A stretch of DNA of 64,000 nucleotides, from the NCBI RefSeq assembly GCF_030068605.1, contig NZ_JASJOU010000001.1, positions 62,001 to 126,000 of the forward strand. Reading direction: 5' to 3'. Positions 1 to 64,000 of this stretch are shown in pieces. The first letter of the stretch is position 1, and each line of letters opens with the position of its first letter. Made by a program: the position numbers and the translations under genes. This DNA comes from Xanthocytophaga agilis (GTDB lineage: Bacteria > Bacteroidota > Bacteroidia > Cytophagales > 172606-1). The notes under the pieces were generated by a model that was given only the letters and a program-made list of their open reading frames with translations, was not told the DNA's origin and searched no databases.

Positions 1-52
1 CAATCTGAATGTCTTCACCAATGATTTTGTAGTCAATTTCGTGTGATTGCAT
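1..52 (-). CDS. AIM24/TIGR00266-type protein, N-terminal fragment
   Basis: The complement of the first 52 bases opens with ATG and reads MQSHEIDYKIIGEDIQI before leaving the window. That opening (short start, then EIDYKI-G-D-IQ) is how many AIM24/TIGR00266-family proteins begin; these are beta-rich proteins of poorly known function. Only 17 residues are visible, so the family call rests on a short match. The gene lies 40 nt downstream of the small ORF at 93-281 on the same strand and is probably cotranscribed with it. Confidence 0.5.
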   Translation of the reverse strand, partial: MQSHEIDYKIIGEDIQI

Positions 53-92
53 GAGGTTAGATAGTTGTTTTTATAAAAAGGTTAAGGTTGCT

Positions 93-281
93 TTAACTGC
101 TTTTTTTGTCTTTGCGATTTCTTAGTTTTTTATCATCTACCTTTCTATTGAGAAACTCATTGATTTTATCAATGTCGTAGTTGGCTGTAATCTCACCAAA
201 TGTATTGACCGTAAGTTCCAATCCATCTAGTTCGGGATGAACTTTGGGTTTATTTTCGGAATTTTCTTTCTTTTTTGCCAT
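93..281 (-). CDS. small charged hypothetical protein, 62 aa
   Basis: A 62-residue, very lysine-rich protein with no signal peptide or membrane segment, so probably cytosolic. Its ends are basic (MAKKKENSENK at the start, RKDKKSS at the end) and flank a core containing LELTVNTFGEI and YDIDKINEFLN. No catalytic motif is visible and I cannot name a function. It sits between gltX, from which a terminator-like hairpin separates it, and the AIM24-like gene, 40 nt ahead of the latter. Codon use and the ordered core suggest a real gene, not a chance ORF. Confidence 0.6.
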   Translation of the reverse strand: MAKKKENSENKPKVHPELDGLELTVNTFGEITANYDIDKINEFLNRKVDDKKLRNRKDKKSS

Positions 282-309
282 GACTGTAAAGGATTAGAAG
301 AAGTATAAA

Positions 310-355
310 GAATTTTGATAAAAGCCTGTGCCTTGGTTTTTAACACAGGCACAGG
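310..355 (-). terminator. intrinsic terminator of gltX
   Basis: On the minus strand, 25 nt after the gltX stop, an 8-bp perfect stem (arms 325-332 and 348-355, CCTGTGCC/GGCACAGG) encloses a 15-nt loop. It is followed by a T-rich stretch (complement of 310-324). Confidence 0.6.
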
Positions 356-379
356 ATACTGAATATACAAATTTCTTGT

Positions 380-1945
380 TTAACCTATCACAACTAATTT
401 ATCAATAGCTTTTTCAATTCTGTTACTGGTTTCTTCTTTTCCCAAAATGTCCATGATTTGCATAAGATCAGGTCCGTGTCCAGCGCCTGTCAATGCTAAT
501 CGAAGTGCTGGCATAACTTTTCCAATTTTGACTCCTGCCTTTTCCAGGACTGTATGCAGCGTTGCTTTGGCTATTTCTGCATTGAACTCTGTTATAGTAA
601 CCAATTCATCTTTAAATGCTGTTAATAGAGTCACAGATTCCTGATTCCACTTGCTTTGTACAACCGATTCTTCATACACTGCTGGTTCCTGGAAGAGGAA
701 TTCTATTTGTTCATGAATTTCCTGAGGAAAGGTAACCCGTTCTTTCATCAGATGAACAATTTTACTTGCTTTCTCCTGAGAACAAGTGATATTTTTTTGC
801 TGTAAGGCATTTATTAGTCCTTCTGCTAATTCTGAATCGGGTTTTTGACGCAAATAGTGCTGATTAAACCATTTGGCTTTCCGAATATCAAATTTAGACC
901 CCGTTTTATGTATTCTTCCCAATGTGAAGCTGTCAATCAATTCATCCAGTGAAAATAACTCTTTATCTGTACCATCATTCCAGCCAAGTAAAGCAAGGAA
1001 ATTGATTAGTGCTTCTTTATAATATCCTGCTTCCCGATACCCAACAGATGTAATATCTTCACCATCGGCATTTGTTCCATTCCATGTTAATGGGAAGATT
1101 GGGAATCCCATCTCATCGGCATCCCGTTTGCTAAGTTTTCCATGTCGTTCTTCAATAATTTTACCTTTTTCATCCAATAAATCAGGCTTTAGAATCAACG
1201 GCAAATGGGCAAATTGAGGAGCTTCCCACCCAAGGAACTTGTACAATAATATATGCAAAGGAGCAGATGGAAGCCACTCGTCACCCCGAATCACGTGGGT
1301 GATCTGCATCAAGTGATCATCTACAATATTGGCCAGGTGATAGGTAGGTAATCCATCTGACTTCATCAATACTTTATCATCTAATGTATTGGCATGTACA
1401 ACCACCCAGTCACGAATTAAATCTTTGAAGCGGATTTCTTCCTTCATAGGAACCTTAATCCGAATTACATACGGCGTTCCTGCATCAATTAATTGCTTTG
1501 TCTGATCTTCATTCAATGTCAGAGAGTTACGCATTTGGGTACGTGTCAATGCATTATAGGACGTATTGGCTGCTCCTGCTGCTTTTAAGCGCTGACGCAT
1601 AGCCTCAAGTTCTATATCTGTATCAAAGGCATAATAGGCTTTCCCTTCATCCAGTAATTGCTGTACATATTTCTGATAAATTTCTTTCCGTTCAGACTGG
1701 CGGTAGGGGGCATGTGGACCTCCAACGCCCTGTCCTTCGTCAATATGAATACCTACCCACTTTAGTGATTCTATAATATATTCTTCCGCTCCGGGTACAA
1801 AACGCTTTTGATCAGTATCTTCAATGCGGAGTAACATTTTTCCGCCCATTTTCTTTGCAAACAGATAGTTAAATAGGGCTGTACGAACCCCACCAATGTG
1901 TAAAGCCCCCGTTGGGCTAGGTGCAAAACGAACTCTTACTTCCAT
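380..1945 (-). CDS. gltX: glutamate--tRNA ligase
   Basis: Class I aminoacyl-tRNA synthetase that charges tRNA-Glu with glutamate in the cytosol. The class I HIGH-type signature is at residues 9-19 (PSPTGALHIGG) and the KMSKS-type loop KLSKRDAD is near residue 270, followed by the helical anticodon-binding domain. The length of 521 residues is slightly over the usual 470-500, as is common in Bacteroidota. The ATG gives the family's typical MEVRVRFAPSPTG start. It appears monocistronic: a terminator hairpin follows the stop, and a TAnnTTTG box lies about 80 nt upstream of the start. Confidence 0.97.
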   Translation of the reverse strand: MEVRVRFAPSPTGALHIGGVRTALFNYLFAKKMGGKMLLRIEDTDQKRFVPGAEEYIIESLKWVGIHIDEGQGVGGPHAPYRQSERKEIYQKYVQQLLDEGKAYYAFDTDIELEAMRQRLKAAGAANTSYNALTRTQMRNSLTLNEDQTKQLIDAGTPYVIRIKVPMKEEIRFKDLIRDWVVVHANTLDDKVLMKSDGLPTYHLANIVDDHLMQITHVIRGDEWLPSAPLHILLYKFLGWEAPQFAHLPLILKPDLLDEKGKIIEERHGKLSKRDADEMGFPIFPLTWNGTNADGEDITSVGYREAGYYKEALINFLALLGWNDGTDKELFSLDELIDSFTLGRIHKTGSKFDIRKAKWFNQHYLRQKPDSELAEGLINALQQKNITCSQEKASKIVHLMKERVTFPQEIHEQIEFLFQEPAVYEESVVQSKWNQESVTLLTAFKDELVTITEFNAEIAKATLHTVLEKAGVKIGKVMPALRLALTGAGHGPDLMQIMDILGKEETSNRIEKAIDKLVVIG

Positions 1946-2021
1946 GTAGTCGATAAGTAAATAAATCTGGAAATGATATATTGCTACAGAGTTAGCAACT
2001 CTGGGTTTTCTAAATCGGTGG

Positions 2022-2029
2022 CAAAGCTA
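2022..2029 (-). promoter_or_regulatory. candidate Bacteroidota -7 box for gltX
   Basis: The complement reads TAGCTTTG, matching the TAnnTTTG consensus of Bacteroidota primary sigma promoters, about 80 nt upstream of gltX. No clear -33 TTTG sits at the expected distance. A small hairpin (CAGAGTT/AACTCTG, 1987-2003) would fall in the 5' leader. Confidence 0.35.
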
Positions 2030-2100
2030 CAAAATAGACAAGAGGAATAGAGCGAAAATCTAATAGAATCTCTGTATTAATAAAAAATATGCCTTTTTAG

Positions 2101-2255
2101 AGGCTGTCCAAACTATTTTATAAAGGCTTCAAAGGCATCTTTTGTGCTGCACCTTCGCCTATTTTTCAGTCCGTAGCTTTTGCTACGAACTGAAAAATAG
2201 TCATGGCTCGCTACAAACTCTGCTCTTTTCGCTTCTTTAAAAATAATTTAGACAA
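2101..2255. repeat. palindromic intergenic element
   Basis: A near-perfect inverted repeat has arms 2159-2177 and 2182-2200 (18 of 19 pairs) around a TTTT loop. It is nested inside a weaker outer inverted repeat in which GTCCAAACTATTTTATAAAG near 2105 is complementary, with mismatches, to CTTTAAAAATAATTTAGAC near 2231. It lies between the gltX promoter region and the 3' end of the ATP-grasp gene. It may act as a terminator for the latter, but the nested arms look more like a small mobile or REP-like element. A half-similar stretch (CGCTCTTTAAAATAGTCTAAAC) lies near 38556. Confidence 0.45.
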
Positions 2256-2985
2256 ACTCTGATGGATTTATAGTAGCTGCTATAATACATTCAATCACTT
2301 TTTCCGGATCACAACCATTCAATCCTGCACCCCAACTAGCGTTAAATTCCAGAATGAACCAGCCTTTAATTGAGGAATATCCCAGATCAACCACAAATGT
2401 TTCTGGTAAGTCAGGAACGTTATCTAAAAAATCCTGAATAAAATCTTTGCCCGTTTCCAAAGATGTGGTGCCTTCATAAATGGCGATATCTTTAAGTGTA
2501 TGATGCAATACAAAGCATCGTGCTTCTGCTTCTATTGCTACAATTTCTGAAATCAGCAATTGTGTATCAGGAGCAAGTCCATCTGTTTCTGTTAGAAGGT
2601 CTGCTTTTGTTTGATAAACGGCTGCTTTAAATTGTTTGGGAACAACCGACTTAATAAATGCTGGAAAGAGATTGTCTGTAATAGATTCTAATGACTGAGT
2701 GTGTATTTGTCTTTTTGTCCAGATTGGAGAAAGCTTTGTGAGTAAAAAATTGTCAGGAGAGATAAGTTGAAGCGCAAATAGTTGGGCTACAACTAGTGAA
2801 AAAGTGTCATTTCCGTAAATGGCAATTTTTTGAGTAGGAAGAGCAACGGGTTTTTCCCAGAAACGATCTAATTGAATAACCTGTCCACCCATATTTTGCC
2901 AGACTGCAGTAACAGATAATCTTTCTGTATCCGCTTTGTAGGGAATGAAGAGCGTTATTTCAGAAGGAACAAGCATGGAGGACAA
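2248..2985 (-). CDS. ATP-grasp domain protein
   Basis: A 245-residue soluble protein. The C-terminal half has the look of ATP-grasp proteins of the DUF4343 type: an acidic strand and turn near residues 200-215, then EFNASWGAGLNGCD, which resembles the Mg-ATP-binding E-x-N end of the fold. These enzymes form amide or ester bonds using ATP; the substrate cannot be told here. The stop of the upstream VOC gene is 1 nt from this start, so the two are almost certainly translated from one message. The N-terminal half is not recognisable by motif. Confidence 0.75.
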   Translation of the reverse strand: MSSMLVPSEITLFIPYKADTERLSVTAVWQNMGGQVIQLDRFWEKPVALPTQKIAIYGNDTFSLVVAQLFALQLISPDNFLLTKLSPIWTKRQIHTQSLESITDNLFPAFIKSVVPKQFKAAVYQTKADLLTETDGLAPDTQLLISEIVAIEAEARCFVLHHTLKDIAIYEGTTSLETGKDFIQDFLDNVPDLPETFVVDLGYSSIKGWFILEFNASWGAGLNGCDPEKVIECIIAATINPSEFV

Positions 2986-2986
2986 A

Positions 2987-3358
2987 TTAGTTTTTGGAAC
3001 GAAGTCCTATACGATTTCCCTCAGTATCGATAAAAATAGCTGTATACCCCTGATCTGGCGAGATGAGGCGTTTGGGAAAGAGTATCTTGCCACCTACTGA
3101 TTCTACTTTATTGAGAATAGTACTCAGATCCGGATTTGCATCTATATAAATCATTGGTCCTTCAAACGAAGGTTTGTAAAATTCTGCATGTTGACATAAT
3201 GCTCCGGAAACTCCTGACGGAGAGGCAGGAAAACTGCCTATTTTTAACGCCCCCAAGTCAAGTAGTTGAATCTTGATATCAAAGATTGTTTCATAAAATA
3301 TTTTGGCTCTGGAAAGATCTGTAACAGGAATCTCAAACCACGCAAGTGAAATACTCAT
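2987..3358 (-). CDS. VOC (glyoxalase/bleomycin-resistance) family protein
   Basis: A 123-residue vicinal-oxygen-chelate protein. It opens with WFEIPVTDLSRAKIFYETIF, the usual first strand and helix of the fold, and ends with the GYTAIFIDTEGNRIGL strand that provides the last metal ligand in active members. It is close to the YaeR/PhnB-like small VOC proteins found throughout Bacteroidota, which often lack a known reaction. It lies in a compact cluster: 40 nt after the nitrilase-like gene and 1 nt before the ATP-grasp gene. Confidence 0.85.
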   Translation of the reverse strand: MSISLAWFEIPVTDLSRAKIFYETIFDIKIQLLDLGALKIGSFPASPSGVSGALCQHAEFYKPSFEGPMIYIDANPDLSTILNKVESVGGKILFPKRLISPDQGYTAIFIDTEGNRIGLRSKN

Positions 3359-3398
3359 GGCAAAATATATTGGCTAAGTAAGACATCAGGATTACAAA

Positions 3399-4193
3399 CT
3401 AGATTTTAATCTCATACGTATCGGCATCCAGATAGGCTGGAAATTTCTCACGATAAGTTTGAAGATCATTCCAATCTAGTTCAATAGTTTTGATTACTTC
3501 CTCATATTCGGCATGAAATAATTTTTCTCCACGAGGACTGATTACTACAGAATCTCCACTGTATGGAATATTTTTTCCATCAGTTCCAACCCGGTTTACA
3601 CCGACCACATAACTCAGGTTTTCAATAGCTCTTGCCTGTAATAATGTGTTCCAGTGCAAGCGTCGAGCTTCTGGCCAGTTTGCTACATAGATAAGACAAT
3701 CATACCCACTAGATGGAGAAGCTAAATGTTTGTTGCGACTCCAAGCTGGGAAGCGGAGGTCATAACATACCAGTGGCAGAAACTTCCAGTTTTTTATCGT
3801 AGGATAAATATTTTTAGTACCTGCACTATAGGTTTCATGTTCATTCGCCATACGGAATAAATGGCGTTTGTCATACGTTTCGTAGCTCCCATCCGGACGC
3901 ATCCACACCAACCGATTGTAAAAATTTCCATCTTCCTTTACCACAAAGCTGCCCGTAATAACTGCATTCATGGAGGCTGCCATCATCTTGAGCCATTTGA
4001 ATGTTGTAAAGTTCATTGGTTCTGCCACTGCCGGAGCATCCATTGTAAAACCTGTGCTGAACATTTCAGGTAGGACAATCAGATCTGTTGGTTCTTGTAT
4101 ATTCCTGATTTTTTCTTCCAGAGAATGAGTGTTAGCTCCCGGGTTTTCCCAATGTAAAGCTGTTTGAATCAACGTAATCCGAATGTTTTCCAT
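3399..4193 (-). CDS. carbon-nitrogen hydrolase (omega-amidase/YafV-like)
   Basis: Nitrilase-superfamily amidase with the full Glu-Lys-Cys triad visible: E in LPEMFSTGF, K in YDKRHLF and C in VCYDLRFPAWSR. The VCYDLRFP block and the 264-residue length fit the omega-amidase/YafV group, which hydrolyses alpha-ketoglutaramate and related omega-amides, possibly as metabolite repair. I place the start at the internal ATG (MENIRITLIQT). The longer reading from 4238 adds 15 hydrophobic residues not seen in the family. It is first in the cluster with the VOC and ATP-grasp genes. Confidence 0.88.
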   Translation of the reverse strand: MENIRITLIQTALHWENPGANTHSLEEKIRNIQEPTDLIVLPEMFSTGFTMDAPAVAEPMNFTTFKWLKMMAASMNAVITGSFVVKEDGNFYNRLVWMRPDGSYETYDKRHLFRMANEHETYSAGTKNIYPTIKNWKFLPLVCYDLRFPAWSRNKHLASPSSGYDCLIYVANWPEARRLHWNTLLQARAIENLSYVVGVNRVGTDGKNIPYSGDSVVISPRGEKLFHAEYEEVIKTIELDWNDLQTYREKFPAYLDADTYEIKI

Positions 4194-4310
4194 ACTATTT
4201 AGTGAGTAGCAGATGATGTACAAAGATGTGGTTAGCAAATATACTATTCTCTCTGAGAAATACAGAGAAGAGAAAAGATCCCAATGAAATTTTAGACAAC
4301 TTCTTAACTA

Positions 4311-4340
4311 AAAATCCCCGACAGTATATGCCGGGGATTA
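4311..4340 (-). terminator. terminator of clpB
   Basis: Stem AATCCCCG (4313-4320) / CGGGGATT (4332-4339), followed on the minus strand by TTTTTAG, 20 nt past the clpB stop. Confidence 0.7.
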
Positions 4341-4359
4341 TAGTATTGAGTTGTTGAGT

Positions 4360-6981
4360 TTATTTATCTAACTCTGCAGGGATACTTTCAACATTGAAGA
4401 ATTTGATAGCATCACTTTCTTCATCATAAAACATTCCGACCACATCATCTTTGTTTATTTTACCTGCCAGGATATCTTTTGATAGTTCATTGAGTATTAA
4501 CCGTTGCATTACTCGTTTCAAAGGCCGTGCCCCAAATTGTGGGTCAAATCCTTTTTCTCCAAGTACATCCAGTACCTCATTATTCGGTTCAATATGGATT
4601 CCGCTTTCGGCCAACCGTTTCTGGATCTGACGGAACTGAATGTCCACAATCTTCCGGATTTCTTTCTTCGCCAGAGGTTGGAACATTACAATTTCATCTA
4701 CCCGGTTAAGGAATTCCGGACGAATCATCTTCTTGAGTAAATCAATCACCTGCTCTTTGGTATCCTCAATGATCTTCTCACGATTCCAGTCTTCCATCTT
4801 CTCAAAGTTATCCTGAATGATGTTAGAACCCATATTGGATGTCATAATGATAATGGTATTCTTAAAGTTGGCTATCCGGCCTTTGTTGTCTGTTAACCGA
4901 CCATCATCCAATACCTGTAACAGAATATTAAATACATCCGGATGGGCTTTCTCAATTTCATCCAGCAAGATTACAGAGTATGGTTTCCTGCGAACTGCTT
5001 CAGTCAACTGTCCTCCTTCATCATATCCAACATATCCGGGAGGCGCACCTACCAGACGACTTACCGCATGGCGCTCCTGATACTCTGACATATCAATACG
5101 TACCATCGCATTTTCGTCATTGAACAGATACTCAGCCAGGGCTTTAGCTACCTCGGTTTTACCAACCCCTGTAGTACCAAGAAATATGAACGAGCCAATG
5201 GGACGTTTAGGATCTTGCAATCCGGCCCGGCTACGACGAACGGCATCTGCAACAGCCTCGATTGCCTCACTTTGTCCTGCAATTCGTTTACCTAGCTCTT
5301 CTTCCAGATGCAATAGCTTTTCTCGTTCGCTTTGTAGCATTTTAGACACAGGGATACCTGTCCACTTCGCTACCACCTCTGCAATATCTTCAGATGTGAC
5401 TTCTTCCTTCAACAGAGGTCGATCAAGAGTTTTTACTTGTTTCTGAAGCTCTTCCAGCTTCTTTTGGGATTCTACAATTCTTCCATAGCGAAGCTCTGCC
5501 ACCTTTCCATAATCACCGGAACGTTCTGCTTGTTCAGCTTCTACTTTATACTTTTCAATATCTTCTTTCTCTTTTTGAATCTCATCGATCAGACTTTTTT
5601 CATTCTGCCATTTGGCTTTCAGACTATCCCGTTGTTCATTCAGTTCTGCCAGTTCTTTGGATAGAATAGCTTCTTTATCTCTATCATTTTCTCTACGGAT
5701 CGCTTCCCGTTCAATTTCCAGCTGCATAATGCGACGGTTGATCTCATCCAGTTCTTCAGGTAGAGAATCCATCTCAATCCGGAGTTTGGAAGCTGCTTCA
5801 TCCATTAAGTCAATAGCCTTATCTGGCAGAAAGCGATCCGAGATGTATCTGTTTGATAATTCTACAGATGCAATTACTGCATCATCTTTAATCCGAACAC
5901 CATGGTGTAATTCATATTTGTCTTTGATACCCCGAAGGATAGAAATGGCATCCTGTACACTAGGCTCATCTACAAATACAGCCTGAAAGCGACGTTCCAA
6001 TGCTTTATCTTTCTCTACATACTTCTGATATTCCTTTAAGGTTGTTGCGCCAATAGCATGTAATTCACCACGAGCCAATGCAGGTTTTAATAAGTTGGCT
6101 GCGTCCATTGCGCTTTCTCCACCACCACCAGCTCCAATCAGTGTATGTATCTCATCAATAAACATGATGATTTCACCATTGGAGTCTGTAACTTCTTTTA
6201 TTACAGCCTTTAGACGTTCTTCAAATTCACCTTTGTATTTCGCGCCTGCAATTAAAAGTCCCATATCCAGAGACATTAATGTCTTAGACTTTAGATTTTC
6301 AGGAACGTCTCCATTAACGATCCGCTGTGCTAATCCTTCAACAATGGCAGTCTTACCAACACCAGGCTCTCCAAGCAGAATCGGATTGTTTTTGGTTCTC
6401 CGTGATAGAATCTGTAACACCCGTCTGATTTCTTCATCACGACCAATTACAGGGTCTATTTTACCTTGTCGTGCTCGTTCAGTTAAGTTAATAGAATATT
6501 TCTCTAATGAACGGTACTTACCTTCTGCATGCTGATCTGTCACTTTATTTCCTCCTCGTAATTCTTTAATCGCATTTTTTAATGCTTTTTCGTTAATACC
6601 TGCATCTTTTAGTATTTGTGCTGTACGGTCACGGCCTGCAAAAAGGCCCAAAAGAATATGTTCAATAGATACAAATTCATCTCCCCATTCACCCAACATA
6701 CCTTCTGCTTTTTGAAGGGCAGCAGCTGCATCATTACCCAGATAAGGATTCCCTCCACTTACTTTAGGATAGGCATGAACTATTTCGTTCAGACGTGTCT
6801 CTAATGCTTTTTGATTGACATTTAGTTTCTTTAACAAAAAGCCAATCAGATTCTCATCAGATTGAAGTATGGCTTGTAGCAAATGACCAGTTTCAACGGC
6901 TTGCTGGCCATGGCTTAAGGCAATCTCAGAAGCCAGTTGAATGACTTCCTGAGATTTAACGGTATATTTGTTAAAATTCAT
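4360..6981 (-). CDS. clpB: ATP-dependent disaggregase ClpB
   Basis: Hsp100 hexameric chaperone that works with DnaK to extract proteins from aggregates. In order: Clp N-terminal repeat domain (residues 1-150), AAA+ 1 with Walker A GEPGVGKT near 205 and the VDEIHTL-type Walker B, a long coiled-coil M domain (about 400-530, rich in E/K/R), AAA+ 2 with Walker A GTTGVGKT near 605, and the C-terminal small domain. The 873-residue length and the M domain separate ClpB from ClpA and ClpC. It stands alone with its own terminator. Confidence 0.97.
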
Positions 6982-7260
6982 AGTGGTTTAATTTCTAGGG
7001 TTGATAGCTATAGTTTTCATAAGTTATAGTATTTTATCCTTTGTAAACAAATAGAATGATTAGTATCACCACTTTATTTTTAATTTCTTACAAATTCAGG
7101 ACACTATCTATCTATCAAATAAAAATCCATTCCTTAAGAAACTGAAAATATGTCTGTTTTCTTCTATTTTTTGAGGATAATCAGTCATTTTGGCATTTTT
7201 GGTTCACCTTATATAGAAATGAAGTATAATTGTCAGTACAAATGAAAAATTACCTTTGTG
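6982..7260. other. intergenic region upstream of clpB
   Basis: About 280 bp of AT-rich DNA with no ORF of note. It must hold the clpB promoter. I see no CIRCE-like inverted repeat and no clean -33/-7 pair. A TACCTTTG box at 7251-7258 faces the plus strand, where no gene follows, so it is probably fortuitous. Confidence 0.5.
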
Positions 7261-7302
7261 GGAATAAAAAAAGAGGATACTTGACCGGAAGTACCCTCTT
7301 TC
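7261..7302 (-). terminator. terminator of the ABC exporter operon
   Basis: A 13-bp stem (arms 7270-7282 and 7289-7301, one G-U pair) is followed on the minus strand by TTTTTATTCC, about 20 nt after the permease stop. Confidence 0.8.
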
Positions 7303-7322
7303 TGTAAAAGATGATTAGCAAG

Positions 7323-8648
7323 TTATCCCTTGTAGAAAAGCCATTTTGAAAGCTCTTTGTAGCTTACCTTTTTTCCATACATAAGAATTCCTACTCTGTA
7401 AATACGAGCTGCCAGCCAGGTTGTACCTAGAAATCCCCCCACCAATAAAGCCATAGATAAACCAATTTCCCACAACGGTGGATTAAATGGCAGTCGAATA
7501 AGCATAATAATAGGGGAAGTAAGAGGAATTATCGATGTCCAGAAGGCAATAGAGCTATCTGGATTCTGAACAATATAGGTAGCTATTACAATAGAAAAGA
7601 TAAGTGGAACGCTAATAGGAAACATAAACTGCTGTGTATCTGTATCTGCATCAGAGGCGGCACCGACTGCTGCAAATAATGCACTGTACATCAGATAGCC
7701 AAAAAGAAAGTAAAAAAGCAGACAAGCAATGATCTTGGTAAAGTTAATAGTTGCCAAGCCTTTATAAATATCTTTTGCCTGCAAACCAGGTTTCTTTTGA
7801 ACCTCTTTCAATTGTGATAGACCAGGTTGGCGATTTTCAACTTGCTGCATCATGGTTTGCTGATCTATACCCAGAGTTTGGGCTGTTCCATAAATAATAC
7901 CAAACCCTAGTAATAACCATAAAAGAAACTGAGTCAGGCCCACCAATGCGATACCAATGATCTTACCCATCATTAACTGAAAGGGTTTAACAGAAGAAAT
8001 CATGACTTCTACAATTCGGTTAGTCTTTTCTTCCAGAATGCCTCGCATTACTTGTACACCATAAAGGAATATAGATATATAGATGATGAAGGCTGATATA
8101 TATCCAACAATAGAAGAGGCGATTACATTGCTCTCCTGTTCTTTTTCTTCCTCCAGATTGGCGGTATTGACAGCTATTTCATACGATTCAATCTGTTTTA
8201 ACAAATCTGTATCTATATTGGCTTGTTTCAATTGTAAATCCTGTATCTTTTTTTGGATAGTTTCCTGTACTTTATCTTCGACTTCAATGCTGGCACCTTT
8301 TTTGGAAAAAAGTTCAACTTCCCGATTATGCGTTTTATCCAAAATAGATTTTGGGATGTAGAGTACTGCGTAATACTTATCCTGTCGAACTTGTTCCTTT
8401 GCAACTGCCAAAGATGTATTGATAGGAGCAAAGCTAATATTTTTGTTGTTTTCAAAGCTTTGGCTAAACAAACCACTCTCGTCGATGACAGCAATGGTTC
8501 TTTTTTCTCCTTCACGTAACATCAGATAGGCTGGAACAATGTAAATACATGCAAGGAGAACAGGACCTAATATTGTCATGATTAGAAAAGACTTTTTGCG
8601 GACACGTACCAGGTATTCGCGTTGTATAATCAGGGAGATGATTCTCAT
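7323..8648 (-). CDS. ABC-2 type transporter permease (NatB-like)
   Basis: A 441-residue inner-membrane permease. One membrane span at residues 25-45 is followed by a large extracytoplasmic domain (about 50-185), then about five spans (near 190-215, 230-260, 310-345, 350-375 and 390-415). This 1+5 layout is that of the NatB/YhaP ABC-2 exporters (sodium, drug or lipid efflux). The substrate cannot be inferred. It lies 63 nt downstream of its ATPase and shares its terminator. Confidence 0.9.
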   Translation of the reverse strand: MRIISLIIQREYLVRVRKKSFLIMTILGPVLLACIYIVPAYLMLREGEKRTIAVIDESGLFSQSFENNKNISFAPINTSLAVAKEQVRQDKYYAVLYIPKSILDKTHNREVELFSKKGASIEVEDKVQETIQKKIQDLQLKQANIDTDLLKQIESYEIAVNTANLEEEKEQESNVIASSIVGYISAFIIYISIFLYGVQVMRGILEEKTNRIVEVMISSVKPFQLMMGKIIGIALVGLTQFLLWLLLGFGIIYGTAQTLGIDQQTMMQQVENRQPGLSQLKEVQKKPGLQAKDIYKGLATINFTKIIACLLFYFLFGYLMYSALFAAVGAASDADTDTQQFMFPISVPLIFSIVIATYIVQNPDSSIAFWTSIIPLTSPIIMLIRLPFNPPLWEIGLSMALLVGGFLGTTWLAARIYRVGILMYGKKVSYKELSKWLFYKG

Positions 8649-8711
8649 ATTTGAGGTGTTTGGTTTAATTGTTTGACAGGTTGCAAGAACAGAGATGGTT
8701 GAGTAAAACTA

Positions 8712-9650
8712 TCAAACAGTAATAGCAGATGGTTCAATGGTTGTTCCCGTTCCTGTGACACTTCGGATAAAAATATCATTCATGGAAGGAATATTCTCAA
8801 TGAATGAATGAATCTGAATTTGTGGTATCAGAATCTGCAATAAATCATTTGGTGAAGCTTCATTAGAAATCTTAATTGATGCCTTTATATGATTTTCTTC
8901 GAGTTGTTGCAGATCGAGCAGTTGAAATTCTGGCGGGAGTGTTCCCAGAGAGCCTTCTCCTTCTAGTACATAGGTGTTTGTTCGGTATTGTCGTCTAATT
9001 TGTTTGGTAGCTCCATCCAGTATTTTTTGAGACTGATGAATCAATGCGATGTAGTTACACATTTCTTCTACCGATTCCATACGGTGGGTTGAAAAGATGA
9101 TGGTACAGCCATTTTGTTTCATTTGTATGATTTCATCTTTTATTAAATTGGCGTTTACCGGATCAAATCCAGTGAAAGGTTCATCCAGTATTAACAACTC
9201 GGGCTCATGTAGTACTGTAGCAATAAACTGTACCTTTTGTTGCATCCCTTTTGACAGGTCTTCTACATTTTTATTCCACCATTCCTTTATATCAAATTTA
9301 ATAAACCATTGTTTGAGTTTATCTGTCGCTTCTCGCTTCGTCATACCTTTGAGTTGTGCCAGATATTGTAGTTGTTCGCCTACTTTCATTTTCTTATAGA
9401 GGCCTCGTTCTTCTGGCAGGTATCCAATACGCTTAATATGGGCAGGGGATAGTTTTTCTCCTGCAAACAGGACTTCACCTTTGTCTGGTGCGGTGATTTG
9501 TGTAATGATGCGAATTAGTGAGGTTTTACCTGCACCATTGGGACCTAGCAATCCAAAAATGCTGCCTTTGGGAATTTCAATGCTTACATCATTAAGGGCG
9601 GTGTGGTTTGCATAACGTTTCGTAATATGGCGTGCCGAGAGAAGACTCAT
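8712..9650 (-). CDS. ABC transporter ATP-binding protein (NatA-like)
   Basis: A 312-residue cytosolic ATPase subunit. It has Walker A GPNGAGKT near residue 38, signature LSKGMQQKV near 138, Walker B LLILDEPFTGFDP near 160, and the switch histidine in IIFSTHRMESVEE. The C-terminal 90 residues form the extra domain typical of exporter ATPases paired with ABC-2 permeases. It is the first gene of a two-gene operon with the permease at 7323-8648. Confidence 0.93.
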   Translation of the reverse strand: MSLLSARHITKRYANHTALNDVSIEIPKGSIFGLLGPNGAGKTSLIRIITQITAPDKGEVLFAGEKLSPAHIKRIGYLPEERGLYKKMKVGEQLQYLAQLKGMTKREATDKLKQWFIKFDIKEWWNKNVEDLSKGMQQKVQFIATVLHEPELLILDEPFTGFDPVNANLIKDEIIQMKQNGCTIIFSTHRMESVEEMCNYIALIHQSQKILDGATKQIRRQYRTNTYVLEGEGSLGTLPPEFQLLDLQQLEENHIKASIKISNEASPNDLLQILIPQIQIHSFIENIPSMNDIFIRSVTGTGTTIEPSAITV

Positions 9651-9999
9651 AGAAAATACTCAATTAGAGAAGTTAAGGATGTATTGCCTGGGTTCAGGAA
9701 ACTTTGGCAAATTAGGGAAATCATTCTTTAATGAAAAACGATCGCTAGGGTAACCTTTTCGGAAAGGTATATAAATAATCTGTTGATTTGTATGGTTATC
9801 AATAGAATACTTGTAACACCGATTATGTCTCCATTGTATTTGACTGATCAAAAGAACAGAACTCATGAGAGTAGTCAATGGCAAGAATTAGCATCTTAGC
9901 CTATAGAGAACGAATATTTCTTAACTTTTTTTATCTTCCTTAAAACTTTTCTGCATCACTGGGCATCTACAGAGTATATTTTAACCAATCTGATTCTGT
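9651..9999. other. divergent intergenic region, ABC operon / sigma factor
   Basis: About 350 bp between two divergent units. The only plus-strand promoter-like element I see is TATATTTT at 9975-9982, one base off TAnnTTTG, which would start transcription some 10 nt before the sigma gene. A 74-codon minus ORF here has the composition of chance DNA. Confidence 0.4.
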
Positions 10000-10602
10000 T
10001 TGGAACCTAAACTTTACACTGATTCGTGGATACGTCAAGCCCAGCAAGGCAGCCAAGCGGACTTTAACCGGTTGGTGAAGTATTGGTATCCACGCATTTA
10101 CAACTTCACTTATAAATATTTTGCTGACCATGATATGGCTATGGACATTACCCAGCAAACGTTTATAACTGTTCATAAAAATCTTTCCGGACTTCAATCG
10201 GTTGAGCAATTTCGTAGTTGGTTGTATCGGATTGCTACCAATTGTTGTCATCAGGAGAGTAGAAAGCAGAAACGAAAAAAAATGTTTTCATTTAGTTTCT
10301 GGCAACGGGATTCTGATAATGACAAAGAAATCTCTATTGATGACAGATGGGTTGCTGAAGCAGATGTAGAGACAGAGCGAACAGAAGCAGCAGAATATGT
10401 CCTAAAAGCATTACATCAATTGCCTGCTGAACAACGTGTAGTTGTGATTATGAAAGAATATGAGGGATTAAAATTCAGAGAAATTGCTGCTGCATTGGAC
10501 GTATCCGAAAACACTGTTAAATCCAGAATGTATTATGGTCTGGAAAACATGCGGAAGCAATTGGAGAAATGGAAGGTAACCAAAGATATGATCTATTTCT
10601 AA
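10000..10602 (+). CDS. ECF RNA polymerase sigma factor
   Basis: A 200-residue sigma-70 family factor with region 2 (RLVKYWYPRIYNFTYKYF, then DITQQTFITVHKNL) and region 4 (LPAEQRVVVIMKEYEGL, then a helix-turn-helix with VSENTVKSRMY). It directs core RNA polymerase to a dedicated set of promoters. The start is TTG: an in-frame TGA lies 9 nt upstream and there is no ATG before region 2. It is followed 51 nt later by its likely anti-sigma factor, so activity is probably controlled by membrane sequestration. Not a FecI-type pair: no TonB receptor is adjacent. Confidence 0.9.
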   Translation: MEPKLYTDSWIRQAQQGSQADFNRLVKYWYPRIYNFTYKYFADHDMAMDITQQTFITVHKNLSGLQSVEQFRSWLYRIATNCCHQESRKQKRKKMFSFSFWQRDSDNDKEISIDDRWVAEADVETERTEAAEYVLKALHQLPAEQRVVVIMKEYEGLKFREIAAALDVSENTVKSRMYYGLENMRKQLEKWKVTKDMIYF

Positions 10603-10653
10603 AATACTCTAAAGCTACTATTCAGTAAGATTAAAAGTTGATAAATAAAGATT

Positions 10654-11496
10654 ATGAAAAGTGTTACTAAAAATACGCTGATTGCTTATTTGTATGGTGA
10701 GCTTGATGAAGCAGAAGCAGCTCAGGTAAAACAATATCTGGAAGAAAATGAGCCTGCGAGACAGGAGTGGGAGCGGTTGTCTGCTACCAGAGTGAAACTT
10801 CAGCAAGTAGAAGATGAGTCAATTGAAGAACCCATCTTTTGGAAACAGCAGAAAATACAAACAAAAACGTATGAAGGAAAATGGAAGAAATGGGCAGTAG
10901 CAGCTGCCATCTTTGTAGGAATACTATATAGTATTGCATGGATGAATATACGAATAAGCTTACACAACAATGAACTATCTATACGATTGGGAAAGGATAG
11001 TGAAACTAGTACAAAGGAAATGGTACCAACAAGTACATTGGCTTCGATTAATAAATCAGACACAGCAAAACTCTCACAGCTACATACTATAGCTAATGAT
11101 AGTGTTGCTCTCAAGCGAATTGCTTTATTAGAGCAAAAGCTGCAGCGTCAGATATATACTCTTCAGATGCAGCAATCTATATTGCAAAAGCATCATACAG
11201 GGTTGACATCTGAGCAGGTGGCTGGTCTGATGAATGATTTGCAACAGGAAAACTTCGAAACGATGCAGCAGCTTCTATCCTCTGCAGGGCAACAACAACA
11301 GCTATATTCTCAGCAATTGTTATCCCAGCTTACAGATTATCTGGCTACTCAACGCAAAGACGATCTGCAAAAGATTAATGCTGTCTTAAATAACATTGTA
11401 CAGAATACAGATCAGAAACAGCAACAGACAGATTTTCTATTGACTCAGGTAATCTCTAAATTAAACGAAGGTGAGAAAGACAAAGAAGCAAATTAA
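10654..11496 (+). CDS. putative membrane anti-sigma factor
   Basis: A 280-residue protein. Residues 1-60 (AYLYGELDEAEAAQVKQYL) resemble the short helical anti-sigma N-terminus, though without the zinc-binding HxxxCxxC. A membrane span lies near 88-105 (WAVAAAIFVGILYSIAW), followed by an extracytoplasmic domain that is largely glutamine-rich coiled coil (about 155-275). Position directly after the sigma factor supports the role: binding the factor and releasing it on an envelope signal. The coiled coil could be the sensor or could contact the secreted protein encoded next. Function is inferred from context. Confidence 0.7.
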   Translation: MKSVTKNTLIAYLYGELDEAEAAQVKQYLEENEPARQEWERLSATRVKLQQVEDESIEEPIFWKQQKIQTKTYEGKWKKWAVAAAIFVGILYSIAWMNIRISLHNNELSIRLGKDSETSTKEMVPTSTLASINKSDTAKLSQLHTIANDSVALKRIALLEQKLQRQIYTLQMQQSILQKHHTGLTSEQVAGLMNDLQQENFETMQQLLSSAGQQQQLYSQQLLSQLTDYLATQRKDDLQKINAVLNNIVQNTDQKQQQTDFLLTQVISKLNEGEKDKEAN

Positions 11497-11578
11497 ATGA
11501 TCTTGATACTCTTCTTATTGGGCGCCAGATAAGTGGAGTAAAAGAAGAATTATCAATTACAATATAAAAAACACTACT

Positions 11579-12982
11579 ATGCTATCATATACAAAAAATA
11601 TAACAAATAAGCTGCATCATATGCTGAAAATTACAGGATGTATCACAATGATTTTATACTCAGTTGTTGCACAGGCCCAGAAAGTAGCAGATACTACCCG
11701 TTTTCAACGCGATGAGGAGGTTCTGAGAACAGTTCTACTTGAATACTTTAAAGAAGCTAATCCTGATAAAAAATCACAGCGAGTAATAACACAAAACGGA
11801 GAAGTGCATTATTTTCCTGGATTTGGATTATTGATTTCTGCACCTACCTATACAAATTCTTTAGGAGTAAAAGTCATTAATGGTGATGCTTACTACTATA
11901 AATTTAATATGGATGAAGACGATGATAATGATGATGATACCAATAAAACGCCTTCCGCTATTAAGGTTATAGAAAAAGAACAGATTATAACAATTATGAA
12001 AGGATTTCTTAGTAGTTATGGAAATTTGTTTGGTTTTGTAAAGCCAGGAGAGAAGATATTCTTTTACTACGATAAGAGATATGACCAGGAGAGGAAGTAT
12101 AATTCTCAGGACAAAACAGCAAAACCTGAACGTATTTTGTTTGAGTTTACCCAGGAAGACACAAGATTGGCTGGTCAGGAACTGGCTGCTAAAACCAAAG
12201 TAAATATAGAACCTATTGATAAAACCAGTAAACCAGAATACGAGATAATGGGTAAGATCTTTACTAATCTCTTCGGAAATGGGTTTGATAAATCATTTGT
12301 TACAGCCGATAATAATTTTGTGTATTTCAATGGATTAGAAAAAAGTACTACAAAGGAGAGATATGAATTTTTTAAAGGATTAGGAGTAATTTATAACTTC
12401 TCTGTCAATTACAATAGAAGTTTAAAGCTTCATGGAGTTGCTACTATGAATACTAGTAGTGATGTCTGGTCAAATCACAAGAGTATGACCATTACCAGAC
12501 CTGCAATTGCTGGAAGTGGTACAGTTACAATAGTTTCAGAATCAGAAGAGGAAGTTACAACCTCTGCAAAATCTGAAAAAGGAAAAGCAAAGAATAAAAG
12601 TAAAAAAGAAGATAAATCTTTAGAACCTGTACAAGTTATGGGTACTACCGCTGCCAGTGAGAAGACCGGAAAAAACAAGGATACTCAGACAAGTGTACAA
12701 GACTATGCTAACTTTATTAATGAAGTAAAAGCATATATGATTGAATATGGTCGTACACTTCGGACGCTAGCTCCAACCGAACGACTTGTGGTGAATATTT
12801 CTATTAATACTTGGAACAAAGAAACTTTTCCACAAAAAGTAGAACTTTCAGTACCAAAAACGGTATTGGATGAATATGATAAACAAAGTTTAACTCTGGC
12901 AGAAGCAGTTAGTAAAGTCAGAGTTAGTGAACAAAAACATAAAGCCTCATCACATAATATTCAATATCAATGGTCTAAATAG
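11579..12982 (+). CDS. secreted protein of unknown function in sigma-factor locus
   Basis: A 467-residue protein with an export signal (KITGCITMILYSVVAQAQ). The proximal start could be this codon or the inner Met before LKITG. The mature part has a very acidic run near 115-125 (DEDDDNDDDT), a lysine/serine-rich low-complexity linker near 335-360, and a mixed alpha/beta C-terminus (EYGRTLRTLAPTERLVVNIS). There are no cysteine clusters or catalytic motifs I recognise. It follows the anti-sigma gene by 82 nt and is probably an envelope component regulated by, or signalling to, that pair. Confidence 0.65.
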   Translation: MLSYTKNITNKLHHMLKITGCITMILYSVVAQAQKVADTTRFQRDEEVLRTVLLEYFKEANPDKKSQRVITQNGEVHYFPGFGLLISAPTYTNSLGVKVINGDAYYYKFNMDEDDDNDDDTNKTPSAIKVIEKEQIITIMKGFLSSYGNLFGFVKPGEKIFFYYDKRYDQERKYNSQDKTAKPERILFEFTQEDTRLAGQELAAKTKVNIEPIDKTSKPEYEIMGKIFTNLFGNGFDKSFVTADNNFVYFNGLEKSTTKERYEFFKGLGVIYNFSVNYNRSLKLHGVATMNTSSDVWSNHKSMTITRPAIAGSGTVTIVSESEEEVTTSAKSEKGKAKNKSKKEDKSLEPVQVMGTTAASEKTGKNKDTQTSVQDYANFINEVKAYMIEYGRTLRTLAPTERLVVNISINTWNKETFPQKVELSVPKTVLDEYDKQSLTLAEAVSKVRVSEQKHKASSHNIQYQWSK

Positions 12983-13047
12983 AAAGATTAATAGTACCTT
13001 GGATCAGAAAGGCACAATGTTTTTGTAAATACTAAAAAGAACATATT

Positions 13048-13503
13048 ATGGAACTTACAGAATACAAAAAGCAAATTATCCAATCTTGTCGTAAAGCCTT
13101 AGAGGCTTCTGAACAGGTAGCTCAACAGACTATTGATCAGAGAATAACAGATGCTACAGAGAGCGATGAAGAAGGGTGGAGTGATAAATATGAATCAAAA
13201 GATGAAGAAATGATTGAGGATAGTCGCCAATTGGAACCACATATGGATTTTCTGCGTCAGGAACTCGTGCAGCTTGATAGCATCAATGAAGTAGGTATTA
13301 ATGCAGAAGTTGGTAAAGGGGCAGTAGTCATTACAGATTCCATTCATTTCTTTATTGGTGTAAGTATTCCATTTAAAGTAAATGGAGAGGATTTTATGGC
13401 TATTTCCACCAACGCTCCTATTTACTCAGTTATGAAAGGCAAAAAAGAAGGAGATACATTTAGTTTCAATGGAAAAAACTACAAGATAAAACAGTTGTTT
13501 TGA
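13048..13503 (+). CDS. GreA/GreB C-terminal-domain-like protein
   Basis: A 151-residue cytosolic protein. Residues 1-80 are a charged helical hairpin (KKQIIQSCRKALEASEQVAQQ) and the C-terminal half (GAVVITDSIHFFIGVSI, then YSVMKGKKEGDTFSFNG) follows the fold pattern of the GreA/GreB C-terminal domain. Such proteins bind in or near the RNA polymerase secondary channel. The acidic tip residues of true Gre factors are not clearly placed, so a transcript-cleavage role is not assured. It is last in the sigma-factor locus and ends at a very strong hairpin. Confidence 0.75.
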   Translation: MELTEYKKQIIQSCRKALEASEQVAQQTIDQRITDATESDEEGWSDKYESKDEEMIEDSRQLEPHMDFLRQELVQLDSINEVGINAEVGKGAVVITDSIHFFIGVSIPFKVNGEDFMAISTNAPIYSVMKGKKEGDTFSFNGKNYKIKQLF

Positions 13504-13510
13504 GCCTGAT

Positions 13511-13573
13511 ATACCAGAACAAACAAAAATACCCTGTCTGAATCAGTCAGGGTATTTTTGTTTGTTCTGGTAT
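13511..13573 (+). terminator. long perfect-stem terminator
   Basis: Arms 13511-13536 and 13548-13573 form a perfect 26-bp stem with an 11-nt loop, starting 8 nt after the stop of the GreA-like gene. The T-rich segment lies inside the 3' arm. It closes the sigma-factor locus. Confidence 0.8.
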
Positions 13574-14139
13574 TGAGTTAATGAGACAAATGTTTAAAAC
13601 GTAAGAAATTGATAATTGACAGAATATGCGAATACTATACATATGTAAGTTTATGTGATATATTTATATTATTTTGGGCTATTACTGGTTTGTATTACCT
13701 TATCGCGTCTAATTGTAATATAACTGATTGAAAGGTAATGTGTTGATTGATAGATACATAGTTTTTTGTTTGTAGAACTGATCTGAATTTATTGCACATG
13801 GGAGAAAAAAACATTTTATTGATTGTTAATCGTGAATAAACGATAATTAAATTTTCTTTACATCGGATAAAGGAAATTTTTTTGAATAAATATTACTGAA
13901 TTGATAAAAGGTTTTAATAGAATAGAGTGTATAAGTTATTAATGCTCAGTATATTATTGCATACTAAGCATTTTGCTGTAACGCAAGTACAAATAAAGAG
14001 TTACTATTTTTTATTATTACTCAGTTTTGTATCAATAAAGATTAGTTTTGAAAACTTAAAAAATAGTAGAGTCTTATTTTAAAAGAGGCAATACTAACTT
14101 GTGTGTAAATAAAATCACTGCTCCTTTAATTTTTATCAA
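13574..14139. other. AT-rich intergenic region without genes
   Basis: About 570 bp of very AT-rich DNA. A TAGTTTTG box at 14043-14050 matches the -7 consensus and a TTTG lies at 14026-14029, but the 13-bp spacing is too short for a standard promoter. No ORF or RNA gene is recognisable. Confidence 0.4.
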
Positions 14140-15666
14140 ATGAATAAACATTTACAGGCAATTATCCTTTCTTTTCTTTGTTTGCATACCATTGCGCAAA
14201 GTAATGTTAAAGATAGTTTGTTGGCATCCCTGAAAAGATCAGGGATTGAACAACGTAGCTTCATCCTCATGGAGTTAGCTGAATTATACCAAACTTCTGA
14301 TCCTGATTCATCCATCGTGCTGGCTAGAGAAGGCTTGGCTCTGGCTCGTCATATGAAGAATGCCGACAATATTGCTTTGAGTCTTTATCGGATAGGAGTT
14401 GCGCATCGGATGAAAGGAGAATATAAAAAGTCAGAAGAATATTTTCTGAAATCACTCGAAATCTGTAAGACCATAAACAATGAAAAACTAATCGCTGCAA
14501 ACTTAAACAGTATAGGCGTTGCCTATGTAGGGCTAGGGATATATAGTAAAGCACTGGAATTTTATCTACAGGCTTTGAAGAAAAGAGAAGAGGTACATGA
14601 TTGGAAAGGTGTTGCAGCCACTCTAAGTAACATTGGTATTGTTCATACACAACAGAAGAATTTTTCCAAAGCCTACAATTGTCATGCACAAGCATTAAAG
14701 ATACTTCATTCTATACCTGATTCTCATCAGGATGCAGCTACAGTCCTGGATAATTTTGCCTACTTATACAAAAAGCAGGGAAATAATGCAAAAGCATTGG
14801 AAACATATAATAAGATTTACAGTACATTCATGTTAGTAGGAGATAAGATAGGAGTACACTCTTGTTTATTGAATATGGCAGATATTTATTTGGAACAAGG
14901 TAATTCAATAAAGGCGTATGAATATTATTCTCAGGGATTACATATAGCCCAGGAACTAAATGCAAAAGATGCTATTGCTCAGGATTTGATTGGGTTATCG
15001 AGAGTTTATACTGTTACTGACAAACTTATTGACGGATTAGCTGCAGCAGATAAGGCTTTGGAATTGGCTAAAGAAAGTGGTGCAAAACAAATTGTTAAAG
15101 AGGCAAGCCTTATGTTATATAAGAAGCATAAAGAATTAAAAAACTATAATAAGGCTTTGTATTATTTTGAAGTGGCTCATGCTGTGGATGATAGTATTCT
15201 GGTGACAGAGAATGCCAAAGTTGGCTTTACCCTGCAAGCAAATTATGATCTGGAAAAAAAACATACCCAGATGGCATCAGTACATCAGATAGCGCAGAAA
15301 GCCTTGACTAAATATGCTCAGCAACATTACCTTTTTCTGGGAGTTTTATTGGGAATAGGGATAATTGTTTACTTGTTGATTCGTAACATTCTACAGGAAA
15401 GAAAGATAGATCAATTATTAGTGAAGCAAAAGATGTCAGAGTTAGCCTATCTGAACGCCCATAAGATACGAGGGCCAGTAGCTTCAATTCTTGGGTTGGT
15501 AACATTATATAACCGGGCTAATCTTGCTGATGATTTTAACCAGGTTGTTATCAGTCATATTGATACATCTGCAAAAGAACTGGATCGTATGATACATGAA
15601 GTAGCCAATAAGACTCAATTAGTATATCAAATGCATGAGCAGAATGGCGAGAAAATAGAATTGTAA
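14140..15666 (+). CDS. TPR membrane protein with histidine-kinase DHp helix but no ATPase domain
   Basis: A 508-residue protein with a signal peptide (residues 1-19), about eight tetratricopeptide repeats (30-360; AIALSLYRIGVAHRMKGEYK and similar), and one membrane span (393-415). A cytosolic tail follows with a HisKA-like H-box, AYLNAHKIRGPVASILGL (candidate His near 441). Bacteroidota TPR sensor kinases have this layout followed by a HATPase_c domain of about 120 residues. Here the protein stops roughly 50 residues after the H-box and a terminator follows at once, so the end is real. It may be a phosphoacceptor or dimerisation partner for another kinase, or degenerate. Confidence 0.8.
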   Translation: MNKHLQAIILSFLCLHTIAQSNVKDSLLASLKRSGIEQRSFILMELAELYQTSDPDSSIVLAREGLALARHMKNADNIALSLYRIGVAHRMKGEYKKSEEYFLKSLEICKTINNEKLIAANLNSIGVAYVGLGIYSKALEFYLQALKKREEVHDWKGVAATLSNIGIVHTQQKNFSKAYNCHAQALKILHSIPDSHQDAATVLDNFAYLYKKQGNNAKALETYNKIYSTFMLVGDKIGVHSCLLNMADIYLEQGNSIKAYEYYSQGLHIAQELNAKDAIAQDLIGLSRVYTVTDKLIDGLAAADKALELAKESGAKQIVKEASLMLYKKHKELKNYNKALYYFEVAHAVDDSILVTENAKVGFTLQANYDLEKKHTQMASVHQIAQKALTKYAQQHYLFLGVLLGIGIIVYLLIRNILQERKIDQLLVKQKMSELAYLNAHKIRGPVASILGLVTLYNRANLADDFNQVVISHIDTSAKELDRMIHEVANKTQLVYQMHEQNGEKIEL

Positions 15667-15674
15667 GTCACACA

Positions 15675-15720
15675 AAACGAGAAGGGCTTTATATCTTATA
15701 AAGCCCTTCTCGTTTATTTT
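15675..15720. terminator. bidirectional terminator between convergent genes
   Basis: A perfect 19-bp stem (15675-15693 / 15697-15715, AAACGAGAAGGGCTTTATA and complement) with a 3-nt loop and a T run on both strands. It lies between the TPR protein (+) and the subtilase (-). Confidence 0.85.
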
Positions 15721-15725
15721 TAAAG

Positions 15726-18700
15726 TTAGTTAACAATAATTCTTTTTACTAATTGCTGATTCTCTCCTGAAAAAACAATCAGATATAAACCTTTGCTGTA
15801 AGTACTGAAATCAAATTGAGATTCGTAAGGGATATTGGTAGTTTCATAGATTTTTGTTCCGGCAGAGTTATAGATCTGCATTTTTACTTTTTCTATTGTC
15901 AGCCCAAGACTACGAGTGATATTTACAAACGATGTTGTAGGATTAGGTGCAACTTTTATGGCATCTGTTAGTTGATGCATATTTCCAATAACTACAAGTT
16001 GTTTAGAAAGAGTATCAGAGTTTCCTACAGTATTGGTTACCTGTAAAGAGACTATATATGTACCTTGTTTTGTATAGGTATGTGAAGGATTTTGTTCTGT
16101 GCTGGTTGTACCATCTCCAAAATTCCATACCCATTTCACCGCATTGCTACTCGAATCTGTGATTTTTAACGTCTCATTCAGTGTCAGATCAAGTGTGTCT
16201 TTATTTAAAGAAAAGTTAGCTATATCTGTGCGAATAACTTGAATAGTATCTGAATATGTATCAATACAGCCATTAATATTGGTTACCTGTAAAGAGACTA
16301 TATATGTACCTTGTTTTGTATAGGTATGTGAAGGATTTTGTTCTGTGCTGGTTGTACCATCTCCAAAATTCCATACCCATTTCACCGCATTGCTACTCGA
16401 ATCTGTGATTTTTAACGTCTCATTCAGTGTCAGATCAAGTGTATCTTTATTGATAGAGAATCCTGCGTCAATTTGTAAGATTTTTATAGTTACAATAACA
16501 GGGTCACTCTCTACAATATAGTCGGATGCCGTAACATAAAAGATAGTATCATTATAGATCCGTCCAAGATTAAATGAAGTCCCAACAGCTAACAAGTCAA
16601 ACTTTGTTGAATATAGTCCATACACAGTTCCATTAGATGGCCTTAGTACAACCGAGTCCCCGGCACATATTGAAACTGGCTGAACTATCGGTTTAGGACT
16701 TAAAATTCCAGGGAAAACTTTTATTACCTGAGCAACACTATCCTGGCATCCTTTAGCATTTTCGCTTATTAGGGTTATTCGATAATCACCTTGTTTTGTA
16801 TAGGTATGTGAAGGATTTTGTTCTGTGCTGGTTGTACCATCTCCAAAATTCCATACCCATTTCACCGCATCTGAAGTCATATTGGTAATTTGCAGAACAT
16901 CCTTGTCTGCTATTCCCAATGAATCTTTATTTATTTTGAACCGTGATTCGAATATACTGACACTTACAGCTACAGGATCACTTTCGTAAAGAGAATCTGC
17001 ATTGGTTACAAAGAAGGTGGTATCTTGCTCCACATGGTCTATTTCCAGTTCGCTTCCTATGGAAAGTGCTTTTAATGTGCCATCTGCTTGTTTTTGGTAA
17101 AACTTAAATGTCTGACCAGGTGAGGGCGTAAGCATAACTTTTGTACCTCGACAGGTTGTCACATTGGCGATTACAGGTTTAGGACTACGATTGATTTCAA
17201 TAAATTTGGCTAAAGCCGCATCTGCACTTTTCTGTAAGTCAGCTAAATTATTACCACCTAGTATCGCAAATGCTACCACTACAGAATCTCCATCTGCCAG
17301 ATTTTCAATTTTTGCTGCCAGCATATGAGCAATATCATCAGTTGTGGTAGCTGTTTGGGCACGTCCAACACCACTGCTGATTGCCTGAAATTTTTCTGTG
17401 TTGGTAAAACCATCAAAGATGTTTATTCCTGATGTATTGTCAAAAGCATAATAATTAGGTGTTTGTTCTGTAAGCAATCTGACACCTGCATAAGGGAAAC
17501 TGCCTGTAGGGTTAAATGCATAACCTAATTTTCTGCCAGAGTCCCAGCCAGCCTGGTTTTGTTTACGGTTTCCTATTTCCCAATCTGCAAATATTCCAGT
17601 ATATAGAGAATCAAGTTTACTACCGCTCTTATTTGTTATTTTATATTCAACAATTACAAACTGATCATTAGGAGCATCTTTCCACGCATATGTCTGGTGT
17701 TGTATTTGAACTCCAATTCTATCCTCTTTATACCAGTTTTCCTGGATAATACCTCCTGTGAGAACATCTGTTAATTTATAGTCCTGAAAGTCTACATTAC
17801 GAACTGATTCAAAATGTTGATTGGTATTATATTCGACAGCTTCATTACGAATACAATCTGAGACATGGGTTTCGTCTGTGGCAATAATCAATCCTGCTTC
17901 AAACAAAAGTTGTTGATTCTGAACACGAATACCATTCCCCTTTGCCTGCTGATTGGCTGCAATCCCTGAACTCCAAAATGAATATGCATCTGAGAATCCT
18001 AATCTCCCATTACTGGTGGTAGTAATTTTGGTTTTATTGATATCTATATCCAGATAATCTGGATTAATAAATGTTGTCCATGAAAAACTTCTAGTATAAG
18101 AGCCATCTGTCACTGTTGCTGTAAATGTAACTTCTGTATTAGTAGGTACGTCACTACCAATTGTAATTTGGAATGGAGTTGTATTGGCAATACTGGCTCC
18201 AGTAGCTACAGGCCCGAAAGTGATTGTAGGATTGGATATAGTAATATAGGAAGAATTAGATGTCAAACTGATTTGAGCATTCGTTAAGGGTGATGCTACA
18301 TTTTTGATGTTTACAGTCAATTCATTTGTTATACCAGAAAGTAGATATGGTTGGTTTTTTGCATTTATACTACTAATCCCCGTAAGAGCTATTGCCTTGG
18401 TAACAGTAGCTGTCAAAGCTTTGTATACGTTAAGACGTCCACTACCCAACTTCCCGATGTATTCACTGTTACCTGTTAAATTATAAATGTCATCTGTAGT
18501 GGCAATTAAGCGTTGTGCTACTTCTGTAGCTGATAGCTCAGGATACATGGATCGAACCAGGGCTGCTGCTCCTGCTACAATTGGGCTTGAATAAGATGTA
18601 CCGCTATCATAACTATAAGAATTGCCATCTACTGGACTAATTATATCCTGTCCGGGAGCAGCCAGATCAACTTTGTCATTGAATGCTGATCCTCCTTGAG

Positions 18701-19805
18701 TTCCCCATCGCAGATCGGTAGAACCTGTTGCTGCCACAGAAATGACATTGTCATAGGAAGCTGGCCACCAGTAACGAGATACTTTACTACCTTCATTACC
18801 AGCAGATGCACAGATGACTACATCATGATTAATAGCAGCATAATTAATGACATCTTGCTCTAAGGAAGAAGCAGGACCAACTCTTCCCCATGATAAGTTA
18901 ATAACTTTACACCCCTTTTCTGCCAGATATACCAAACCTGCATATCCGGCAAAACCACCTGTATAGGGGTCATAACCCGTTACAGGAATAAATGGGCAGT
19001 TTATTGCTACTCCTGCTATACCCAGACCATTATTTGCTTGTCCTGTTGCACATCCAGCCACTCTTGTACCATGATTATTTGCTGCCAGATTATTTGAATT
19101 TTGTATAATATTCCATCCTGCATAATTATCGATGTATCCGTCTTTATCATTATCTATACCATCAACAGGGTCGACTGTATTATATTGAATCTTGTTTTTT
19201 ATATCTTCATGTGTTACATCAAAGCCATAATCAATAATTCCAATAACGACATCTGGACTTCCTTTGTGAATATCCCATGCCTCATAGGCTTTTATATTTT
19301 TTAATGCATACTGAGCTCCGGTTGTTATTAAAGGATCATTTGGAGTATATAGAGGTTGGTAACCTGTATATAGAGGCTCGGCATATTCTATTGTTGAATC
19401 TGATAGTAATGTGTTTATGGCCGACTCCAGATCTTGTTTTTCTGGTAGTTCAATCTGATAGATTGTCGAAAGATCGACAAATGATTGTCCATTTCGGAGA
19501 CGAGATTTTGCCGTGTTAGTACTTTGCTGTGTTGGAAAAAGTTTTTTGATCTCACTTACTCCTAACTTCTGTATTGTGCTATTGGTTTTGGGAGAAGACT
19601 GTATTGTACGACTATTTACACTGGTAGTTGATCGTAATTTTACAACAACTGTGTGTGCCGCATAATCAGTCCGTTTTAGTGATCTGTCTAATGTGAAATG
19701 CCTTGTTTGGGCAAGCAACTGCCCTTGAATAGCCCAAAGGCATAATGTAATCAGTAAAATTTTAGTTTTCACAGCTGTAGTATTTGGGAACAAATGATTA
19801 CTCAA
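15726..19805 (-). CDS. secreted subtilisin-like protease with PKD repeats and T9SS sorting domain
   Basis: A 1359-residue S8-family serine protease. It has a signal peptide (KILLITLCLWAIQGQLLAQ), then a propeptide to about residue 140. The catalytic domain carries Asp in IGIIDYGFD (about 195), His in NNHGTRVAG (about 245) and Ser in GTSYSSPIVAG (about 403). Beta-sandwich regions follow, with three PKD domains near 980, 1140 and 1225 (VWNFGDGTTSTEQNPSHTY). The C-terminal 80 residues (VAPNPTTSFVNI to the VKRIIVN end) form a type A sorting signal for the type IX secretion system. It is predicted to be exported, cell-surface attached or released, and proteolytic. Confidence 0.95.
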   Translation of the reverse strand: MSNHLFPNTTAVKTKILLITLCLWAIQGQLLAQTRHFTLDRSLKRTDYAAHTVVVKLRSTTSVNSRTIQSSPKTNSTIQKLGVSEIKKLFPTQQSTNTAKSRLRNGQSFVDLSTIYQIELPEKQDLESAINTLLSDSTIEYAEPLYTGYQPLYTPNDPLITTGAQYALKNIKAYEAWDIHKGSPDVVIGIIDYGFDVTHEDIKNKIQYNTVDPVDGIDNDKDGYIDNYAGWNIIQNSNNLAANNHGTRVAGCATGQANNGLGIAGVAINCPFIPVTGYDPYTGGFAGYAGLVYLAEKGCKVINLSWGRVGPASSLEQDVINYAAINHDVVICASAGNEGSKVSRYWWPASYDNVISVAATGSTDLRWGTQGGSAFNDKVDLAAPGQDIISPVDGNSYSYDSGTSYSSPIVAGAAALVRSMYPELSATEVAQRLIATTDDIYNLTGNSEYIGKLGSGRLNVYKALTATVTKAIALTGISSINAKNQPYLLSGITNELTVNIKNVASPLTNAQISLTSNSSYITISNPTITFGPVATGASIANTTPFQITIGSDVPTNTEVTFTATVTDGSYTRSFSWTTFINPDYLDIDINKTKITTTSNGRLGFSDAYSFWSSGIAANQQAKGNGIRVQNQQLLFEAGLIIATDETHVSDCIRNEAVEYNTNQHFESVRNVDFQDYKLTDVLTGGIIQENWYKEDRIGVQIQHQTYAWKDAPNDQFVIVEYKITNKSGSKLDSLYTGIFADWEIGNRKQNQAGWDSGRKLGYAFNPTGSFPYAGVRLLTEQTPNYYAFDNTSGINIFDGFTNTEKFQAISSGVGRAQTATTTDDIAHMLAAKIENLADGDSVVVAFAILGGNNLADLQKSADAALAKFIEINRSPKPVIANVTTCRGTKVMLTPSPGQTFKFYQKQADGTLKALSIGSELEIDHVEQDTTFFVTNADSLYESDPVAVSVSIFESRFKINKDSLGIADKDVLQITNMTSDAVKWVWNFGDGTTSTEQNPSHTYTKQGDYRITLISENAKGCQDSVAQVIKVFPGILSPKPIVQPVSICAGDSVVLRPSNGTVYGLYSTKFDLLAVGTSFNLGRIYNDTIFYVTASDYIVESDPVIVTIKILQIDAGFSINKDTLDLTLNETLKITDSSSNAVKWVWNFGDGTTSTEQNPSHTYTKQGTYIVSLQVTNINGCIDTYSDTIQVIRTDIANFSLNKDTLDLTLNETLKITDSSSNAVKWVWNFGDGTTSTEQNPSHTYTKQGTYIVSLQVTNTVGNSDTLSKQLVVIGNMHQLTDAIKVAPNPTTSFVNITRSLGLTIEKVKMQIYNSAGTKIYETTNIPYESQFDFSTYSKGLYLIVFSGENQQLVKRIIVN
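16031..16442 (-). repeat. near-identical duplicated PKD-coding DNA
   Basis: Bases 16031-16196 and 16277-16442 appear identical over 166 bp (offset 246). A third copy shares an exact 83-bp core at 16788-16870. The repeats encode the PKD domains of the subtilase. Identity at silent positions implies recent duplication or gene conversion. Confidence 0.85.
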
Positions 19806-20116
19806 TGCACTCTATCAAACAGGTTTCTCCATTTGAGCTTCGTTCATTACAAAAATACTAGGTTGGAAAGGGCTTGTGCTGTGCGTTATTTGGAGGAAAC
19901 ATACACTTAACAGGTTCTGTCATTTATCGTGAATAGCACCTTTACAAAATCCTGTAAGAATATCTAAGAAATAAGTTGTTTTCAGATAAAAAGAGACATA
20001 GCCTTATTCGGGATTTTTATGTCTTTATTTGTTTTATTGCAATTCCTGTTAGTAAATTTCCCACTCTGAAATACAAGATTGTAAAAGAGTAACCTGAGAA
20101 TATATTTTAATTTTTT
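19806..20116. other. divergent intergenic region
   Basis: About 310 bp between the subtilase (-) and the YbjN-like gene (+). It is AT-rich. A weak hairpin, AAAGAGACATA near 19989 pairing with TATGTCTTT near 20018, is the only structure seen. No clear promoter pair. Confidence 0.4.
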
Positions 20117-20557
20117 ATGACTGCACAAATTGAAAAAGTAACAGGAATGATTCATCAGTATGTTGAATCGATTGGATTAACACAGGAACAGGTTTTTGAT
20201 TTTGAGAAAAACATATGGCGATGGCGTAAAGGATCTGCCAGTATTGAAGTTTTTATTCAAACTATTCGTTTTGATAATGGTGGGAGTAGAGATTACTTAC
20301 GTATTTTCTCCCCTCTGTTAAAAATTCCAGCTAATGACCTGCTTTCTTTTTATCGGCATTTGTTGCAGTTAAATGATACAAACCTGGGAGTAAAAATCAC
20401 CATTATGCCTAATAGTAACTGGGTATATGCTACCTATGAGCGGGATATTCGGGGAATGGACTATCATGAACTGGCTACCTGTATAGCTGATATGGAGTAT
20501 TGGGCAGATACACTGGATGATGAGTTGAAAAACGCATTTCCTGACTGGAACAACTGA
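20117..20557 (+). CDS. YbjN/type III chaperone-fold hypothetical protein
   Basis: A 146-residue cytosolic protein with the alternating helix-strand pattern of YbjN/T3S-chaperone-like proteins: first helix GMIHQYVESIGL, strand ASIEVFIQTI, strand LRIFSPLLKIP, helix LLSFYRHLLQLN, strand VKITIMPNSNWVYATYER. The final helix is acidic. These proteins are thought to bind partner proteins; none can be named here. Monocistronic as far as spacing shows, with the oxidoreductase gene 250 nt downstream. Confidence 0.6.
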   Translation: MTAQIEKVTGMIHQYVESIGLTQEQVFDFEKNIWRWRKGSASIEVFIQTIRFDNGGSRDYLRIFSPLLKIPANDLLSFYRHLLQLNDTNLGVKITIMPNSNWVYATYERDIRGMDYHELATCIADMEYWADTLDDELKNAFPDWNN

Positions 20558-20806
20558 TATGATAAATCTGACAAAAATGTAACTGCGTTTTATAGTGAAG
20601 GTACACTGATCCATTATAAATATGTATACTTTATGTAATTCTTCTCTATATATATTTATTCATTGACTTTTTATTGCGTTCCTATTTAAAATGTTTGGAG
20701 TCATAAAGAGCATTCTTATGATTGAGAATCTCTGTAGATTCTCTTGATTAAACTTTTTGTTAGTTCTAAAGGTTACAAAAACATAAACACATACCCATAC
20801 ACTATT

Positions 20807-21508
20807 ATGTCAGATGAACAAAGCTCTGAAAAACTGGACCGTATTATAGATGCGCGTATGAAACTGAAGGCTCGTTTTGAAGAAAAGATGAAACAGACTC
20901 CTTCAGTTTCGGATAATAAACCTTTGGGTAGCGGACCTACTAACAGACATGGTATGCCTCTCGTACCTGTTGGGCAGCATGTAACTGAAAAATGGCCTGT
21001 GTTAGATTTGGGATACCACCCCAATATTCCATTAAACAAATGGAGGTTAATTGTGGATGGCGAGGTAGAAAATCCTGTAATGCTTACCTGGGATGAATTT
21101 ATGGCTTTGCCTCAGACAGATGATACCTCTGATTTTCATTGTGTTACTACCTGGTCAAAGTTAGATATGCACTGGCAGGGTGTTCGCTTTATGGACTTAG
21201 CTGCTTTGGTACAACCTAAGGAGACTGCTACACATGTTATGTGTTACGGATATGATACTTACACTACTAATATATCTTTAGAAGAGGCTTTGAAGCCAGA
21301 CGTATTGTTGGTTCATACTGTAGATGGCAAACCTTTGCCTCTTGAGCATGGAGGGCCTGCTCGGGTCATTACTCCACAATTATATGCCTGGAAAGGGTCA
21401 AAATGGATTAAACGAATTGAATTTTTGTCTGCTAATCGCTTGGGATTTTGGGAAGAGCGGGGTTATTCCAATACTGCCTATCCTTGGCGTAATGATAGAT
21501 ATAGCTGA
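20807..21508 (+). CDS. sulfite-oxidase-like molybdopterin oxidoreductase
   Basis: A 233-residue protein of the sulfite oxidase/YedY-like molybdopterin family. It contains the Mo-pterin domain (WRLIVDGEVENPVMLTWDEF) with the likely molybdenum-ligand Cys in DFHCVTTWS and the GGPARVITPQLYAWKGSKW block. There is no Tat leader or heme domain, so it is probably a cytosolic SorA-lite or MSRP-lite type; the acceptor is unknown. I start at MSDEQSSEK; the longer reading from 20744 adds 21 unconserved residues. A hairpin (GAGAATC/GATTCTC, 20724-20743) lies in the leader region. Confidence 0.88.
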   Translation: MSDEQSSEKLDRIIDARMKLKARFEEKMKQTPSVSDNKPLGSGPTNRHGMPLVPVGQHVTEKWPVLDLGYHPNIPLNKWRLIVDGEVENPVMLTWDEFMALPQTDDTSDFHCVTTWSKLDMHWQGVRFMDLAALVQPKETATHVMCYGYDTYTTNISLEEALKPDVLLVHTVDGKPLPLEHGGPARVITPQLYAWKGSKWIKRIEFLSANRLGFWEERGYSNTAYPWRNDRYS

Positions 21509-21512
21509 TTAG

Positions 21513-21559
21513 TAAACTAAAAATACCTCAAAGGGATTCTTTGAGGTATTTTTAGTTTA
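21513..21559. terminator. bidirectional terminator
   Basis: A 21-bp perfect stem (21513-21533 / 21539-21559) with a 5-nt loop, right after the oxidoreductase stop. Its A- and T-rich outer arms can serve both converging genes. Confidence 0.85.
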
Positions 21560-21614
21560 GTTGTGTTTGTTCTGGAAACTTATTGGAAGAATCACTAATT
21601 TGATCAGATTAAAG

Positions 21615-23507
21615 CTAAAAAGCATAGCCTAGCATAATACCTAATCGCAAAGTCAACAGAAGTTTAGATTTAGGCACATTTTTAAAGATCGTATCCCATT
21701 CAGGTTTATTACTCCATTGAGGATTGTAATGGCGATAGGCGATACCTAGTCCTGCAAATCCATCTAATGTAAAACGATTACCTTTGTTCTTCTTATTTGT
21801 TCGGCTTGGATCTTGTAAAAAACGATCTCCAACCATAAAGCTATACTCATATCGGTTTTCATCTGCCTGAATAACGAGATAAGAAGAATTTATATCCTGA
21901 ACATTGGCTTGATGGTTAATACCTGAAAACCGAATTTCATGAGCTATATATAACATACCAAGGTTGCCATCTGGTTGATAGAATTTTTGTTTAATTCCTA
22001 TAGAAAAGCCTCTGGAGTATTCTACATTATCTGCAATATTATCATTACTGGTAAAAAAAGGATTTCTGTAAATAGTGGCGGTAAATTCATATCCAAGGCG
22101 TTCGTGCATATAATATTCAAATGACAGAGGTAAGCCTGGATTTGACTGCCAGAACATAGCCAAAGGATTAACACCAACAATAAATGCACGATACTCATTA
22201 GGTTTTGAGATGAAATGCCAGTTGTGTTTTTTGGGAAGTCGTAAAGAAGGTTTATTATATGGTTGATTCACACGGGTTATAGTATCCGTAATAACTACCG
22301 AATCAGTTGTGTTTATAGTGGCAACTGGTATTTCATTTTCGTAAAATGCCTCATAGTAGCCGGCAACATTTCCATCAGGTTTGTATAAGGTCCAGAGCCC
22401 TACACGTTTGTCATTTTCGAGATGACCTTCCATACGAGGCTTTCCATCTTTATAGATACCCTTATATAATCCTTTGCCATCAACAAAGACACAATGGCCT
22501 TCCAACGTTCCGTCATCTTCATAAAAATACTGCCATTCACCTTCATATAAACCATTCCGAATAGAACCTTTGGCTTTTAATTTGCCATTTTCATGGTATT
22601 CTATATAATTACCATCTTGTTGTGTATGATTTAAAGCTCCGCGTGTGGTTCCATTTGCATAAAAAAGATTCCAGATTCCCTCTTCTTTTCCTCCGGATTT
22701 TTTTCCTTCAGCTGCTATTGCTCCATTGGGATGATAATACTTCCATTTTCCTTCCTGTATTCCATCCTTGTATTCTCCTTCCTGAATTAATTTTTCATTT
22801 TCATCATAAAAATGCCACAATCCTTCTCGTACCCCCTCTTTTTCTGGACCCTTAGCTTTTAGTTTTCCATTTTCATAATAATAACTCCATAGGCTGTCAC
22901 TTTTTCCATTGGTAAGTAATCCCTGCATACGAATATTTCCAGATGCATAAAATTCCCGGTACCAGCCATTATCGTTATTTAGTGTAGCTTCAGCTTTCTT
23001 TTTGCCATCCTCATAGAAATATTCCCACAATCCTTCTTTTTGATCATTGATATATGTACCGCGATTTTTCAGTGCCCCACTTTCATAATAATAACTCCAT
23101 TGGTTGGTACGAATCTCATTTTGAAGGGTGCCTTCCATTTGAAGATTTCCATTCTCATAATAGTAACTCCAGGTACCATTTTTCATGGCATTCTGCCAAT
23201 TGCCTTTTATTTTTAGTTTTCCATTTTCATAATAATAAGTCCAGTTTCCATCAGGAACTCCTTTCTTGTAAGTTCCTCTGGATCGTACTTTCCCATTTGC
23301 ATAGTAATTTTCATATGGACCTTGTAGATAAGGAGGCTTGGTGTTGGAAATAGTATATTTTTCTTTTACATGTTCCTTACCTTTATCATAATAGGTAATT
23401 ACCTGTTTGGTCTGAGCTTGTAGGTCAGGGCATGAGAATAACATAAGCCATATACTTACAATGGCTAAAAATGTAGTATTTACCGTTTGAGAATCGGTAA
23501 TAATCAT
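21615..23507 (-). CDS. YwqK/MORN-type repeat protein with outer-membrane-like C-terminus
   Basis: A 630-residue exported protein (signal near 12-32, ending LQAQ). Residues 50-400 are some 15-17 repeats of the pattern YYENGKLKxxGxxxNGxxxGxW, the MORN_2/YwqK motif. The last 200 residues have alternating strands (GYEFTATIYRNPFF, LLTLRLGIMLGYAF) and end in an aromatic residue, suggesting a small beta-barrel or surface domain. YwqK-like proteins in Firmicutes are immunity proteins for LXG toxins. In Bacteroidota long repeat arrays are common and mostly uncharacterised. There is no toxin gene nearby, so an antitoxin role is not supported. Confidence 0.75.
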   Translation of the reverse strand: MIITDSQTVNTTFLAIVSIWLMLFSCPDLQAQTKQVITYYDKGKEHVKEKYTISNTKPPYLQGPYENYYANGKVRSRGTYKKGVPDGNWTYYYENGKLKIKGNWQNAMKNGTWSYYYENGNLQMEGTLQNEIRTNQWSYYYESGALKNRGTYINDQKEGLWEYFYEDGKKKAEATLNNDNGWYREFYASGNIRMQGLLTNGKSDSLWSYYYENGKLKAKGPEKEGVREGLWHFYDENEKLIQEGEYKDGIQEGKWKYYHPNGAIAAEGKKSGGKEEGIWNLFYANGTTRGALNHTQQDGNYIEYHENGKLKAKGSIRNGLYEGEWQYFYEDDGTLEGHCVFVDGKGLYKGIYKDGKPRMEGHLENDKRVGLWTLYKPDGNVAGYYEAFYENEIPVATINTTDSVVITDTITRVNQPYNKPSLRLPKKHNWHFISKPNEYRAFIVGVNPLAMFWQSNPGLPLSFEYYMHERLGYEFTATIYRNPFFTSNDNIADNVEYSRGFSIGIKQKFYQPDGNLGMLYIAHEIRFSGINHQANVQDINSSYLVIQADENRYEYSFMVGDRFLQDPSRTNKKNKGNRFTLDGFAGLGIAYRHYNPQWSNKPEWDTIFKNVPKSKLLLTLRLGIMLGYAF

Positions 23508-23584
23508 CTGCTCAAAATAAAAATTGCTGATTCTCCAGTTTAAGTTGTTTGTCTGGAGGATTTCTAAAATTAAAAAATAGGCTA

Positions 23585-24565
23585 TTAAATAGTTTGAATA
23601 ACCTCATCTACCCAACTCTTGCCCCATTCAATTTTTTCATCTTCCGTCCAAAGCTCTGGGTAGAAAATACGTTTTTGGAAGCGCGGAGGAAGGTATTGTT
23701 GCCAGTTGGTTCCACCAGTTGCTGCAATTACTTTTTGATCCCTATGAAGATAGCGGGCTGCCGATTTATAATGTGCCAGTGGCCAGTTTACATTTGCCAG
23801 TGCATCAAATCTGCGTAAAGCACTAATTAATTCCAGATTTTCACCTTGTTCTAATGTAAGCTTTCTATAACGCATCCAGAGATTTTTACTTTCATACTCT
23901 TCAGCTAATTTGATTAATGTTTCTGCATATTTTTTCTCAAATTGCTTAAGCGTTAGTGTCTTTTGCTTGGTTGCTAATTCTGTAGCTCCCATTTTCCAAT
24001 ACAAATGCTCATAAAGCTCGGCAATTGTAGAGTCAGAAGGAAGTTGATGACGTTGCTCAATTTCGACCAGATTGCGAAATCGTGTTGCCCCAATCTCTAT
24101 CATCCGGTATTGTACAGACTGAAATCCGCTTGCAGGAAGCAGAGACATTCGATATTGTAAAAACTGAGACTTATCCATTCCTTCAATCATTACATCAAAG
24201 GATTGCACCAGAATCTCAAAGTAACGGCATATTCGTTTTATTCTTTCAGTGAAGAACGCTATTGTTAGTGATTCGTTATTGGCAATTTGCTGTATCTCCC
24301 ATAACACTAATTTAAAATATAGTTCAGTAGATTGGTGAAACGTAATGAATATCATCTCATCAGGAAAATCTGTTCTGGGATTTTGCAGAGATAACAACGT
24401 ATCCAGATGGATATAATCCCAGTAAGTCAGATAATCTGCATATAGCAGACCTTGCAGATAGGAAGGCATATCCTGACCCATTGCTGCATATTTTTCTTCT
24501 AGGGCTTTTAAAAGTTCGTCAACCTTTTGTTGTGAATTTGTTGAGTTCTGCTCCATATGACTCAT
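23585..24565 (-). CDS. kynA: tryptophan 2,3-dioxygenase family protein
   Basis: A 326-residue heme dioxygenase-like protein that opens the indole ring of tryptophan to N-formylkynurenine, the first step of the kynurenine route. Diagnostic blocks are ITFHQSTELYFKLVLWEI (substrate and heme pocket, distal His) near 75-92 and AATGGTNWQQYLPPRF near 282-297, the Bacteroidota version of the TGGSSG-YLR end. The full length matches family size. No other kynurenine genes lie alongside. A TAnnTTTG box is found 60 nt upstream of the start. Confidence 0.88.
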   Translation of the reverse strand: MSHMEQNSTNSQQKVDELLKALEEKYAAMGQDMPSYLQGLLYADYLTYWDYIHLDTLLSLQNPRTDFPDEMIFITFHQSTELYFKLVLWEIQQIANNESLTIAFFTERIKRICRYFEILVQSFDVMIEGMDKSQFLQYRMSLLPASGFQSVQYRMIEIGATRFRNLVEIEQRHQLPSDSTIAELYEHLYWKMGATELATKQKTLTLKQFEKKYAETLIKLAEEYESKNLWMRYRKLTLEQGENLELISALRRFDALANVNWPLAHYKSAARYLHRDQKVIAATGGTNWQQYLPPRFQKRIFYPELWTEDEKIEWGKSWVDEVIQTI

Positions 24566-24625
24566 ATATCAAAGACTATGCAATTCCGAGTATGTTTCTC
24601 AGAGTTGGAATAAATGTAAAGTTTT

Positions 24626-24633
24626 CAAAATTA
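24626..24633 (-). promoter_or_regulatory. candidate -7 box for the tryptophan dioxygenase gene
   Basis: The complement reads TAATTTTG (TAnnTTTG), 61 nt upstream of the start codon. No matching -33 element is evident. Confidence 0.3.
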
Positions 24634-24979
24634 CACAAAATACATTCGATATGATTTTTTTGATCCTATTTATTGATTAGTTAGACAGTTGTTAGGTTAC
24701 AAGCTACTCAGTTACAGATTGTTATTTTATGAGTATTAATAATAGAACTAGCATACCGATTAACGTAAGATATAGAGGAATTGTGTATCTAAGAGAAGAT
24801 TTAGTGAAGTGGGATTATTTTAATAGATTAAAAGGATAATTTGCAAACAAACTCTATCTGTTTTGTATTTATTGAATTTTGTTAAAAATTTCTATTTTTT
24901 AAATGTTGAAAAATTATTTTATTATATAGAAATAGTTTTCTTTTACACTTATTTTGACATACTTTGTGATATATAAACT
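24634..24979. other. AT-rich intergenic region
   Basis: Roughly 350 bp, strongly AT-rich, between the dioxygenase gene and the candidate small RNA. No ORF, no repeat and no structured element recognised. Confidence 0.4.
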
Positions 24980-25092
24980 ATGCTCTGTCTCTGTAACGAG
25001 GGGTTAGCAAAAATTTTTGCAAATTCAAATACTTACAATTTAATTGTGACATTGACCCATTTTTTAGCTGTACAGGCAGAGCATTTTTTATA
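24980..25092 (+). ncRNA. candidate small structured RNA
   Basis: ATGCTCTG...CTGTA near 24980-24995 can pair with TGTACAGGCAGAGCAT (25069-25084), closing a stem of about 13-15 bp around an 80-nt interior that itself has short pairings (AAAAATTTTT, ACAATTTAATTGT). The 3' arm is followed by a T run, and TACTTTG, a weak -7-like box, lies about 15 nt upstream. Together these look like a free-standing transcript of about 110 nt. No known RNA family is recognised, and a leader of the downstream gene is the alternative. Confidence 0.25.
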
Positions 25093-25207
25093 CTAATTTC
25101 CTTCTTCAAAGAAAAAGCGGGTATGGACATGGCTTGTGTTTGAGGAGAATGACTACATGTGATAGATACTAAACTAATACCTGATTCTTTGTAAATAACT
25201 TATTTTG

Positions 25208-25651
25208 ATGGCGATGGTAATTTCTATGAATGTTTCTTCTACAGAGGAATTGTATGGTGACCAGTACACTACTGTCTATTTTTTGTTAGTTCAAAAAATA
25301 GCTATTGTTAAAGTACATAATGCTTTTGTACCTATGAGCAACTATAGAGAAGCTTTGAGACAAATTGCAGGATTTGCAGAACAAAGGCAGATAAATAAGT
25401 TGATTATTGATGCTCAGAACTTAGTGGCTTACCATCGTCCTTCGGTAGAGTGGAGCTTTACAGATTGGAAACGGCAGGCATTTAATCATGGACTTTCTGT
25501 CTATTGTTATGTATTACCTAGAAATGAAGAATATCAGAAGAAGTTGAAAAATGAGATACACCGGATTAAGAATGCGAATCCAGATCTTGGATTCTTAAAA
25601 CAGATCCGAATTTCTTTTTGTGACTCTCTGGATGAAGCTGTAATGGAATAG
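25208..25651 (+). CDS. STAS/SEC14-like hypothetical protein
   Basis: A 147-residue cytosolic protein of a type common in Cytophagales: a first strand pair, a helix with YREALRQIAGFAEQRQINKLIIDAQNL, a W-F-x-D-W loop and a C-terminal strand and helix. The pattern resembles the SpoIIAA/STAS fold used in regulatory partner switching, but no phosphorylatable serine motif is evident. I use the ATG at 25208; the TTG one codon earlier and the Mets at positions 3 and 7 are alternatives. No neighbour points to a pathway. Confidence 0.55.
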   Translation: MAMVISMNVSSTEELYGDQYTTVYFLLVQKIAIVKVHNAFVPMSNYREALRQIAGFAEQRQINKLIIDAQNLVAYHRPSVEWSFTDWKRQAFNHGLSVYCYVLPRNEEYQKKLKNEIHRIKNANPDLGFLKQIRISFCDSLDEAVME

Positions 25652-25654
25652 CTC

Positions 25655-26503
25655 CTATTCAAATATTATTGTCTTATTTCCTTTGATGAAGACACGATCT
25701 TCCAGTACAAGCTTTAGTGCTTTAGCTAGTACAATTTTTTCAACGTCATGGCCTGCCTGCGCCATATCTGATGCCGTTTTGGAGTGATCAACATGAATAA
25801 CATCCTGCATGATGATAGGACCTTCGTCTAAATCCTCATTGACAAAATGTGCTGTAGCGCCTATAATCTTTACACCTCTTTCAAATGCTTGTTTGTATGG
25901 ATTGGCTCCAATAAATGCAGGCAGGAACGAATGATGAATGTTTATCATTCGATTGGTATACTGGCTTGTGAATGCAGGCGTTAATATTCTCATATACTTA
26001 GCTAGAATTACATAATCTGGTTGATATAATTGAATGGTTTTCAATACTTCTGTCTCATGATCTTCCCGTGATAGGTGTTCATGTGAAATAAAATGAAACG
26101 GAACAGAGAACCTTTCTGTAAGTTCTTGCAGCAGGGTATGATTGCTGATAACTGCAAGTATATCCATATTAAGATCCTGAAATTTATTACGTATCAGTAA
26201 GTCACTCAAACAATGGTGTTCTTTGGTGGCTAAGATAACTACCTTTTTTGTTTGGGTTGTAGTAAGAGAAATTGTGCTGTTATCAGGTAGAAGACCTCGT
26301 AAACCCTGTAAAATTTTATCAGGCTGAATATTGCCGGAAAACTCTGTCCGCATAAAGAAATGACCAGTTGTACGATCTACAAATTCATCATTTCGGATTA
26401 CATTTGAATCATGATGATAGAGTACCCCTGTAATTTTATGAACCAATCCCTTGGCATCAGGACAATCAATTCGCAAAATATAAATAGAATTGGCAGCAGA
26501 CAT
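25655..26503 (-). CDS. purU: formyltetrahydrofolate deformylase
   Basis: A 282-residue enzyme that hydrolyses 10-formyl-tetrahydrofolate to formate and tetrahydrofolate, balancing one-carbon pools and feeding formate to PurT. It has an N-terminal ACT domain (IYILRIDCPDAKGLVHKITG) and a C-terminal formyl-transferase domain with HHSFLPAFIGANPYKQAFE and the catalytic Asp region in NEDLDEGPIIMQD. I start at MSAANSIYIL; the reading from 26563 adds 20 residues not typical of PurU. It converges with the STAS-like gene, with 3 nt between stops. Confidence 0.95.
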   Translation of the reverse strand: MSAANSIYILRIDCPDAKGLVHKITGVLYHHDSNVIRNDEFVDRTTGHFFMRTEFSGNIQPDKILQGLRGLLPDNSTISLTTTQTKKVVILATKEHHCLSDLLIRNKFQDLNMDILAVISNHTLLQELTERFSVPFHFISHEHLSREDHETEVLKTIQLYQPDYVILAKYMRILTPAFTSQYTNRMINIHHSFLPAFIGANPYKQAFERGVKIIGATAHFVNEDLDEGPIIMQDVIHVDHSKTASDMAQAGHDVEKIVLAKALKLVLEDRVFIKGNKTIIFE

Positions 26504-26725
26504 GTGAGAGTATGATAAGTATAAACTTCCGATGATAGTCGTTATGAGAGTCTTATACTGCAATGATACAGGATTCCTGGAGTAGATTAGCCGTAAAAAA
26601 GATAGAAATTTATTTAATTATTTTTAGCGCAGGATTTTTCTGGGATAAGTCGGATATTTGCAAAGGCTACTCTACTCTTGTTACAATCCAAGTAAAATGT
26701 AGAGATTTCTGTATTTAGACTCTTA

Positions 26726-27967
26726 ATGATCATGCGTATTTTGCATACTGCAGACTGGCATATCGGACATCGTCTTCATGATAATGAACGATATGATGAA
26801 CACCAACTGTTTCTGGATTGGTTGTTAACAGTTATAGAAACTTATGAAATAGATCTTTTGATTGTTGCTGGAGATATTTTTGATAATGGATATCCTTCAC
26901 ATGAATCACAAAGCCAGTATTATCAGTTTTTACGTGGTTTGGCTCAGACTAATTGCCGGAACACAATTATAGTTGGAGGGAATCATGATTATCCTGGAAC
27001 ACTGAATGCACCACGGGATATTCTGGAATTGCTTAATATTAAGGTTATAGGAAAGGCATTTCGGGAACTTAAATACCAGATTATTCCTATCCATGATTCA
27101 CAGAAAAAATTGCAGGCAGTGGTTTGTGCTGTTCCTTATCTACGTGATAAAGATATCCGGCAAGCGATTGTAGGAGAGAGTTATGAGCAGATTGAGGAAC
27201 GAATTAAGGAAGGTATTATTAAACATTATCAGCAGTTAGCAGAAGAAGTGACTCCTTTTCGTTCTACTAATGTTCCAATTATAGCTACAGGACATTTGTT
27301 TGCACTGGGTGGAGAACCTTCGGCTCCCTCTGAAATGAGAGAATGTAGTGAAAAACCCATTCATATTGGTACCCTGGGAAATATTTCGGCTGCTGATTTT
27401 CCGACTGTTTTTGATTATATCGCTTTAGGACATTTACATCGGCCACAACGAGTAAATCAGCAGTATCATATTCGTTATTCCGGTTCTCCGCTTCCATTAA
27501 GTTTTAGTGAGTTTACAGATAAAAAGACAGTTTTGGTGCTGGAATTTACAGACAATAAACTTATGGAGGTTGTTCCTGTAGAAGTTCCACAATGGAGACG
27601 TTTGGTGCGATTTAGAGGTACATTTGAAAAGCTGGAAAAAGATATCAAGGATTTTGATGATTCGGGGCAATTAATGCGTGTCTGGGCAGAAATCAAGGTG
27701 GAGCTGGATTACTATGAACCTAATATTGTACAAAAACTTCAGGACCTTATTAAAGATCGTAACATAGATATACTGAAACATCAGGCTATTTATACCCATA
27801 CACATTTGTCACTGGATGAACAGATTGGTTTGGAAAAGGCTTTGTATGAATTAAGTCCGGAAGAGATCTTTGAGAAAAAATGTGAGAGTGAAAGTCTTGA
27901 TCCTGAAAAATATCCGGAGATGTTACAGGCGTTTCGGGAATTATTGGAAGATGAAGATCATTCCTGA
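26726..27967 (+). CDS. sbcD: exonuclease SbcCD nuclease subunit
   Basis: Mre11-type metallophosphoesterase, 413 residues. All metal-binding motifs are present in order: ADWHIGH, GDIFDNG, GGNHDYP, GHLFALGG and LGHLHRPQ. With SbcC it cleaves DNA hairpins and processes double-strand ends. The second ATG (26732, MRILHTADWH) matches most family starts equally well. sbcC follows 89 nt downstream on the same strand, the usual operon order. Confidence 0.96.
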   Translation: MIMRILHTADWHIGHRLHDNERYDEHQLFLDWLLTVIETYEIDLLIVAGDIFDNGYPSHESQSQYYQFLRGLAQTNCRNTIIVGGNHDYPGTLNAPRDILELLNIKVIGKAFRELKYQIIPIHDSQKKLQAVVCAVPYLRDKDIRQAIVGESYEQIEERIKEGIIKHYQQLAEEVTPFRSTNVPIIATGHLFALGGEPSAPSEMRECSEKPIHIGTLGNISAADFPTVFDYIALGHLHRPQRVNQQYHIRYSGSPLPLSFSEFTDKKTVLVLEFTDNKLMEVVPVEVPQWRRLVRFRGTFEKLEKDIKDFDDSGQLMRVWAEIKVELDYYEPNIVQKLQDLIKDRNIDILKHQAIYTHTHLSLDEQIGLEKALYELSPEEIFEKKCESESLDPEKYPEMLQAFRELLEDEDHS

Positions 27968-28056
27968 GTTGACTTGTGTTTCTGCGATTTATTAAAACTT
28001 ACAGACAACCAGTTTTATTGGTTATCTGAATACCACCTACTGCTTATAATCAACGA

Positions 28057-31000
28057 ATGAAAATTTTAAGTATCCGCCTGAAAAATATTAATTCTCTTAG
28101 AGGCGAGCATTATATTCCATTTCATGAAAGCCCAATTGCCGATTCGGGTCTATTTGCTATTGTTGGGCGAACCGGTGCAGGGAAAACATCTATTCTGGAT
28201 GCTATTACGCTGGCGTTGTATGGTTATGCACCACGATTTGGAATTGATAAAGCAGAGAAGATAATGAGTTATCATACTACGGATTGTTTTGCTGAAGTAG
28301 AATTTGAAACCAAAGAAAAACGATACCGTAGCAAGTGGTCATTATGGCGTAGCCGAAACAAGCTGGATGGAGATCTGCAACCTCCAAAAATGGAATTAAC
28401 TGATCTGGAAACAGATCAGATTATGGAGTCTAAACTGACAGATGTTCGGGAAAGAGTAACTGCTTTGACAGGTTTGGATTACCAGCGTTTTTTGCGGTCT
28501 GTAATGCTTGCTCAAGGTGATTTTGCAGCGTTTCTGAAAGCAAAAGAAAGTGATAAAGGTGAACTTTTAGAAAAGATTACAGGGACAGACTTATATACCA
28601 GACTTTCACAAAAAGCCTATCAGCGAAAGAAATCAGAGGTAGAGAAGTTAAAAGATTGGGAGCGGAAGCTGGATACCACCTCTTTGCTGACCGAGATACA
28701 GCAAGATGAAATTCGTAATAAGCTTGAGATGCTTACCAAGCAAAAGGGAACTTTATCTGAAGAACTTAAACTTTTGGAATCTCAACGACAGTGGCTTGCC
28801 CGTATCCAGGAACTGACCGTTCAGCGTAATCACATACAACAACAGATTTCTACACTGGAGTTAGAGAAAACAAACCTCAAACAGGAGTTTCGTAAACTGG
28901 AACTACACCAAAAGGCTGTATCCTATCGAACTCCTCTTGCTGAAATTCAAGTGCTTCAGTCTACTATCTATAATATAGAGAAAGATATACGTGAGTTGTA
29001 TTCAGTTCTGCCTGTTGAAGAAACAGCTACACTGGAGGCTGAACAGGCTTTGGCAAATATTCGTCAATATATCTCCGAATTAAATGCAGAGCAGGAGGTG
29101 AGTCTGCCTAGATTGGAAAAAGCTATTTTGCTTGAGAAAGATATTGAAAACTTCCAGCTACGATTCAATGAAATTCAACAGGATTTGACTGAACAGAAAA
29201 AAAAGGTTCAGTCAATGAAACCGGTGCAAGACTTTATTGCTATTTCGAATGACAGGAAAGAAATTGAATCGCAAAGCAAAAAAATTGCAGCAGCTATACA
29301 GGAAAGAATCCAGACATTACGGGAGTTACTAAAACAGCAGGATAAAGAATCGATCACAAATACTGAGATACAATTGGGCGAAACACTGGAGGTCTGGAAT
29401 GAGCAGCTGAATCGATCAAAGTACTATCTGGAAGAGTTTCAACTGCTGGAGCAACTGCGACACCAATTCAGGCAAGTAAAAGAAGCCTCAGAACAGAGTG
29501 AGAAAGAGATAGAAACTCTACAAATACAGGAAAGTGCTGCCAAAGAGAAAGTAGCCGATTTGAGAAAAATTTATGAGTTGGAACTGAAAATCCAAAACTA
29601 TGAGAAAGCACGTATATTATTGAAACCTGGCGAAGCATGTCCATTATGTGGCTCCGTACATCATCCCTTTGTAGAGAATGGATATACTCAACAGGTGAAT
29701 AAGGCTCAGCAGGATATGGAATTCCAGCAGACGATACATGATGAGATGGTAAGGAAAATTCAGTCAATGAAAGAATTACTAAGCCAGAATAAGGGAAATA
29801 TGTTACTACTGGCCGAACAAGGGAAGAAGGATAAAGAAAAACTAGATAGAATTCGTTTGGAGTATCAGAAAGCTGCAGATTTGCTGGAGAACAAAATAGA
29901 GATACAGGATCTGGATTCTATTCAGAGAATGATAAAAAATGTTACAGATGCAAGAATAAGCCTTCGTAGTCAATTACAGATATATGATCAGTTGCAAAGT
30001 GAGGTTACTTATCTGGAAGAGAAATATAAGCTCAATCAGCTTTGGTTGCGATTGATAGATGATACAGAACAGCTTGAACGTCTCAAGACAGAACGAAGAC
30101 GTTTGATAGGAGATAAAGATCCTCAACAAGAAAAGAAACAGCTTGTTCAAAAAATGAAAGTTGCAGAAGATAAGAGGCAAACTGTTGAATATCAGTATAA
30201 TGAAAAGGTTAATTCTTATAAGGTAAAGACCAGGCAACTAGAAGATAGGGAAAAAATGCTTGAGCATGAAGTGAAGCTTGTTTCACAAAAAGAAGAAAGG
30301 TTATTAAAGAATCTGGTGAAAGAGTCTTTTGATAGTATTGAAGCTTTGAGGGAAGTACTACTGGATGAAGAGACTGAAGCTATTCTTCTTAAAAAGAAAG
30401 ATCAGATAGATACACTGTTGAATCAATTGCATGGGGCTTGGAAGCAAACAGAGAAAACATTAGAAGGTTTAACTAGTGAAGTGCTTACTGAGCAGGACTA
30501 TACGCAAATACAAACACAGATAACTGCCTCTCAAATTGCCCTTGAACAAGTAATTACTGAACATACATTGCTTTTACAGGCACTTGACAATCACACTAAG
30601 ACTGCACTGAGAAACAAAGATGTCGAAACTGCTATTCTTAATCAGAAAAAAGAACTGGAAAGATGGTCTGCACTAGACAGTTTGATTGGTTCTGCTGGAG
30701 GAGCAGAGTTTAATACCTTCGCACAAGGACTTACACTGGCTCAGTTAGTACATTTGGCTAACCGGTATCTGGATCAGTTAAATCCGCGTTACCAGATTCG
30801 CCGTATTCCAAAAACAGATCTGGAATTGGAGATAATAGATCGGGATCAGGCAGATAATATTCGTCCTGTCAAGACGCTTTCCGGGGGAGAAACTTTTCTG
30901 GTAAGTCTTGCATTAGCATTAGGGCTATCAGACATAGCAGGACGAAAAACACGTATTGAATCCTTGTTTATTGATGAAGGGTTTGGAACATTAGACCCTC

Positions 31001-31161
31001 AAGCATTAGATGTTGCTATTACAACCCTAGAAAATCTGCAGGCTACTGGTAAGATGATTGGAATCATCTCACATGTGGAAGCACTAAAAGAAAGAATCAC
31101 TACACAGGTGCAGGTAGTACGTCAGCCGGGAGGAAATAGCCTTATACGAATTGTAGGATAA
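28057..31161 (+). CDS. sbcC: exonuclease SbcCD ATPase subunit
   Basis: Rad50-type SMC-like ATPase, 1034 residues. Walker A GRTGAGKT lies near residue 36. Two long coiled-coil arms flank the zinc hook CPLCGSVHHPF near 530, and the C-terminal lobe has the signature LSGGETFLVSLALALG near 950 and Walker B FIDEGFGTLD near 975. It dimerises through the hook and drives SbcD on hairpin or blocked DNA ends. Given the many long palindromes in this window, such an activity bears on their stability. Confidence 0.96.
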   Translation: MKILSIRLKNINSLRGEHYIPFHESPIADSGLFAIVGRTGAGKTSILDAITLALYGYAPRFGIDKAEKIMSYHTTDCFAEVEFETKEKRYRSKWSLWRSRNKLDGDLQPPKMELTDLETDQIMESKLTDVRERVTALTGLDYQRFLRSVMLAQGDFAAFLKAKESDKGELLEKITGTDLYTRLSQKAYQRKKSEVEKLKDWERKLDTTSLLTEIQQDEIRNKLEMLTKQKGTLSEELKLLESQRQWLARIQELTVQRNHIQQQISTLELEKTNLKQEFRKLELHQKAVSYRTPLAEIQVLQSTIYNIEKDIRELYSVLPVEETATLEAEQALANIRQYISELNAEQEVSLPRLEKAILLEKDIENFQLRFNEIQQDLTEQKKKVQSMKPVQDFIAISNDRKEIESQSKKIAAAIQERIQTLRELLKQQDKESITNTEIQLGETLEVWNEQLNRSKYYLEEFQLLEQLRHQFRQVKEASEQSEKEIETLQIQESAAKEKVADLRKIYELELKIQNYEKARILLKPGEACPLCGSVHHPFVENGYTQQVNKAQQDMEFQQTIHDEMVRKIQSMKELLSQNKGNMLLLAEQGKKDKEKLDRIRLEYQKAADLLENKIEIQDLDSIQRMIKNVTDARISLRSQLQIYDQLQSEVTYLEEKYKLNQLWLRLIDDTEQLERLKTERRRLIGDKDPQQEKKQLVQKMKVAEDKRQTVEYQYNEKVNSYKVKTRQLEDREKMLEHEVKLVSQKEERLLKNLVKESFDSIEALREVLLDEETEAILLKKKDQIDTLLNQLHGAWKQTEKTLEGLTSEVLTEQDYTQIQTQITASQIALEQVITEHTLLLQALDNHTKTALRNKDVETAILNQKKELERWSALDSLIGSAGGAEFNTFAQGLTLAQLVHLANRYLDQLNPRYQIRRIPKTDLELEIIDRDQADNIRPVKTLSGGETFLVSLALALGLSDIAGRKTRIESLFIDEGFGTLDPQALDVAITTLENLQATGKMIGIISHVEALKERITTQVQVVRQPGGNSLIRIVG

Positions 31162-31661
31162 AATGTTTACTTTTTACTTAAAAAATCATCAATATATAAG
31201 TGATGGATTTGAAGTGACTTTTTGTCTTACTTTTTATCGAAATTATTGCCTGGATGTATAACTTTTTGCACTGAGATATCGTTAAGGTTAATAAATCAGC
31301 AGATGTAACTTTTTCTGCTTTTGAAAAGTGAAATGAGAAATATATGGCACGTGTTTTGCCCCAAAAAAGCAAAGAGAGAGAGAATTTGCGAATAGTTTGA
31401 AAAAAAAATCTTTTTTGGTTGATGTAAGGAAAGTTAGTGAAAAAGATATATCTTTACTAAACTCCTAACTCTTGCAGGAATACTGAACCGAATTGTACCA
31501 GAATTCTATAGTTTGATTCAGCCGGAATGCTGATTAAATGTCAAGTAAGAAAATTACCTAATATAGAGAAGTAAATAGTATATCTATAATTATTATACAA
31601 AAGGTTAGTATTACGACTGGTGAGGTGAATCTATAGATATTAAAATGTGGTAATTTCCTCC
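31162..31661. other. intergenic region after sbcC
   Basis: About 500 bp, AT-rich, no credible ORF, no clear terminator for sbcC, and no repeat found. Confidence 0.4.
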
Positions 31662-31669
31662 TACCTTTG
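31662..31669 (+). promoter_or_regulatory. candidate -7 box
   Basis: TACCTTTG matches TAnnTTTG, 40 nt upstream of the small ORF at 31709. No good -33 partner. Confidence 0.35.
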
Positions 31670-31708
31670 GTATAAAGATTGTAAATATATTACTAACCGG
31701 CTGATCAG

Positions 31709-32008
31709 ATGCATAACACTTATTTAGAAACCGGCAACACAATCACAAAATCGACCATGGAAACAATTGCAGAGCAATCTATTCTGTTTTTCAATGGATT
31801 AACAGAAAATGCAGTCGCTGAAAATGAAAAACAGTTAATGATTCTAAAAGAAATACAACTTTTAGAACAAAAAATTGAAGAAGTAACTAATATACTTTGT
31901 AAGGCAACTTTATCTTATATGGTTCGCTTCCAGCTAAAAGATGACTTGGAGTACTATAATGAAATGATTGAGAGAAAGCGACAGCAACTTCAATCCCAGT
32001 CAGTCTAA
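31709..32008 (+). CDS. small coiled-coil hypothetical protein
   Basis: 99 residues, or 83 from the inner ATG at 31757 (METIAEQS). The C-terminal two thirds are a helical, heptad-like stretch (LMILKEIQLLEQKIEEVTNIL, then LKDDLEYYNEMIERKRQQL). No signal peptide. A promoter-like box precedes it and a clean terminator follows it, so it is a self-contained transcription unit. Function unknown; a small regulator or structural coiled-coil protein is conceivable. Confidence 0.6.
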   Translation: MHNTYLETGNTITKSTMETIAEQSILFFNGLTENAVAENEKQLMILKEIQLLEQKIEEVTNILCKATLSYMVRFQLKDDLEYYNEMIERKRQQLQSQSV

Positions 32009-32041
32009 TAATCGTATTGGATGTATATATTTACCGAATGT

Positions 32042-32070
32042 AAAAAGCCCTTTTAAGGGCTTTTTTTTTG
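32042..32070 (+). terminator. terminator of the small coiled-coil gene
   Basis: AAAAAGCCCTT/AAGGGCTTTTT hairpin followed by nine Ts, 33 nt after the stop. Confidence 0.9.
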
Positions 32071-32196
32071 AGTATATATTTCCCCAGTCGGGTATTTTAT
32101 TCGGCAGTGCTAAATGTAGTATGAATAATCAATTAGTTCAGTTTAAATTTTTTTTAAATTATAAAATTTTATATGCATTTTATGTTTAATTTATTC

Positions 32197-32224
32197 TTGG
32201 AAAAATAAAATTTTTCTATATTTG
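32197..32224 (+). promoter_or_regulatory. Bacteroidota-type promoter
   Basis: TTG (32197-32199), 17 bp, then TATATTTG (32217-32224), an exact TAnnTTTG. This would give a leader of about 20 nt before the TTG start at 32250. Confidence 0.6.
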
Positions 32225-32249
32225 ATGGAAAGTATAACCACACCTATAG

Positions 32250-32804
32250 TTGAAAAAAATAGTATCAATATTTCTACTATATTTACTTCTGTATCATACA
32301 GTAGGGTATCATTTATTTTTACACTTTCGTCAGCAAAAAATACGTTCAGAGTTAAGAACTATTCTTCTTACCAATCATCAACCTGAAAAAGATTGGTTTA
32401 TAGTTTCTGTTCCTATTACCGTATATCATCAAATAGATCGTGACTTTGAACATACGGAAGGTGAATTTGTATACAGAGGAAAAGTCTATGAAAAGGCATT
32501 GCAGCGTATCAAAAATGATACATTGTTTCTGTATTGTGTGAATAATAAACAACAGGAACAGGTCAAAAAAGAGCTGTCTGATTATTTGATGAAATATGTG
32601 ATTGATTCAAAACAGGAGACAAAAAAGCATGCTCATGAGTTAAATAAAGTGTATGAGAAAAGTTATTACCTGTTATCTGAGATAACTTCTTTTAAACATC
32701 TGTCTGTAATGCAGATGTTAGATTTTTCGTCCTTCATTAATTTATTTGTTTCCTCTGTAGAAGTCAAAATACCAACACCCCCACCTCGTTATCACTCTAT
32801 TTGA
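32250..32804 (+). CDS. membrane-anchored hypothetical protein
   Basis: A 184-residue protein starting at TTG. One N-terminal hydrophobic segment (IVSIFLLYLLLYHTVGYHLF) is followed by an extracytoplasmic domain with strands and a long helix (KQETKKHAHELNKVYEKSYYL). It ends in a proline-rich tail. The same kind of short protein often sits just before outer-membrane transporters in Cytophagales. Here it precedes such a gene by 170 nt, suggesting linked expression. No catalytic motif; function unknown. Confidence 0.6.
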   Translation: MKKIVSIFLLYLLLYHTVGYHLFLHFRQQKIRSELRTILLTNHQPEKDWFIVSVPITVYHQIDRDFEHTEGEFVYRGKVYEKALQRIKNDTLFLYCVNNKQQEQVKKELSDYLMKYVIDSKQETKKHAHELNKVYEKSYYLLSEITSFKHLSVMQMLDFSSFINLFVSSVEVKIPTPPPRYHSI

Positions 32805-32974
32805 TTTAGGGCAATCTCTTATTGTTTCTCAATTCTTTTGGAGCCTTCTATTACATAGAAAAGGTAAAGGAGTGTCATTCCTTGCCTAATAAAACACTGA
32901 TACTCTATGTAAAATCAGTGGAGGATTCCTATATACTTACAAATTTTTCAATTACATCTTACCACTTCATATTT

Positions 32975-34099
32975 ATGAACCGTATTCTACTCACTATTAG
33001 TGTAACATATATATTTTTTATACTAACTAATCTGAATGTTTTTGGACAAGGATGTGTAGCTGTCAGACACATGAGTTGTTCTGCACCAGCCATGTCATCT
33101 TCTGATTTATTTAAGCAAAATCAATATAGTAAGTGGCAGGTTTCTGTGGGATACAGATATTTGCATTCGTTCAGACATTTCAAAGGAACTGAGGAACAAA
33201 AAGAGCGTATTGCTAATGGTACTGAGGTAATAAATGATTCCCATTCTTTTGATATCGGTTTGAATTACCAGTTTACAAATCGGTTATCTTTTGCCGTAAA
33301 TCTCCCTGTAATTATAAACGATAGATCTTCCTTGTATGAGCATTATGGCAATAGTGTAACAGATAATCCCTCACAATCCAGGTTTCATACCAAATCAAAT
33401 GGGATTGGAGATATGAGGTTATCCGTAAATTACTGGGTATTAAATCCTGATAAACACACAAAGAATAATATCTTATTTGGTGTTGGATTAAAACTGCCTA
33501 CAGGTAATTCAAATGTTAAAGGAGATTTTCATAAGCTAACAAAAGCAGGCCAGGATAGTATCGTAAATCGAGCTGTAGACCAGTCTATTCAGTTGGGAGA
33601 TGGTGGAGTAGCATTAAATCTTGAAGTGCAAGGTTACTCGCAATTAGCTTCAAAAACTACACTTTACTATAATGGTTTTTATATGTTCAATTTCCGCGAA
33701 ACAAATAAAACTCTGAATCGTGGAACTCTCACAGGAGTAGATCCTATTATTGCTTATCACTCAGTGGCAGATCAGTATGCTGCACGAATGGGAATTAATC
33801 AAGCTTTTTCTTTCCTGGAAGGATTTTCAGTAATGCTAGGTGGTAGAGTAGAAGGTGTACCTGCTCATGATGTCATTGGTGGGAGTAAGGGGTTCCGTCG
33901 GCCCGGATATATTGTTTCAGGAGAGCCTGGGATAGCCTATATGAACAGTAAATATTCACTAACATGTACTGTTCCTGTAGCTCTGGCCCGTAATAGAATT
34001 AAGAGCTATTACGATTTACAAGATCCTACCGGAAAACGGCATGGTGATGCTGCTTTTGCAGATTATTTCATTTCTGTGAATGTAACAAGACGTTTCTAA
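32975..34099 (+). CDS. outer-membrane beta-barrel protein (putative transporter)
   Basis: 374 residues with a signal peptide (residues 1-25, ending NVFGQ) and a mature start GCVAVRHMSCSAPAM that is notably rich in Cys, Met and His. The rest alternates strands with aromatic girdles (WQVSVGYRYLHSFRHFKGTEEQ, LSFAVNLPVI, IGDMRLSVNYWVL) and ends in F, as in outer-membrane barrels of the MetA/transporter superfamily. I start at MNRILLTIS; the longer reading from 32822 (TTG) adds 51 residues without signal character. The Cys/Met start hints at metal binding, which is inference. Confidence 0.72.
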   Translation: MNRILLTISVTYIFFILTNLNVFGQGCVAVRHMSCSAPAMSSSDLFKQNQYSKWQVSVGYRYLHSFRHFKGTEEQKERIANGTEVINDSHSFDIGLNYQFTNRLSFAVNLPVIINDRSSLYEHYGNSVTDNPSQSRFHTKSNGIGDMRLSVNYWVLNPDKHTKNNILFGVGLKLPTGNSNVKGDFHKLTKAGQDSIVNRAVDQSIQLGDGGVALNLEVQGYSQLASKTTLYYNGFYMFNFRETNKTLNRGTLTGVDPIIAYHSVADQYAARMGINQAFSFLEGFSVMLGGRVEGVPAHDVIGGSKGFRRPGYIVSGEPGIAYMNSKYSLTCTVPVALARNRIKSYYDLQDPTGKRHGDAAFADYFISVNVTRRF

Positions 34100-34120
34100 A
34101 TCAGAGACGTTAGATGTAAG

Positions 34121-34170
34121 ATCAGGAATCATCTTCCAATATATGGATAATGATTCCTGATTTCTTTTAT
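34121..34170 (+). terminator. terminator of outer-membrane protein gene
   Basis: ATCAGGAATCAT (34121-34132) pairs perfectly with ATGATTCCTGAT (34150-34161), then TTCTTTTA. Confidence 0.75.
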
Positions 34171-34175
34171 ACTGT

Positions 34176-34209
34176 ATGTTGCAACATTAATTGTATATAC
34201 ATATATTTG
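34176..34209 (+). promoter_or_regulatory. marR-type gene promoter with overlapping palindromic operator
   Basis: TTG (34179-34181), 20 bp, TATATTTG (34202-34209) forms a Bacteroidota-type promoter 21 nt ahead of the regulator gene. A perfect 12-bp palindrome, ATGTTGCAACAT (34176-34187), overlaps its -33 element, where a repressor would block polymerase. This suggests autoregulation by the encoded MarR protein. Confidence 0.5.
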
Positions 34210-34230
34210 TGTGAGAAAATCTAATAATTT

Positions 34231-34680
34231 ATGGAATTGGAGAAAGAAATTCAACAACCTCGTTTTCAAAATCAATTTCAGAAACTCATACTAAATATAG
34301 TATTCACTGCAAATTGGTTGGATTTGAAGCAAATACAGCTTCTGAAACCATATGATGTATCCCCTCAGCAATATAACATTCTACGAATTTTGAGAGGACA
34401 ACATCCAAAGGCTGCTACAGTATCATTGCTAACAGAACGCATGTTGGATAAGAGTTCCAATGCTTCCCGTTTGGTTGAAAAGCTAAGAGTAAAAAAATTT
34501 CTGGAACGGGAAGAGTGTCCGGAAGATCGGCGTGCTGTCAATGTTAAAATTACAGATAAGGGACTGGAGTTGTTGAAAAAGCTGGATCCCCTTATTGGCG
34601 AAGTAGAAAAATCAATGCATATGATCACAGAAGATGAAGCAAAAGCCTTTAATGATTTTCTGGATCAGTTGAGGGACTAA
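34231..34680 (+). CDS. MarR-family transcriptional regulator
   Basis: A 149-residue winged-helix dimeric regulator. The dimerisation helices flank a DNA-binding domain with VSPQQYNILRILRG, the recognition helix SNASRLVEKLRVKKFLERE and the wing CPEDRRAVNVKITDKG, the classic MarR D-R-R block. There is no clear redox Cys at the OhrR position. The likely operator is the palindrome in its own promoter. The next gene is a nuclease 135 nt away with no sign of joint control. Confidence 0.92.
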   Translation: MELEKEIQQPRFQNQFQKLILNIVFTANWLDLKQIQLLKPYDVSPQQYNILRILRGQHPKAATVSLLTERMLDKSSNASRLVEKLRVKKFLEREECPEDRRAVNVKITDKGLELLKKLDPLIGEVEKSMHMITEDEAKAFNDFLDQLRD

Positions 34681-34814
34681 CTATTGGTTGACATAGGCAG
34701 GTAATTCGGCTAAGATTTTAAGTATACAGTTCAGGATGTATGAAATCAAAACAGACAGTTCTGGTTTTAATGGTTGTATTATTTATTTTGCGGCCTGAAC
34801 TGTAGTTTTGATAT

Positions 34815-35759
34815 ATGGCAAAATCAAATACCTCCAATGCATTGTTTTGGGCTATCATTCTGGTAGGCATTTTTGTGTTAATTGGTAATTGGAAAGACTT
34901 TTTCGGAAAGGGGACTTTCGGAGGTGTTTCTTTCCCTAAGGAAGAGAAGAAATCTACTTCAAAGAGAAGCTCTAAAGATAAGGATACGCCATCTGAAGAG
35001 GAAGAAGATGAAGCTAACAATGAGGTTGCTGAGCCAGCAGCCGGAACTGACTTTGAGAAACGTGCTGATTTTGTGTACCCTACAGGGCAAAAGGTAGAGG
35101 TTATAAAGCATTCTGCCTATGCATTAGGATACTCAGAAAAGTATGAACAACCTGCATGGGTTTCCTATCGCCTTACAAGTAGTATGGTAACGGGCAATAA
35201 CAAGCGGGAAGATAATTTCAGACCTGATCCGGATGTTTCTACTGGGTCAGCTGTTCCTGAGGATTATCGTGGGTCTGGATATGATAGAGGGCACTTAGCC
35301 CCTGTGGCTGATTTCCGTGCTTCGGCAAAATGGATGGATGAGACATTTTTTATGAGTAATATGAGCCCTCAGTTGCATGAGTTCAATGCAGGTATATGGG
35401 AGAAGCTTGAATCAAAAGCAAGAGGATGGGCCAGACATAATAAAGTTATTTATATTACTTCTGGCCCTATTTTGAAAAGTGGATTGCCTACAATCGGGCG
35501 TTATAATAAAGTGGCCATACCTGAGTATTACTACAAGGTAATATATGACATTCGTGAACCAGAGGTCAAAGCCATCGGTTTCATGTTTCGGAATGAAGGG
35601 ACTAAAAAACCTCTTCAGAGTTTTGCTATGTCTGTGGATGAGGTAGAACGCCGAACAGGTCTTGACTTCTTTCCTCAATTACCTGATGAATTAGAAAAAA
35701 AGCTGGAAGGTTCATTTAATGCAAGCCAATGGTTTGATAAATCTAAAAAGGACAGATAA
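34815..35759 (+). CDS. membrane-anchored DNA/RNA non-specific endonuclease
   Basis: A 314-residue NUC1-family nuclease. One membrane span at residues 10-28 (LFWAIILVGIFVLIGNW) is followed by a charged linker (K/R then E/D rich, 45-75) and a beta-beta-alpha-metal nuclease domain with catalytic YDRGHLAPVADF (His near 159) and the Mg-ligand Asn in SNMSPQLHEFNAGIWEKLE. It cuts DNA and RNA without sequence preference. The uncleaved anchor suggests it faces the periplasm, for nutrient scavenging or degrading incoming DNA. No immunity gene is visible. Confidence 0.92.
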   Translation: MAKSNTSNALFWAIILVGIFVLIGNWKDFFGKGTFGGVSFPKEEKKSTSKRSSKDKDTPSEEEEDEANNEVAEPAAGTDFEKRADFVYPTGQKVEVIKHSAYALGYSEKYEQPAWVSYRLTSSMVTGNNKREDNFRPDPDVSTGSAVPEDYRGSGYDRGHLAPVADFRASAKWMDETFFMSNMSPQLHEFNAGIWEKLESKARGWARHNKVIYITSGPILKSGLPTIGRYNKVAIPEYYYKVIYDIREPEVKAIGFMFRNEGTKKPLQSFAMSVDEVERRTGLDFFPQLPDELEKKLEGSFNASQWFDKSKKDR

Positions 35760-35792
35760 AGTCTGACCAGACTTTATCTGTCCTTTTTAGAT
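35741..35792. terminator. bidirectional terminator overlapping gene ends
   Basis: A perfect 24-bp stem (35741-35764 / 35769-35792) with a 4-nt loop. It contains the nuclease stop codon and abuts the stop of the DUF2911 gene, serving both. Confidence 0.85.
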
Positions 35793-36320
35793 TTATTGAG
35801 GCTTAATCGGTACTACTATATCTGTCCGATCCCAGATAAGATGTATGTCTGCTCCAGTTGATTGTGAGTTAATCGTGATGGTGAAATTTTCTGTAGTGCT
35901 AGGCAGTGTAGCTGTAGGTACAGATACACGTAAGACGTCTTGTTTCTCATCATAATTGGTTCCCCACTGGCCTGTTTCCTTGTTAAAGATAATAGTCCAT
36001 TGATTTGGATCAGGAATTGTCCACAAGGTGTAGGTACCCGATGCAAGTGGTTTTCCTGCCACAACAACATCTGGCTCAAATGTTATGGTTGTCGCTTCAT
36101 TTGCGCCTGTTCTCCATACCTTCCCATAAGGAACCAGTCCTCCAAAAATCTCTCTTCCTTTCTTTTGTGGTTGGGAGTAGCTTACCTTAATTTCCAGATC
36201 ATCTGTTTTAAAGGTTGTTGTGGTTTGTGGACTATGTGACTTAGTCCAGGTTTTAAATCCCCAGAAAGCAACTCCCAGTACTAGTATGATAATCCCAAGT
36301 AGTATAAAAAGTTTCTTCAT
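35793..36320 (-). CDS. DUF2911 domain protein
   Basis: 175 residues, with an N-terminal hydrophobic anchor (LFILLGIIILVLGVAFWGF) and then the DUF2911 domain (IKVSYSQPQKKGREIFGG, PYGKVWRTGANEATTI, SGTYTLWTIPDPNQWTII). The family is frequent in Bacteroidota and has no assigned activity; it is a small beta-sandwich. It is probably a periplasmic lipid- or membrane-anchored protein. Transcribed toward the nuclease gene, sharing its terminator. Confidence 0.88.
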   Translation of the reverse strand: MKKLFILLGIIILVLGVAFWGFKTWTKSHSPQTTTTFKTDDLEIKVSYSQPQKKGREIFGGLVPYGKVWRTGANEATTITFEPDVVVAGKPLASGTYTLWTIPDPNQWTIIFNKETGQWGTNYDEKQDVLRVSVPTATLPSTTENFTITINSQSTGADIHLIWDRTDIVVPIKPQ

Positions 36321-36366
36321 ATTGAGTTATAGATTAAATGATGGATAGTTTGCCAGAGATAGTTGA

Positions 36367-37047
36367 TTAGTAATCTTCACCACGACGATATCTTTCCATA
36401 ATAGGTTTGAATAACTCTCCTGTAGTAGGTGGAGTGTAGGATATTGCGTTAGCCCCATATTTGATTACCTCTACAATATTTTCGGGTTGTTTACCACTAG
36501 TTGCAAGGATCGAAATATCTTTGCTGATACTTCTGATTTTTTTGACAATATCAACCGTTTTGGCAGCGCCTGAAACGTTAAAAATATCCACTCCTGCTCT
36601 TAGTCTTGCTTCAAAATCTTCATCCTCAGAAACAACTGTAATCACAATAGGTATTTCCAGTGTTTTTTTTAGTTTTTTAATTAAACTATTGGGGGTAGGT
36701 TTATTAAGAACAACTCCCATGGCTCCCTGAAACTCCGCGTCCAAAGCTATTTCTACTGCACGTTCTCCCGTTGTAAGACCTCCTCCAACACCACAAAAAA
36801 TAGGTTTGTCTGCAGCGAGTATGAGTGCATGTGTAATGATAGGTTGAGGAGTAAACGGGTAGACAGAAATAACAGCATCGGCATTGCAATTACGAATAAT
36901 CGCAACATCTGTAGAAAAGACAAAAGATCGCAAAAGCTTTCCAAAAATACGTATTCCTGTACATTGTTCTATTTCTTCTGGCAATCGGATTACATTTTTT
37001 CGAAGAAAGCCGTTGTATTCGGGTACTTCCTGTTTTTTGGATTTCAC
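36367..37047 (-). CDS. TIM-barrel protein of unknown function
   Basis: A 226-residue cytosolic protein with repeated strand-helix units: VISVYPFTPQPIITHALILAA, IFCGVGGGLTTGERAVEIAL, GVVLNKPTPNSLIKKLKK, IPIVITVVSEDEDFEARLRAG, VDIFNVSGAAKTV, ISILATSGKQPENIVEVIKYG. The glycine-rich GVGGGLTTG and ATSGKQPENI segments resemble phosphate-binding loops of (beta/alpha)8 enzymes such as ThiE or PyrF relatives. I cannot assign the reaction. It is divergent from the outer-membrane protein gene at 37266. Confidence 0.6.
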   Translation of the reverse strand: MKSKKQEVPEYNGFLRKNVIRLPEEIEQCTGIRIFGKLLRSFVFSTDVAIIRNCNADAVISVYPFTPQPIITHALILAADKPIFCGVGGGLTTGERAVEIALDAEFQGAMGVVLNKPTPNSLIKKLKKTLEIPIVITVVSEDEDFEARLRAGVDIFNVSGAAKTVDIVKKIRSISKDISILATSGKQPENIVEVIKYGANAISYTPPTTGELFKPIMERYRRGEDY

Positions 37048-37265
37048 AAGTTGTAAAAAAAGGTTTGTATTGATGAAGGTAATATTTCAGTAAAACTACT
37101 ACAATTCTTTTGTGTAAGGTGATTGGAATAGCTTCTGTCCAAGTATAATTATGTACTTTTGTGACTGTTTTGCCCAAATATAGTTCAATATAGAGACAAT
37201 TTGTATTCTGTTGAGTTATAGTATAAATAAGTAATCAGTAGTTTCTATTTTATTCTAATTATTTC

Positions 37266-38540
37266 ATGAACCACAAGTCAACTTTCATTTTTGTTTTAAC
37301 AAATTATTTTATTTTCTATTTCACCTTACCTTCCTTTGCACAGAAAAATTACGAGCCAGGTTATATTGTCACAACTCAAGGTGATACACTCAAAGGTTAC
37401 ATAGATAACAAAGATTGGAGAAAAAATCCGGAAACTATCCATTTTCGAAAAAGTATAGACAGTGACAATACTGTTGAGTATAAACCTGCACAACTTACAT
37501 CGTTTTATCTGAAAGCAACCAATGAGCAGTATGTGGGGGCAATAGTGGATATGGATCAGCTACCTGTTACAATGGATAAACTAATAGAAGTAGCCACTGA
37601 TGCAGAATTTTTTAGTAAGGTTATCCCTATCAGAGATACCGTTTTTCTGCGTACACTTGTTAGTGGAGTAGTAAATCTCTATATGTATGAGGATAGTAAA
37701 GTTCATTTCTTTGTTCAAAATAAGCATGCCAAAATAGAAGAGCTTGTTTTTCAAAGATACATATTATCAAATGTACGACTTTCAAGACAGTATGATGGAT
37801 ATAAAAAGCAATTAACTACTTATATGACAGGGTGTTCTACTATAGAACAGTCTATAGGTAGAAGTCTCTATCTTGAAAGCGATCTCACAAGGTTATTTGA
37901 AAAATACAATAGGTGTGTAGCTCCGGAGATTGTTCAGGTCCAGAAACGGGAAAAAATAAAGTTTACTCCTGGAGTAATAGGTGGATTATCTATAACTAAC
38001 CTGATATTTGAAGGTAGTTCGGCTTTATATCTGACAAATGTAAATTTTTCATCTTCTACCAAACCTTATCTTGGAGTTTCTCTCAATATTTCACTACCCA
38101 GAGGTTTACATGCATGGTCACTATATAATGAATTAGGGTTGAAATCATATCATGTGAATGGAATATATAATGAAGAATCTTCCATAAGCCCTGATTATGC
38201 GTGGAATGTTGATTTGAATTTTGCGTATATAAAATTGTCAAATCTTGCCAGATATACCTATCCAAAAGGTTTAGTGAGGCCCTTTATTAATCTAGGAATC
38301 TCAAATGCTTTGGCTGTTAAAACAGAGAATAAAGCAATAGAAGAGACTCATGCCAAGCCTGACAAAAATGCTTTGAGTACCCTGAGGAAACATGAACAGG
38401 GTTGGATAGGAGGCATTGGCATTTTGATGAAAAAGTGGAGTGTTGAGGCCCGATACGAACAGTCTAATGGTATGAGCAATTATAATGCTATTAGCTCAAA
38501 ATCAAACTCATATTATTTATTACTAGGTTTCAGATTTTAG
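37266..38540 (+). CDS. outer-membrane beta-barrel hypothetical protein
   Basis: A 424-residue exported protein (signal ending LPSFAQ near 26). An N-terminal domain begins with GYIVTTQGDTLKGYIDNKDW, a pattern seen in many Bacteroidota envelope proteins, and continues to about 225. The C-terminal half, from KIKFTPGVIGGLSITNL to the final YYLLLGFRF, is a PorT/OMP_b-brl-like barrel. No enzymatic motif; probably a surface or porin-like protein. A TACTTTTG box at 37154-37161 could be its -7 element. Confidence 0.65.
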   Translation: MNHKSTFIFVLTNYFIFYFTLPSFAQKNYEPGYIVTTQGDTLKGYIDNKDWRKNPETIHFRKSIDSDNTVEYKPAQLTSFYLKATNEQYVGAIVDMDQLPVTMDKLIEVATDAEFFSKVIPIRDTVFLRTLVSGVVNLYMYEDSKVHFFVQNKHAKIEELVFQRYILSNVRLSRQYDGYKKQLTTYMTGCSTIEQSIGRSLYLESDLTRLFEKYNRCVAPEIVQVQKREKIKFTPGVIGGLSITNLIFEGSSALYLTNVNFSSSTKPYLGVSLNISLPRGLHAWSLYNELGLKSYHVNGIYNEESSISPDYAWNVDLNFAYIKLSNLARYTYPKGLVRPFINLGISNALAVKTENKAIEETHAKPDKNALSTLRKHEQGWIGGIGILMKKWSVEARYEQSNGMSNYNAISSKSNSYYLLLGFRF

Positions 38541-38653
38541 CTTTGACATTGTCTTCGCTCTTTAAAATAGTCTAAACTTGCTACGAAGTCTATTCTTGAG
38601 CTGCTATAAAAGTATAGCAGATAACATCTTTATTTGGAATAAAGTATGGAAGG

Positions 38654-38706
38654 ATAAATCAGCAAGAGAGAAAAATCTTCGAAACATTTATCTCTTGCTG
38701 ATTTAT
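38654..38706. other. isolated perfect stem-loop
   Basis: A 16-bp perfect stem (ATAAATCAGCAAGAGA, 38654-38669, with its complement at 38691-38706) around a 21-nt loop, 114 nt past the preceding stop. No T tract follows on either strand, so it is not a standard terminator. Confidence 0.5.
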
Positions 38707-38816
38707 AGAATAAATTAAAGGGAAAAAATAAAAAGTACCATTTGTGCTTCTTATTGTATATGAAAGTTTAAAATAAATCTCTTTTTTGCACCGATTTACT
38801 ATCTCTGTAATTTACT

Positions 38817-40412
38817 ATGCGTAATGAATTTATTGCCTTTTCAATTATCTCTGTAGTTTTGATTGGAGGTGTTGCCTGGTGGTTATGGCATCCATTAGCT
38901 TACACCTATATTGTGTTGCTTCCTGTCATTGGGATAGGTTTCTATGATATGTTTCAGACACGTCAGGCTATCAAGCGTAATTTCCCTATTTTAGGAAGAG
39001 GACGATACATTTTTGAAAGCCTGCGCCCGAAACTATATCAGTACTTTATAGAGTCTGATACGGACGGAACCCCATTTAGCCGTACTCATAGATCTATTGT
39101 TTACCAAAGAGCTAAAAAAGAGCTAGATACAACTCCTTTTGGAACACAATTAAATGTATATGATGAAGGGTATGAATGGATGGCTCATTCCATTGCTGCA
39201 TTGGATAAAAAATTACTGAACCATGATCCCAGAGTGCTTGTGGGTGGTCCTGCTTGCAAACAACCTTATTCGTTGAGTATATTCAATGTTTCTGCTATGA
39301 GTTTTGGCTCATTGAGTAAGGCTGCTATAATGGCACTTAATGGAGGCGCAAAGATAGGTGGCTTTGCGCACAATACAGGAGAAGGAGGCATTAGCCCTTA
39401 TCATATTGAGATGGGAGGAGACTTGATTTATCAGGTAGGAACTGGCTACTTTGGTTGCCGGGCCGACGATGGAAATTTCTCTCCTGAGCGCTTTAAAGTT
39501 TCTGCTGCGTATCCAAATGTGAAAATGATTGAGTTAAAACTTTCACAAGGAGCTAAGCCTGGTCATGGTGGTATATTGCCTGCTGCTAAAAATACACCGG
39601 AAATTGCAGCCATACGGGGAGTAAAACCCCACACTCAGGTAGATTCACCTCCCTATCATCGTGCATTTACTAACCCTCTGGGTTTGCTGAAATTAATTCA
39701 GCAGATGCGGGAATTGTCAGATGGCAAACCTGTTGGATTTAAACTGTGTATAGGCCACAAACATGAATTCGTAGCTATTTGCAAGGCCATGATCGAAACA
39801 GGCATCACACCGGATTTTATTACAGTAGATGGTGGAGAGGGGGGAACAGGAGCAGCGCCACTGGAATTTTCGAATTATGTGGGAATGCCATTCAAAGAAG
39901 CCTTGGCGTTTGTGTATGATACCTTAATGGGATTTGACCTGAAGAAGCATATTACGATTCTGGCTGCAGGTAAAGTAATCAGTGGATTTGATATGGTACG
40001 GGCTATGGCCTTGGGTGCAGATGCCTGTTATAGTGCTCGTGCTATGATGATGGCATTGGGTTGTATTCAGGCTTTGGAATGTAATAATAACAAATGTCCT
40101 ACAGGAGTTGCTACACAAGATCCCGAATTAGTTAAAGGTTTAGTGGTAGAGAATAAACAAGTACGTGTTGCCAACTACCATCAGCTCACAGTAGAAAGTT
40201 TCGTTGAGTTAATGGCTGCTGCCGGATTAAAAGAACCTTCACAGATTACCCGCAGACATTTGAGCAGGCGAGTATTTATGAATCTGGTAAAGCGGTATGA
40301 CGAAATCTATCCTTATGTGCCGAAAGGGAGCCTTTTAGATATAGATACCTGTCCTCAGGACTATGCAGAACTAATGAGATATACAAATACGGATAGTTTT
40401 GCCATGCAGTAA
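38817..40412 (+). CDS. FMN-binding glutamate synthase family protein
   Basis: 531 residues. One or two membrane segments at the N-terminus (5-45) precede the glutamate synthase alpha-subunit-like barrel: SAMSFGSLSKAAIMALNGGAKIGG, HNTGEGGISPYH, VDGGEGGTGAAPLEF, and the Cys cluster ECNNNKCPTGVATQ that binds a [3Fe-4S] centre. It lacks the glutaminase domain of GltB, so ammonia or another donor must be used. This membrane-linked group is widespread and its physiological reaction is unsettled. Confidence 0.9.
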   Translation: MRNEFIAFSIISVVLIGGVAWWLWHPLAYTYIVLLPVIGIGFYDMFQTRQAIKRNFPILGRGRYIFESLRPKLYQYFIESDTDGTPFSRTHRSIVYQRAKKELDTTPFGTQLNVYDEGYEWMAHSIAALDKKLLNHDPRVLVGGPACKQPYSLSIFNVSAMSFGSLSKAAIMALNGGAKIGGFAHNTGEGGISPYHIEMGGDLIYQVGTGYFGCRADDGNFSPERFKVSAAYPNVKMIELKLSQGAKPGHGGILPAAKNTPEIAAIRGVKPHTQVDSPPYHRAFTNPLGLLKLIQQMRELSDGKPVGFKLCIGHKHEFVAICKAMIETGITPDFITVDGGEGGTGAAPLEFSNYVGMPFKEALAFVYDTLMGFDLKKHITILAAGKVISGFDMVRAMALGADACYSARAMMMALGCIQALECNNNKCPTGVATQDPELVKGLVVENKQVRVANYHQLTVESFVELMAAAGLKEPSQITRRHLSRRVFMNLVKRYDEIYPYVPKGSLLDIDTCPQDYAELMRYTNTDSFAMQ

Positions 40413-40496
40413 GTAGGTAGTCGCTGATCTGGAAACTCTTCTGTTTTAGAAGGATTCTAATGCCTGTAGTATTTATTTTTGGCTTAAAGTATGTTT

Positions 40497-40540
40497 AAAA
40501 AGTATTCTATTCGTTAGAAAGTAATAGAATACTTTTTTAT
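40497..40540 (+). terminator. terminator of the glutamate-synthase-like gene
   Basis: Perfect 15-bp stem (40497-40511 / 40523-40537), followed by TTATTTT. Confidence 0.8.
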
Positions 40541-40648
40541 TTTCGCTAAACTTGCTCTTGATGAGCAGATAAGAGGAATCGGCCAGTTTTGGTATGTATC
40601 AGACTAATGCCATTTTTTCAGACTTAGCTATCAAAACTTCTTTACTTT

Positions 40649-41704
40649 ATGCGCACACTGACCAACCTAAACGATCCCATTTTTATACCTAAAGACAATT
40701 ATACTCTATTGGATCGCTTTTTTCTTCGGCTTCTGGCTGATGAGAGAAATCTTCCTTTTGCTTACCTGACTTTAAACATCAGTTTAACTTTGATACCTGT
40801 TGGCATTTTGCTTTTTATGCCATTTATTACAGGGTGGGTATGGTGGAGTCTGGTAGTTGTTTATTACTATTTTTGTCATATCAGGTACAAAGGTCCTTTT
40901 GGATTAATGCTGCATTGTGTTAGCCATCGGCCTTTGTTTAAGAAAGAATATAACTGGCTTAATCATTATCTTCCTTGGGTAGTTGCTCCTTTTTTTGGAC
41001 AGTCTCCTGAAACGTATTTTAGTCACCATATTGGTATGCACCATTCTGAAAACAATCTGGAAGACGATAAAAGTAGTACGATGTTTTATCAGCGGGATAG
41101 TCTTCGTAGTTTCCTTAAATATCTGGCTAACTTTTTATTCTTGGGGATATTTGAACTGGTTGACTATTTCAAACAGAAAAAGCGCCGGAGTCTGATGCGT
41201 AGGGCTATTACAGGAGAGGCTGTGTTTTTTATTTTGTGTATTGGGCTTTGGTTTGTGCGCTGGCAGGCTGTGGTTGTAGTATTTATCATACCTTTTCTGG
41301 TAACCCGTATTATTCAAATGATAGGAAACTGGACACAACATGCATTTCTGGATGCGGCTGATCCGGGTAATCCTTTCAAAAATAGTGTGACTTGTATTAA
41401 TACCAAATACAATAAAAAATGCTGGAATGATGGCTATCATGCGAGTCATCATTTTCGCCCTGCTATGCACTGGACTGAGCACCCCACATTTTTCCTGAAA
41501 AACCTGGATAAATATTCGGCTAATCAAGCTATTGTCTTTGAAAATATTGAGTTTCTGGGGATTTTCTCATTGCTGATGAGAAAACGATATGACAAACTAG
41601 CAACATACTTTGTAAATGTAAATAATGCATTTTCTTCTGATGATGAAGTAATAGCACTCTTAAAGGAAAGAACACAACGAATACCTCTTCCTGTCAGTGC
41701 ATAG
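40649..41704 (+). CDS. fatty acid desaturase
   Basis: A 351-residue integral membrane di-iron enzyme. Three histidine boxes are in place: HCVSHR near 91, HHIGMHHSENN near 126, and YHASHHFRP near 264. Four hydrophobic spans lie near 40-80 and 185-225. It inserts a double bond into an acyl chain, affecting membrane fluidity or carotenoid/lipid modification; regiochemistry cannot be told. Monocistronic, with a terminator directly after it. Confidence 0.92.
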   Translation: MRTLTNLNDPIFIPKDNYTLLDRFFLRLLADERNLPFAYLTLNISLTLIPVGILLFMPFITGWVWWSLVVVYYYFCHIRYKGPFGLMLHCVSHRPLFKKEYNWLNHYLPWVVAPFFGQSPETYFSHHIGMHHSENNLEDDKSSTMFYQRDSLRSFLKYLANFLFLGIFELVDYFKQKKRRSLMRRAITGEAVFFILCIGLWFVRWQAVVVVFIIPFLVTRIIQMIGNWTQHAFLDAADPGNPFKNSVTCINTKYNKKCWNDGYHASHHFRPAMHWTEHPTFFLKNLDKYSANQAIVFENIEFLGIFSLLMRKRYDKLATYFVNVNNAFSSDDEVIALLKERTQRIPLPVSA

Positions 41705-41727
41705 GAAATCGGATATATTGCTTTTTG

Positions 41728-41768
41728 AAGACTGTATTAAGTGATTAATACAGTCTTTATTTTTTATT
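41728..41768 (+). terminator. terminator of desaturase gene
   Basis: AAGACTGTATTAA (41728-41740) and its exact complement (41745-41757), then TTATTTTTTATT. Confidence 0.85.
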
Positions 41769-41894
41769 AAGAAGTGGTTTTGTATACATCAACCTTTCTC
41801 AAATTGCTGTACTAAACAGATCTTCCATTGCAGGACTACTAAGTGCTGTCTGGTTTATTTTGTTCGTTCCAAAGAGTTCAATATCTTTACCTCT

Positions 41895-41954
41895 ACTATT
41901 GTAAACAAGAAAGGAGAAGCTACTAACCGCTTCTCCTTTCTTGTTTACAATAGT
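41895..41954 (-). terminator. long perfect-stem terminator of the GH3 gene
   Basis: 26-bp perfect stem (41895-41920 / 41929-41954) with an 8-nt loop, 15 nt past the GH3 stop on the minus strand. Confidence 0.75.
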
Positions 41955-41968
41955 TCTGGGACTAAGTA

Positions 41969-43492
41969 TTAAGCTATTTCATTCACCATTTCCAGAACCT
42001 CTTCAATATATTCACGATTATTGGATAATCTAGGTACTTTGTGTTGACCTCCCAACTTTCCTCTTTTCTTCATCCAGTTATAAAATGTACCTTCAGGCAG
42101 GCTGTGTACAATTGGCATTTGTAATGCCATATCCTGATAGCGTTTGGCATCGTAATCTGAATTGATGCTACGAAGTGTGTCATCTAAAATCTTTGTGAAT
42201 TTTTCCAGATCTTCAGGCTCTTTTTCAAACTCTATAGCCCATTCATGTCCGCCTTTCCCTGTTTCTGTCATATAGACAGGAGCAGCGGTAAAGTTTCGGA
42301 TCAGGGCATCTGTTGCTTCGCTTGCTTTTGTGATGGCAGCTTCTGCATTTTCGATAATTACTTCTTCTCCAAAGGCATTAATAAAATGTTTTACTCGTCC
42401 TGTGATACGTATACGATACGGATTTACAGTAGTGAACTTGACTGTATCGCCAATCAGATAACGCCACAGTCCTGCATTGGTAGAAATAACCATTGCATAG
42501 TTCTTATTTAATTCTACCTGGCTTAGAGTAAGTGCTTTGGGATACGGATTTTCAATTTCTTCCAGTGGAATAAATTCGTAGAAGACTCCATAATCCAGCA
42601 TAAGCAGCATGTCATTTGATCCTAAGCGATCCTGAATACCAAAAAAGCCCTCAGAAGCATTGTAAAGCTCCAGGTAACTCATGGACGCCGAAGATACTAG
42701 TTCTTTATTAAATAAATCCCGGTAAGGATCAAAGGCCACTGCTCCATGAGCAAACAGTTCCAGATTTGGCCATACCTCCAGAATGTTCTTTTTACCTTTT
42801 AACTCTAATATACGACGTATCAGCACAATGGTCCAGGTGGGAACGCCCAAAATACTGGTCACATTCTCATCCATAGTCACTTGAGCCATCCGTTCAATTT
42901 TCTCTTCCCATTCATTCATCAGAGCGATGTCCAAACCAGGAGTACGAATAAACTGAGCCCAGATAGGCAGGTTTTTCATGATAACAGCTGACACATCTCC
43001 ATAGAATGATTCAGGATTACGTTCGTTGGTTTGATAACTACCTCCAATAGACAATCCTTTTCCCATAAATACTTTGGTGTCAGGTTTGTTATTGACAAAG
43101 ATGGTCATCATATCTTTACCACCTTTAAAGTGGCAGGCTTCCAGTGCTTCCTGAGAAACAGGTATGAATTTACTACGGGCATTGGTGGTCCCTGAAGACT
43201 TGGCAAACCATGTAATTTCAGAAGGCCATAAAAGATTTTGCTCTCCACGCATCAATCGTTCAATATACGGATACAAATCCTCATAGGACGATACAGGTAC
43301 ACGTTGCTGAAAATCTTCGATAGAATGAATAGAATCATAATCATATTTCTGACCCCACTCCGTATCTCGAGCCTGATTTATCAGATTGACAAACTGTTCC
43401 TGCTGGGTATCATGGGGATACATCATGAAAAGCTCTATCTGACTGATACGCTTTTTCATAATCCAGGTAAGAATGCTGTTGAATAGTTCCAT
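41969..43492 (-). CDS. GH3-family acyl-adenylating enzyme
   Basis: A 507-residue protein of the GH3 (plant auxin-conjugating) superfamily, within the ANL adenylating fold. Motifs: FAKSSGTTNARSKFIPVS (ATP P-loop, near 97-114), SYLELYNASEGFFGIQD (near 270) and LIGDTVKFT (near 345). Plant members link amino acids to jasmonate or auxin. Bacterial members are common in Bacteroidota and their substrates are unknown. Alone between two terminators. Confidence 0.9.
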   Translation of the reverse strand: MELFNSILTWIMKKRISQIELFMMYPHDTQQEQFVNLINQARDTEWGQKYDYDSIHSIEDFQQRVPVSSYEDLYPYIERLMRGEQNLLWPSEITWFAKSSGTTNARSKFIPVSQEALEACHFKGGKDMMTIFVNNKPDTKVFMGKGLSIGGSYQTNERNPESFYGDVSAVIMKNLPIWAQFIRTPGLDIALMNEWEEKIERMAQVTMDENVTSILGVPTWTIVLIRRILELKGKKNILEVWPNLELFAHGAVAFDPYRDLFNKELVSSASMSYLELYNASEGFFGIQDRLGSNDMLLMLDYGVFYEFIPLEEIENPYPKALTLSQVELNKNYAMVISTNAGLWRYLIGDTVKFTTVNPYRIRITGRVKHFINAFGEEVIIENAEAAITKASEATDALIRNFTAAPVYMTETGKGGHEWAIEFEKEPEDLEKFTKILDDTLRSINSDYDAKRYQDMALQMPIVHSLPEGTFYNWMKKRGKLGGQHKVPRLSNNREYIEEVLEMVNEIA

Positions 43493-43672
43493 GGGTTGTA
43501 ATGAATTGCTTGCTTTACAGAGGCGAATACTAGTGTTGCTCAGTGTCTTGTTACTTCCTGAATAGAAATAAAGAAACTTACCAAAGTACTAAAAAAATAT
43601 TCTATTTCCCAAACCGATCTGTATTGAATGATTTGTATAGGAAAACGGATGAAAGACTGCGTTTTTACAAAG

Positions 43673-43715
43673 AAAATGGATTTCAAAGGCACAAAATAGC
43701 TTTGAAATCCATTTT
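43673..43715 (-). terminator. terminator of the pirin-OsmC-GNAT operon
   Basis: 16-bp perfect stem (43673-43688 / 43700-43715) 30 nt past the last gene of the operon, with a short T-rich tail on the minus strand. Confidence 0.7.
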
Positions 43716-43744
43716 ACTAACTATAAACGATAGGTATTTATTAT

Positions 43745-44044
43745 TTAGGCTGTTTGTTTATTCCATATGTCAGCATACTCTTCCGGGTGTCTTTTGAATT
43801 GTGCATGCACATACGGGCATAAAGGAATCACTTGCAGATTATTTTCGCGAACATAGGCTACCATGGTGTCAAGTAATTGTTTGGCATAACCCTTTCCGGA
43901 TTCTGCAGGATCTACTTCTGTATGGTAAACAGTAAGATTTGTTCCGGAAATGCTAATGACCATTTCTCCGATTTTTTTGCCCTCATCATATAAATTAAAG
44001 GAACCGTGTTTGCGCTCGTTCAGTTCTAACTTTATTTCTGCCAT
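43745..44044 (-). CDS. small GNAT-like N-acetyltransferase
   Basis: A 99-residue minimal GNAT protein of the YjdJ/NATD1 type. It has the acetyl-CoA loop ESGKGYAKQLLDTMV and the C-terminal PLCPYVHAQFKRHPEEYADIW block diagnostic of this subgroup. The substrate is unknown. Last gene of a four-gene minus-strand operon; a paralogue lies immediately upstream (40 nt). Confidence 0.85.
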   Translation of the reverse strand: MAEIKLELNERKHGSFNLYDEGKKIGEMVISISGTNLTVYHTEVDPAESGKGYAKQLLDTMVAYVRENNLQVIPLCPYVHAQFKRHPEEYADIWNKQTA

Positions 44045-44083
44045 AGTATATAGATTTTGTGGTGTGTTACGATTAAAAGGTTG

Positions 44084-44386
44084 TTATTGTTTATGATAAC
44101 CCGGATCAAGCTGTTGCTGATACTCCGGATGCTTTTTGATAAACTCTGTTACAAATGGGCAATAGACCATCACAGGCTTATGATGCTTCTGGGCATACGC
44201 AAATGCGCCTTTGGCCAATGCACTGGCAATACCTTTTCCTTCCAATGCCTTAGGAACTGTTGTATGCATAAAGGCAATGCTGTCCTTATAGAAACGATAC
44301 GACATAGAGGCTATCTCACCATCGACTTCTATTTCAAACTGCATGTTTGTTTCGTTATTTCGAATAGAATAGGCTGTGTCAGACAT
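44084..44386 (-). CDS. small GNAT-like N-acetyltransferase, second copy
   Basis: A 100-residue YjdJ/NATD1-type protein, paralogous to the next gene. It has the acetyl-CoA loop LEGKGIASALAKGAFAYA and MVYCPFVTEFIKKHPEYQ. The two copies differ at most positions, so the duplication is old. It follows the OsmC gene with a gap of 12 nt, indicating translation from the same message. Confidence 0.85.
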   Translation of the reverse strand: MSDTAYSIRNNETNMQFEIEVDGEIASMSYRFYKDSIAFMHTTVPKALEGKGIASALAKGAFAYAQKHHKPVMVYCPFVTEFIKKHPEYQQQLDPGYHKQ

Positions 44387-44398
44387 AGTGAGACTGGG

Positions 44399-44809
44399 TT
44401 AAATACTGTTATCCTCTTCCAGTACAGTATGAATATGAATAGGATGTGTTAATATTTTGTGAATAGAGCAACGGTCTCCTATCTCCAGCAACCGTTGCTT
44501 TTGTTCGTCTGTCAGGTTACCTGTCAGGCGGATACTACTTTGCATAGAGGTGGTATTTAGATGAGTGTCACGTAACAGTGTTACCTGCACATCTGCATGT
44601 TCCAGTGGCCATTGTTTACGATCTGCATACATGCGGAGGGTAATGGTTATACAGGCAGCCAGAGAGGCACATAACAACTCACCTGGAGAAAATCCTGTGT
44701 TCATACCACCCACATCCATTGGCTCGTCGGCCATGATCTGGTTGTTGCTGCCAGACTGAATGGTGGTTGAGAAATGATCTTTTCTGATCTGTGCTTTGAC
44801 AATATTCAT
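44399..44809 (-). CDS. OsmC-family peroxiredoxin-like protein
   Basis: A 136-residue OsmC/Ohr-type thiol peroxidase. Both redox cysteines are present: Cys in GELLCASLAACITITL and Cys in DRCSIHKILTHPI. It reduces organic hydroperoxides in the cytosol with a dithiol cofactor. It lies 24 nt after the pirin gene, consistent with a small oxidative-stress operon. Confidence 0.92.
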   Translation of the reverse strand: MNIVKAQIRKDHFSTTIQSGSNNQIMADEPMDVGGMNTGFSPGELLCASLAACITITLRMYADRKQWPLEHADVQVTLLRDTHLNTTSMQSSIRLTGNLTDEQKQRLLEIGDRCSIHKILTHPIHIHTVLEEDNSI

Positions 44810-44833
44810 CAGCAGTGGGTAAATAAATGAAAA

Positions 44834-45691
44834 TCAATAATCCAGTGTACCAAATAATCCGTTCTTATAATCTTCTATGGCCTGATCTACCTCTGCCATT
44901 GTCGTCATGACAAAGTTATCTTTTGCTGCAACAGGTTCGTCGATAGGTTCACCTGACAAGAAGAGAATGATAGCATCTGTATGGGCAGTCAAAGAAAATA
45001 CATCTCCTTCCTTTTCAAAAATAATAAGGTTATGTTTATCTATAGTGGTTGTATCATCGATCAGTATACTACCATACATGATATATACCAAAGTCCAGTA
45101 CCCGCTTACAACAGGAATCTGGATTGTTTTGCCTGCCCGTATTGTGCCCATGGCGGAAGTAATAGGCGTGTAAGAAATGGTGATAGGACCTGTCTGATTA
45201 TCCAGTGTACCACTAACCAGCCTGATATCAATACCTTCTTCTTCAAAGATAGGTGGCATTGCTTCTTTCGCGGCATATTGGTAACGAGGCTCATCCCATT
45301 TATGTGAAACCGGAACATTGATCCATAACTGTACCATTTCATTAGTACCTCCATTGTGATGGATGTGTTCTGATGGACCCTCACTATGCAGAATGCCTTT
45401 GCCTGCAAACATCCACTGCACATCGCCTGCATTCAGTATCTGGTCATTACCTGTACTGTCTTTATGATGAAACTGTCCTTGCAAAATATAGCTAACTGGT
45501 GCAAAACCTCTGTGTGGATGAGGATGAATGCGATTCTCAGAGCCTGGTGGAATGGTGTCAGGTCCTCCATGATGTAAAAGGATAAAAGGGCTGGCAAACC
45601 GGAAATCTTTGTGTGGTAGTGGTTGTAATACTTTTTCTGTAGGAGTAATCAGCTTCTCTCTTCCCAAAAGTATGTGGGCTATTTTTTTCAT
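44834..45691 (-). CDS. pirin-family bicupin protein
   Basis: A 285-residue bicupin. The metal-site residues are visible in the N-terminal cupin: HPHPHRGFAPVSYI gives two His, FHHKDS another, and GKGILHSEGP the region with the last ligands. Bacterial pirins such as YhhW have quercetin dioxygenase activity, and some act as redox sensors. It is first in the operon with OsmC and two acetyltransferases, which points to stress or xenobiotic handling. The C-terminal cupin (about 180-260) is less conserved. Confidence 0.9.
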   Translation of the reverse strand: MKKIAHILLGREKLITPTEKVLQPLPHKDFRFASPFILLHHGGPDTIPPGSENRIHPHPHRGFAPVSYILQGQFHHKDSTGNDQILNAGDVQWMFAGKGILHSEGPSEHIHHNGGTNEMVQLWINVPVSHKWDEPRYQYAAKEAMPPIFEEEGIDIRLVSGTLDNQTGPITISYTPITSAMGTIRAGKTIQIPVVSGYWTLVYIMYGSILIDDTTTIDKHNLIIFEKEGDVFSLTAHTDAIILFLSGEPIDEPVAAKDNFVMTTMAEVDQAIEDYKNGLFGTLDY

Positions 45692-45854
45692 TATGGTGTG
45701 TGGTTAAAAATAGAATTAGTCAATTGGTTCTGTTTGGGTTTTGAATATAGGTGTGTAATACATACAATCCAAACTTGTAGTATCTGCTATATTTCCTTTG
45801 TCAATTTAATGATTTCATAACACAACTCTTGGAGAAGGATGGCAAAGGATGCTT

Positions 45855-45862
45855 TAGTTTTG
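45855..45862 (+). promoter_or_regulatory. -7 box of the ECF sigma gene
   Basis: TAGTTTTG matches TAnnTTTG exactly and lies 12 nt before the ATG at 45875. It would lie inside the coding region if the upstream ATG at 45839 were used, so it favours the inner start. Confidence 0.4.
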
Positions 45863-45874
45863 CTTTTTTATTGC

Positions 45875-46414
45875 ATGGAATCGACTTACCTCAATGAGTT
45901 GTTTGATAGAATGCGCCAGGGAGATCGCCTTGCGCTTGATAAGTTGTATGGGCATTTCTACCATCGACTGTGTGACTTTGCCTGCCAGATTGTAAAGAGT
46001 CCTGATCTGGCAGAAGAAGTGGTTTCGGATGTGTTTTTGCTATTGTGGCAGAAACGAGAGTCTTTAACTATTCAAACAACGTTGAGGGCTTACCTGTATA
46101 GTATGGTTCGAAATCAGGCGCTGCTTTATGTCCGGAAAGAGAACATATATCAGCCGTTAGCTGATGAATTTGAAAATACACAAGCCGAGTATTATAATCC
46201 GCTGGAAGCTCTGTTGTTCCATGAACTGGATTTTCACATTGACTCACTGATCAATCAATTGCCTGAGCCCGATCGGCTTATCCTGCGTTTAAAACTTTCC
46301 GGGCTAAAATATGCTGAAATTGCACAAGCCATGGAATTATCCGAAAAAACAATTGAATACCGATTGTCTAAATCTATTGATTTTCTCCGGAAGACCTATC
46401 AAAAGAGCAAATAA
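45875..46414 (+). CDS. ECF RNA polymerase sigma factor (FecI-like)
   Basis: About 180 residues from the inner ATG (MESTYLNELFDRMRQGD). A longer reading from 45839 adds MAKDALVLLFYC, which overlaps the promoter box and lacks family similarity. Region 2: FYHRLCDFACQIVKSPDLAEEVVSDVFLLLW. Region 4: LNQLPEPDRLILRLKLSGLKYAEIAQAMELSEKTIEYRL (split here for length: the block runs from about 120 to 165). The FecR-type anti-sigma is next, then SusC, so this factor most likely switches on the SusC/SusD locus when substrate is sensed. Confidence 0.92.
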   Translation: MESTYLNELFDRMRQGDRLALDKLYGHFYHRLCDFACQIVKSPDLAEEVVSDVFLLLWQKRESLTIQTTLRAYLYSMVRNQALLYVRKENIYQPLADEFENTQAEYYNPLEALLFHELDFHIDSLINQLPEPDRLILRLKLSGLKYAEIAQAMELSEKTIEYRLSKSIDFLRKTYQKSK

Positions 46415-46529
46415 CCGCTCTCGAATCTGCATTTACCCTGATTGCAGATAACATTTTCTTAATGATTTCTTAACCTGTTTTCTCAGGGGAAGGACCTTCT
46501 TTTTCTCTCATAGGTGTGAATAAACAATT

Positions 46530-47612
46530 ATGTGGAAAGAAGAAAATTTTGAAAGACTGCTCAGATACTGGCATGGGAAGAGTTCTCCAAAAGAGGAAGT
46601 CGAAATTCGCCAGTGGCTTGCCAGTGAACCCGAGAGTGAAGCTTTGTTTGACGCTCTTAAAGACTATTTTGAAACCATCAGACTAGAGGAAACAACCTAT
46701 GACGTTTCTGATAAAGGCTATAAACGTTTGTCAGATAAAATAACAGATTGGGAAGAATCTGTCAGGGTTGAAACTGATTCTGTGTCTGTGACTAAAGATG
46801 CTACTCAGAAAGCAATGAAATCTGTAAGCAGGAAGCTCTCATACAAAAAGATACTGGCTTTGGCTGCTGTACTAGCAGGATTTGTATTTGGCGGACTCTA
46901 CATATGGAAAATAGGAGCACAGGCTTCTGAACAGGAAAAAGTTGTCTGGATGAAGAAAGAAACAGGCCGGAAACAGCAGGAAAAAGTTGCTCTGCCAGAT
47001 GGGAGCATGGTATATCTGAATGTCGAAAGTCGCATAAAGTACAATACAAACTCCTTTGCTCAGGAGAGAACTATATACCTGGAAGGAGAAGCTTTTTTTG
47101 AAGTGACACCTGATAAGAAAAGGCCCTTTCGTGTGGTGACTTCATCGCTAACTACACAGGTGCTGGGTACATCCTTTAATGTGCAGGCTTATCGTAACTC
47201 AATGGGAAGCAATTACGGCTCTACCCATGTAACTGTGGCTACCGGAAAGGTGCGGGTTGTAGATAGTGTACAAGCTGAATTAGAGCAATTACTTCCGGGT
47301 GATGAACTGATTTATGATAATACTCACCATTCCGTTCAGACTCGCAAAGTAGATCTGTCAACTATACGTAGCTGGCAAAATAAACGTCTGATATTCAGAG
47401 ATACACCTATTGCCGAGATTGTAGCTCAACTGGAGCGGTGGTATGATGTATCTATTGTGATTGACAATCCGGCTTTGTATTCCTGTCATTTTACAGCCAC
47501 CTTCAACCAGCTAACATTGCAACAAACATTGGAACTATTATCTATTACTACAAACCTCAGTTATCAGCAGAATGGAAAAACAATAACGCTTAGAGGAAAC
47601 GCGTGTCAATAA
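46530..47612 (+). CDS. FecR-family anti-sigma factor
   Basis: A 360-residue inner-membrane protein. The cytosolic N-terminus (WKEENFERLLRYWHGK and onward) binds the sigma factor. A membrane span lies near 108-126, followed by the periplasmic FecR domain (ALPDGSMVYLNVESRI, YLEGEAFFEVTPDKKRPF) and the C-terminal DUF4974/STN-like domain (LIFRDTPIAEIVAQLERWYDV). The last domain is the usual contact point with the TonB-dependent receptor's signalling domain. The order sigma-FecR-SusC is the standard Bacteroidota surface-signalling arrangement. Confidence 0.95.
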   Translation: MWKEENFERLLRYWHGKSSPKEEVEIRQWLASEPESEALFDALKDYFETIRLEETTYDVSDKGYKRLSDKITDWEESVRVETDSVSVTKDATQKAMKSVSRKLSYKKILALAAVLAGFVFGGLYIWKIGAQASEQEKVVWMKKETGRKQQEKVALPDGSMVYLNVESRIKYNTNSFAQERTIYLEGEAFFEVTPDKKRPFRVVTSSLTTQVLGTSFNVQAYRNSMGSNYGSTHVTVATGKVRVVDSVQAELEQLLPGDELIYDNTHHSVQTRKVDLSTIRSWQNKRLIFRDTPIAEIVAQLERWYDVSIVIDNPALYSCHFTATFNQLTLQQTLELLSITTNLSYQQNGKTITLRGNACQ

Positions 47613-47617
47613 GAAGA

Positions 47618-47686
47618 CCGGATCTGCTGGAACAGATCCGGCTTCGAAAGAAACGCGGCTGGCTAATCAGGTATGGTGCCTGATAA
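47618..47686 (+). other. two hairpins between fecR-like gene and susC-like gene
   Basis: CCGGATCTG/CAGATCCGG (47618-47626 / 47633-47641) and ATCAGG/CCTGAT (47668-47686). Neither has a T tract. They may attenuate read-through or protect the 5' end of the SusC message. Confidence 0.4.
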
Positions 47687-47740
47687 AACCAACAACCTAT
47701 TTTTAATAACCCTTCACAGCCATTAAAAACGATCAAAAGT

Positions 47741-50700
47741 ATGAAAAAAAATTATCTTCCCGCAATCGGGATGTGTTTCGGTATCTCTATGCCCAGAGGT
47801 AGAAACATGGGAATAGCCGTACTTCTGGGTATTTTCAGCAGTCATATTGCCATCACAGGCAAGGGAATGACATTACAGACACAGAGCCATCAAATTGCTG
47901 CAACTCAGGTATCTCAGAAATTGAACACACAGGGCTTTGCAAAAAATAGTACGTCACAAAAAAATCAGGAGCCTACCGGGTTGATAACTATTACTCTGCA
48001 ACAGGTTTCACTTAAGCAGGCTTTAAGTGAGATTGAGAAAAAGACCTCCTATACATTTATCTACAATGATCAGACACTAGAGCGGACTGGGCTGGTAAGT
48101 ATTCAGGAGCAAAACCAATCGCTTGCCAAAATACTAACCCGGATTCTTCAAAATACAAACCTGACGTATCGGGTAGTAGGACAATCTATTGTGATTTCGC
48201 CTCAGGAACACAAAACCCAGAATACAGAGAAAGAATCCCGTGTAATACGTGGACAAGTCACAGACGAAGAAGGACAACCATTACCAGGGGCCAGTGTCGT
48301 AGTGAAAGGGACTGTAAGTGGAACACTGACAGATGTAAAAGGCGAATATTCGATTACTGTACCAGAAAATGCTTTGGCACTTCTATTCTCCTATATAGGA
48401 TACCAGTCTACAGAAGTTGCAGTAGGATCTCAGAATACAATCAACGTTCGTCTGGTAGCGAATAACAATAGCCTGAATGAAGTAGTTGTAACTGCTTTGG
48501 GGATTAAACGGGAAGAGAAAGCATTAGGGTATGCTACCCAAACATTGAACAGTGAAGCGATAAATGATGCCCGTTCCAACAACTTTGTAAATGCATTGTC
48601 TGGAAAGGTAGCTGGTTTGACATTAGTATCTCCCGGGTCTGGTCCTGTTAACTCAGTACGGGTAAAACTCAGAGGTGACAATTCGATGGACCCCAGCAAA
48701 AACAATGCATTGATTGTATTGGATGGGGTACCGATGAGTAGTGGAATGACCACATCCGGTGTGACAGATGCGTATGGTGCAGGTTCTGGTAATGATGTGC
48801 CTATTGACTTTGGGAATGGCATTGCTGATATTAACCCGGATGATATTGAAAGTATCACTGTACTGAAAGGTGCCAGTGCCACAGCCTTATATGGTTCACG
48901 GGCTGCCAATGGGGCATTGATTATTACTACGAAGTCTGGTTCCCGTAAAGAGAAAGGAGTAGGGATTACAGTTAACTCTAACCTTAGCTTTAATAGTGTT
49001 TTAAAATGGCCTGAATATCAATATGAATATGGACAAGGTACTGGCAAGACAATGAGTCCTGCATCAGATTTGTATTATTCGTATGGGGCTTCTGCTGATG
49101 GCGCTAGTACAAGTGGAACCAGTAGTGCTTTCGGACCTGCTTTTAATGGACAGAGCTATTTTCAGTATGATCCTACATTAGAAGGTCAATCAGCTGAGCG
49201 GCAACCTTGGAGACCCTATAAAAATAATATCAAAGACTTCTGGAAAACAGGCTATACATTAACCAACAATGTGGCTCTGGAAGGAGCGAATGACAAAGGT
49301 TCTGTGCGTGCATCTGTAACTCATTCCAAAAATGAATGGATCATGCCTAATACAGGTTTCGAAAGAATCACAGCGGCATTGAGTGTAAACTATAAAATAT
49401 CCGAACGGTTAAAGATTTCATCAAAAGTAAACTATACCCATAAGTCCAGCGACAATTTGCCTGCAACCGGATATAATAACCAAGCAATTGCCTATTTTAT
49501 GATCTTCCAGAACCCGAATGTGGATCTGAACTGGTATAAGCCACGCTGGAAGACAGGAAAAGAACAGGTAGACCAGATACATCCTTTTAGTTCGTATATC
49601 GATAACCCATACCTGATTGCCTATGAAATGACCAACTCACTGAATAATAACACAGTAGTTGGCAATATGTCAGCCACTTATACATTGTCCGATAAATTGG
49701 AACTACTAGTGCGATCCGCTATAGATCTAAGTGATGAGGACAGAGAACAGCGCAGACCTTATAGTACAGCTAACTTTCAGAGAGGGTATTTCAAGCAACA
49801 AACTATCTTAAGTTCTGAAGTAAATACAGACGCGCTTATTACCTATAAAGAGAAGCTAGGAAATCGTATTGCACTAACAGCTTCTATCGGTGGCAATATC
49901 CGGAATCAACGATATCGTAATGTGAATGGATCTGTAGATGGCTTGGTGATTCCTGGTGTATACAAACTTTCCAATGGGGTGAACCAGCCATTGATGACTA
50001 CCAATAATTCTGTTCGTAGGGTTAATAGTCTGTATGGATTGGCATCGTTTTCGTATGATGAGAAAATTTTTGTAGATGTAACAGGACGAAATGACTGGTC
50101 GTCTACATTGCCTTCACAAAACAATTCCTTTTTCTATCCATCCATTAGTACCAGCTTTATTCTAAGCGATCTGTTACATCTGCCAGCAGCGGTTTCGTTT
50201 GCCAAGCTACGTTTGTCAGCAGCTCAGGTGGGTAATGATACTGACCCTTATAAAACCCGTAAATACTATGGACAGAGTGATTTTCCTGGTTCCGGATCGT
50301 TGTCTACAACGCTCTTTAACGTAGATTTTAAACCGGAGATTACCACCAGTTATGAGGTAGGATTAGAGTACTTTATGTTTAATCGTCGTCTGGGTCTGGA
50401 CTTTACATTATATCAGAATAGTACGAGAAACCAGATTCTGGATGTTCCGCTTGATCCTACTACCGGTTATACCAAAGCCGTGTTGAATGCAGGTAAAGTG
50501 CGTAATCAGGGTGTAGAACTTGTATTGAGTGGCAGACCGTTGGATCATACACAACTGAAATGGGATATTACACTGACTTGGGCCATAAACAGAAACAAGG
50601 TATTGGAACTGGCAGAAGGGATGACAGATCAACAGGTGATCGGAACGGGTGGAAATGCTACCATTATTGCACGTAAAGGTGGTACTACCGGCGATATTTA

Positions 50701-51340
50701 CGGATTTGGATTTATGAGATCGCCTGACGGACAAATAATCTATACGAAAGATGGTCTTCCTGCTCGCCCGGTAGAGATACAGTATATAGGTAATGCCTAT
50801 GCAGACTGGAAGGGTGGGATCCAAAATACGCTTACCTTCAAAAATTTCCGGTTTAGTGTGCTGGTAGATGGACAATATGGAGGTATTGTATATTCTCAGA
50901 CACATCATAAAATGACGGAACAAGGTAAGCTAAAACACACACTGAGAGGTCGTGAAGAAGGATACATTATTGGAGAGGGTGTGGTAGATAATGGAGATGG
51001 TACATATACCGCCAATACCAAAAAGGTTACAGTGGGAGATTACTATGCAGATTATTATCGGCGGGCAAACGTGGAATCCAATTCTTTCGATGCTTCTTAT
51101 ATCAAGTTACGTGAGGCAAGACTTGAATATAGTTTGCCTAAAGTATTGTTACAACGTTCCAGGATCTTTGAACAGGCCAGCATTGCATTCTATGGACGTG
51201 ATCTGCTGATGATCACCAACTTCCCAATGTTCGATCCGGAAACAGCTGCTTTGAATGGAGCAACCATACTGCCTGGAATTGAAATGGGCCAGATGCCTTC
51301 TACAAGAACTTACGGAATGAATCTTACACTCAAATTCTGA
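47741..51340 (+). CDS. SusC/RagA-family TonB-dependent outer-membrane transporter
   Basis: 1199 residues. Signal region to about 45, then an STN signalling domain near 85-160 (TLQQVSLKQALSEIEKKTSY), a carboxypeptidase-like beta-sandwich near 168-245 (GQVTDEEGQPLPGASVVVKG), the plug (NEVVVTALGIKREEKALGYA and SITVLKGASATALYGSRAANG) and a 22-strand barrel ending in LTLKF. It imports a large nutrient across the outer membrane using TonB energy, together with the SusD lipoprotein. The STN domain fits signalling to the adjacent FecR protein. Confidence 0.97.
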   Translation: MKKNYLPAIGMCFGISMPRGRNMGIAVLLGIFSSHIAITGKGMTLQTQSHQIAATQVSQKLNTQGFAKNSTSQKNQEPTGLITITLQQVSLKQALSEIEKKTSYTFIYNDQTLERTGLVSIQEQNQSLAKILTRILQNTNLTYRVVGQSIVISPQEHKTQNTEKESRVIRGQVTDEEGQPLPGASVVVKGTVSGTLTDVKGEYSITVPENALALLFSYIGYQSTEVAVGSQNTINVRLVANNNSLNEVVVTALGIKREEKALGYATQTLNSEAINDARSNNFVNALSGKVAGLTLVSPGSGPVNSVRVKLRGDNSMDPSKNNALIVLDGVPMSSGMTTSGVTDAYGAGSGNDVPIDFGNGIADINPDDIESITVLKGASATALYGSRAANGALIITTKSGSRKEKGVGITVNSNLSFNSVLKWPEYQYEYGQGTGKTMSPASDLYYSYGASADGASTSGTSSAFGPAFNGQSYFQYDPTLEGQSAERQPWRPYKNNIKDFWKTGYTLTNNVALEGANDKGSVRASVTHSKNEWIMPNTGFERITAALSVNYKISERLKISSKVNYTHKSSDNLPATGYNNQAIAYFMIFQNPNVDLNWYKPRWKTGKEQVDQIHPFSSYIDNPYLIAYEMTNSLNNNTVVGNMSATYTLSDKLELLVRSAIDLSDEDREQRRPYSTANFQRGYFKQQTILSSEVNTDALITYKEKLGNRIALTASIGGNIRNQRYRNVNGSVDGLVIPGVYKLSNGVNQPLMTTNNSVRRVNSLYGLASFSYDEKIFVDVTGRNDWSSTLPSQNNSFFYPSISTSFILSDLLHLPAAVSFAKLRLSAAQVGNDTDPYKTRKYYGQSDFPGSGSLSTTLFNVDFKPEITTSYEVGLEYFMFNRRLGLDFTLYQNSTRNQILDVPLDPTTGYTKAVLNAGKVRNQGVELVLSGRPLDHTQLKWDITLTWAINRNKVLELAEGMTDQQVIGTGGNATIIARKGGTTGDIYGFGFMRSPDGQIIYTKDGLPARPVEIQYIGNAYADWKGGIQNTLTFKNFRFSVLVDGQYGGIVYSQTHHKMTEQGKLKHTLRGREEGYIIGEGVVDNGDGTYTANTKKVTVGDYYADYYRRANVESNSFDASYIKLREARLEYSLPKVLLQRSRIFEQASIAFYGRDLLMITNFPMFDPETAALNGATILPGIEMGQMPSTRTYGMNLTLKF

Positions 51341-51385
51341 TGATCTGATTGATATCCTATAGAACAGATTTTCAATAGATCCTTT

Positions 51386-52864
51386 ATGCAAACTAGTATG
51401 AACAGACAACGACCACATTCCATACAAAAATTTATCATTGCATTAACCATTCTGACAGGATGGTTACTCAGTGCCTGTACCGGCAATTTTGATGAGATTA
51501 ATACAGATCCTAACCGTATTGAAAAAATTAGTCCTGGTACCCTCTTGAATCCGATTATCTATGAGATGGCTAGTTTTAATACACTTCGTTCGGATGAGTT
51601 TACGTTTGATCTTTTACAGGTTTCGTTACCCTTTCCAAGTGTATCCGGAGGTGTTCATCGCTATGATATCAGTGAAAATGCAGGTGGTTCTACCTGGAAC
51701 ACATACTATCGCTGGATTACAAATATCCGGGAAATGCAGACTGCCGCTGTAGTTGCAGAAGATCCTAATTATCAGGCGATTGCTTTGATATTAAATGCCT
51801 GGGTGTATTCACTGCTTACGGATGGGTTTGGGGACGTTCCAATGACGGAAGCGGGCAAAGGAGAAGAGAAAATTTTTCAGCCAGCCTTTGACACACAGGA
51901 GTATATTTATACTACCATACTTAAAGACCTGGAAACTGCCAATGGCTTGTTTGATCCTTCCCGGTCAATGATCTATGGAACGGATATTCTGTATGCTAAC
52001 AATGTTTCGAACTGGCAGCGGTTTTGTAATTCATTGCGCCTGCGCCTACTGCTTCGGGTAATGAAACGTAATCCTGAAACTGTACAAGCTGCCCTTGTCA
52101 CCATGTTGAGCAATCCGGATACCTATCCGGTATTTACCAAAAACACAGAAGCCGCTGTGCTGAAAATTACAGGTGTGACACCCAACGTATCACCGTGGGG
52201 ACGTGCCGTAGACTTTACCAATGCACGCGCTGCGGCAGAATTCTTTGTGGACAATCTCAATCAGTTCAATGATCCACGTCGTCCTATATTTTTGACGCAG
52301 GCCCGGAGTAGTGATGGGAAAACCACTATTGGTTACAAAGGCATCCCGAGTGGGTATGCAGGAGGTGAGTCGCAATTTGACTTTTTGCCTTCCAATTTAA
52401 ATGTAAATCTGGTAAAAACGGATGTTGGGCCTATGCAATCCGTAATGATGACCTATGCTGAGGTAGAATTTATCAAAGCGGAATTGGCTCAGAAAGAAAT
52501 TTTTGGCGAAGATGCTCAGATACATTATGAAAATGGAGTGAAAGCTGCTATTGAACAATGGGGAGCTGTTTTACCAGCGGATTATTTTGCCAATGAATAC
52601 ACTCAATACGATGGCACATTAGATAGGATTATGCTCCAGAAGTATTATGCCTTATTCTTTAATGATTATCAGCAGTGGTTTGAATATCGACGCACTGGCT
52701 TGCCTAAATTGCCTAAAGGAGAAGACATGCGAAACAATGGCATTATGCCAGTTCGGTTTCGATACCCGACTACTGTACAGACAAACAATGCTGCCAACTA
52801 CAAGATCGCTGTAGAAAAGATGGGAGGCGATAATATCAATACCAAAGTCTGGTGGGAGAAATAA
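51386..52864 (+). CDS. SusD/RagB-family surface lipoprotein
   Basis: 492 residues. The lipoprotein signal ends at LLSAC (Cys31), followed by the helical TPR-containing fold of the SusD-like_2 group (NFDEINTDPNRIEKISPGTLL; ANNVSNWQRFCNSLRLRLLLRVMK; FFNDYQQWFEYRRTGLPKLP). It captures substrate at the cell surface and closes over its SusC partner, which lies 45 nt upstream. The alternative start at Met5 does not change the lipobox. Confidence 0.95.
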   Translation: MQTSMNRQRPHSIQKFIIALTILTGWLLSACTGNFDEINTDPNRIEKISPGTLLNPIIYEMASFNTLRSDEFTFDLLQVSLPFPSVSGGVHRYDISENAGGSTWNTYYRWITNIREMQTAAVVAEDPNYQAIALILNAWVYSLLTDGFGDVPMTEAGKGEEKIFQPAFDTQEYIYTTILKDLETANGLFDPSRSMIYGTDILYANNVSNWQRFCNSLRLRLLLRVMKRNPETVQAALVTMLSNPDTYPVFTKNTEAAVLKITGVTPNVSPWGRAVDFTNARAAAEFFVDNLNQFNDPRRPIFLTQARSSDGKTTIGYKGIPSGYAGGESQFDFLPSNLNVNLVKTDVGPMQSVMMTYAEVEFIKAELAQKEIFGEDAQIHYENGVKAAIEQWGAVLPADYFANEYTQYDGTLDRIMLQKYYALFFNDYQQWFEYRRTGLPKLPKGEDMRNNGIMPVRFRYPTTVQTNNAANYKIAVEKMGGDNINTKVWWEK

Positions 52865-52930
52865 GAATCATAAGGAAAATATAACCTGAGAAACGCTCTT
52901 CTCTATACTTATGAAAAGAGTGTTCTCTCT

Positions 52931-53063
52931 CTGTCCTTCTGGAAGAATCTTCCCGTCACGGCGGGCCACGTGTGGCAAAACCGGAAGCATTTAGATTTTG
53001 AGTTTATTTCTCTCAGAAACCAAGCAGGGCTCTATTTGTCACAAGATTCTTTCAGAAGGACAG
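52931..53063. repeat. inverted repeat enclosing about 90 bp
   Basis: Arms CTGTCCTTCTGGAAGAATCTT (52931-52951, 21 nt; one mismatch to the complement of 53043-53063) are flanked outside by complementary CT/GA-rich tracts. The second arm is followed by a direct near-copy (TTCAGGAGGACA). It lies 70 nt after the SusD stop, so it could form a huge terminator hairpin, or be a small non-coding mobile unit. Confidence 0.5.
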
Positions 53064-53189
53064 TGGGAGAGAGAGCCTTTCAGGAGGACAAAAGGGAGTA
53101 AGAGCAGGTAAGGGAAGAAAGATATTGGATAGTAAAGTAAAGGATGACTAATATCAAAGAAAAAAGCTACAAAGAGAGTAACGATACCT

Positions 53190-53335
53190 TTAATCGCGGC
53201 ACGTTGTAGCTGTGCGTTGGCAATCTTTCTGCCGCGAGGAAAGCCCCTGGCTTTGCGCGGGGGAGGTTCGGCAGAAAGTGTCCTTTTTTGGTTACTTTTT
53301 TGGACAAGCAAAAAAGTGACATGGCGTGTGATACG
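53190..53335. repeat. GC-rich intergenic repeat with nested hairpins
   Basis: This stretch is far richer in GC than its surroundings. It holds CTTTCTGCCG/CGGCAGAAAG (53225-53234 / 53269-53278) around AAAGCC/GGCTTT, and then GTTACTTTTTTG/CAAAAAAGTGAC (53291-53302 / 53309-53320). The minus-strand reading includes a peptide-like string (KKVTKKGHFL) that I recall as recurrent in spurious ORFs of Bacteroidota, suggesting a dispersed repeat family. No protein gene is supported in 52865-53489. Confidence 0.5.
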
Positions 53336-53489
53336 CGAAAGTTTTGAATAATAAACAAATATGGATACAAGCAAGCAAAAAACGAAGGAATTAGAGGAAG
53401 AGAGACAAAAGAGATAATAAACAACTTTACATCCAAAACTCAGAATGACTCATGTTTCTACCATATATAACCTTAAAAACTAAATCATC

Positions 53490-55013
53490 GTGCTAACGAA
53501 AAGAAGAAGTTTTCTGAAATCAATCGGTCTGGGAGGACTCGGACTGTCGTATGTACACACCCTGGATGCTCACACCCCACAAGTGGGTACACAGACAACA
53601 GATATTTCCGTTGTAAGGATTAAGGGAAAAGTACAGGCAGAAGGAAAAGGACTGGCAGGCGTGGCTGTGACCGATGGAATCAATATCACTACGACAGATG
53701 CCAAAGGTAACTACGAATTATTATCCAATGCCTCTGCTGAGTTTGTATATATCGCTACACCCCGGGGATATGAATTCACTAATCAAAACGGAGTAGCCCG
53801 ATTTTATCAGCCTGTAAAGGCCGTCAATGGCGCATTTCAGGCTATTTTTACCCTGACAAAATTAACTCAGGATGATACACGTCACAACTTTATTGTATGG
53901 GCAGATCCCCAGATGATTTCCAAAGAAGATGCCGAACTGTTTCTTCAACAATCCGTTCCGGATACCCGCAAGTTATTGGATAGCTATAAGCAAAAGAATA
54001 ACGGACAAATGCCACCTTTTCATGGTGTAGGATGTGGAGATCTGGTATGGGATCACTTCGAACTGTTTGACGATTACCAGAAAGGTGTTACAGCAACCGG
54101 GATTCCTTTCTTTCAGGTGATTGGCAACCATGATATGGATCTGACTGCCCGCACAGACGAGCATTCGGCTAAAACATTCAAATCTACTTTTGGTCCAACC
54201 TATTATTCTTTCAATCGTGGGGAAATCCATTATGTAGTACTGGATGATGTGTTTTTTATTGGGACAGCCAAAAAATACATAGGGTATCTTACAGAGCGTC
54301 AACTGGCCTGGCTGGAACAGGATCTGGCATTGGTCAAACCTGGGAAAACCGTTGTAATATTTATGCATATTCCTGCCAATACAGGTGATCCGCGTCGTAA
54401 TAAAGCAAAAGAAGAACCCATTGGAGGAGTAGTGGCTAACAGAAAGGAACTGTATCGCCTGCTTCAGCCTTATAAAGCACACATTATGTCAGGTCATACG
54501 CATTTTAATGAGAAGATTGTGACCGGTGATAATCTGGTTGAACATGTGCATGGTACAGTCTGTGGAGCCTGGTGGACAGGTCCTGTCTGTTTTGATGGTA
54601 CACCAAACGGATATGGCGTGTATGAAGTCAATGGAAGCACTATCGAATGGTATTACAAGTCTGTTGGACATGAAAAAGATCATCAGATGCGTTTGTATCC
54701 CATTGGAGCCTCAAAAGAAAAGCCAGATCATGTGGTAGTAAACGTATGGAACTGGGACCCTGCCTGGAAAGTAGAATGGCTGGAAGATGGAAAGCCTATG
54801 GGGCCCATGACTCAGGAAACAGCCTTTGATCCATTGTCGGTAGAACTGCATGAAGGAACTGCCAAACCTGCCAAACACAAATGGGTAGAACCTCAGCTGA
54901 CAGATCACCTGTTTTTTGCCAAACCTTCTGTTGCTGCCTCAAAGATTAAAGTTCAGGTAACCGATCGATTTAAAAATATATATACACAGGAAATGGATGT
55001 GAAGCACAGTTAA
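53490..55013 (+). CDS. secreted calcineurin-like phosphoesterase
   Basis: 507 residues, GTG start. A twin-arginine-like leader (RRSFLKSIGLGG) is followed by a Metallophos_N beta-sandwich (VRIKGKVQAEGKGLAGVAVTDG), a calcineurin-like domain with metal-binding blocks WADPQ, GCGDLVWD, GNHDMD, FMHIP and GHTHFNE, and a Metallophos_C domain from about 330. It would cleave phosphate esters outside the cytosol. Position after SusC/SusD suggests it processes the imported substrate, perhaps a phosphorylated glycan, nucleotide or phytate-like compound. Confidence 0.92.
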   Translation: MLTKRRSFLKSIGLGGLGLSYVHTLDAHTPQVGTQTTDISVVRIKGKVQAEGKGLAGVAVTDGINITTTDAKGNYELLSNASAEFVYIATPRGYEFTNQNGVARFYQPVKAVNGAFQAIFTLTKLTQDDTRHNFIVWADPQMISKEDAELFLQQSVPDTRKLLDSYKQKNNGQMPPFHGVGCGDLVWDHFELFDDYQKGVTATGIPFFQVIGNHDMDLTARTDEHSAKTFKSTFGPTYYSFNRGEIHYVVLDDVFFIGTAKKYIGYLTERQLAWLEQDLALVKPGKTVVIFMHIPANTGDPRRNKAKEEPIGGVVANRKELYRLLQPYKAHIMSGHTHFNEKIVTGDNLVEHVHGTVCGAWWTGPVCFDGTPNGYGVYEVNGSTIEWYYKSVGHEKDHQMRLYPIGASKEKPDHVVVNVWNWDPAWKVEWLEDGKPMGPMTQETAFDPLSVELHEGTAKPAKHKWVEPQLTDHLFFAKPSVAASKIKVQVTDRFKNIYTQEMDVKHS

Positions 55014-55034
55014 TAGATTGCTGCTTACCTATAT

Positions 55035-55060
55035 AAATCCCTGTAACAGGGGATTTTTTA
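55035..55060 (+). terminator. terminator of phosphoesterase gene
   Basis: AAATCCCTG / CAGGGGATTT hairpin with one bulged base, then TTTTTT, 22 nt after the stop. Confidence 0.7.
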
Positions 55061-55191
55061 TTGGTGAACACTACCTCTACTTACTAAAAGAAAACCATCT
55101 TTTGCTGTAATAACTTTTCAAGTAAGAAATACATGAATTACTGGCAATCAGTAAGTGATCTTGGAGTTATAGCTAGTTTTAGTTTCAGATA

Positions 55192-55457
55192 GGTTACACT
55201 GGGCTACACATAGTTACACATCTGGTTACACTCTAACTATTTGATAATAAGGCAGGTTACACGGGTTACACCTGTTTGGGTATCCGCAAAACTCCTGGGA
55301 GAGTATAAGCACACTGTATATACCCTATTCTATACTATATATATATTATATATATACACGTGTATATAAGAAACAAGTGTAACCAGTGTAACCGACCTTA
55401 TTTACAGCTACTTAGAAGTGTAACCGCTAGTGTAACTATGTGTAACCTGGTGTAACT
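55192..55457. repeat. mirror-symmetric array of twelve GGTTACAC octamers
   Basis: Left arm octamers (plus strand, GGTTACAC or one change) start at 55192, 55202, 55212, 55224, 55255 and 55264. Right arm octamers (complement, GTGTAACC or one change) start at 55377, 55386, 55418, 55430, 55440 and 55450. Start-to-start distances are 10-10-12-31-9 and 9-32-12-10-10, a mirror image. The arms align over 81 columns with only 2 differences in 48 octamer positions but about 15 in 33 spacer positions. The centre (55310-55370) is almost pure A/T with TATATA runs. It is neither CRISPR (units too short and inverted) nor a DnaA-box array. Confidence 0.9.
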
Positions 55458-55713
55458 CTCCTTAATATCAACTACTTACTACATAAGCTGTACAGCTACC
55501 GCTTATATAATTCCCTGAATTATTATGCCTTCATGATTTTATGATTTAACCCCTATACTTGCTGCAGTGTTCGTATTTCCTCTCCTGACTAATATGTACT
55601 TCATTCTACTTCACAGATTAGTTTTTCTACTTCGCCTTTTTTAGCCCATTGGTTCATCTATAGGTAGTGGGAAGTCTTATTTCTTTGCAGAAACCCTAGA
55701 CCACTTACAATCT
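55458..55713. other. intergenic region before the hydrolase gene
   Basis: About 250 bp. A nested palindrome is present at 55483-55506 (ATAAGC/GCTTAT around AGCTGTACAGCT). No ORF and no clean promoter seen, although the hydrolase promoter must lie here. Confidence 0.4.
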
Positions 55714-56694
55714 ATGAAAACCCTGTTATTTTCTACTTTCATCACACTTATTCTCAATGCATTTTCAGTACAGGCTCAACCAGATACAACTGTAAGAAGA
55801 GTTCTGATCCCATCGGGATCTATTCAACTGGATGGGATGCTGATTACTCCCAGGCATATAAACCAACCAGTTCCGGCTCTTATCTGGCTGGGTGGGTCCG
55901 GAGGATGGGATTTGGTTGGGAATTATTTCAAAGACTCTACCATCTTTTACCGGTATTATATGGAGCCCCTTTTGCTTTCAAAAGGCTTTGCTGTTTTATA
56001 CCTGAATAAACCTGGTATGGGACGTTCAACTGGAAAGTGGCAAAAGCAGGATTTTTTAGCAAGAGCCGAAGATGCCAATGCTGCTTTTCGATACCTGACT
56101 ACGTTACCTGGAATCAATCCCAAAGCTATTGGTATGGTAGGGCATAGCCAGGGAGGCTGGATTGCACAGATTGCCGCGAGTCGTAACCCGGATATTGCTT
56201 TTAGTGTGTCCCTCTGTGGTCCATCAGTTGACGTATATACACAAACTATTCAGACATATCATCGATTGTATGAATGCCAGGGGATGCAGGGGAAGCGATT
56301 GCGAAGAAAACTTCGCTGGAAAAAGAGAGAACTGGCAATTGGGGGTATTGCAGGCAAAGTCTTTACAGGTGGAGAAGCAGGGCAGTGGGCCCGCATCCGC
56401 AAGTATTCGCATGATAACATATTGACAGCATTAAAAAAACCTTCACTGATGATATTTGCAGAGTACGATGCCTATGTATGGCCTGAATATAATCTGCAAC
56501 ATCTTCAAAAAGTATTTCAGAATAAAATACCAGCACACCTGGAGACTTATGTCTTGCCTCGTGGAGAACATATGTTACATCAGGTGCCGACTGGCTGCGT
56601 TCTGGAATGGAATGAATTAAGTAAATACCCTTACTCGGAATCTCTTCAGCAAAAACTTGTCCAGTGGATAACTCACGCTGTACATATCGAATAA
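55714..56694 (+). CDS. secreted alpha/beta hydrolase
   Basis: 326 residues with a signal peptide (ending SVQAQ near 22). The alpha/beta-hydrolase fold has oxyanion-side IWLGGSGGWD and nucleophile elbow MVGHSQGGW (Ser near 146). Acid Asp in IFAEYDAYVWP and catalytic His in PRGEHMLH complete the triad. It resembles the BAAT/acyl-thioester and dienelactone hydrolase groups; the ester substrate is unknown. The next gene (DUF418) begins 18 nt later, so both are likely in one operon with the LytTR gene. Confidence 0.88.
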   Translation: MKTLLFSTFITLILNAFSVQAQPDTTVRRVLIPSGSIQLDGMLITPRHINQPVPALIWLGGSGGWDLVGNYFKDSTIFYRYYMEPLLLSKGFAVLYLNKPGMGRSTGKWQKQDFLARAEDANAAFRYLTTLPGINPKAIGMVGHSQGGWIAQIAASRNPDIAFSVSLCGPSVDVYTQTIQTYHRLYECQGMQGKRLRRKLRWKKRELAIGGIAGKVFTGGEAGQWARIRKYSHDNILTALKKPSLMIFAEYDAYVWPEYNLQHLQKVFQNKIPAHLETYVLPRGEHMLHQVPTGCVLEWNELSKYPYSESLQQKLVQWITHAVHIE

Positions 56695-56712
56695 CCCTAA
56701 ACCATTATATCT

Positions 56713-57972
56713 ATGCAATTATCCGGCTTTCAGCCCATCCAAACGCATGAACGTATTCAACTGATAGATGCTCTGCGAGGGTTTGCTTTAGTAGGTATTC
56801 TGATTGTGAATATCCCATCTTTTTCCCGCTCCGAATGGGGGCCAGTTGAACAACAGATACAAAACGGTTTTAGTGATATACTATTTGTACTGATAGATAC
56901 AAAGTTTATCACTATTTTCTCTCTGTTATTTGGTGCAGGGTTCTTTGTGCAGCAACAACGAGCAGAGAGGTATGGTATAGACTTTACTGCCTTTTATACC
57001 CGACGAATGGGTATCTTGTTTGTGCTAGGCTGTGTGCATGCCTATCTCTTCTGGTTTGGTGATATAGTACGCCATTATGCCTTGTTGGGAATAGCTTTGC
57101 TGGCAGTAAGTCATTTGTCTGCAAAAGGCACATTGCGATTAGCTCTGTTCTTTATTGTTTTCCTGACTCCTTTACTTTTTCTGTTGAATGGCATATTGCC
57201 TGTGCATACTACTCCTGATACTATTGATGGAATGCCTTTATCTTCCTTTGTATACAAATCATTTACAGAGGGGTCGTATCCTCAGATTCTGAGAGCAAAC
57301 TGGATCATTGATCCATTGCATAACTTCATACAGGATATGCCATTGACATTAGTTTCTATGTTTGGGAAAATGGTGTTGGGAGTATGGCTGGCAAAGATTG
57401 GTTTTTTCCGTAATCCTGCCGAGCATGAAACATTGCTTCGAAAATGGATTATATGGGGTAGTACAGCAGGTGTAATAGGTAGTATAGCTTTCTGGGCTAT
57501 CAAGAAAGAGATACTGCCAGTACCTGAGATGGGATTGGTGATACTTGTTTTTCCTGTATCAGCTTGTCTGGTGCTTCATAGTCTTTTTTATCTGGCATTA
57601 TTTACTAAATTATACCATCGGATGTTAGGTGCTGTCTTGCTTCGCTACCTGGTACCTGTAGGTAGAATGGGATTAAGTAATTATTTTGGTCAGACAATTC
57701 TGGCTTTCAGTTTATTCTATGTAACAGGCTGGGTAGGATATGCAGATCCGGTTGGTTTGACAGGACTTGCCCTGCTTATCTTTGTGGTACAGATACTGGT
57801 AAGCCACTGGTGGCTTCAATACCATGAATTTGGCCCTGTAGAATGGATCTGGAGGACTTTATCCTATATGTGGACAGAGAGAAAAAGGAAGACGGAAATT
57901 TCTGATTCCATACCTGTATCTCCAAATCTGGTAGGAGATAAATTTACAGAAAGTAAGCCAGTAAACGAATAA
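56713..57972 (+). CDS. DUF418 family membrane protein (YeiB-like)
   Basis: A 419-residue polytopic membrane protein with about ten spans. The N-terminus has RIQLIDALRGFALVGILIVNIPSF, the acyltransferase-3-like opening, and the C-terminal DUF418 domain has VGRMGLSNYFGQTI and FGPVEWIWRTLSYM. YeiB relatives have no established activity; transport or acyl transfer to an envelope component is suspected. Second in the likely hydrolase-DUF418-LytTR operon. Confidence 0.9.
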   Translation: MQLSGFQPIQTHERIQLIDALRGFALVGILIVNIPSFSRSEWGPVEQQIQNGFSDILFVLIDTKFITIFSLLFGAGFFVQQQRAERYGIDFTAFYTRRMGILFVLGCVHAYLFWFGDIVRHYALLGIALLAVSHLSAKGTLRLALFFIVFLTPLLFLLNGILPVHTTPDTIDGMPLSSFVYKSFTEGSYPQILRANWIIDPLHNFIQDMPLTLVSMFGKMVLGVWLAKIGFFRNPAEHETLLRKWIIWGSTAGVIGSIAFWAIKKEILPVPEMGLVILVFPVSACLVLHSLFYLALFTKLYHRMLGAVLLRYLVPVGRMGLSNYFGQTILAFSLFYVTGWVGYADPVGLTGLALLIFVVQILVSHWWLQYHEFGPVEWIWRTLSYMWTERKRKTEISDSIPVSPNLVGDKFTESKPVNE

Positions 57973-58004
57973 CCTGTTACGATGTTAATACATTCTGACT
58001 GCTA

Positions 58005-58892
58005 ATGAAGTCTATACTGGTATTGAAGACTGTGTTTTTGCCAAAAACTGATCATAAACTGTCTTTAAAAATGACACGCCAGCGGTGGTTGCAGATTGGC
58101 GGGGCAGCGTTCTTTGCATTGTTTTTGGTGACTTTTAACAGCAGCCCACTGGTAGAGCTGCTTCGCCGACAGAGTTATTACCGTGATCTTGCCATTACTT
58201 TTGGCGCTGCATGGCTTATTATAAGTTATGTAGGCTGGATTACGGCCAAACTCGATAGCTATATTGACTGGCAGTCCGATAAAAGACAAAGGCTTTTACT
58301 ACAGATACTCCTGGGACTTATTGGTGCTTCACTGATAAGTTATGGGATTGCCTACCTTCAATACCGGTTTATCGATCCTGAACATGTTTTTGGGACAGAA
58401 TCATTTTTGCAGACAGAGTTACCGGTCATTGTACTTCTGATAACTTTTTGCAATATCATCTATGTAAGCATTTCCTATTACCACTGGCAGGAACGTAGAT
58501 ATATAATACAGACATTGCCTGTCGTAGAAAAATCAGAACCCAGTATATCTTCTTATCTTTCTTACCTGATAGTCACCAATGGACAAAAAAGCATTCAGCT
58601 GGCAGTGGAGCATGTCGCCCTTATTTATCTGGAACAAGGAATTACCTGGGTAGCAACTTTTAACAATACCCAATATCGAGTGGATGAACCACTTCAGAGT
58701 ATTGAAGATAAGTTAGATCCCGGTTCATTCTTTCGGGTCAACCGTCAGACCATTGTACAGCTTTCAGCCTGTTACTCCTTTCAGAGCATGGAATACGGCA
58801 AAATTAAGCTACATCTGGTACCTCCTTTTACTACTGAATTAACCATTAGCCAGAAAACAGCTCCTGCCTTCCGGAAATGGATGCAGCGGTAG
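58005..58892 (+). CDS. membrane-bound LytTR-type transcription regulator
   Basis: 295 residues. Four hydrophobic spans lie near 32-48, 62-78, 97-118 and 140-160, followed by a C-terminal LytTR DNA-binding domain (about 190-295; VEHVALIYLEQGITWVAT, DPGSFFRVNRQTIVQL). There is no receiver domain, so the signal is probably sensed in the membrane directly. It is encoded 32 nt after the DUF418 gene and may regulate it. The start could be the Met at 58071 (MTRQRWLQIGG). Confidence 0.85.
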   Translation: MKSILVLKTVFLPKTDHKLSLKMTRQRWLQIGGAAFFALFLVTFNSSPLVELLRRQSYYRDLAITFGAAWLIISYVGWITAKLDSYIDWQSDKRQRLLLQILLGLIGASLISYGIAYLQYRFIDPEHVFGTESFLQTELPVIVLLITFCNIIYVSISYYHWQERRYIIQTLPVVEKSEPSISSYLSYLIVTNGQKSIQLAVEHVALIYLEQGITWVATFNNTQYRVDEPLQSIEDKLDPGSFFRVNRQTIVQLSACYSFQSMEYGKIKLHLVPPFTTELTISQKTAPAFRKWMQR

Positions 58893-58984
58893 GTTGTGTC
58901 CTTAGTTAATGAAAAGTTTTCCTGCTACTTAGTGTAAATCCAGTATATTTGTTGCTTTCAATCAAGACGTTCTTTCTCCTCTGA

Positions 58985-59145
58985 AAAAAGGTTCTGTGTA
59001 AAACAGATTAATAGGGAATCGTGTGTAAGTCACGAACTGTCGCGCAACTGTAAGTAACCTATGGGATTATGCGTTAGTATCCACTATACTACACTGTATG
59101 GGAAGGATGGCATAATTGGTACAAGTCAGGAGACCTGCCTGTTTT
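58985..59145 (+). ncRNA. cobalamin riboswitch
   Basis: The leader contains the conserved B12-element pieces in order: GGGAATCGTGTG near 59014, CGCGCAACTGTAAG (59041-59054), GGGAAGG (59100-59106), and the closing AGTCAGGAGACCTGCC (59124-59139). It binds adenosylcobalamin or a related form and should lower expression of cobN when B12 is plentiful. It begins about 90 nt after the LytTR stop and ends about 220 nt before cobN. Confidence 0.92.
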
Positions 59146-59170
59146 CAGTATGATAATGCTTTCGCGGTTT

Positions 59171-59302
59171 AAGAGGGTATCTAAATTAGTTTAGACCACC
59201 TCTAAAGCAGAGTCAAATGAGGTGATTTGGAATGTGGGCAGGCTTATACCTGTACCTTTAGCTTTTACAAGCTAACTTTTCATTCCTCCTCTGTCACCTG
59301 TC
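59171..59302 (+). promoter_or_regulatory. folded spacer between B12 riboswitch and cobN
   Basis: AGAGGGTATCTAAA can pair (11 of 14) with TTTAGACCACCTCT (59171-59204). Further on, AGGTGA (59220-59225) pairs with TCACCT (59294-59299) and GGAATG (59229-59234) with CATTCC (59281-59286), enclosing small hairpins CAGG/CCTG and AGC/GCT. No T-run terminator is present, which favours a translation-level or alternative-fold expression platform. Confidence 0.4.
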
Positions 59303-59362
59303 TATCCGCAAGCTTTTGAACGTCTGAAATCCGATTGCTTGCTTACATAAGTTGTAAATGGT

Positions 59363-62300
59363 ATGACAGAAATAAAACGCCAGCGGGTAATGCGCCCGGA
59401 TGGAAAAGCCATTAACCTGGTTCAGCGAAGAGGACATTTGTCTTACTGTTACAATGCATGCTGCTGTGGCCGTACAGACAGAGGCTATGCTCCCATTCCG
59501 GTTGAGTTGTATAAAAGTGAATGGTTACGACGGAAGCTACGTAATGTAGTCCATATGACCAAAGGTGGATGTCTGGGCCCATGCACACTGGCTAATGTGG
59601 TCACATTGTTGTTTGACGGAAACTCTGTATGGTTTCATTCTGTCAACAGCAACTGGCAGATCATTGCCATTTTCGATTACATCGAGAGTATGGTAAAGGC
59701 CGATAGTTTTCTAACCCCACCCGCTGAGTTGGCAGAGTATGTGTTTCAATTCTATACATGGAAAGGTTCTGAAGCTATAACCCGTTCCGGGCAGGTGGCA
59801 ACACCCGATGGAGGAATTGTATTCCTAACCCATGCCGATACCGATCTACTTACCCTAAGTCGCACACTTCAGGACTTACCTGCTGACTTTCCCAAAACGA
59901 CAGGCCTTAACCTGATGGCAATTAAAAGTGATGCCCATATGGCTCAGTTGCTGGATCGGGAAGTAGGAGCCGCTCAGATTGTAATCATACGTATTCATGG
60001 CAGAGCTAGTAGTATTCCAGGTTTCGCGGAACTGGTTCGTCGGGCAAAGCAGCAGGGACAGCACCTGATTGTGATAAGCGGAACGGGTGAACTAAATCCC
60101 GAATTTGCCGCTGTGTCTACAGTGTCACCAGCCATATTGCATGAAACACTGGCATACTTACAAGCAGGAGGACATAGCAACCTAACCTCCCTGTTGTACT
60201 TTCTGTCAGATCATCTGCTGATGACAGGTTTTGGGTTTGAGGTTCCTGTAACTTTATCTGAACATGGCATTTACCATCCGGATCTCCCTGAAAATGCAGA
60301 GATAGAAGATTGGTTAAAGATGCGCAATCCTGCTCTCCCTAGCATTGGCATTACCTTCTATAGGGCACACTGGCTTAGCGGCAATACGTCCTTTGTAGAT
60401 GCCATGATTCGTGCACTGGAAGCTCGGAACCTGAATGTACTGCCTGTCTATACAGCCTCTCTCAAAGCAGTTGACAATGGTACAGGTTGGCCATATGCCC
60501 TGGATATATTCAGATATACTAACGAAGTGCTGATCGACGTATTGGTAAATACAGTTTCGTTTGCCATGCGGGATATACAAACAGAACAACTGCGACAAGG
60601 AGAAGAGGAAATTCTGCGTCAGCTAAACGTACCGATTCTGCAAGCTATTACCAGTGGTATGAGTCGTGGCCCTTGGGAATCATCAAGCCGGGGACTCAAT
60701 CCATTGGATACTGCTATGAATGTGGCTATTCCTGAGTTTGACGGACGCATTATCACTGTACCAGTTTCATTTAAAGAGAAAGACAGGGAAACCAAAGGAT
60801 ACGAACCTGTTGAAGACAGGATAGAACGAGTGGCGGGTATAGCAGCTCGTTTTGCCCGTCTGCGTCATTTACCCAATAAAGAGAAACGCATTGCGTTTGT
60901 TTTTACAAACTCCAATGCAAAGGCATCGCAGATTGGCAATGCGGTAGGACTGGATTCTCCAGCGTCTTTGATGGCTATTCTCCAGGCTATGCAGGCAGAA
61001 GGATATACTATACCTCATATGCCTGCTAGTGGAACAGAATTAATTCACGAACTGATAGACAGATGTTCATATGACTTAACCTATCTCACCACAGAGCAAT
61101 TATCACGTGCCGTCGGACAGGTATCTTTTACCCAGTATGCTCAATGGTTTTCAGAACTACCTGAGGCTTTACAGCAAAAAATGCAGAAACAATGGGGGCC
61201 ACCACCTGGTGAAACCTATGTACATGATCATCATATTGCACTGGCTGGTATTGAATTAGGCAATGCCTTAGTCGTATTACAACCACCACGTGGATACGGC
61301 ATGGACCCGGATGCGATCTACCACCAACCTGACCTGCCACCTACACATCATTACTATGCATTTTATAGATGGTTACGGGATGGTTGGGGTGCTGATGCGA
61401 TTGTGCATGTAGGCAAACATGGGACGCTGGAATGGCTTCCGGGCAAAGGAATTGGGCTTTCAGAAAATTGTTTTCCGGATGCTTTTCTGGGAGATATACC
61501 CTTATTTTATCCTTTTATCATCAATGATCCGGGGGAAGGCTCACAGGCGAAACGTCGGGCTCATGCGGTCATACTGGATCATCTGACCCCACCTATGACA
61601 TCAGCCGATAGTTATGGTGAACTGGCACAGCTAACGCAGCTGGTAGATGAATATTATCAGGTCGAAACACTGGACCCTGCTAAACTTCCACTGTTACAAC
61701 GCCAGATCTGGGATTTAATACGGCAAACCAATCTGGATAAAGACCTGTCTGCGATGCTGAAGCGGGATCATGGCGACCATGTACACGAATGGGATGACGA
61801 AATAACACCCGAAGGTGTGCCTGTTACATTGGCAGAAATGGGAGGGAAAGACATTGCTCACTTAATCGAAGATATAGATGGGTATCTGTGTGAACTGGGC
61901 GCAGCACAGATACGGAATGGGTTACATATACTAGGAGAAATGCCTCAGGAACAAAACCTGATTGATATGTTACAGGCTTTGACCCGATTGCCGAATCGCA
62001 ATACTCCCGGATTACCTGCTGCCATGGCTGCTTTATTCGGATGGGAATGGGACGTAATTACAGCTGTCAGAGGGCAAAAGGTGGAAACTGTGTCTGCTGC
62101 TTTTACAGAACTGGCAGGGCGTCCGGTTGTGACAGGGGCAGACGTACAAGAAATAATTGAGGAACTTGGCAGACATATGTTTCAGATACTCTACCGTGAA
62201 CGATTTCGGGTTGATTCTATACCTCAGGTAATTGCTGAGACATTTGGGGTAGAGTTTTTGCGGGATACAGCAGAGATTCATAAAATGCTAACGTTTGTTT

Positions 62301-63646
62301 GCCAGCAACTTGTACCTAATCTGGCGCAAACATACGATGAGATAACGCATCTGTTACATGGATTATCCGGAGGTTATGTGCCAGCCGGCCCCAGTGGCGC
62401 TCCTACACGAGGCATGGCCCATATTTTGCCTACTGGACGCAACTTTTATGCGGTAGATCCCAGAGCCTTGCCTTCACAAGCTGCCTGGCAGGTGGGACAA
62501 CAGCTGGCAAAGGAGGTACTGGACCGTCATATGAAAGAGACAGGCCGCTATCCTGAAAACGTCGGCATCAGTATCTGGGGGACGAGTGCTATGCGTACCT
62601 ATGGCGATGATGTGGCAGAGATTCTGGCATTATTGGGTGTGTGTCCTGTATGGCAGCCAGAGAGCCGGAGAATTACAGGGATAGAAATAGTGCCATTGGC
62701 AGAACTAGGAAGACCACGTATAGATGTAACCATTCGTATCAGTGGCTTTTTCAGAGATGCCTTTCCGCACCTGATCGAACTCATGGATGATGCAGTACAA
62801 CAAGTGCTTGCTTTGGATGAACCTGTAGAGCAAAACTTTGTACGGAAACATTATCTGACGGATCTGGCAGAACTGCAAACTCCTGATATGCCTGTAGAAG
62901 AAGCAGAGCAACGGGCCAGCTACCGTATTTTCGGAGCTGCGCCGGGGAGTTATGGGGCAGGTATTTTACCACTGATCAATGAGAAAAACTGGCACAATGA
63001 AACTGACTTTGCTCAGGCGTATGTCAACTGGGGTGGATATACCTATACCCGAAGTGTAAGCGGAGTAGATGCCAGAAATGAATTCCGGCAGTGTTTGTCA
63101 GGAGTAGAGGTAGCGTTGCATAACCAGGACAACCGGGAACATGACATCTTTGACAGTGACGATTACCTGCAGTTTCATGGCGGAATGATTGCTACCATTC
63201 GCAGCCTGACAGGACATCAGCCAAAACATTATTTTGGTGATAGTCAGAATCCGGATCGGCCAGTAGTCCGGGATTTAAAGGAAGAAGCCTTACGCGTATT
63301 CAGATCCAGAGTGGTGAATCCCAAATGGATTGAAAGTATTCAGAAGCATGGGTATAAAGGAGGATTGGAACTGACAGCTACAGTGGATTACCTTTTCGGA
63401 TACGATGCAACAGCACAGGTAGTCGACGACTGGATGTATGAAAAAGTGGCAGAGACGTATGCCTTAGATGCTACTATGCAGCAATTCTTTGCACAAAGTA
63501 ATCCATGGGCTTTGCATGCTATTGCTGAACGTTTGCTGGAAGCTGCACAACGCGGTATGTGGAAAGAACCCTCACCAGAGATACTGGAAGCCTTGCAAGA
63601 GGTATATTTACAGAGTGAAGGCTTGCTGGAAGGAAGAGTTGAGTAA
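59363..63646 (+). CDS. cobN: cobaltochelatase CobN with fused N-terminal [2Fe-2S] ferredoxin-like domain
   Basis: The large subunit of the aerobic ATP-dependent cobaltochelatase, inserting Co(II) into hydrogenobyrinate diamide. Residues 150-1420 are the CobN/BchH domain ([40 protein letters not shown]). The B12 riboswitch upstream points to CobN over the magnesium-chelatase homologue. The first 130 residues are a thioredoxin-like ferredoxin module with Cys in [14 protein letters not shown] and GGCLGPC. This is not part of the classical CobN. The protein is 1427 residues against about 1250-1300 usually. Confidence 0.95.
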
Positions 63647-63792
63647 TCTTATCCTGTCCCATAGCTTTTTCAGAAATGAAAGTTTTAAAAAGGGAGCACT
63701 GGTTTGAATAGAAAGATGCTGGTTCGAACGTTTGGTCAAGGCTGTTAGCTTAAGCAGGTCTGCTTTGTAACATGTGCCAAAAAACGGACGCT
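63647..63792. other. region after cobN
   Basis: About 145 bp with no ORF supported and no clear terminator before the repeat that follows. Confidence 0.4.
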
Positions 63793-63997
63793 TGAACCAC
63801 CCCGCCCTTCGGGCACCCCTCCTTAGAAAGGAGGGGAGTGGCGAGCCTGTTGTTACTAAAGCCGTCCATACGAACTGTAAAAATATATTTATAAAAATAG
63901 ATGTATTTGATTTTTAGGTATTTGAATAATGTAGACTAAAGGCTTTGTAAACTCCCCTCCTTTCTAAGGAGGGGTGCCCGAAGGGCGGGGTGGTTCA
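63793..63997. repeat. pair of 47-bp inverted REP-like units
   Basis: 63793-63839 and 63951-63997 are exact reverse complements (47 bp), separated by 111 bp of AT-rich DNA. Each arm folds by itself (GCCCTTCGGGC and CCCCTCCTT/AAGGAGGGG). The unit is far more GC-rich than its setting. Sequences of this kind are, to my knowledge, dispersed in many Bacteroidota genomes. The pair resembles a small MITE-like composite. Confidence 0.8.
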
Positions 63998-64000
63998 GAC

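Follow-up and report, generated by a model that had tools for sequence, protein, structure and literature searches.

A mirrored octamer array of Xanthocytophaga agilis as a probable orphan replication origin of elements encoding a VapE-type initiator

What could be the role of twelve short repeats, arranged in mirror image around an AT-rich centre, in a place where no gene is found? The array lies in the window, i.e., the whole 64,000-nucleotide stretch analysed here, which is part of contig C1 of the 9.77-Mb Xanthocytophaga agilis genome (G000; the genome of Xanthocytophaga flavus YF14B1 is G001). A sequence-only reading had described this layout, and we confirmed its positions and spacings: six octamers on the plus strand and six on the minus strand, within 55192-55457, with start-to-start steps of 10-10-12-31-9 in the left arm and 9-32-12-10-10 in the right arm. 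Eight octamers are exact copies of GGTTACAC, three read AGTTACAC and one reads GGCTACAC, the latter four with one mismatch each; since position 1 is either A or G, the unit was written as RGTTACAC, from which only GGCTACAC departs. The eight exact matches in the window compare with a mean of 1.14 and a maximum of 4 in 100 dinucleotide shuffles, and the mirrored 7-mer score of 11 was reached in none of 200 shuffles of a 351-bp stretch. The 700-bp gap (55014-55713) is indeed gene-free, with no overlapping open reading frame of 80 amino acids or more, and the octamers are, as had been noticed, better kept than the spacers between the two arms (hand counts of 2 differences in 48 positions vs 14 in 32 plus one gap). 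The AT content is 69% in the centre, 80% at 55316-55370 and 61% in the window. The array is composed of the following features:

55192 to 55271, plus strand: left arm, six octamers (starts at 55192, 55202, 55212, 55224, 55255 and 55264), consensus RGTTACAC, putative initiator-binding iterons
55234 to 55246, minus strand: putative IHF-type site TATCAAATAGTTA in the 31-bp step
55272 to 55376, no strand: AT-rich centre, putative unwinding element, with homologous centres in other arrays
55377 to 55457, minus strand: right arm, six octamers (starts at 55377, 55386, 55418, 55430, 55440 and 55450)
55466 to 55478, plus strand: second putative IHF-type site TATCAACTACTTA, immediately beyond the right arm
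about 55186 to 55480, minus strand (alignment orientation, with the VRR-NUC side first and the primase side last): stretch common to other copies

The extent of 266 bp proposed earlier thus holds for the array itself, but the shared stretch is slightly larger. Origins of staphylococcal pathogenicity islands (SaPIs) have an AT-rich region flanked by iterons, and the window array likewise has multiple short iterons to the left and right of an AT-rich centre. To our knowledge, RGTTACAC bears no resemblance to the consensuses of DnaA boxes, parS, dif or CRISPR.

The sequence-only reading had proposed looking for the array in the rest of the genome and in relatives. A first DNA search retrieved 14 matches at 8 places in G000 and further matches in G001, these being the two genomes with matches among 59 (the other 57 include one same-genus genome, 72% complete). 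With two sequence models, one per array group (R1 and R2, overlapping hits merged by hand), we found arrays at at least 26 places in G000 (15 by R1 and 11 by R2) and at least 21 in G001 (10 by R1 and 11 by R2), which are lower bounds because scoring was limited to the 150 best candidates of each genome. No array was present among the best 150 candidates per genome in the other genomes (6 by R1, 7 by R2), and, as R2 misses an array of G062 described below, the models see close relatives only. About five octamer types were identified (RGTTACAC, TGTTACAG, GGGGTAAG, TGGGTAAG and a looser GGGTMAG group), the type being mostly uniform inside one array. Arrays of different types have in common their layout, the motif of the 31-bp step and parts of the centre. 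On these comparisons, the window array is a member of a family with constant layout and varying octamer. We found no description of such arrays in the open-access literature searched. Two arrays of unlike octamer type were also observed side by side, at G000:C14:111727-112263 and C14:243091-243990, and likewise in contig C10 of G001. In the 11 RGTTACAC rows of alignment A1 the mean column identity is 0.856 for octamers, 0.826 for the centre and 0.705 for spacers; octamers thus vary less than spacers across copies, as expected under the earlier proposal that octamers and spacing are selected, and selection after insertion may be the reason.

The IHF consensus used was WATCAANNNNTTR. In 13 arrays, the primase-side 31-bp spacer contains an exact IHF-type site in 7 and a site within one mismatch in 12, with shuffle expectations of 0.04 and 0.53, respectively, whereas the opposite spacer contains such a site in none of the 13; these arrays are related and therefore not independent. 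Over its full length the window shows no enrichment in IHF-type sites, given that 9 were found and 7.26 expected; its array has two exact ones, at 55234 and 55466.

A gene for a VapE-type primase-helicase is located directly 5' of 5 of the 26 arrays found in G000 (C8:142k, C29, C8:289k, C6:204k and C28, the latter with a truncated gene) and of 3 of the 21 found in G001 (C5, C62 and C61), leaving 21 of the 26 in G000 without an initiator gene alongside. The next gene after the array is VRR-NUC-like, with phrog_824 and Holliday resolvase matches, in 4/5 modules of G000 and 2/3 of G001 (all except C6 and C61). Ten proteins were scanned for families, nine from the C8 module and one from C62. The C8:142k module encodes HTH, DEAD/ResIII helicase, BT4734-N, VapE, VRR-NUC-like and amidase proteins, and its VapE protein has BT4734-N, PriCT_2 and VapE domains, with a phrog DNA primase match; similar ORFs were recognized by eye in the C29 and C62 modules. 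No integrase or capsid gene was seen by eye in the module ORF lists, part of whose ORFs were family-scanned. A match to PDB chain 7pds ('Similar to D. nodosus vapE') was obtained with the initiator profile (E-value 1.9e-19), over the helicase core only and not extending to residues 597-731, and a scan of viral contigs with the initiator gave one weak relative. For the TGTTACAG type, no VapE initiator was recognized in G000 or G001; arrays of this type are present at L164 (C2:477981), L171, L028 and L030, and the repeats of the VapE-like gene at G001:C60:222595 read AGGTTGA, not TGTTACAG.

Modules of this capsid-less-looking kind (HTH, helicase, VapE, VRR-NUC-like, amidase; L176:11575-18641, L177:6623-8598; L173/L174; L178, with no capsid gene seen) keep open frames at the same loci in the two species. 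Could they possibly serve as lysis or amplification cassettes? An intergenic repeat reading ...RTLSAEPPPRKARGFPRGRK... also recurs, in the window at 53039-53374 (minus strand) and at L031:5350-5619, L031:8834-9121 and L039:5854-6168, two of the copies sitting inside a VapE module.

A link between octamer and initiator was identified in the orthologous modules G000:C29 and G001:C62. Around the array, the DNA that can be aligned shows 89-96% identity; alignment of this quality is lost in the array itself and in the terminal 1.2 kb of the initiator gene. Between the two initiators, identity falls from 93% (residues 1-336) to 43% (337-640) and 29% (641-731), the first drop being sharp and located near residue 335, and the octamers read GGGGTAAG in the former module and RGTTACAC in the latter. 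As the C-terminal break and the octamer change coincide, the initiator C-terminus and the array appear to have moved as one cassette. In fact, initiator C-terminal parts group by octamer type: identity is 78-100% among the three RGTTACAC initiators, 61-99% among GGG-type ones and 24-51% between groups. This covariation suggests that each initiator C-terminal domain is matched to its own iteron sequence. The divergence covers the helicase too, so that it does not pinpoint the DNA-reading residues.

If arrays accompany VapE initiators, they should also be found at VapE genes retrieved independently of them. VapE genes from a protein search (G000:C8:289k, G000:C6:202k and G001:C61:222k) have a mirrored array at the 3' end in 3/3 cases; the exact 7-mer test is weak at G000:C29 and G001:C61, where 13 and 14 of 200 shuffles, respectively, were as good. 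In G062, which belongs to another family, a 31%-identical VapE gene is followed by a mirrored GTCACC array (0/200 shuffles as good). Of 18 gaps picked by eye near a VapE 3' end, nine exceed all shuffles (window, C8:142k, C8:289k, C6, G062 and the phages mumin6-4, Lena, F2 and D4446, the latter one-sided), three are weak (C29, C61 and BM127P1) and six show nothing; repeat scores were thus above all shuffles in 4 of the 11 phage records and not in the other 7. The mumin6-4 gap comes after one intervening gene, and the D4446 and PM21P1 stretches are further from the VapE 3' end than the other tested gaps. Eleven further VapE-like loci were examined, two of which have no sequence after the frame (G035 and G036) and one 156 bases in which nothing was found (G064). 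Four of the remaining eight have repeats above all 200 shuffles (TACTACA in G084, GGGTAAG in G049, AGGTTGA in G001:C60 and TTACTAC in G075), the score of G027 was reached by 3/200 shuffles, and G076, G003 and G051 gave no repeat signal 3' of the gene. Layouts vary among these loci and not all are mirrored. Since many VapE genes have repeats of their own at the 3' side, each VapE lineage tends to have its own repeat, with exceptions. The GGGTAAG repeats after the VapE-like gene of L207 (G049, another family) resemble the TGGGTAAG type of G000.

We propose that the window array is very probably an orphan iteron-type replication origin of phage- or satellite-like elements encoding a VapE-type initiator. 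For the array family, an origin-type identity is well supported by layout, gene association and covariation, and what was found speaks for an origin used by phage-like elements more than for one of the host chromosome or for a partition site. Of the functions suggested in the sequence-only reading, replication site is retained in kind, on account of the VapE 3' neighbours and the octamer covariation, and partition site is unsupported. In the mechanism we infer, both arms would be bound at their octamers by the initiator C-terminal domain, outer and inner octamers may be brought close by an IHF-like bend, two helicase rings would load face to face and the AT-rich centre would melt. In intact modules the putative origin fills the space that follows the initiator gene; the copy in the window would have lost, or never had, the module genes. 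It would fire, or titrate initiator, only if an RGTTACAC-type element, resident or incoming, supplies one, and one RGTTACAC-type initiator is still encoded in G000, in contig C8 at 139667-141859.

Several known systems share parts of this organization. Phage P4 alpha is a primase-helicase and origin-binding protein that reads short type I iterons at ori/crr; the reading of short iterons would be common to both, but ori and crr are separate in P4. Flavobacterium phage mumin6-4, Paenibacillus phage Lena and Bacteroides phage F2 have, as here, VapE, gap repeats, VRR-NUC and a helicase close by, but their repeat sequences differ from the arrays described here and, in mumin6-4, one gene separates VapE from the repeat gap, unlike in our modules. 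In SaPI rep-ori and SCCmec Cch2, short iterons are located directly downstream of the gene of a self-loading helicase initiator and are read by its C-terminal domain (PMC7581432). The module arrays are likewise directly downstream of a VapE-type helicase gene, whose product, as noted above, resembles a VapE-like PDB chain in the helicase core. Judged from the genes beside its relatives, the window array would belong with these SaPI-type iteron origins. Unlike in SaPIs, the host is a member of Bacteroidota, BT4734-N and PriCT_2 primase parts are fused to the helicase, the mirrored array is longer, with a 31-bp step, and most copies are without initiator. The latter situation recalls PER (phage-encoded resistance) of phage phiSfi21, which is described as a 302-bp non-coding, copy-number-dependent origin giving resistance (PMC6356513). 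Both are non-coding putative origins of similar size apart from a full phage, but the resistance effect is reported for PER, whereas the window array is known from sequence alone.

How, then, did the orphans arise? The window has no VapE match and its array is not directly downstream of an initiator gene. When 12 module proteins were compared by tblastn with 26 loci, one of them the window, hits were limited to the C29 and C28 loci; in a further 16 loci, five queries (VapE and VRR-NUC) revealed a single primase vestige of 27 aa, at G001 C4:48k. In 17 arrays without VapE neighbour (L007 skipped), with a score above all 100 shuffles required, a vestige of the VRR-NUC 5' end was identified in two (C23 and C7) and of the primase 3' end in none; a VRR-NUC vestige at G001 C11:650k is borderline (score 37 vs shuffle maximum 40), and a primase 3' end vestige at C1:1078k has a score of 99, without shuffle comparison. 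The other arrays tested, window included, are bare, with no initiator or gene relic found. The C23 array (C23:62k) is absent at G001 C2:44.5k, where 374 bp are replaced by 14, a near-clean empty site. For the G000 orphans C9:137k and C1:279k one flank only was found in G001, and synteny therefore breaks near them. Several orphans are decaying (C14:112k, C14:243k and C1:741k). Such vestiges and decay suggest that the orphans are in part relics.

Comparison of orthologous places showed that array interiors change. The same flanks enclose G000 C2:698k (RGTTACAC) and G001 C11:650k (TGTTACAG, opposite orientation), and G001 C4:76k (TGTTACAG) corresponds to G000 C1:1078k (TGGGTAAG); the type is unchanged in the orphan pairs C14:112k, C14:243k, C2:478k and C9:246k. 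The window locus and its G001 copy have the outer block and the flanks in common (90% and 79%), with identities of 94% in octamers, 70% in the centre and 67% in spacers. The G001 copy is 88% like G000 C2:698k and the window copy 88% like the C8 module, and these cross-locus likenesses imply that interiors were exchanged between places. Gene conversion is enough to explain this, without a need to invoke selection.

Octamers were more conserved than spacers in four pooled orphan ortholog pairs (314/327 identical octamer positions vs 292/326 spacer positions, p 0.0014), a pool that excludes L002/L024 (the module pair) and the window pair, which has recombined, and in which L162/L168 is not counted; the p value becomes 0.12 without L005/L026. 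In the window pair alone, whose interior was exchanged, the values are 82/87 and 50/75 (p 9e-6). It may be that orphans act as decoys on top of their origin identity, titrating incoming initiators as PER would, with octamer types exchanged to follow the elements. This reading, which we regard as possible but unlikely, draws on the window array and its ortholog, with 1 mismatch to RGTTACAC in 23 octamers (11 in the ortholog; hand count), on the different octamer types at two orthologous orphan sites and on the PER precedent (PMC6356513); it has to face the decay of several orphans, a conservation excess that depends on one of four pairs, and an exchange for which gene conversion alone may account. 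Intact octamers, shared sites, type exchange and the PER precedent are consistent with orphans being possibly retained as decoys. A bolder version, in which about twenty orphans are fixed addresses whose specificity is swapped cassette-like, as a decoy or suicide-origin panel forming an origin-only immunity system, seems rather improbable to us.

The remaining explanations dispense with an origin. In the sequence-only reading, many scattered copies of the unit were to indicate an ordinary MITE; the copies exist, but this label misses the initiator link and the switches of octamer type across whole arrays. A non-autonomous MITE, with octamers as sub-terminal transposase sites and modules that gained copies by insertion, would account for at least 26 dispersed copies in G000, the intergenic position of the solo copies examined, the inverted arms and the near-clean empty site at C23:62k. 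Nevertheless, no target-site duplication is clear by eye at that single site, in several modules with unlike octamer types the space behind the VapE gene is taken up by the array, the array type changes together with the C-terminal half of the adjacent protein, and repeat arrays of unlike sequence are present 3' of VapE genes in other families and in phages, which makes a MITE quite unlikely. We give still less credit to an operator array for initiator autoregulation and a dispersed regulon: sites that repeat at about one helical turn between genes would suit a transcription factor, but genes next to the orphans examined look unrelated by eye, a location 3' of the initiator gene is more in keeping with an origin, and the PF12728 HTH gene of the C8 module is about 5 kb from the array. 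The analyses run also gave no support to the cooperative repressor array suggested earlier. A transcribed hairpin or small RNA gene is hardly credible, since the minus-strand fold, however strong (-125.5 kcal/mol, z -10.3), follows from the mirrored arms, and the covariation term is only -0.06 in a consensus fold computed from 13 copies, although 12/55 pairs show two-sided changes. Folding and Rfam gave only hairpin-like matches, the four Rfam ones all below gathering score, and this candidate was rejected.

As an origin, the window array would belong to a sizeable population of initiator-less, origin-like arrays tied to VapE C-terminal specificity, in which the natural swaps offer a ready-made specificity experiment. 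Iterons paired with their putative initiators (for four types the gene is resident in G000, for others in relatives) could serve to study how origins are read by VapE/SaPI-type helicases, and origin decoys as chromosomal immunity would become directly testable.

A dispersed repeat of up to about 150 bp, near which AATTCACCGCAAAAA-like units are located, adjoins an orphan array at L032:7785-7940; it has about 30 matches in G001, some within about 400 bp of the arrays C11:425k, C60:236k and C6:211k.
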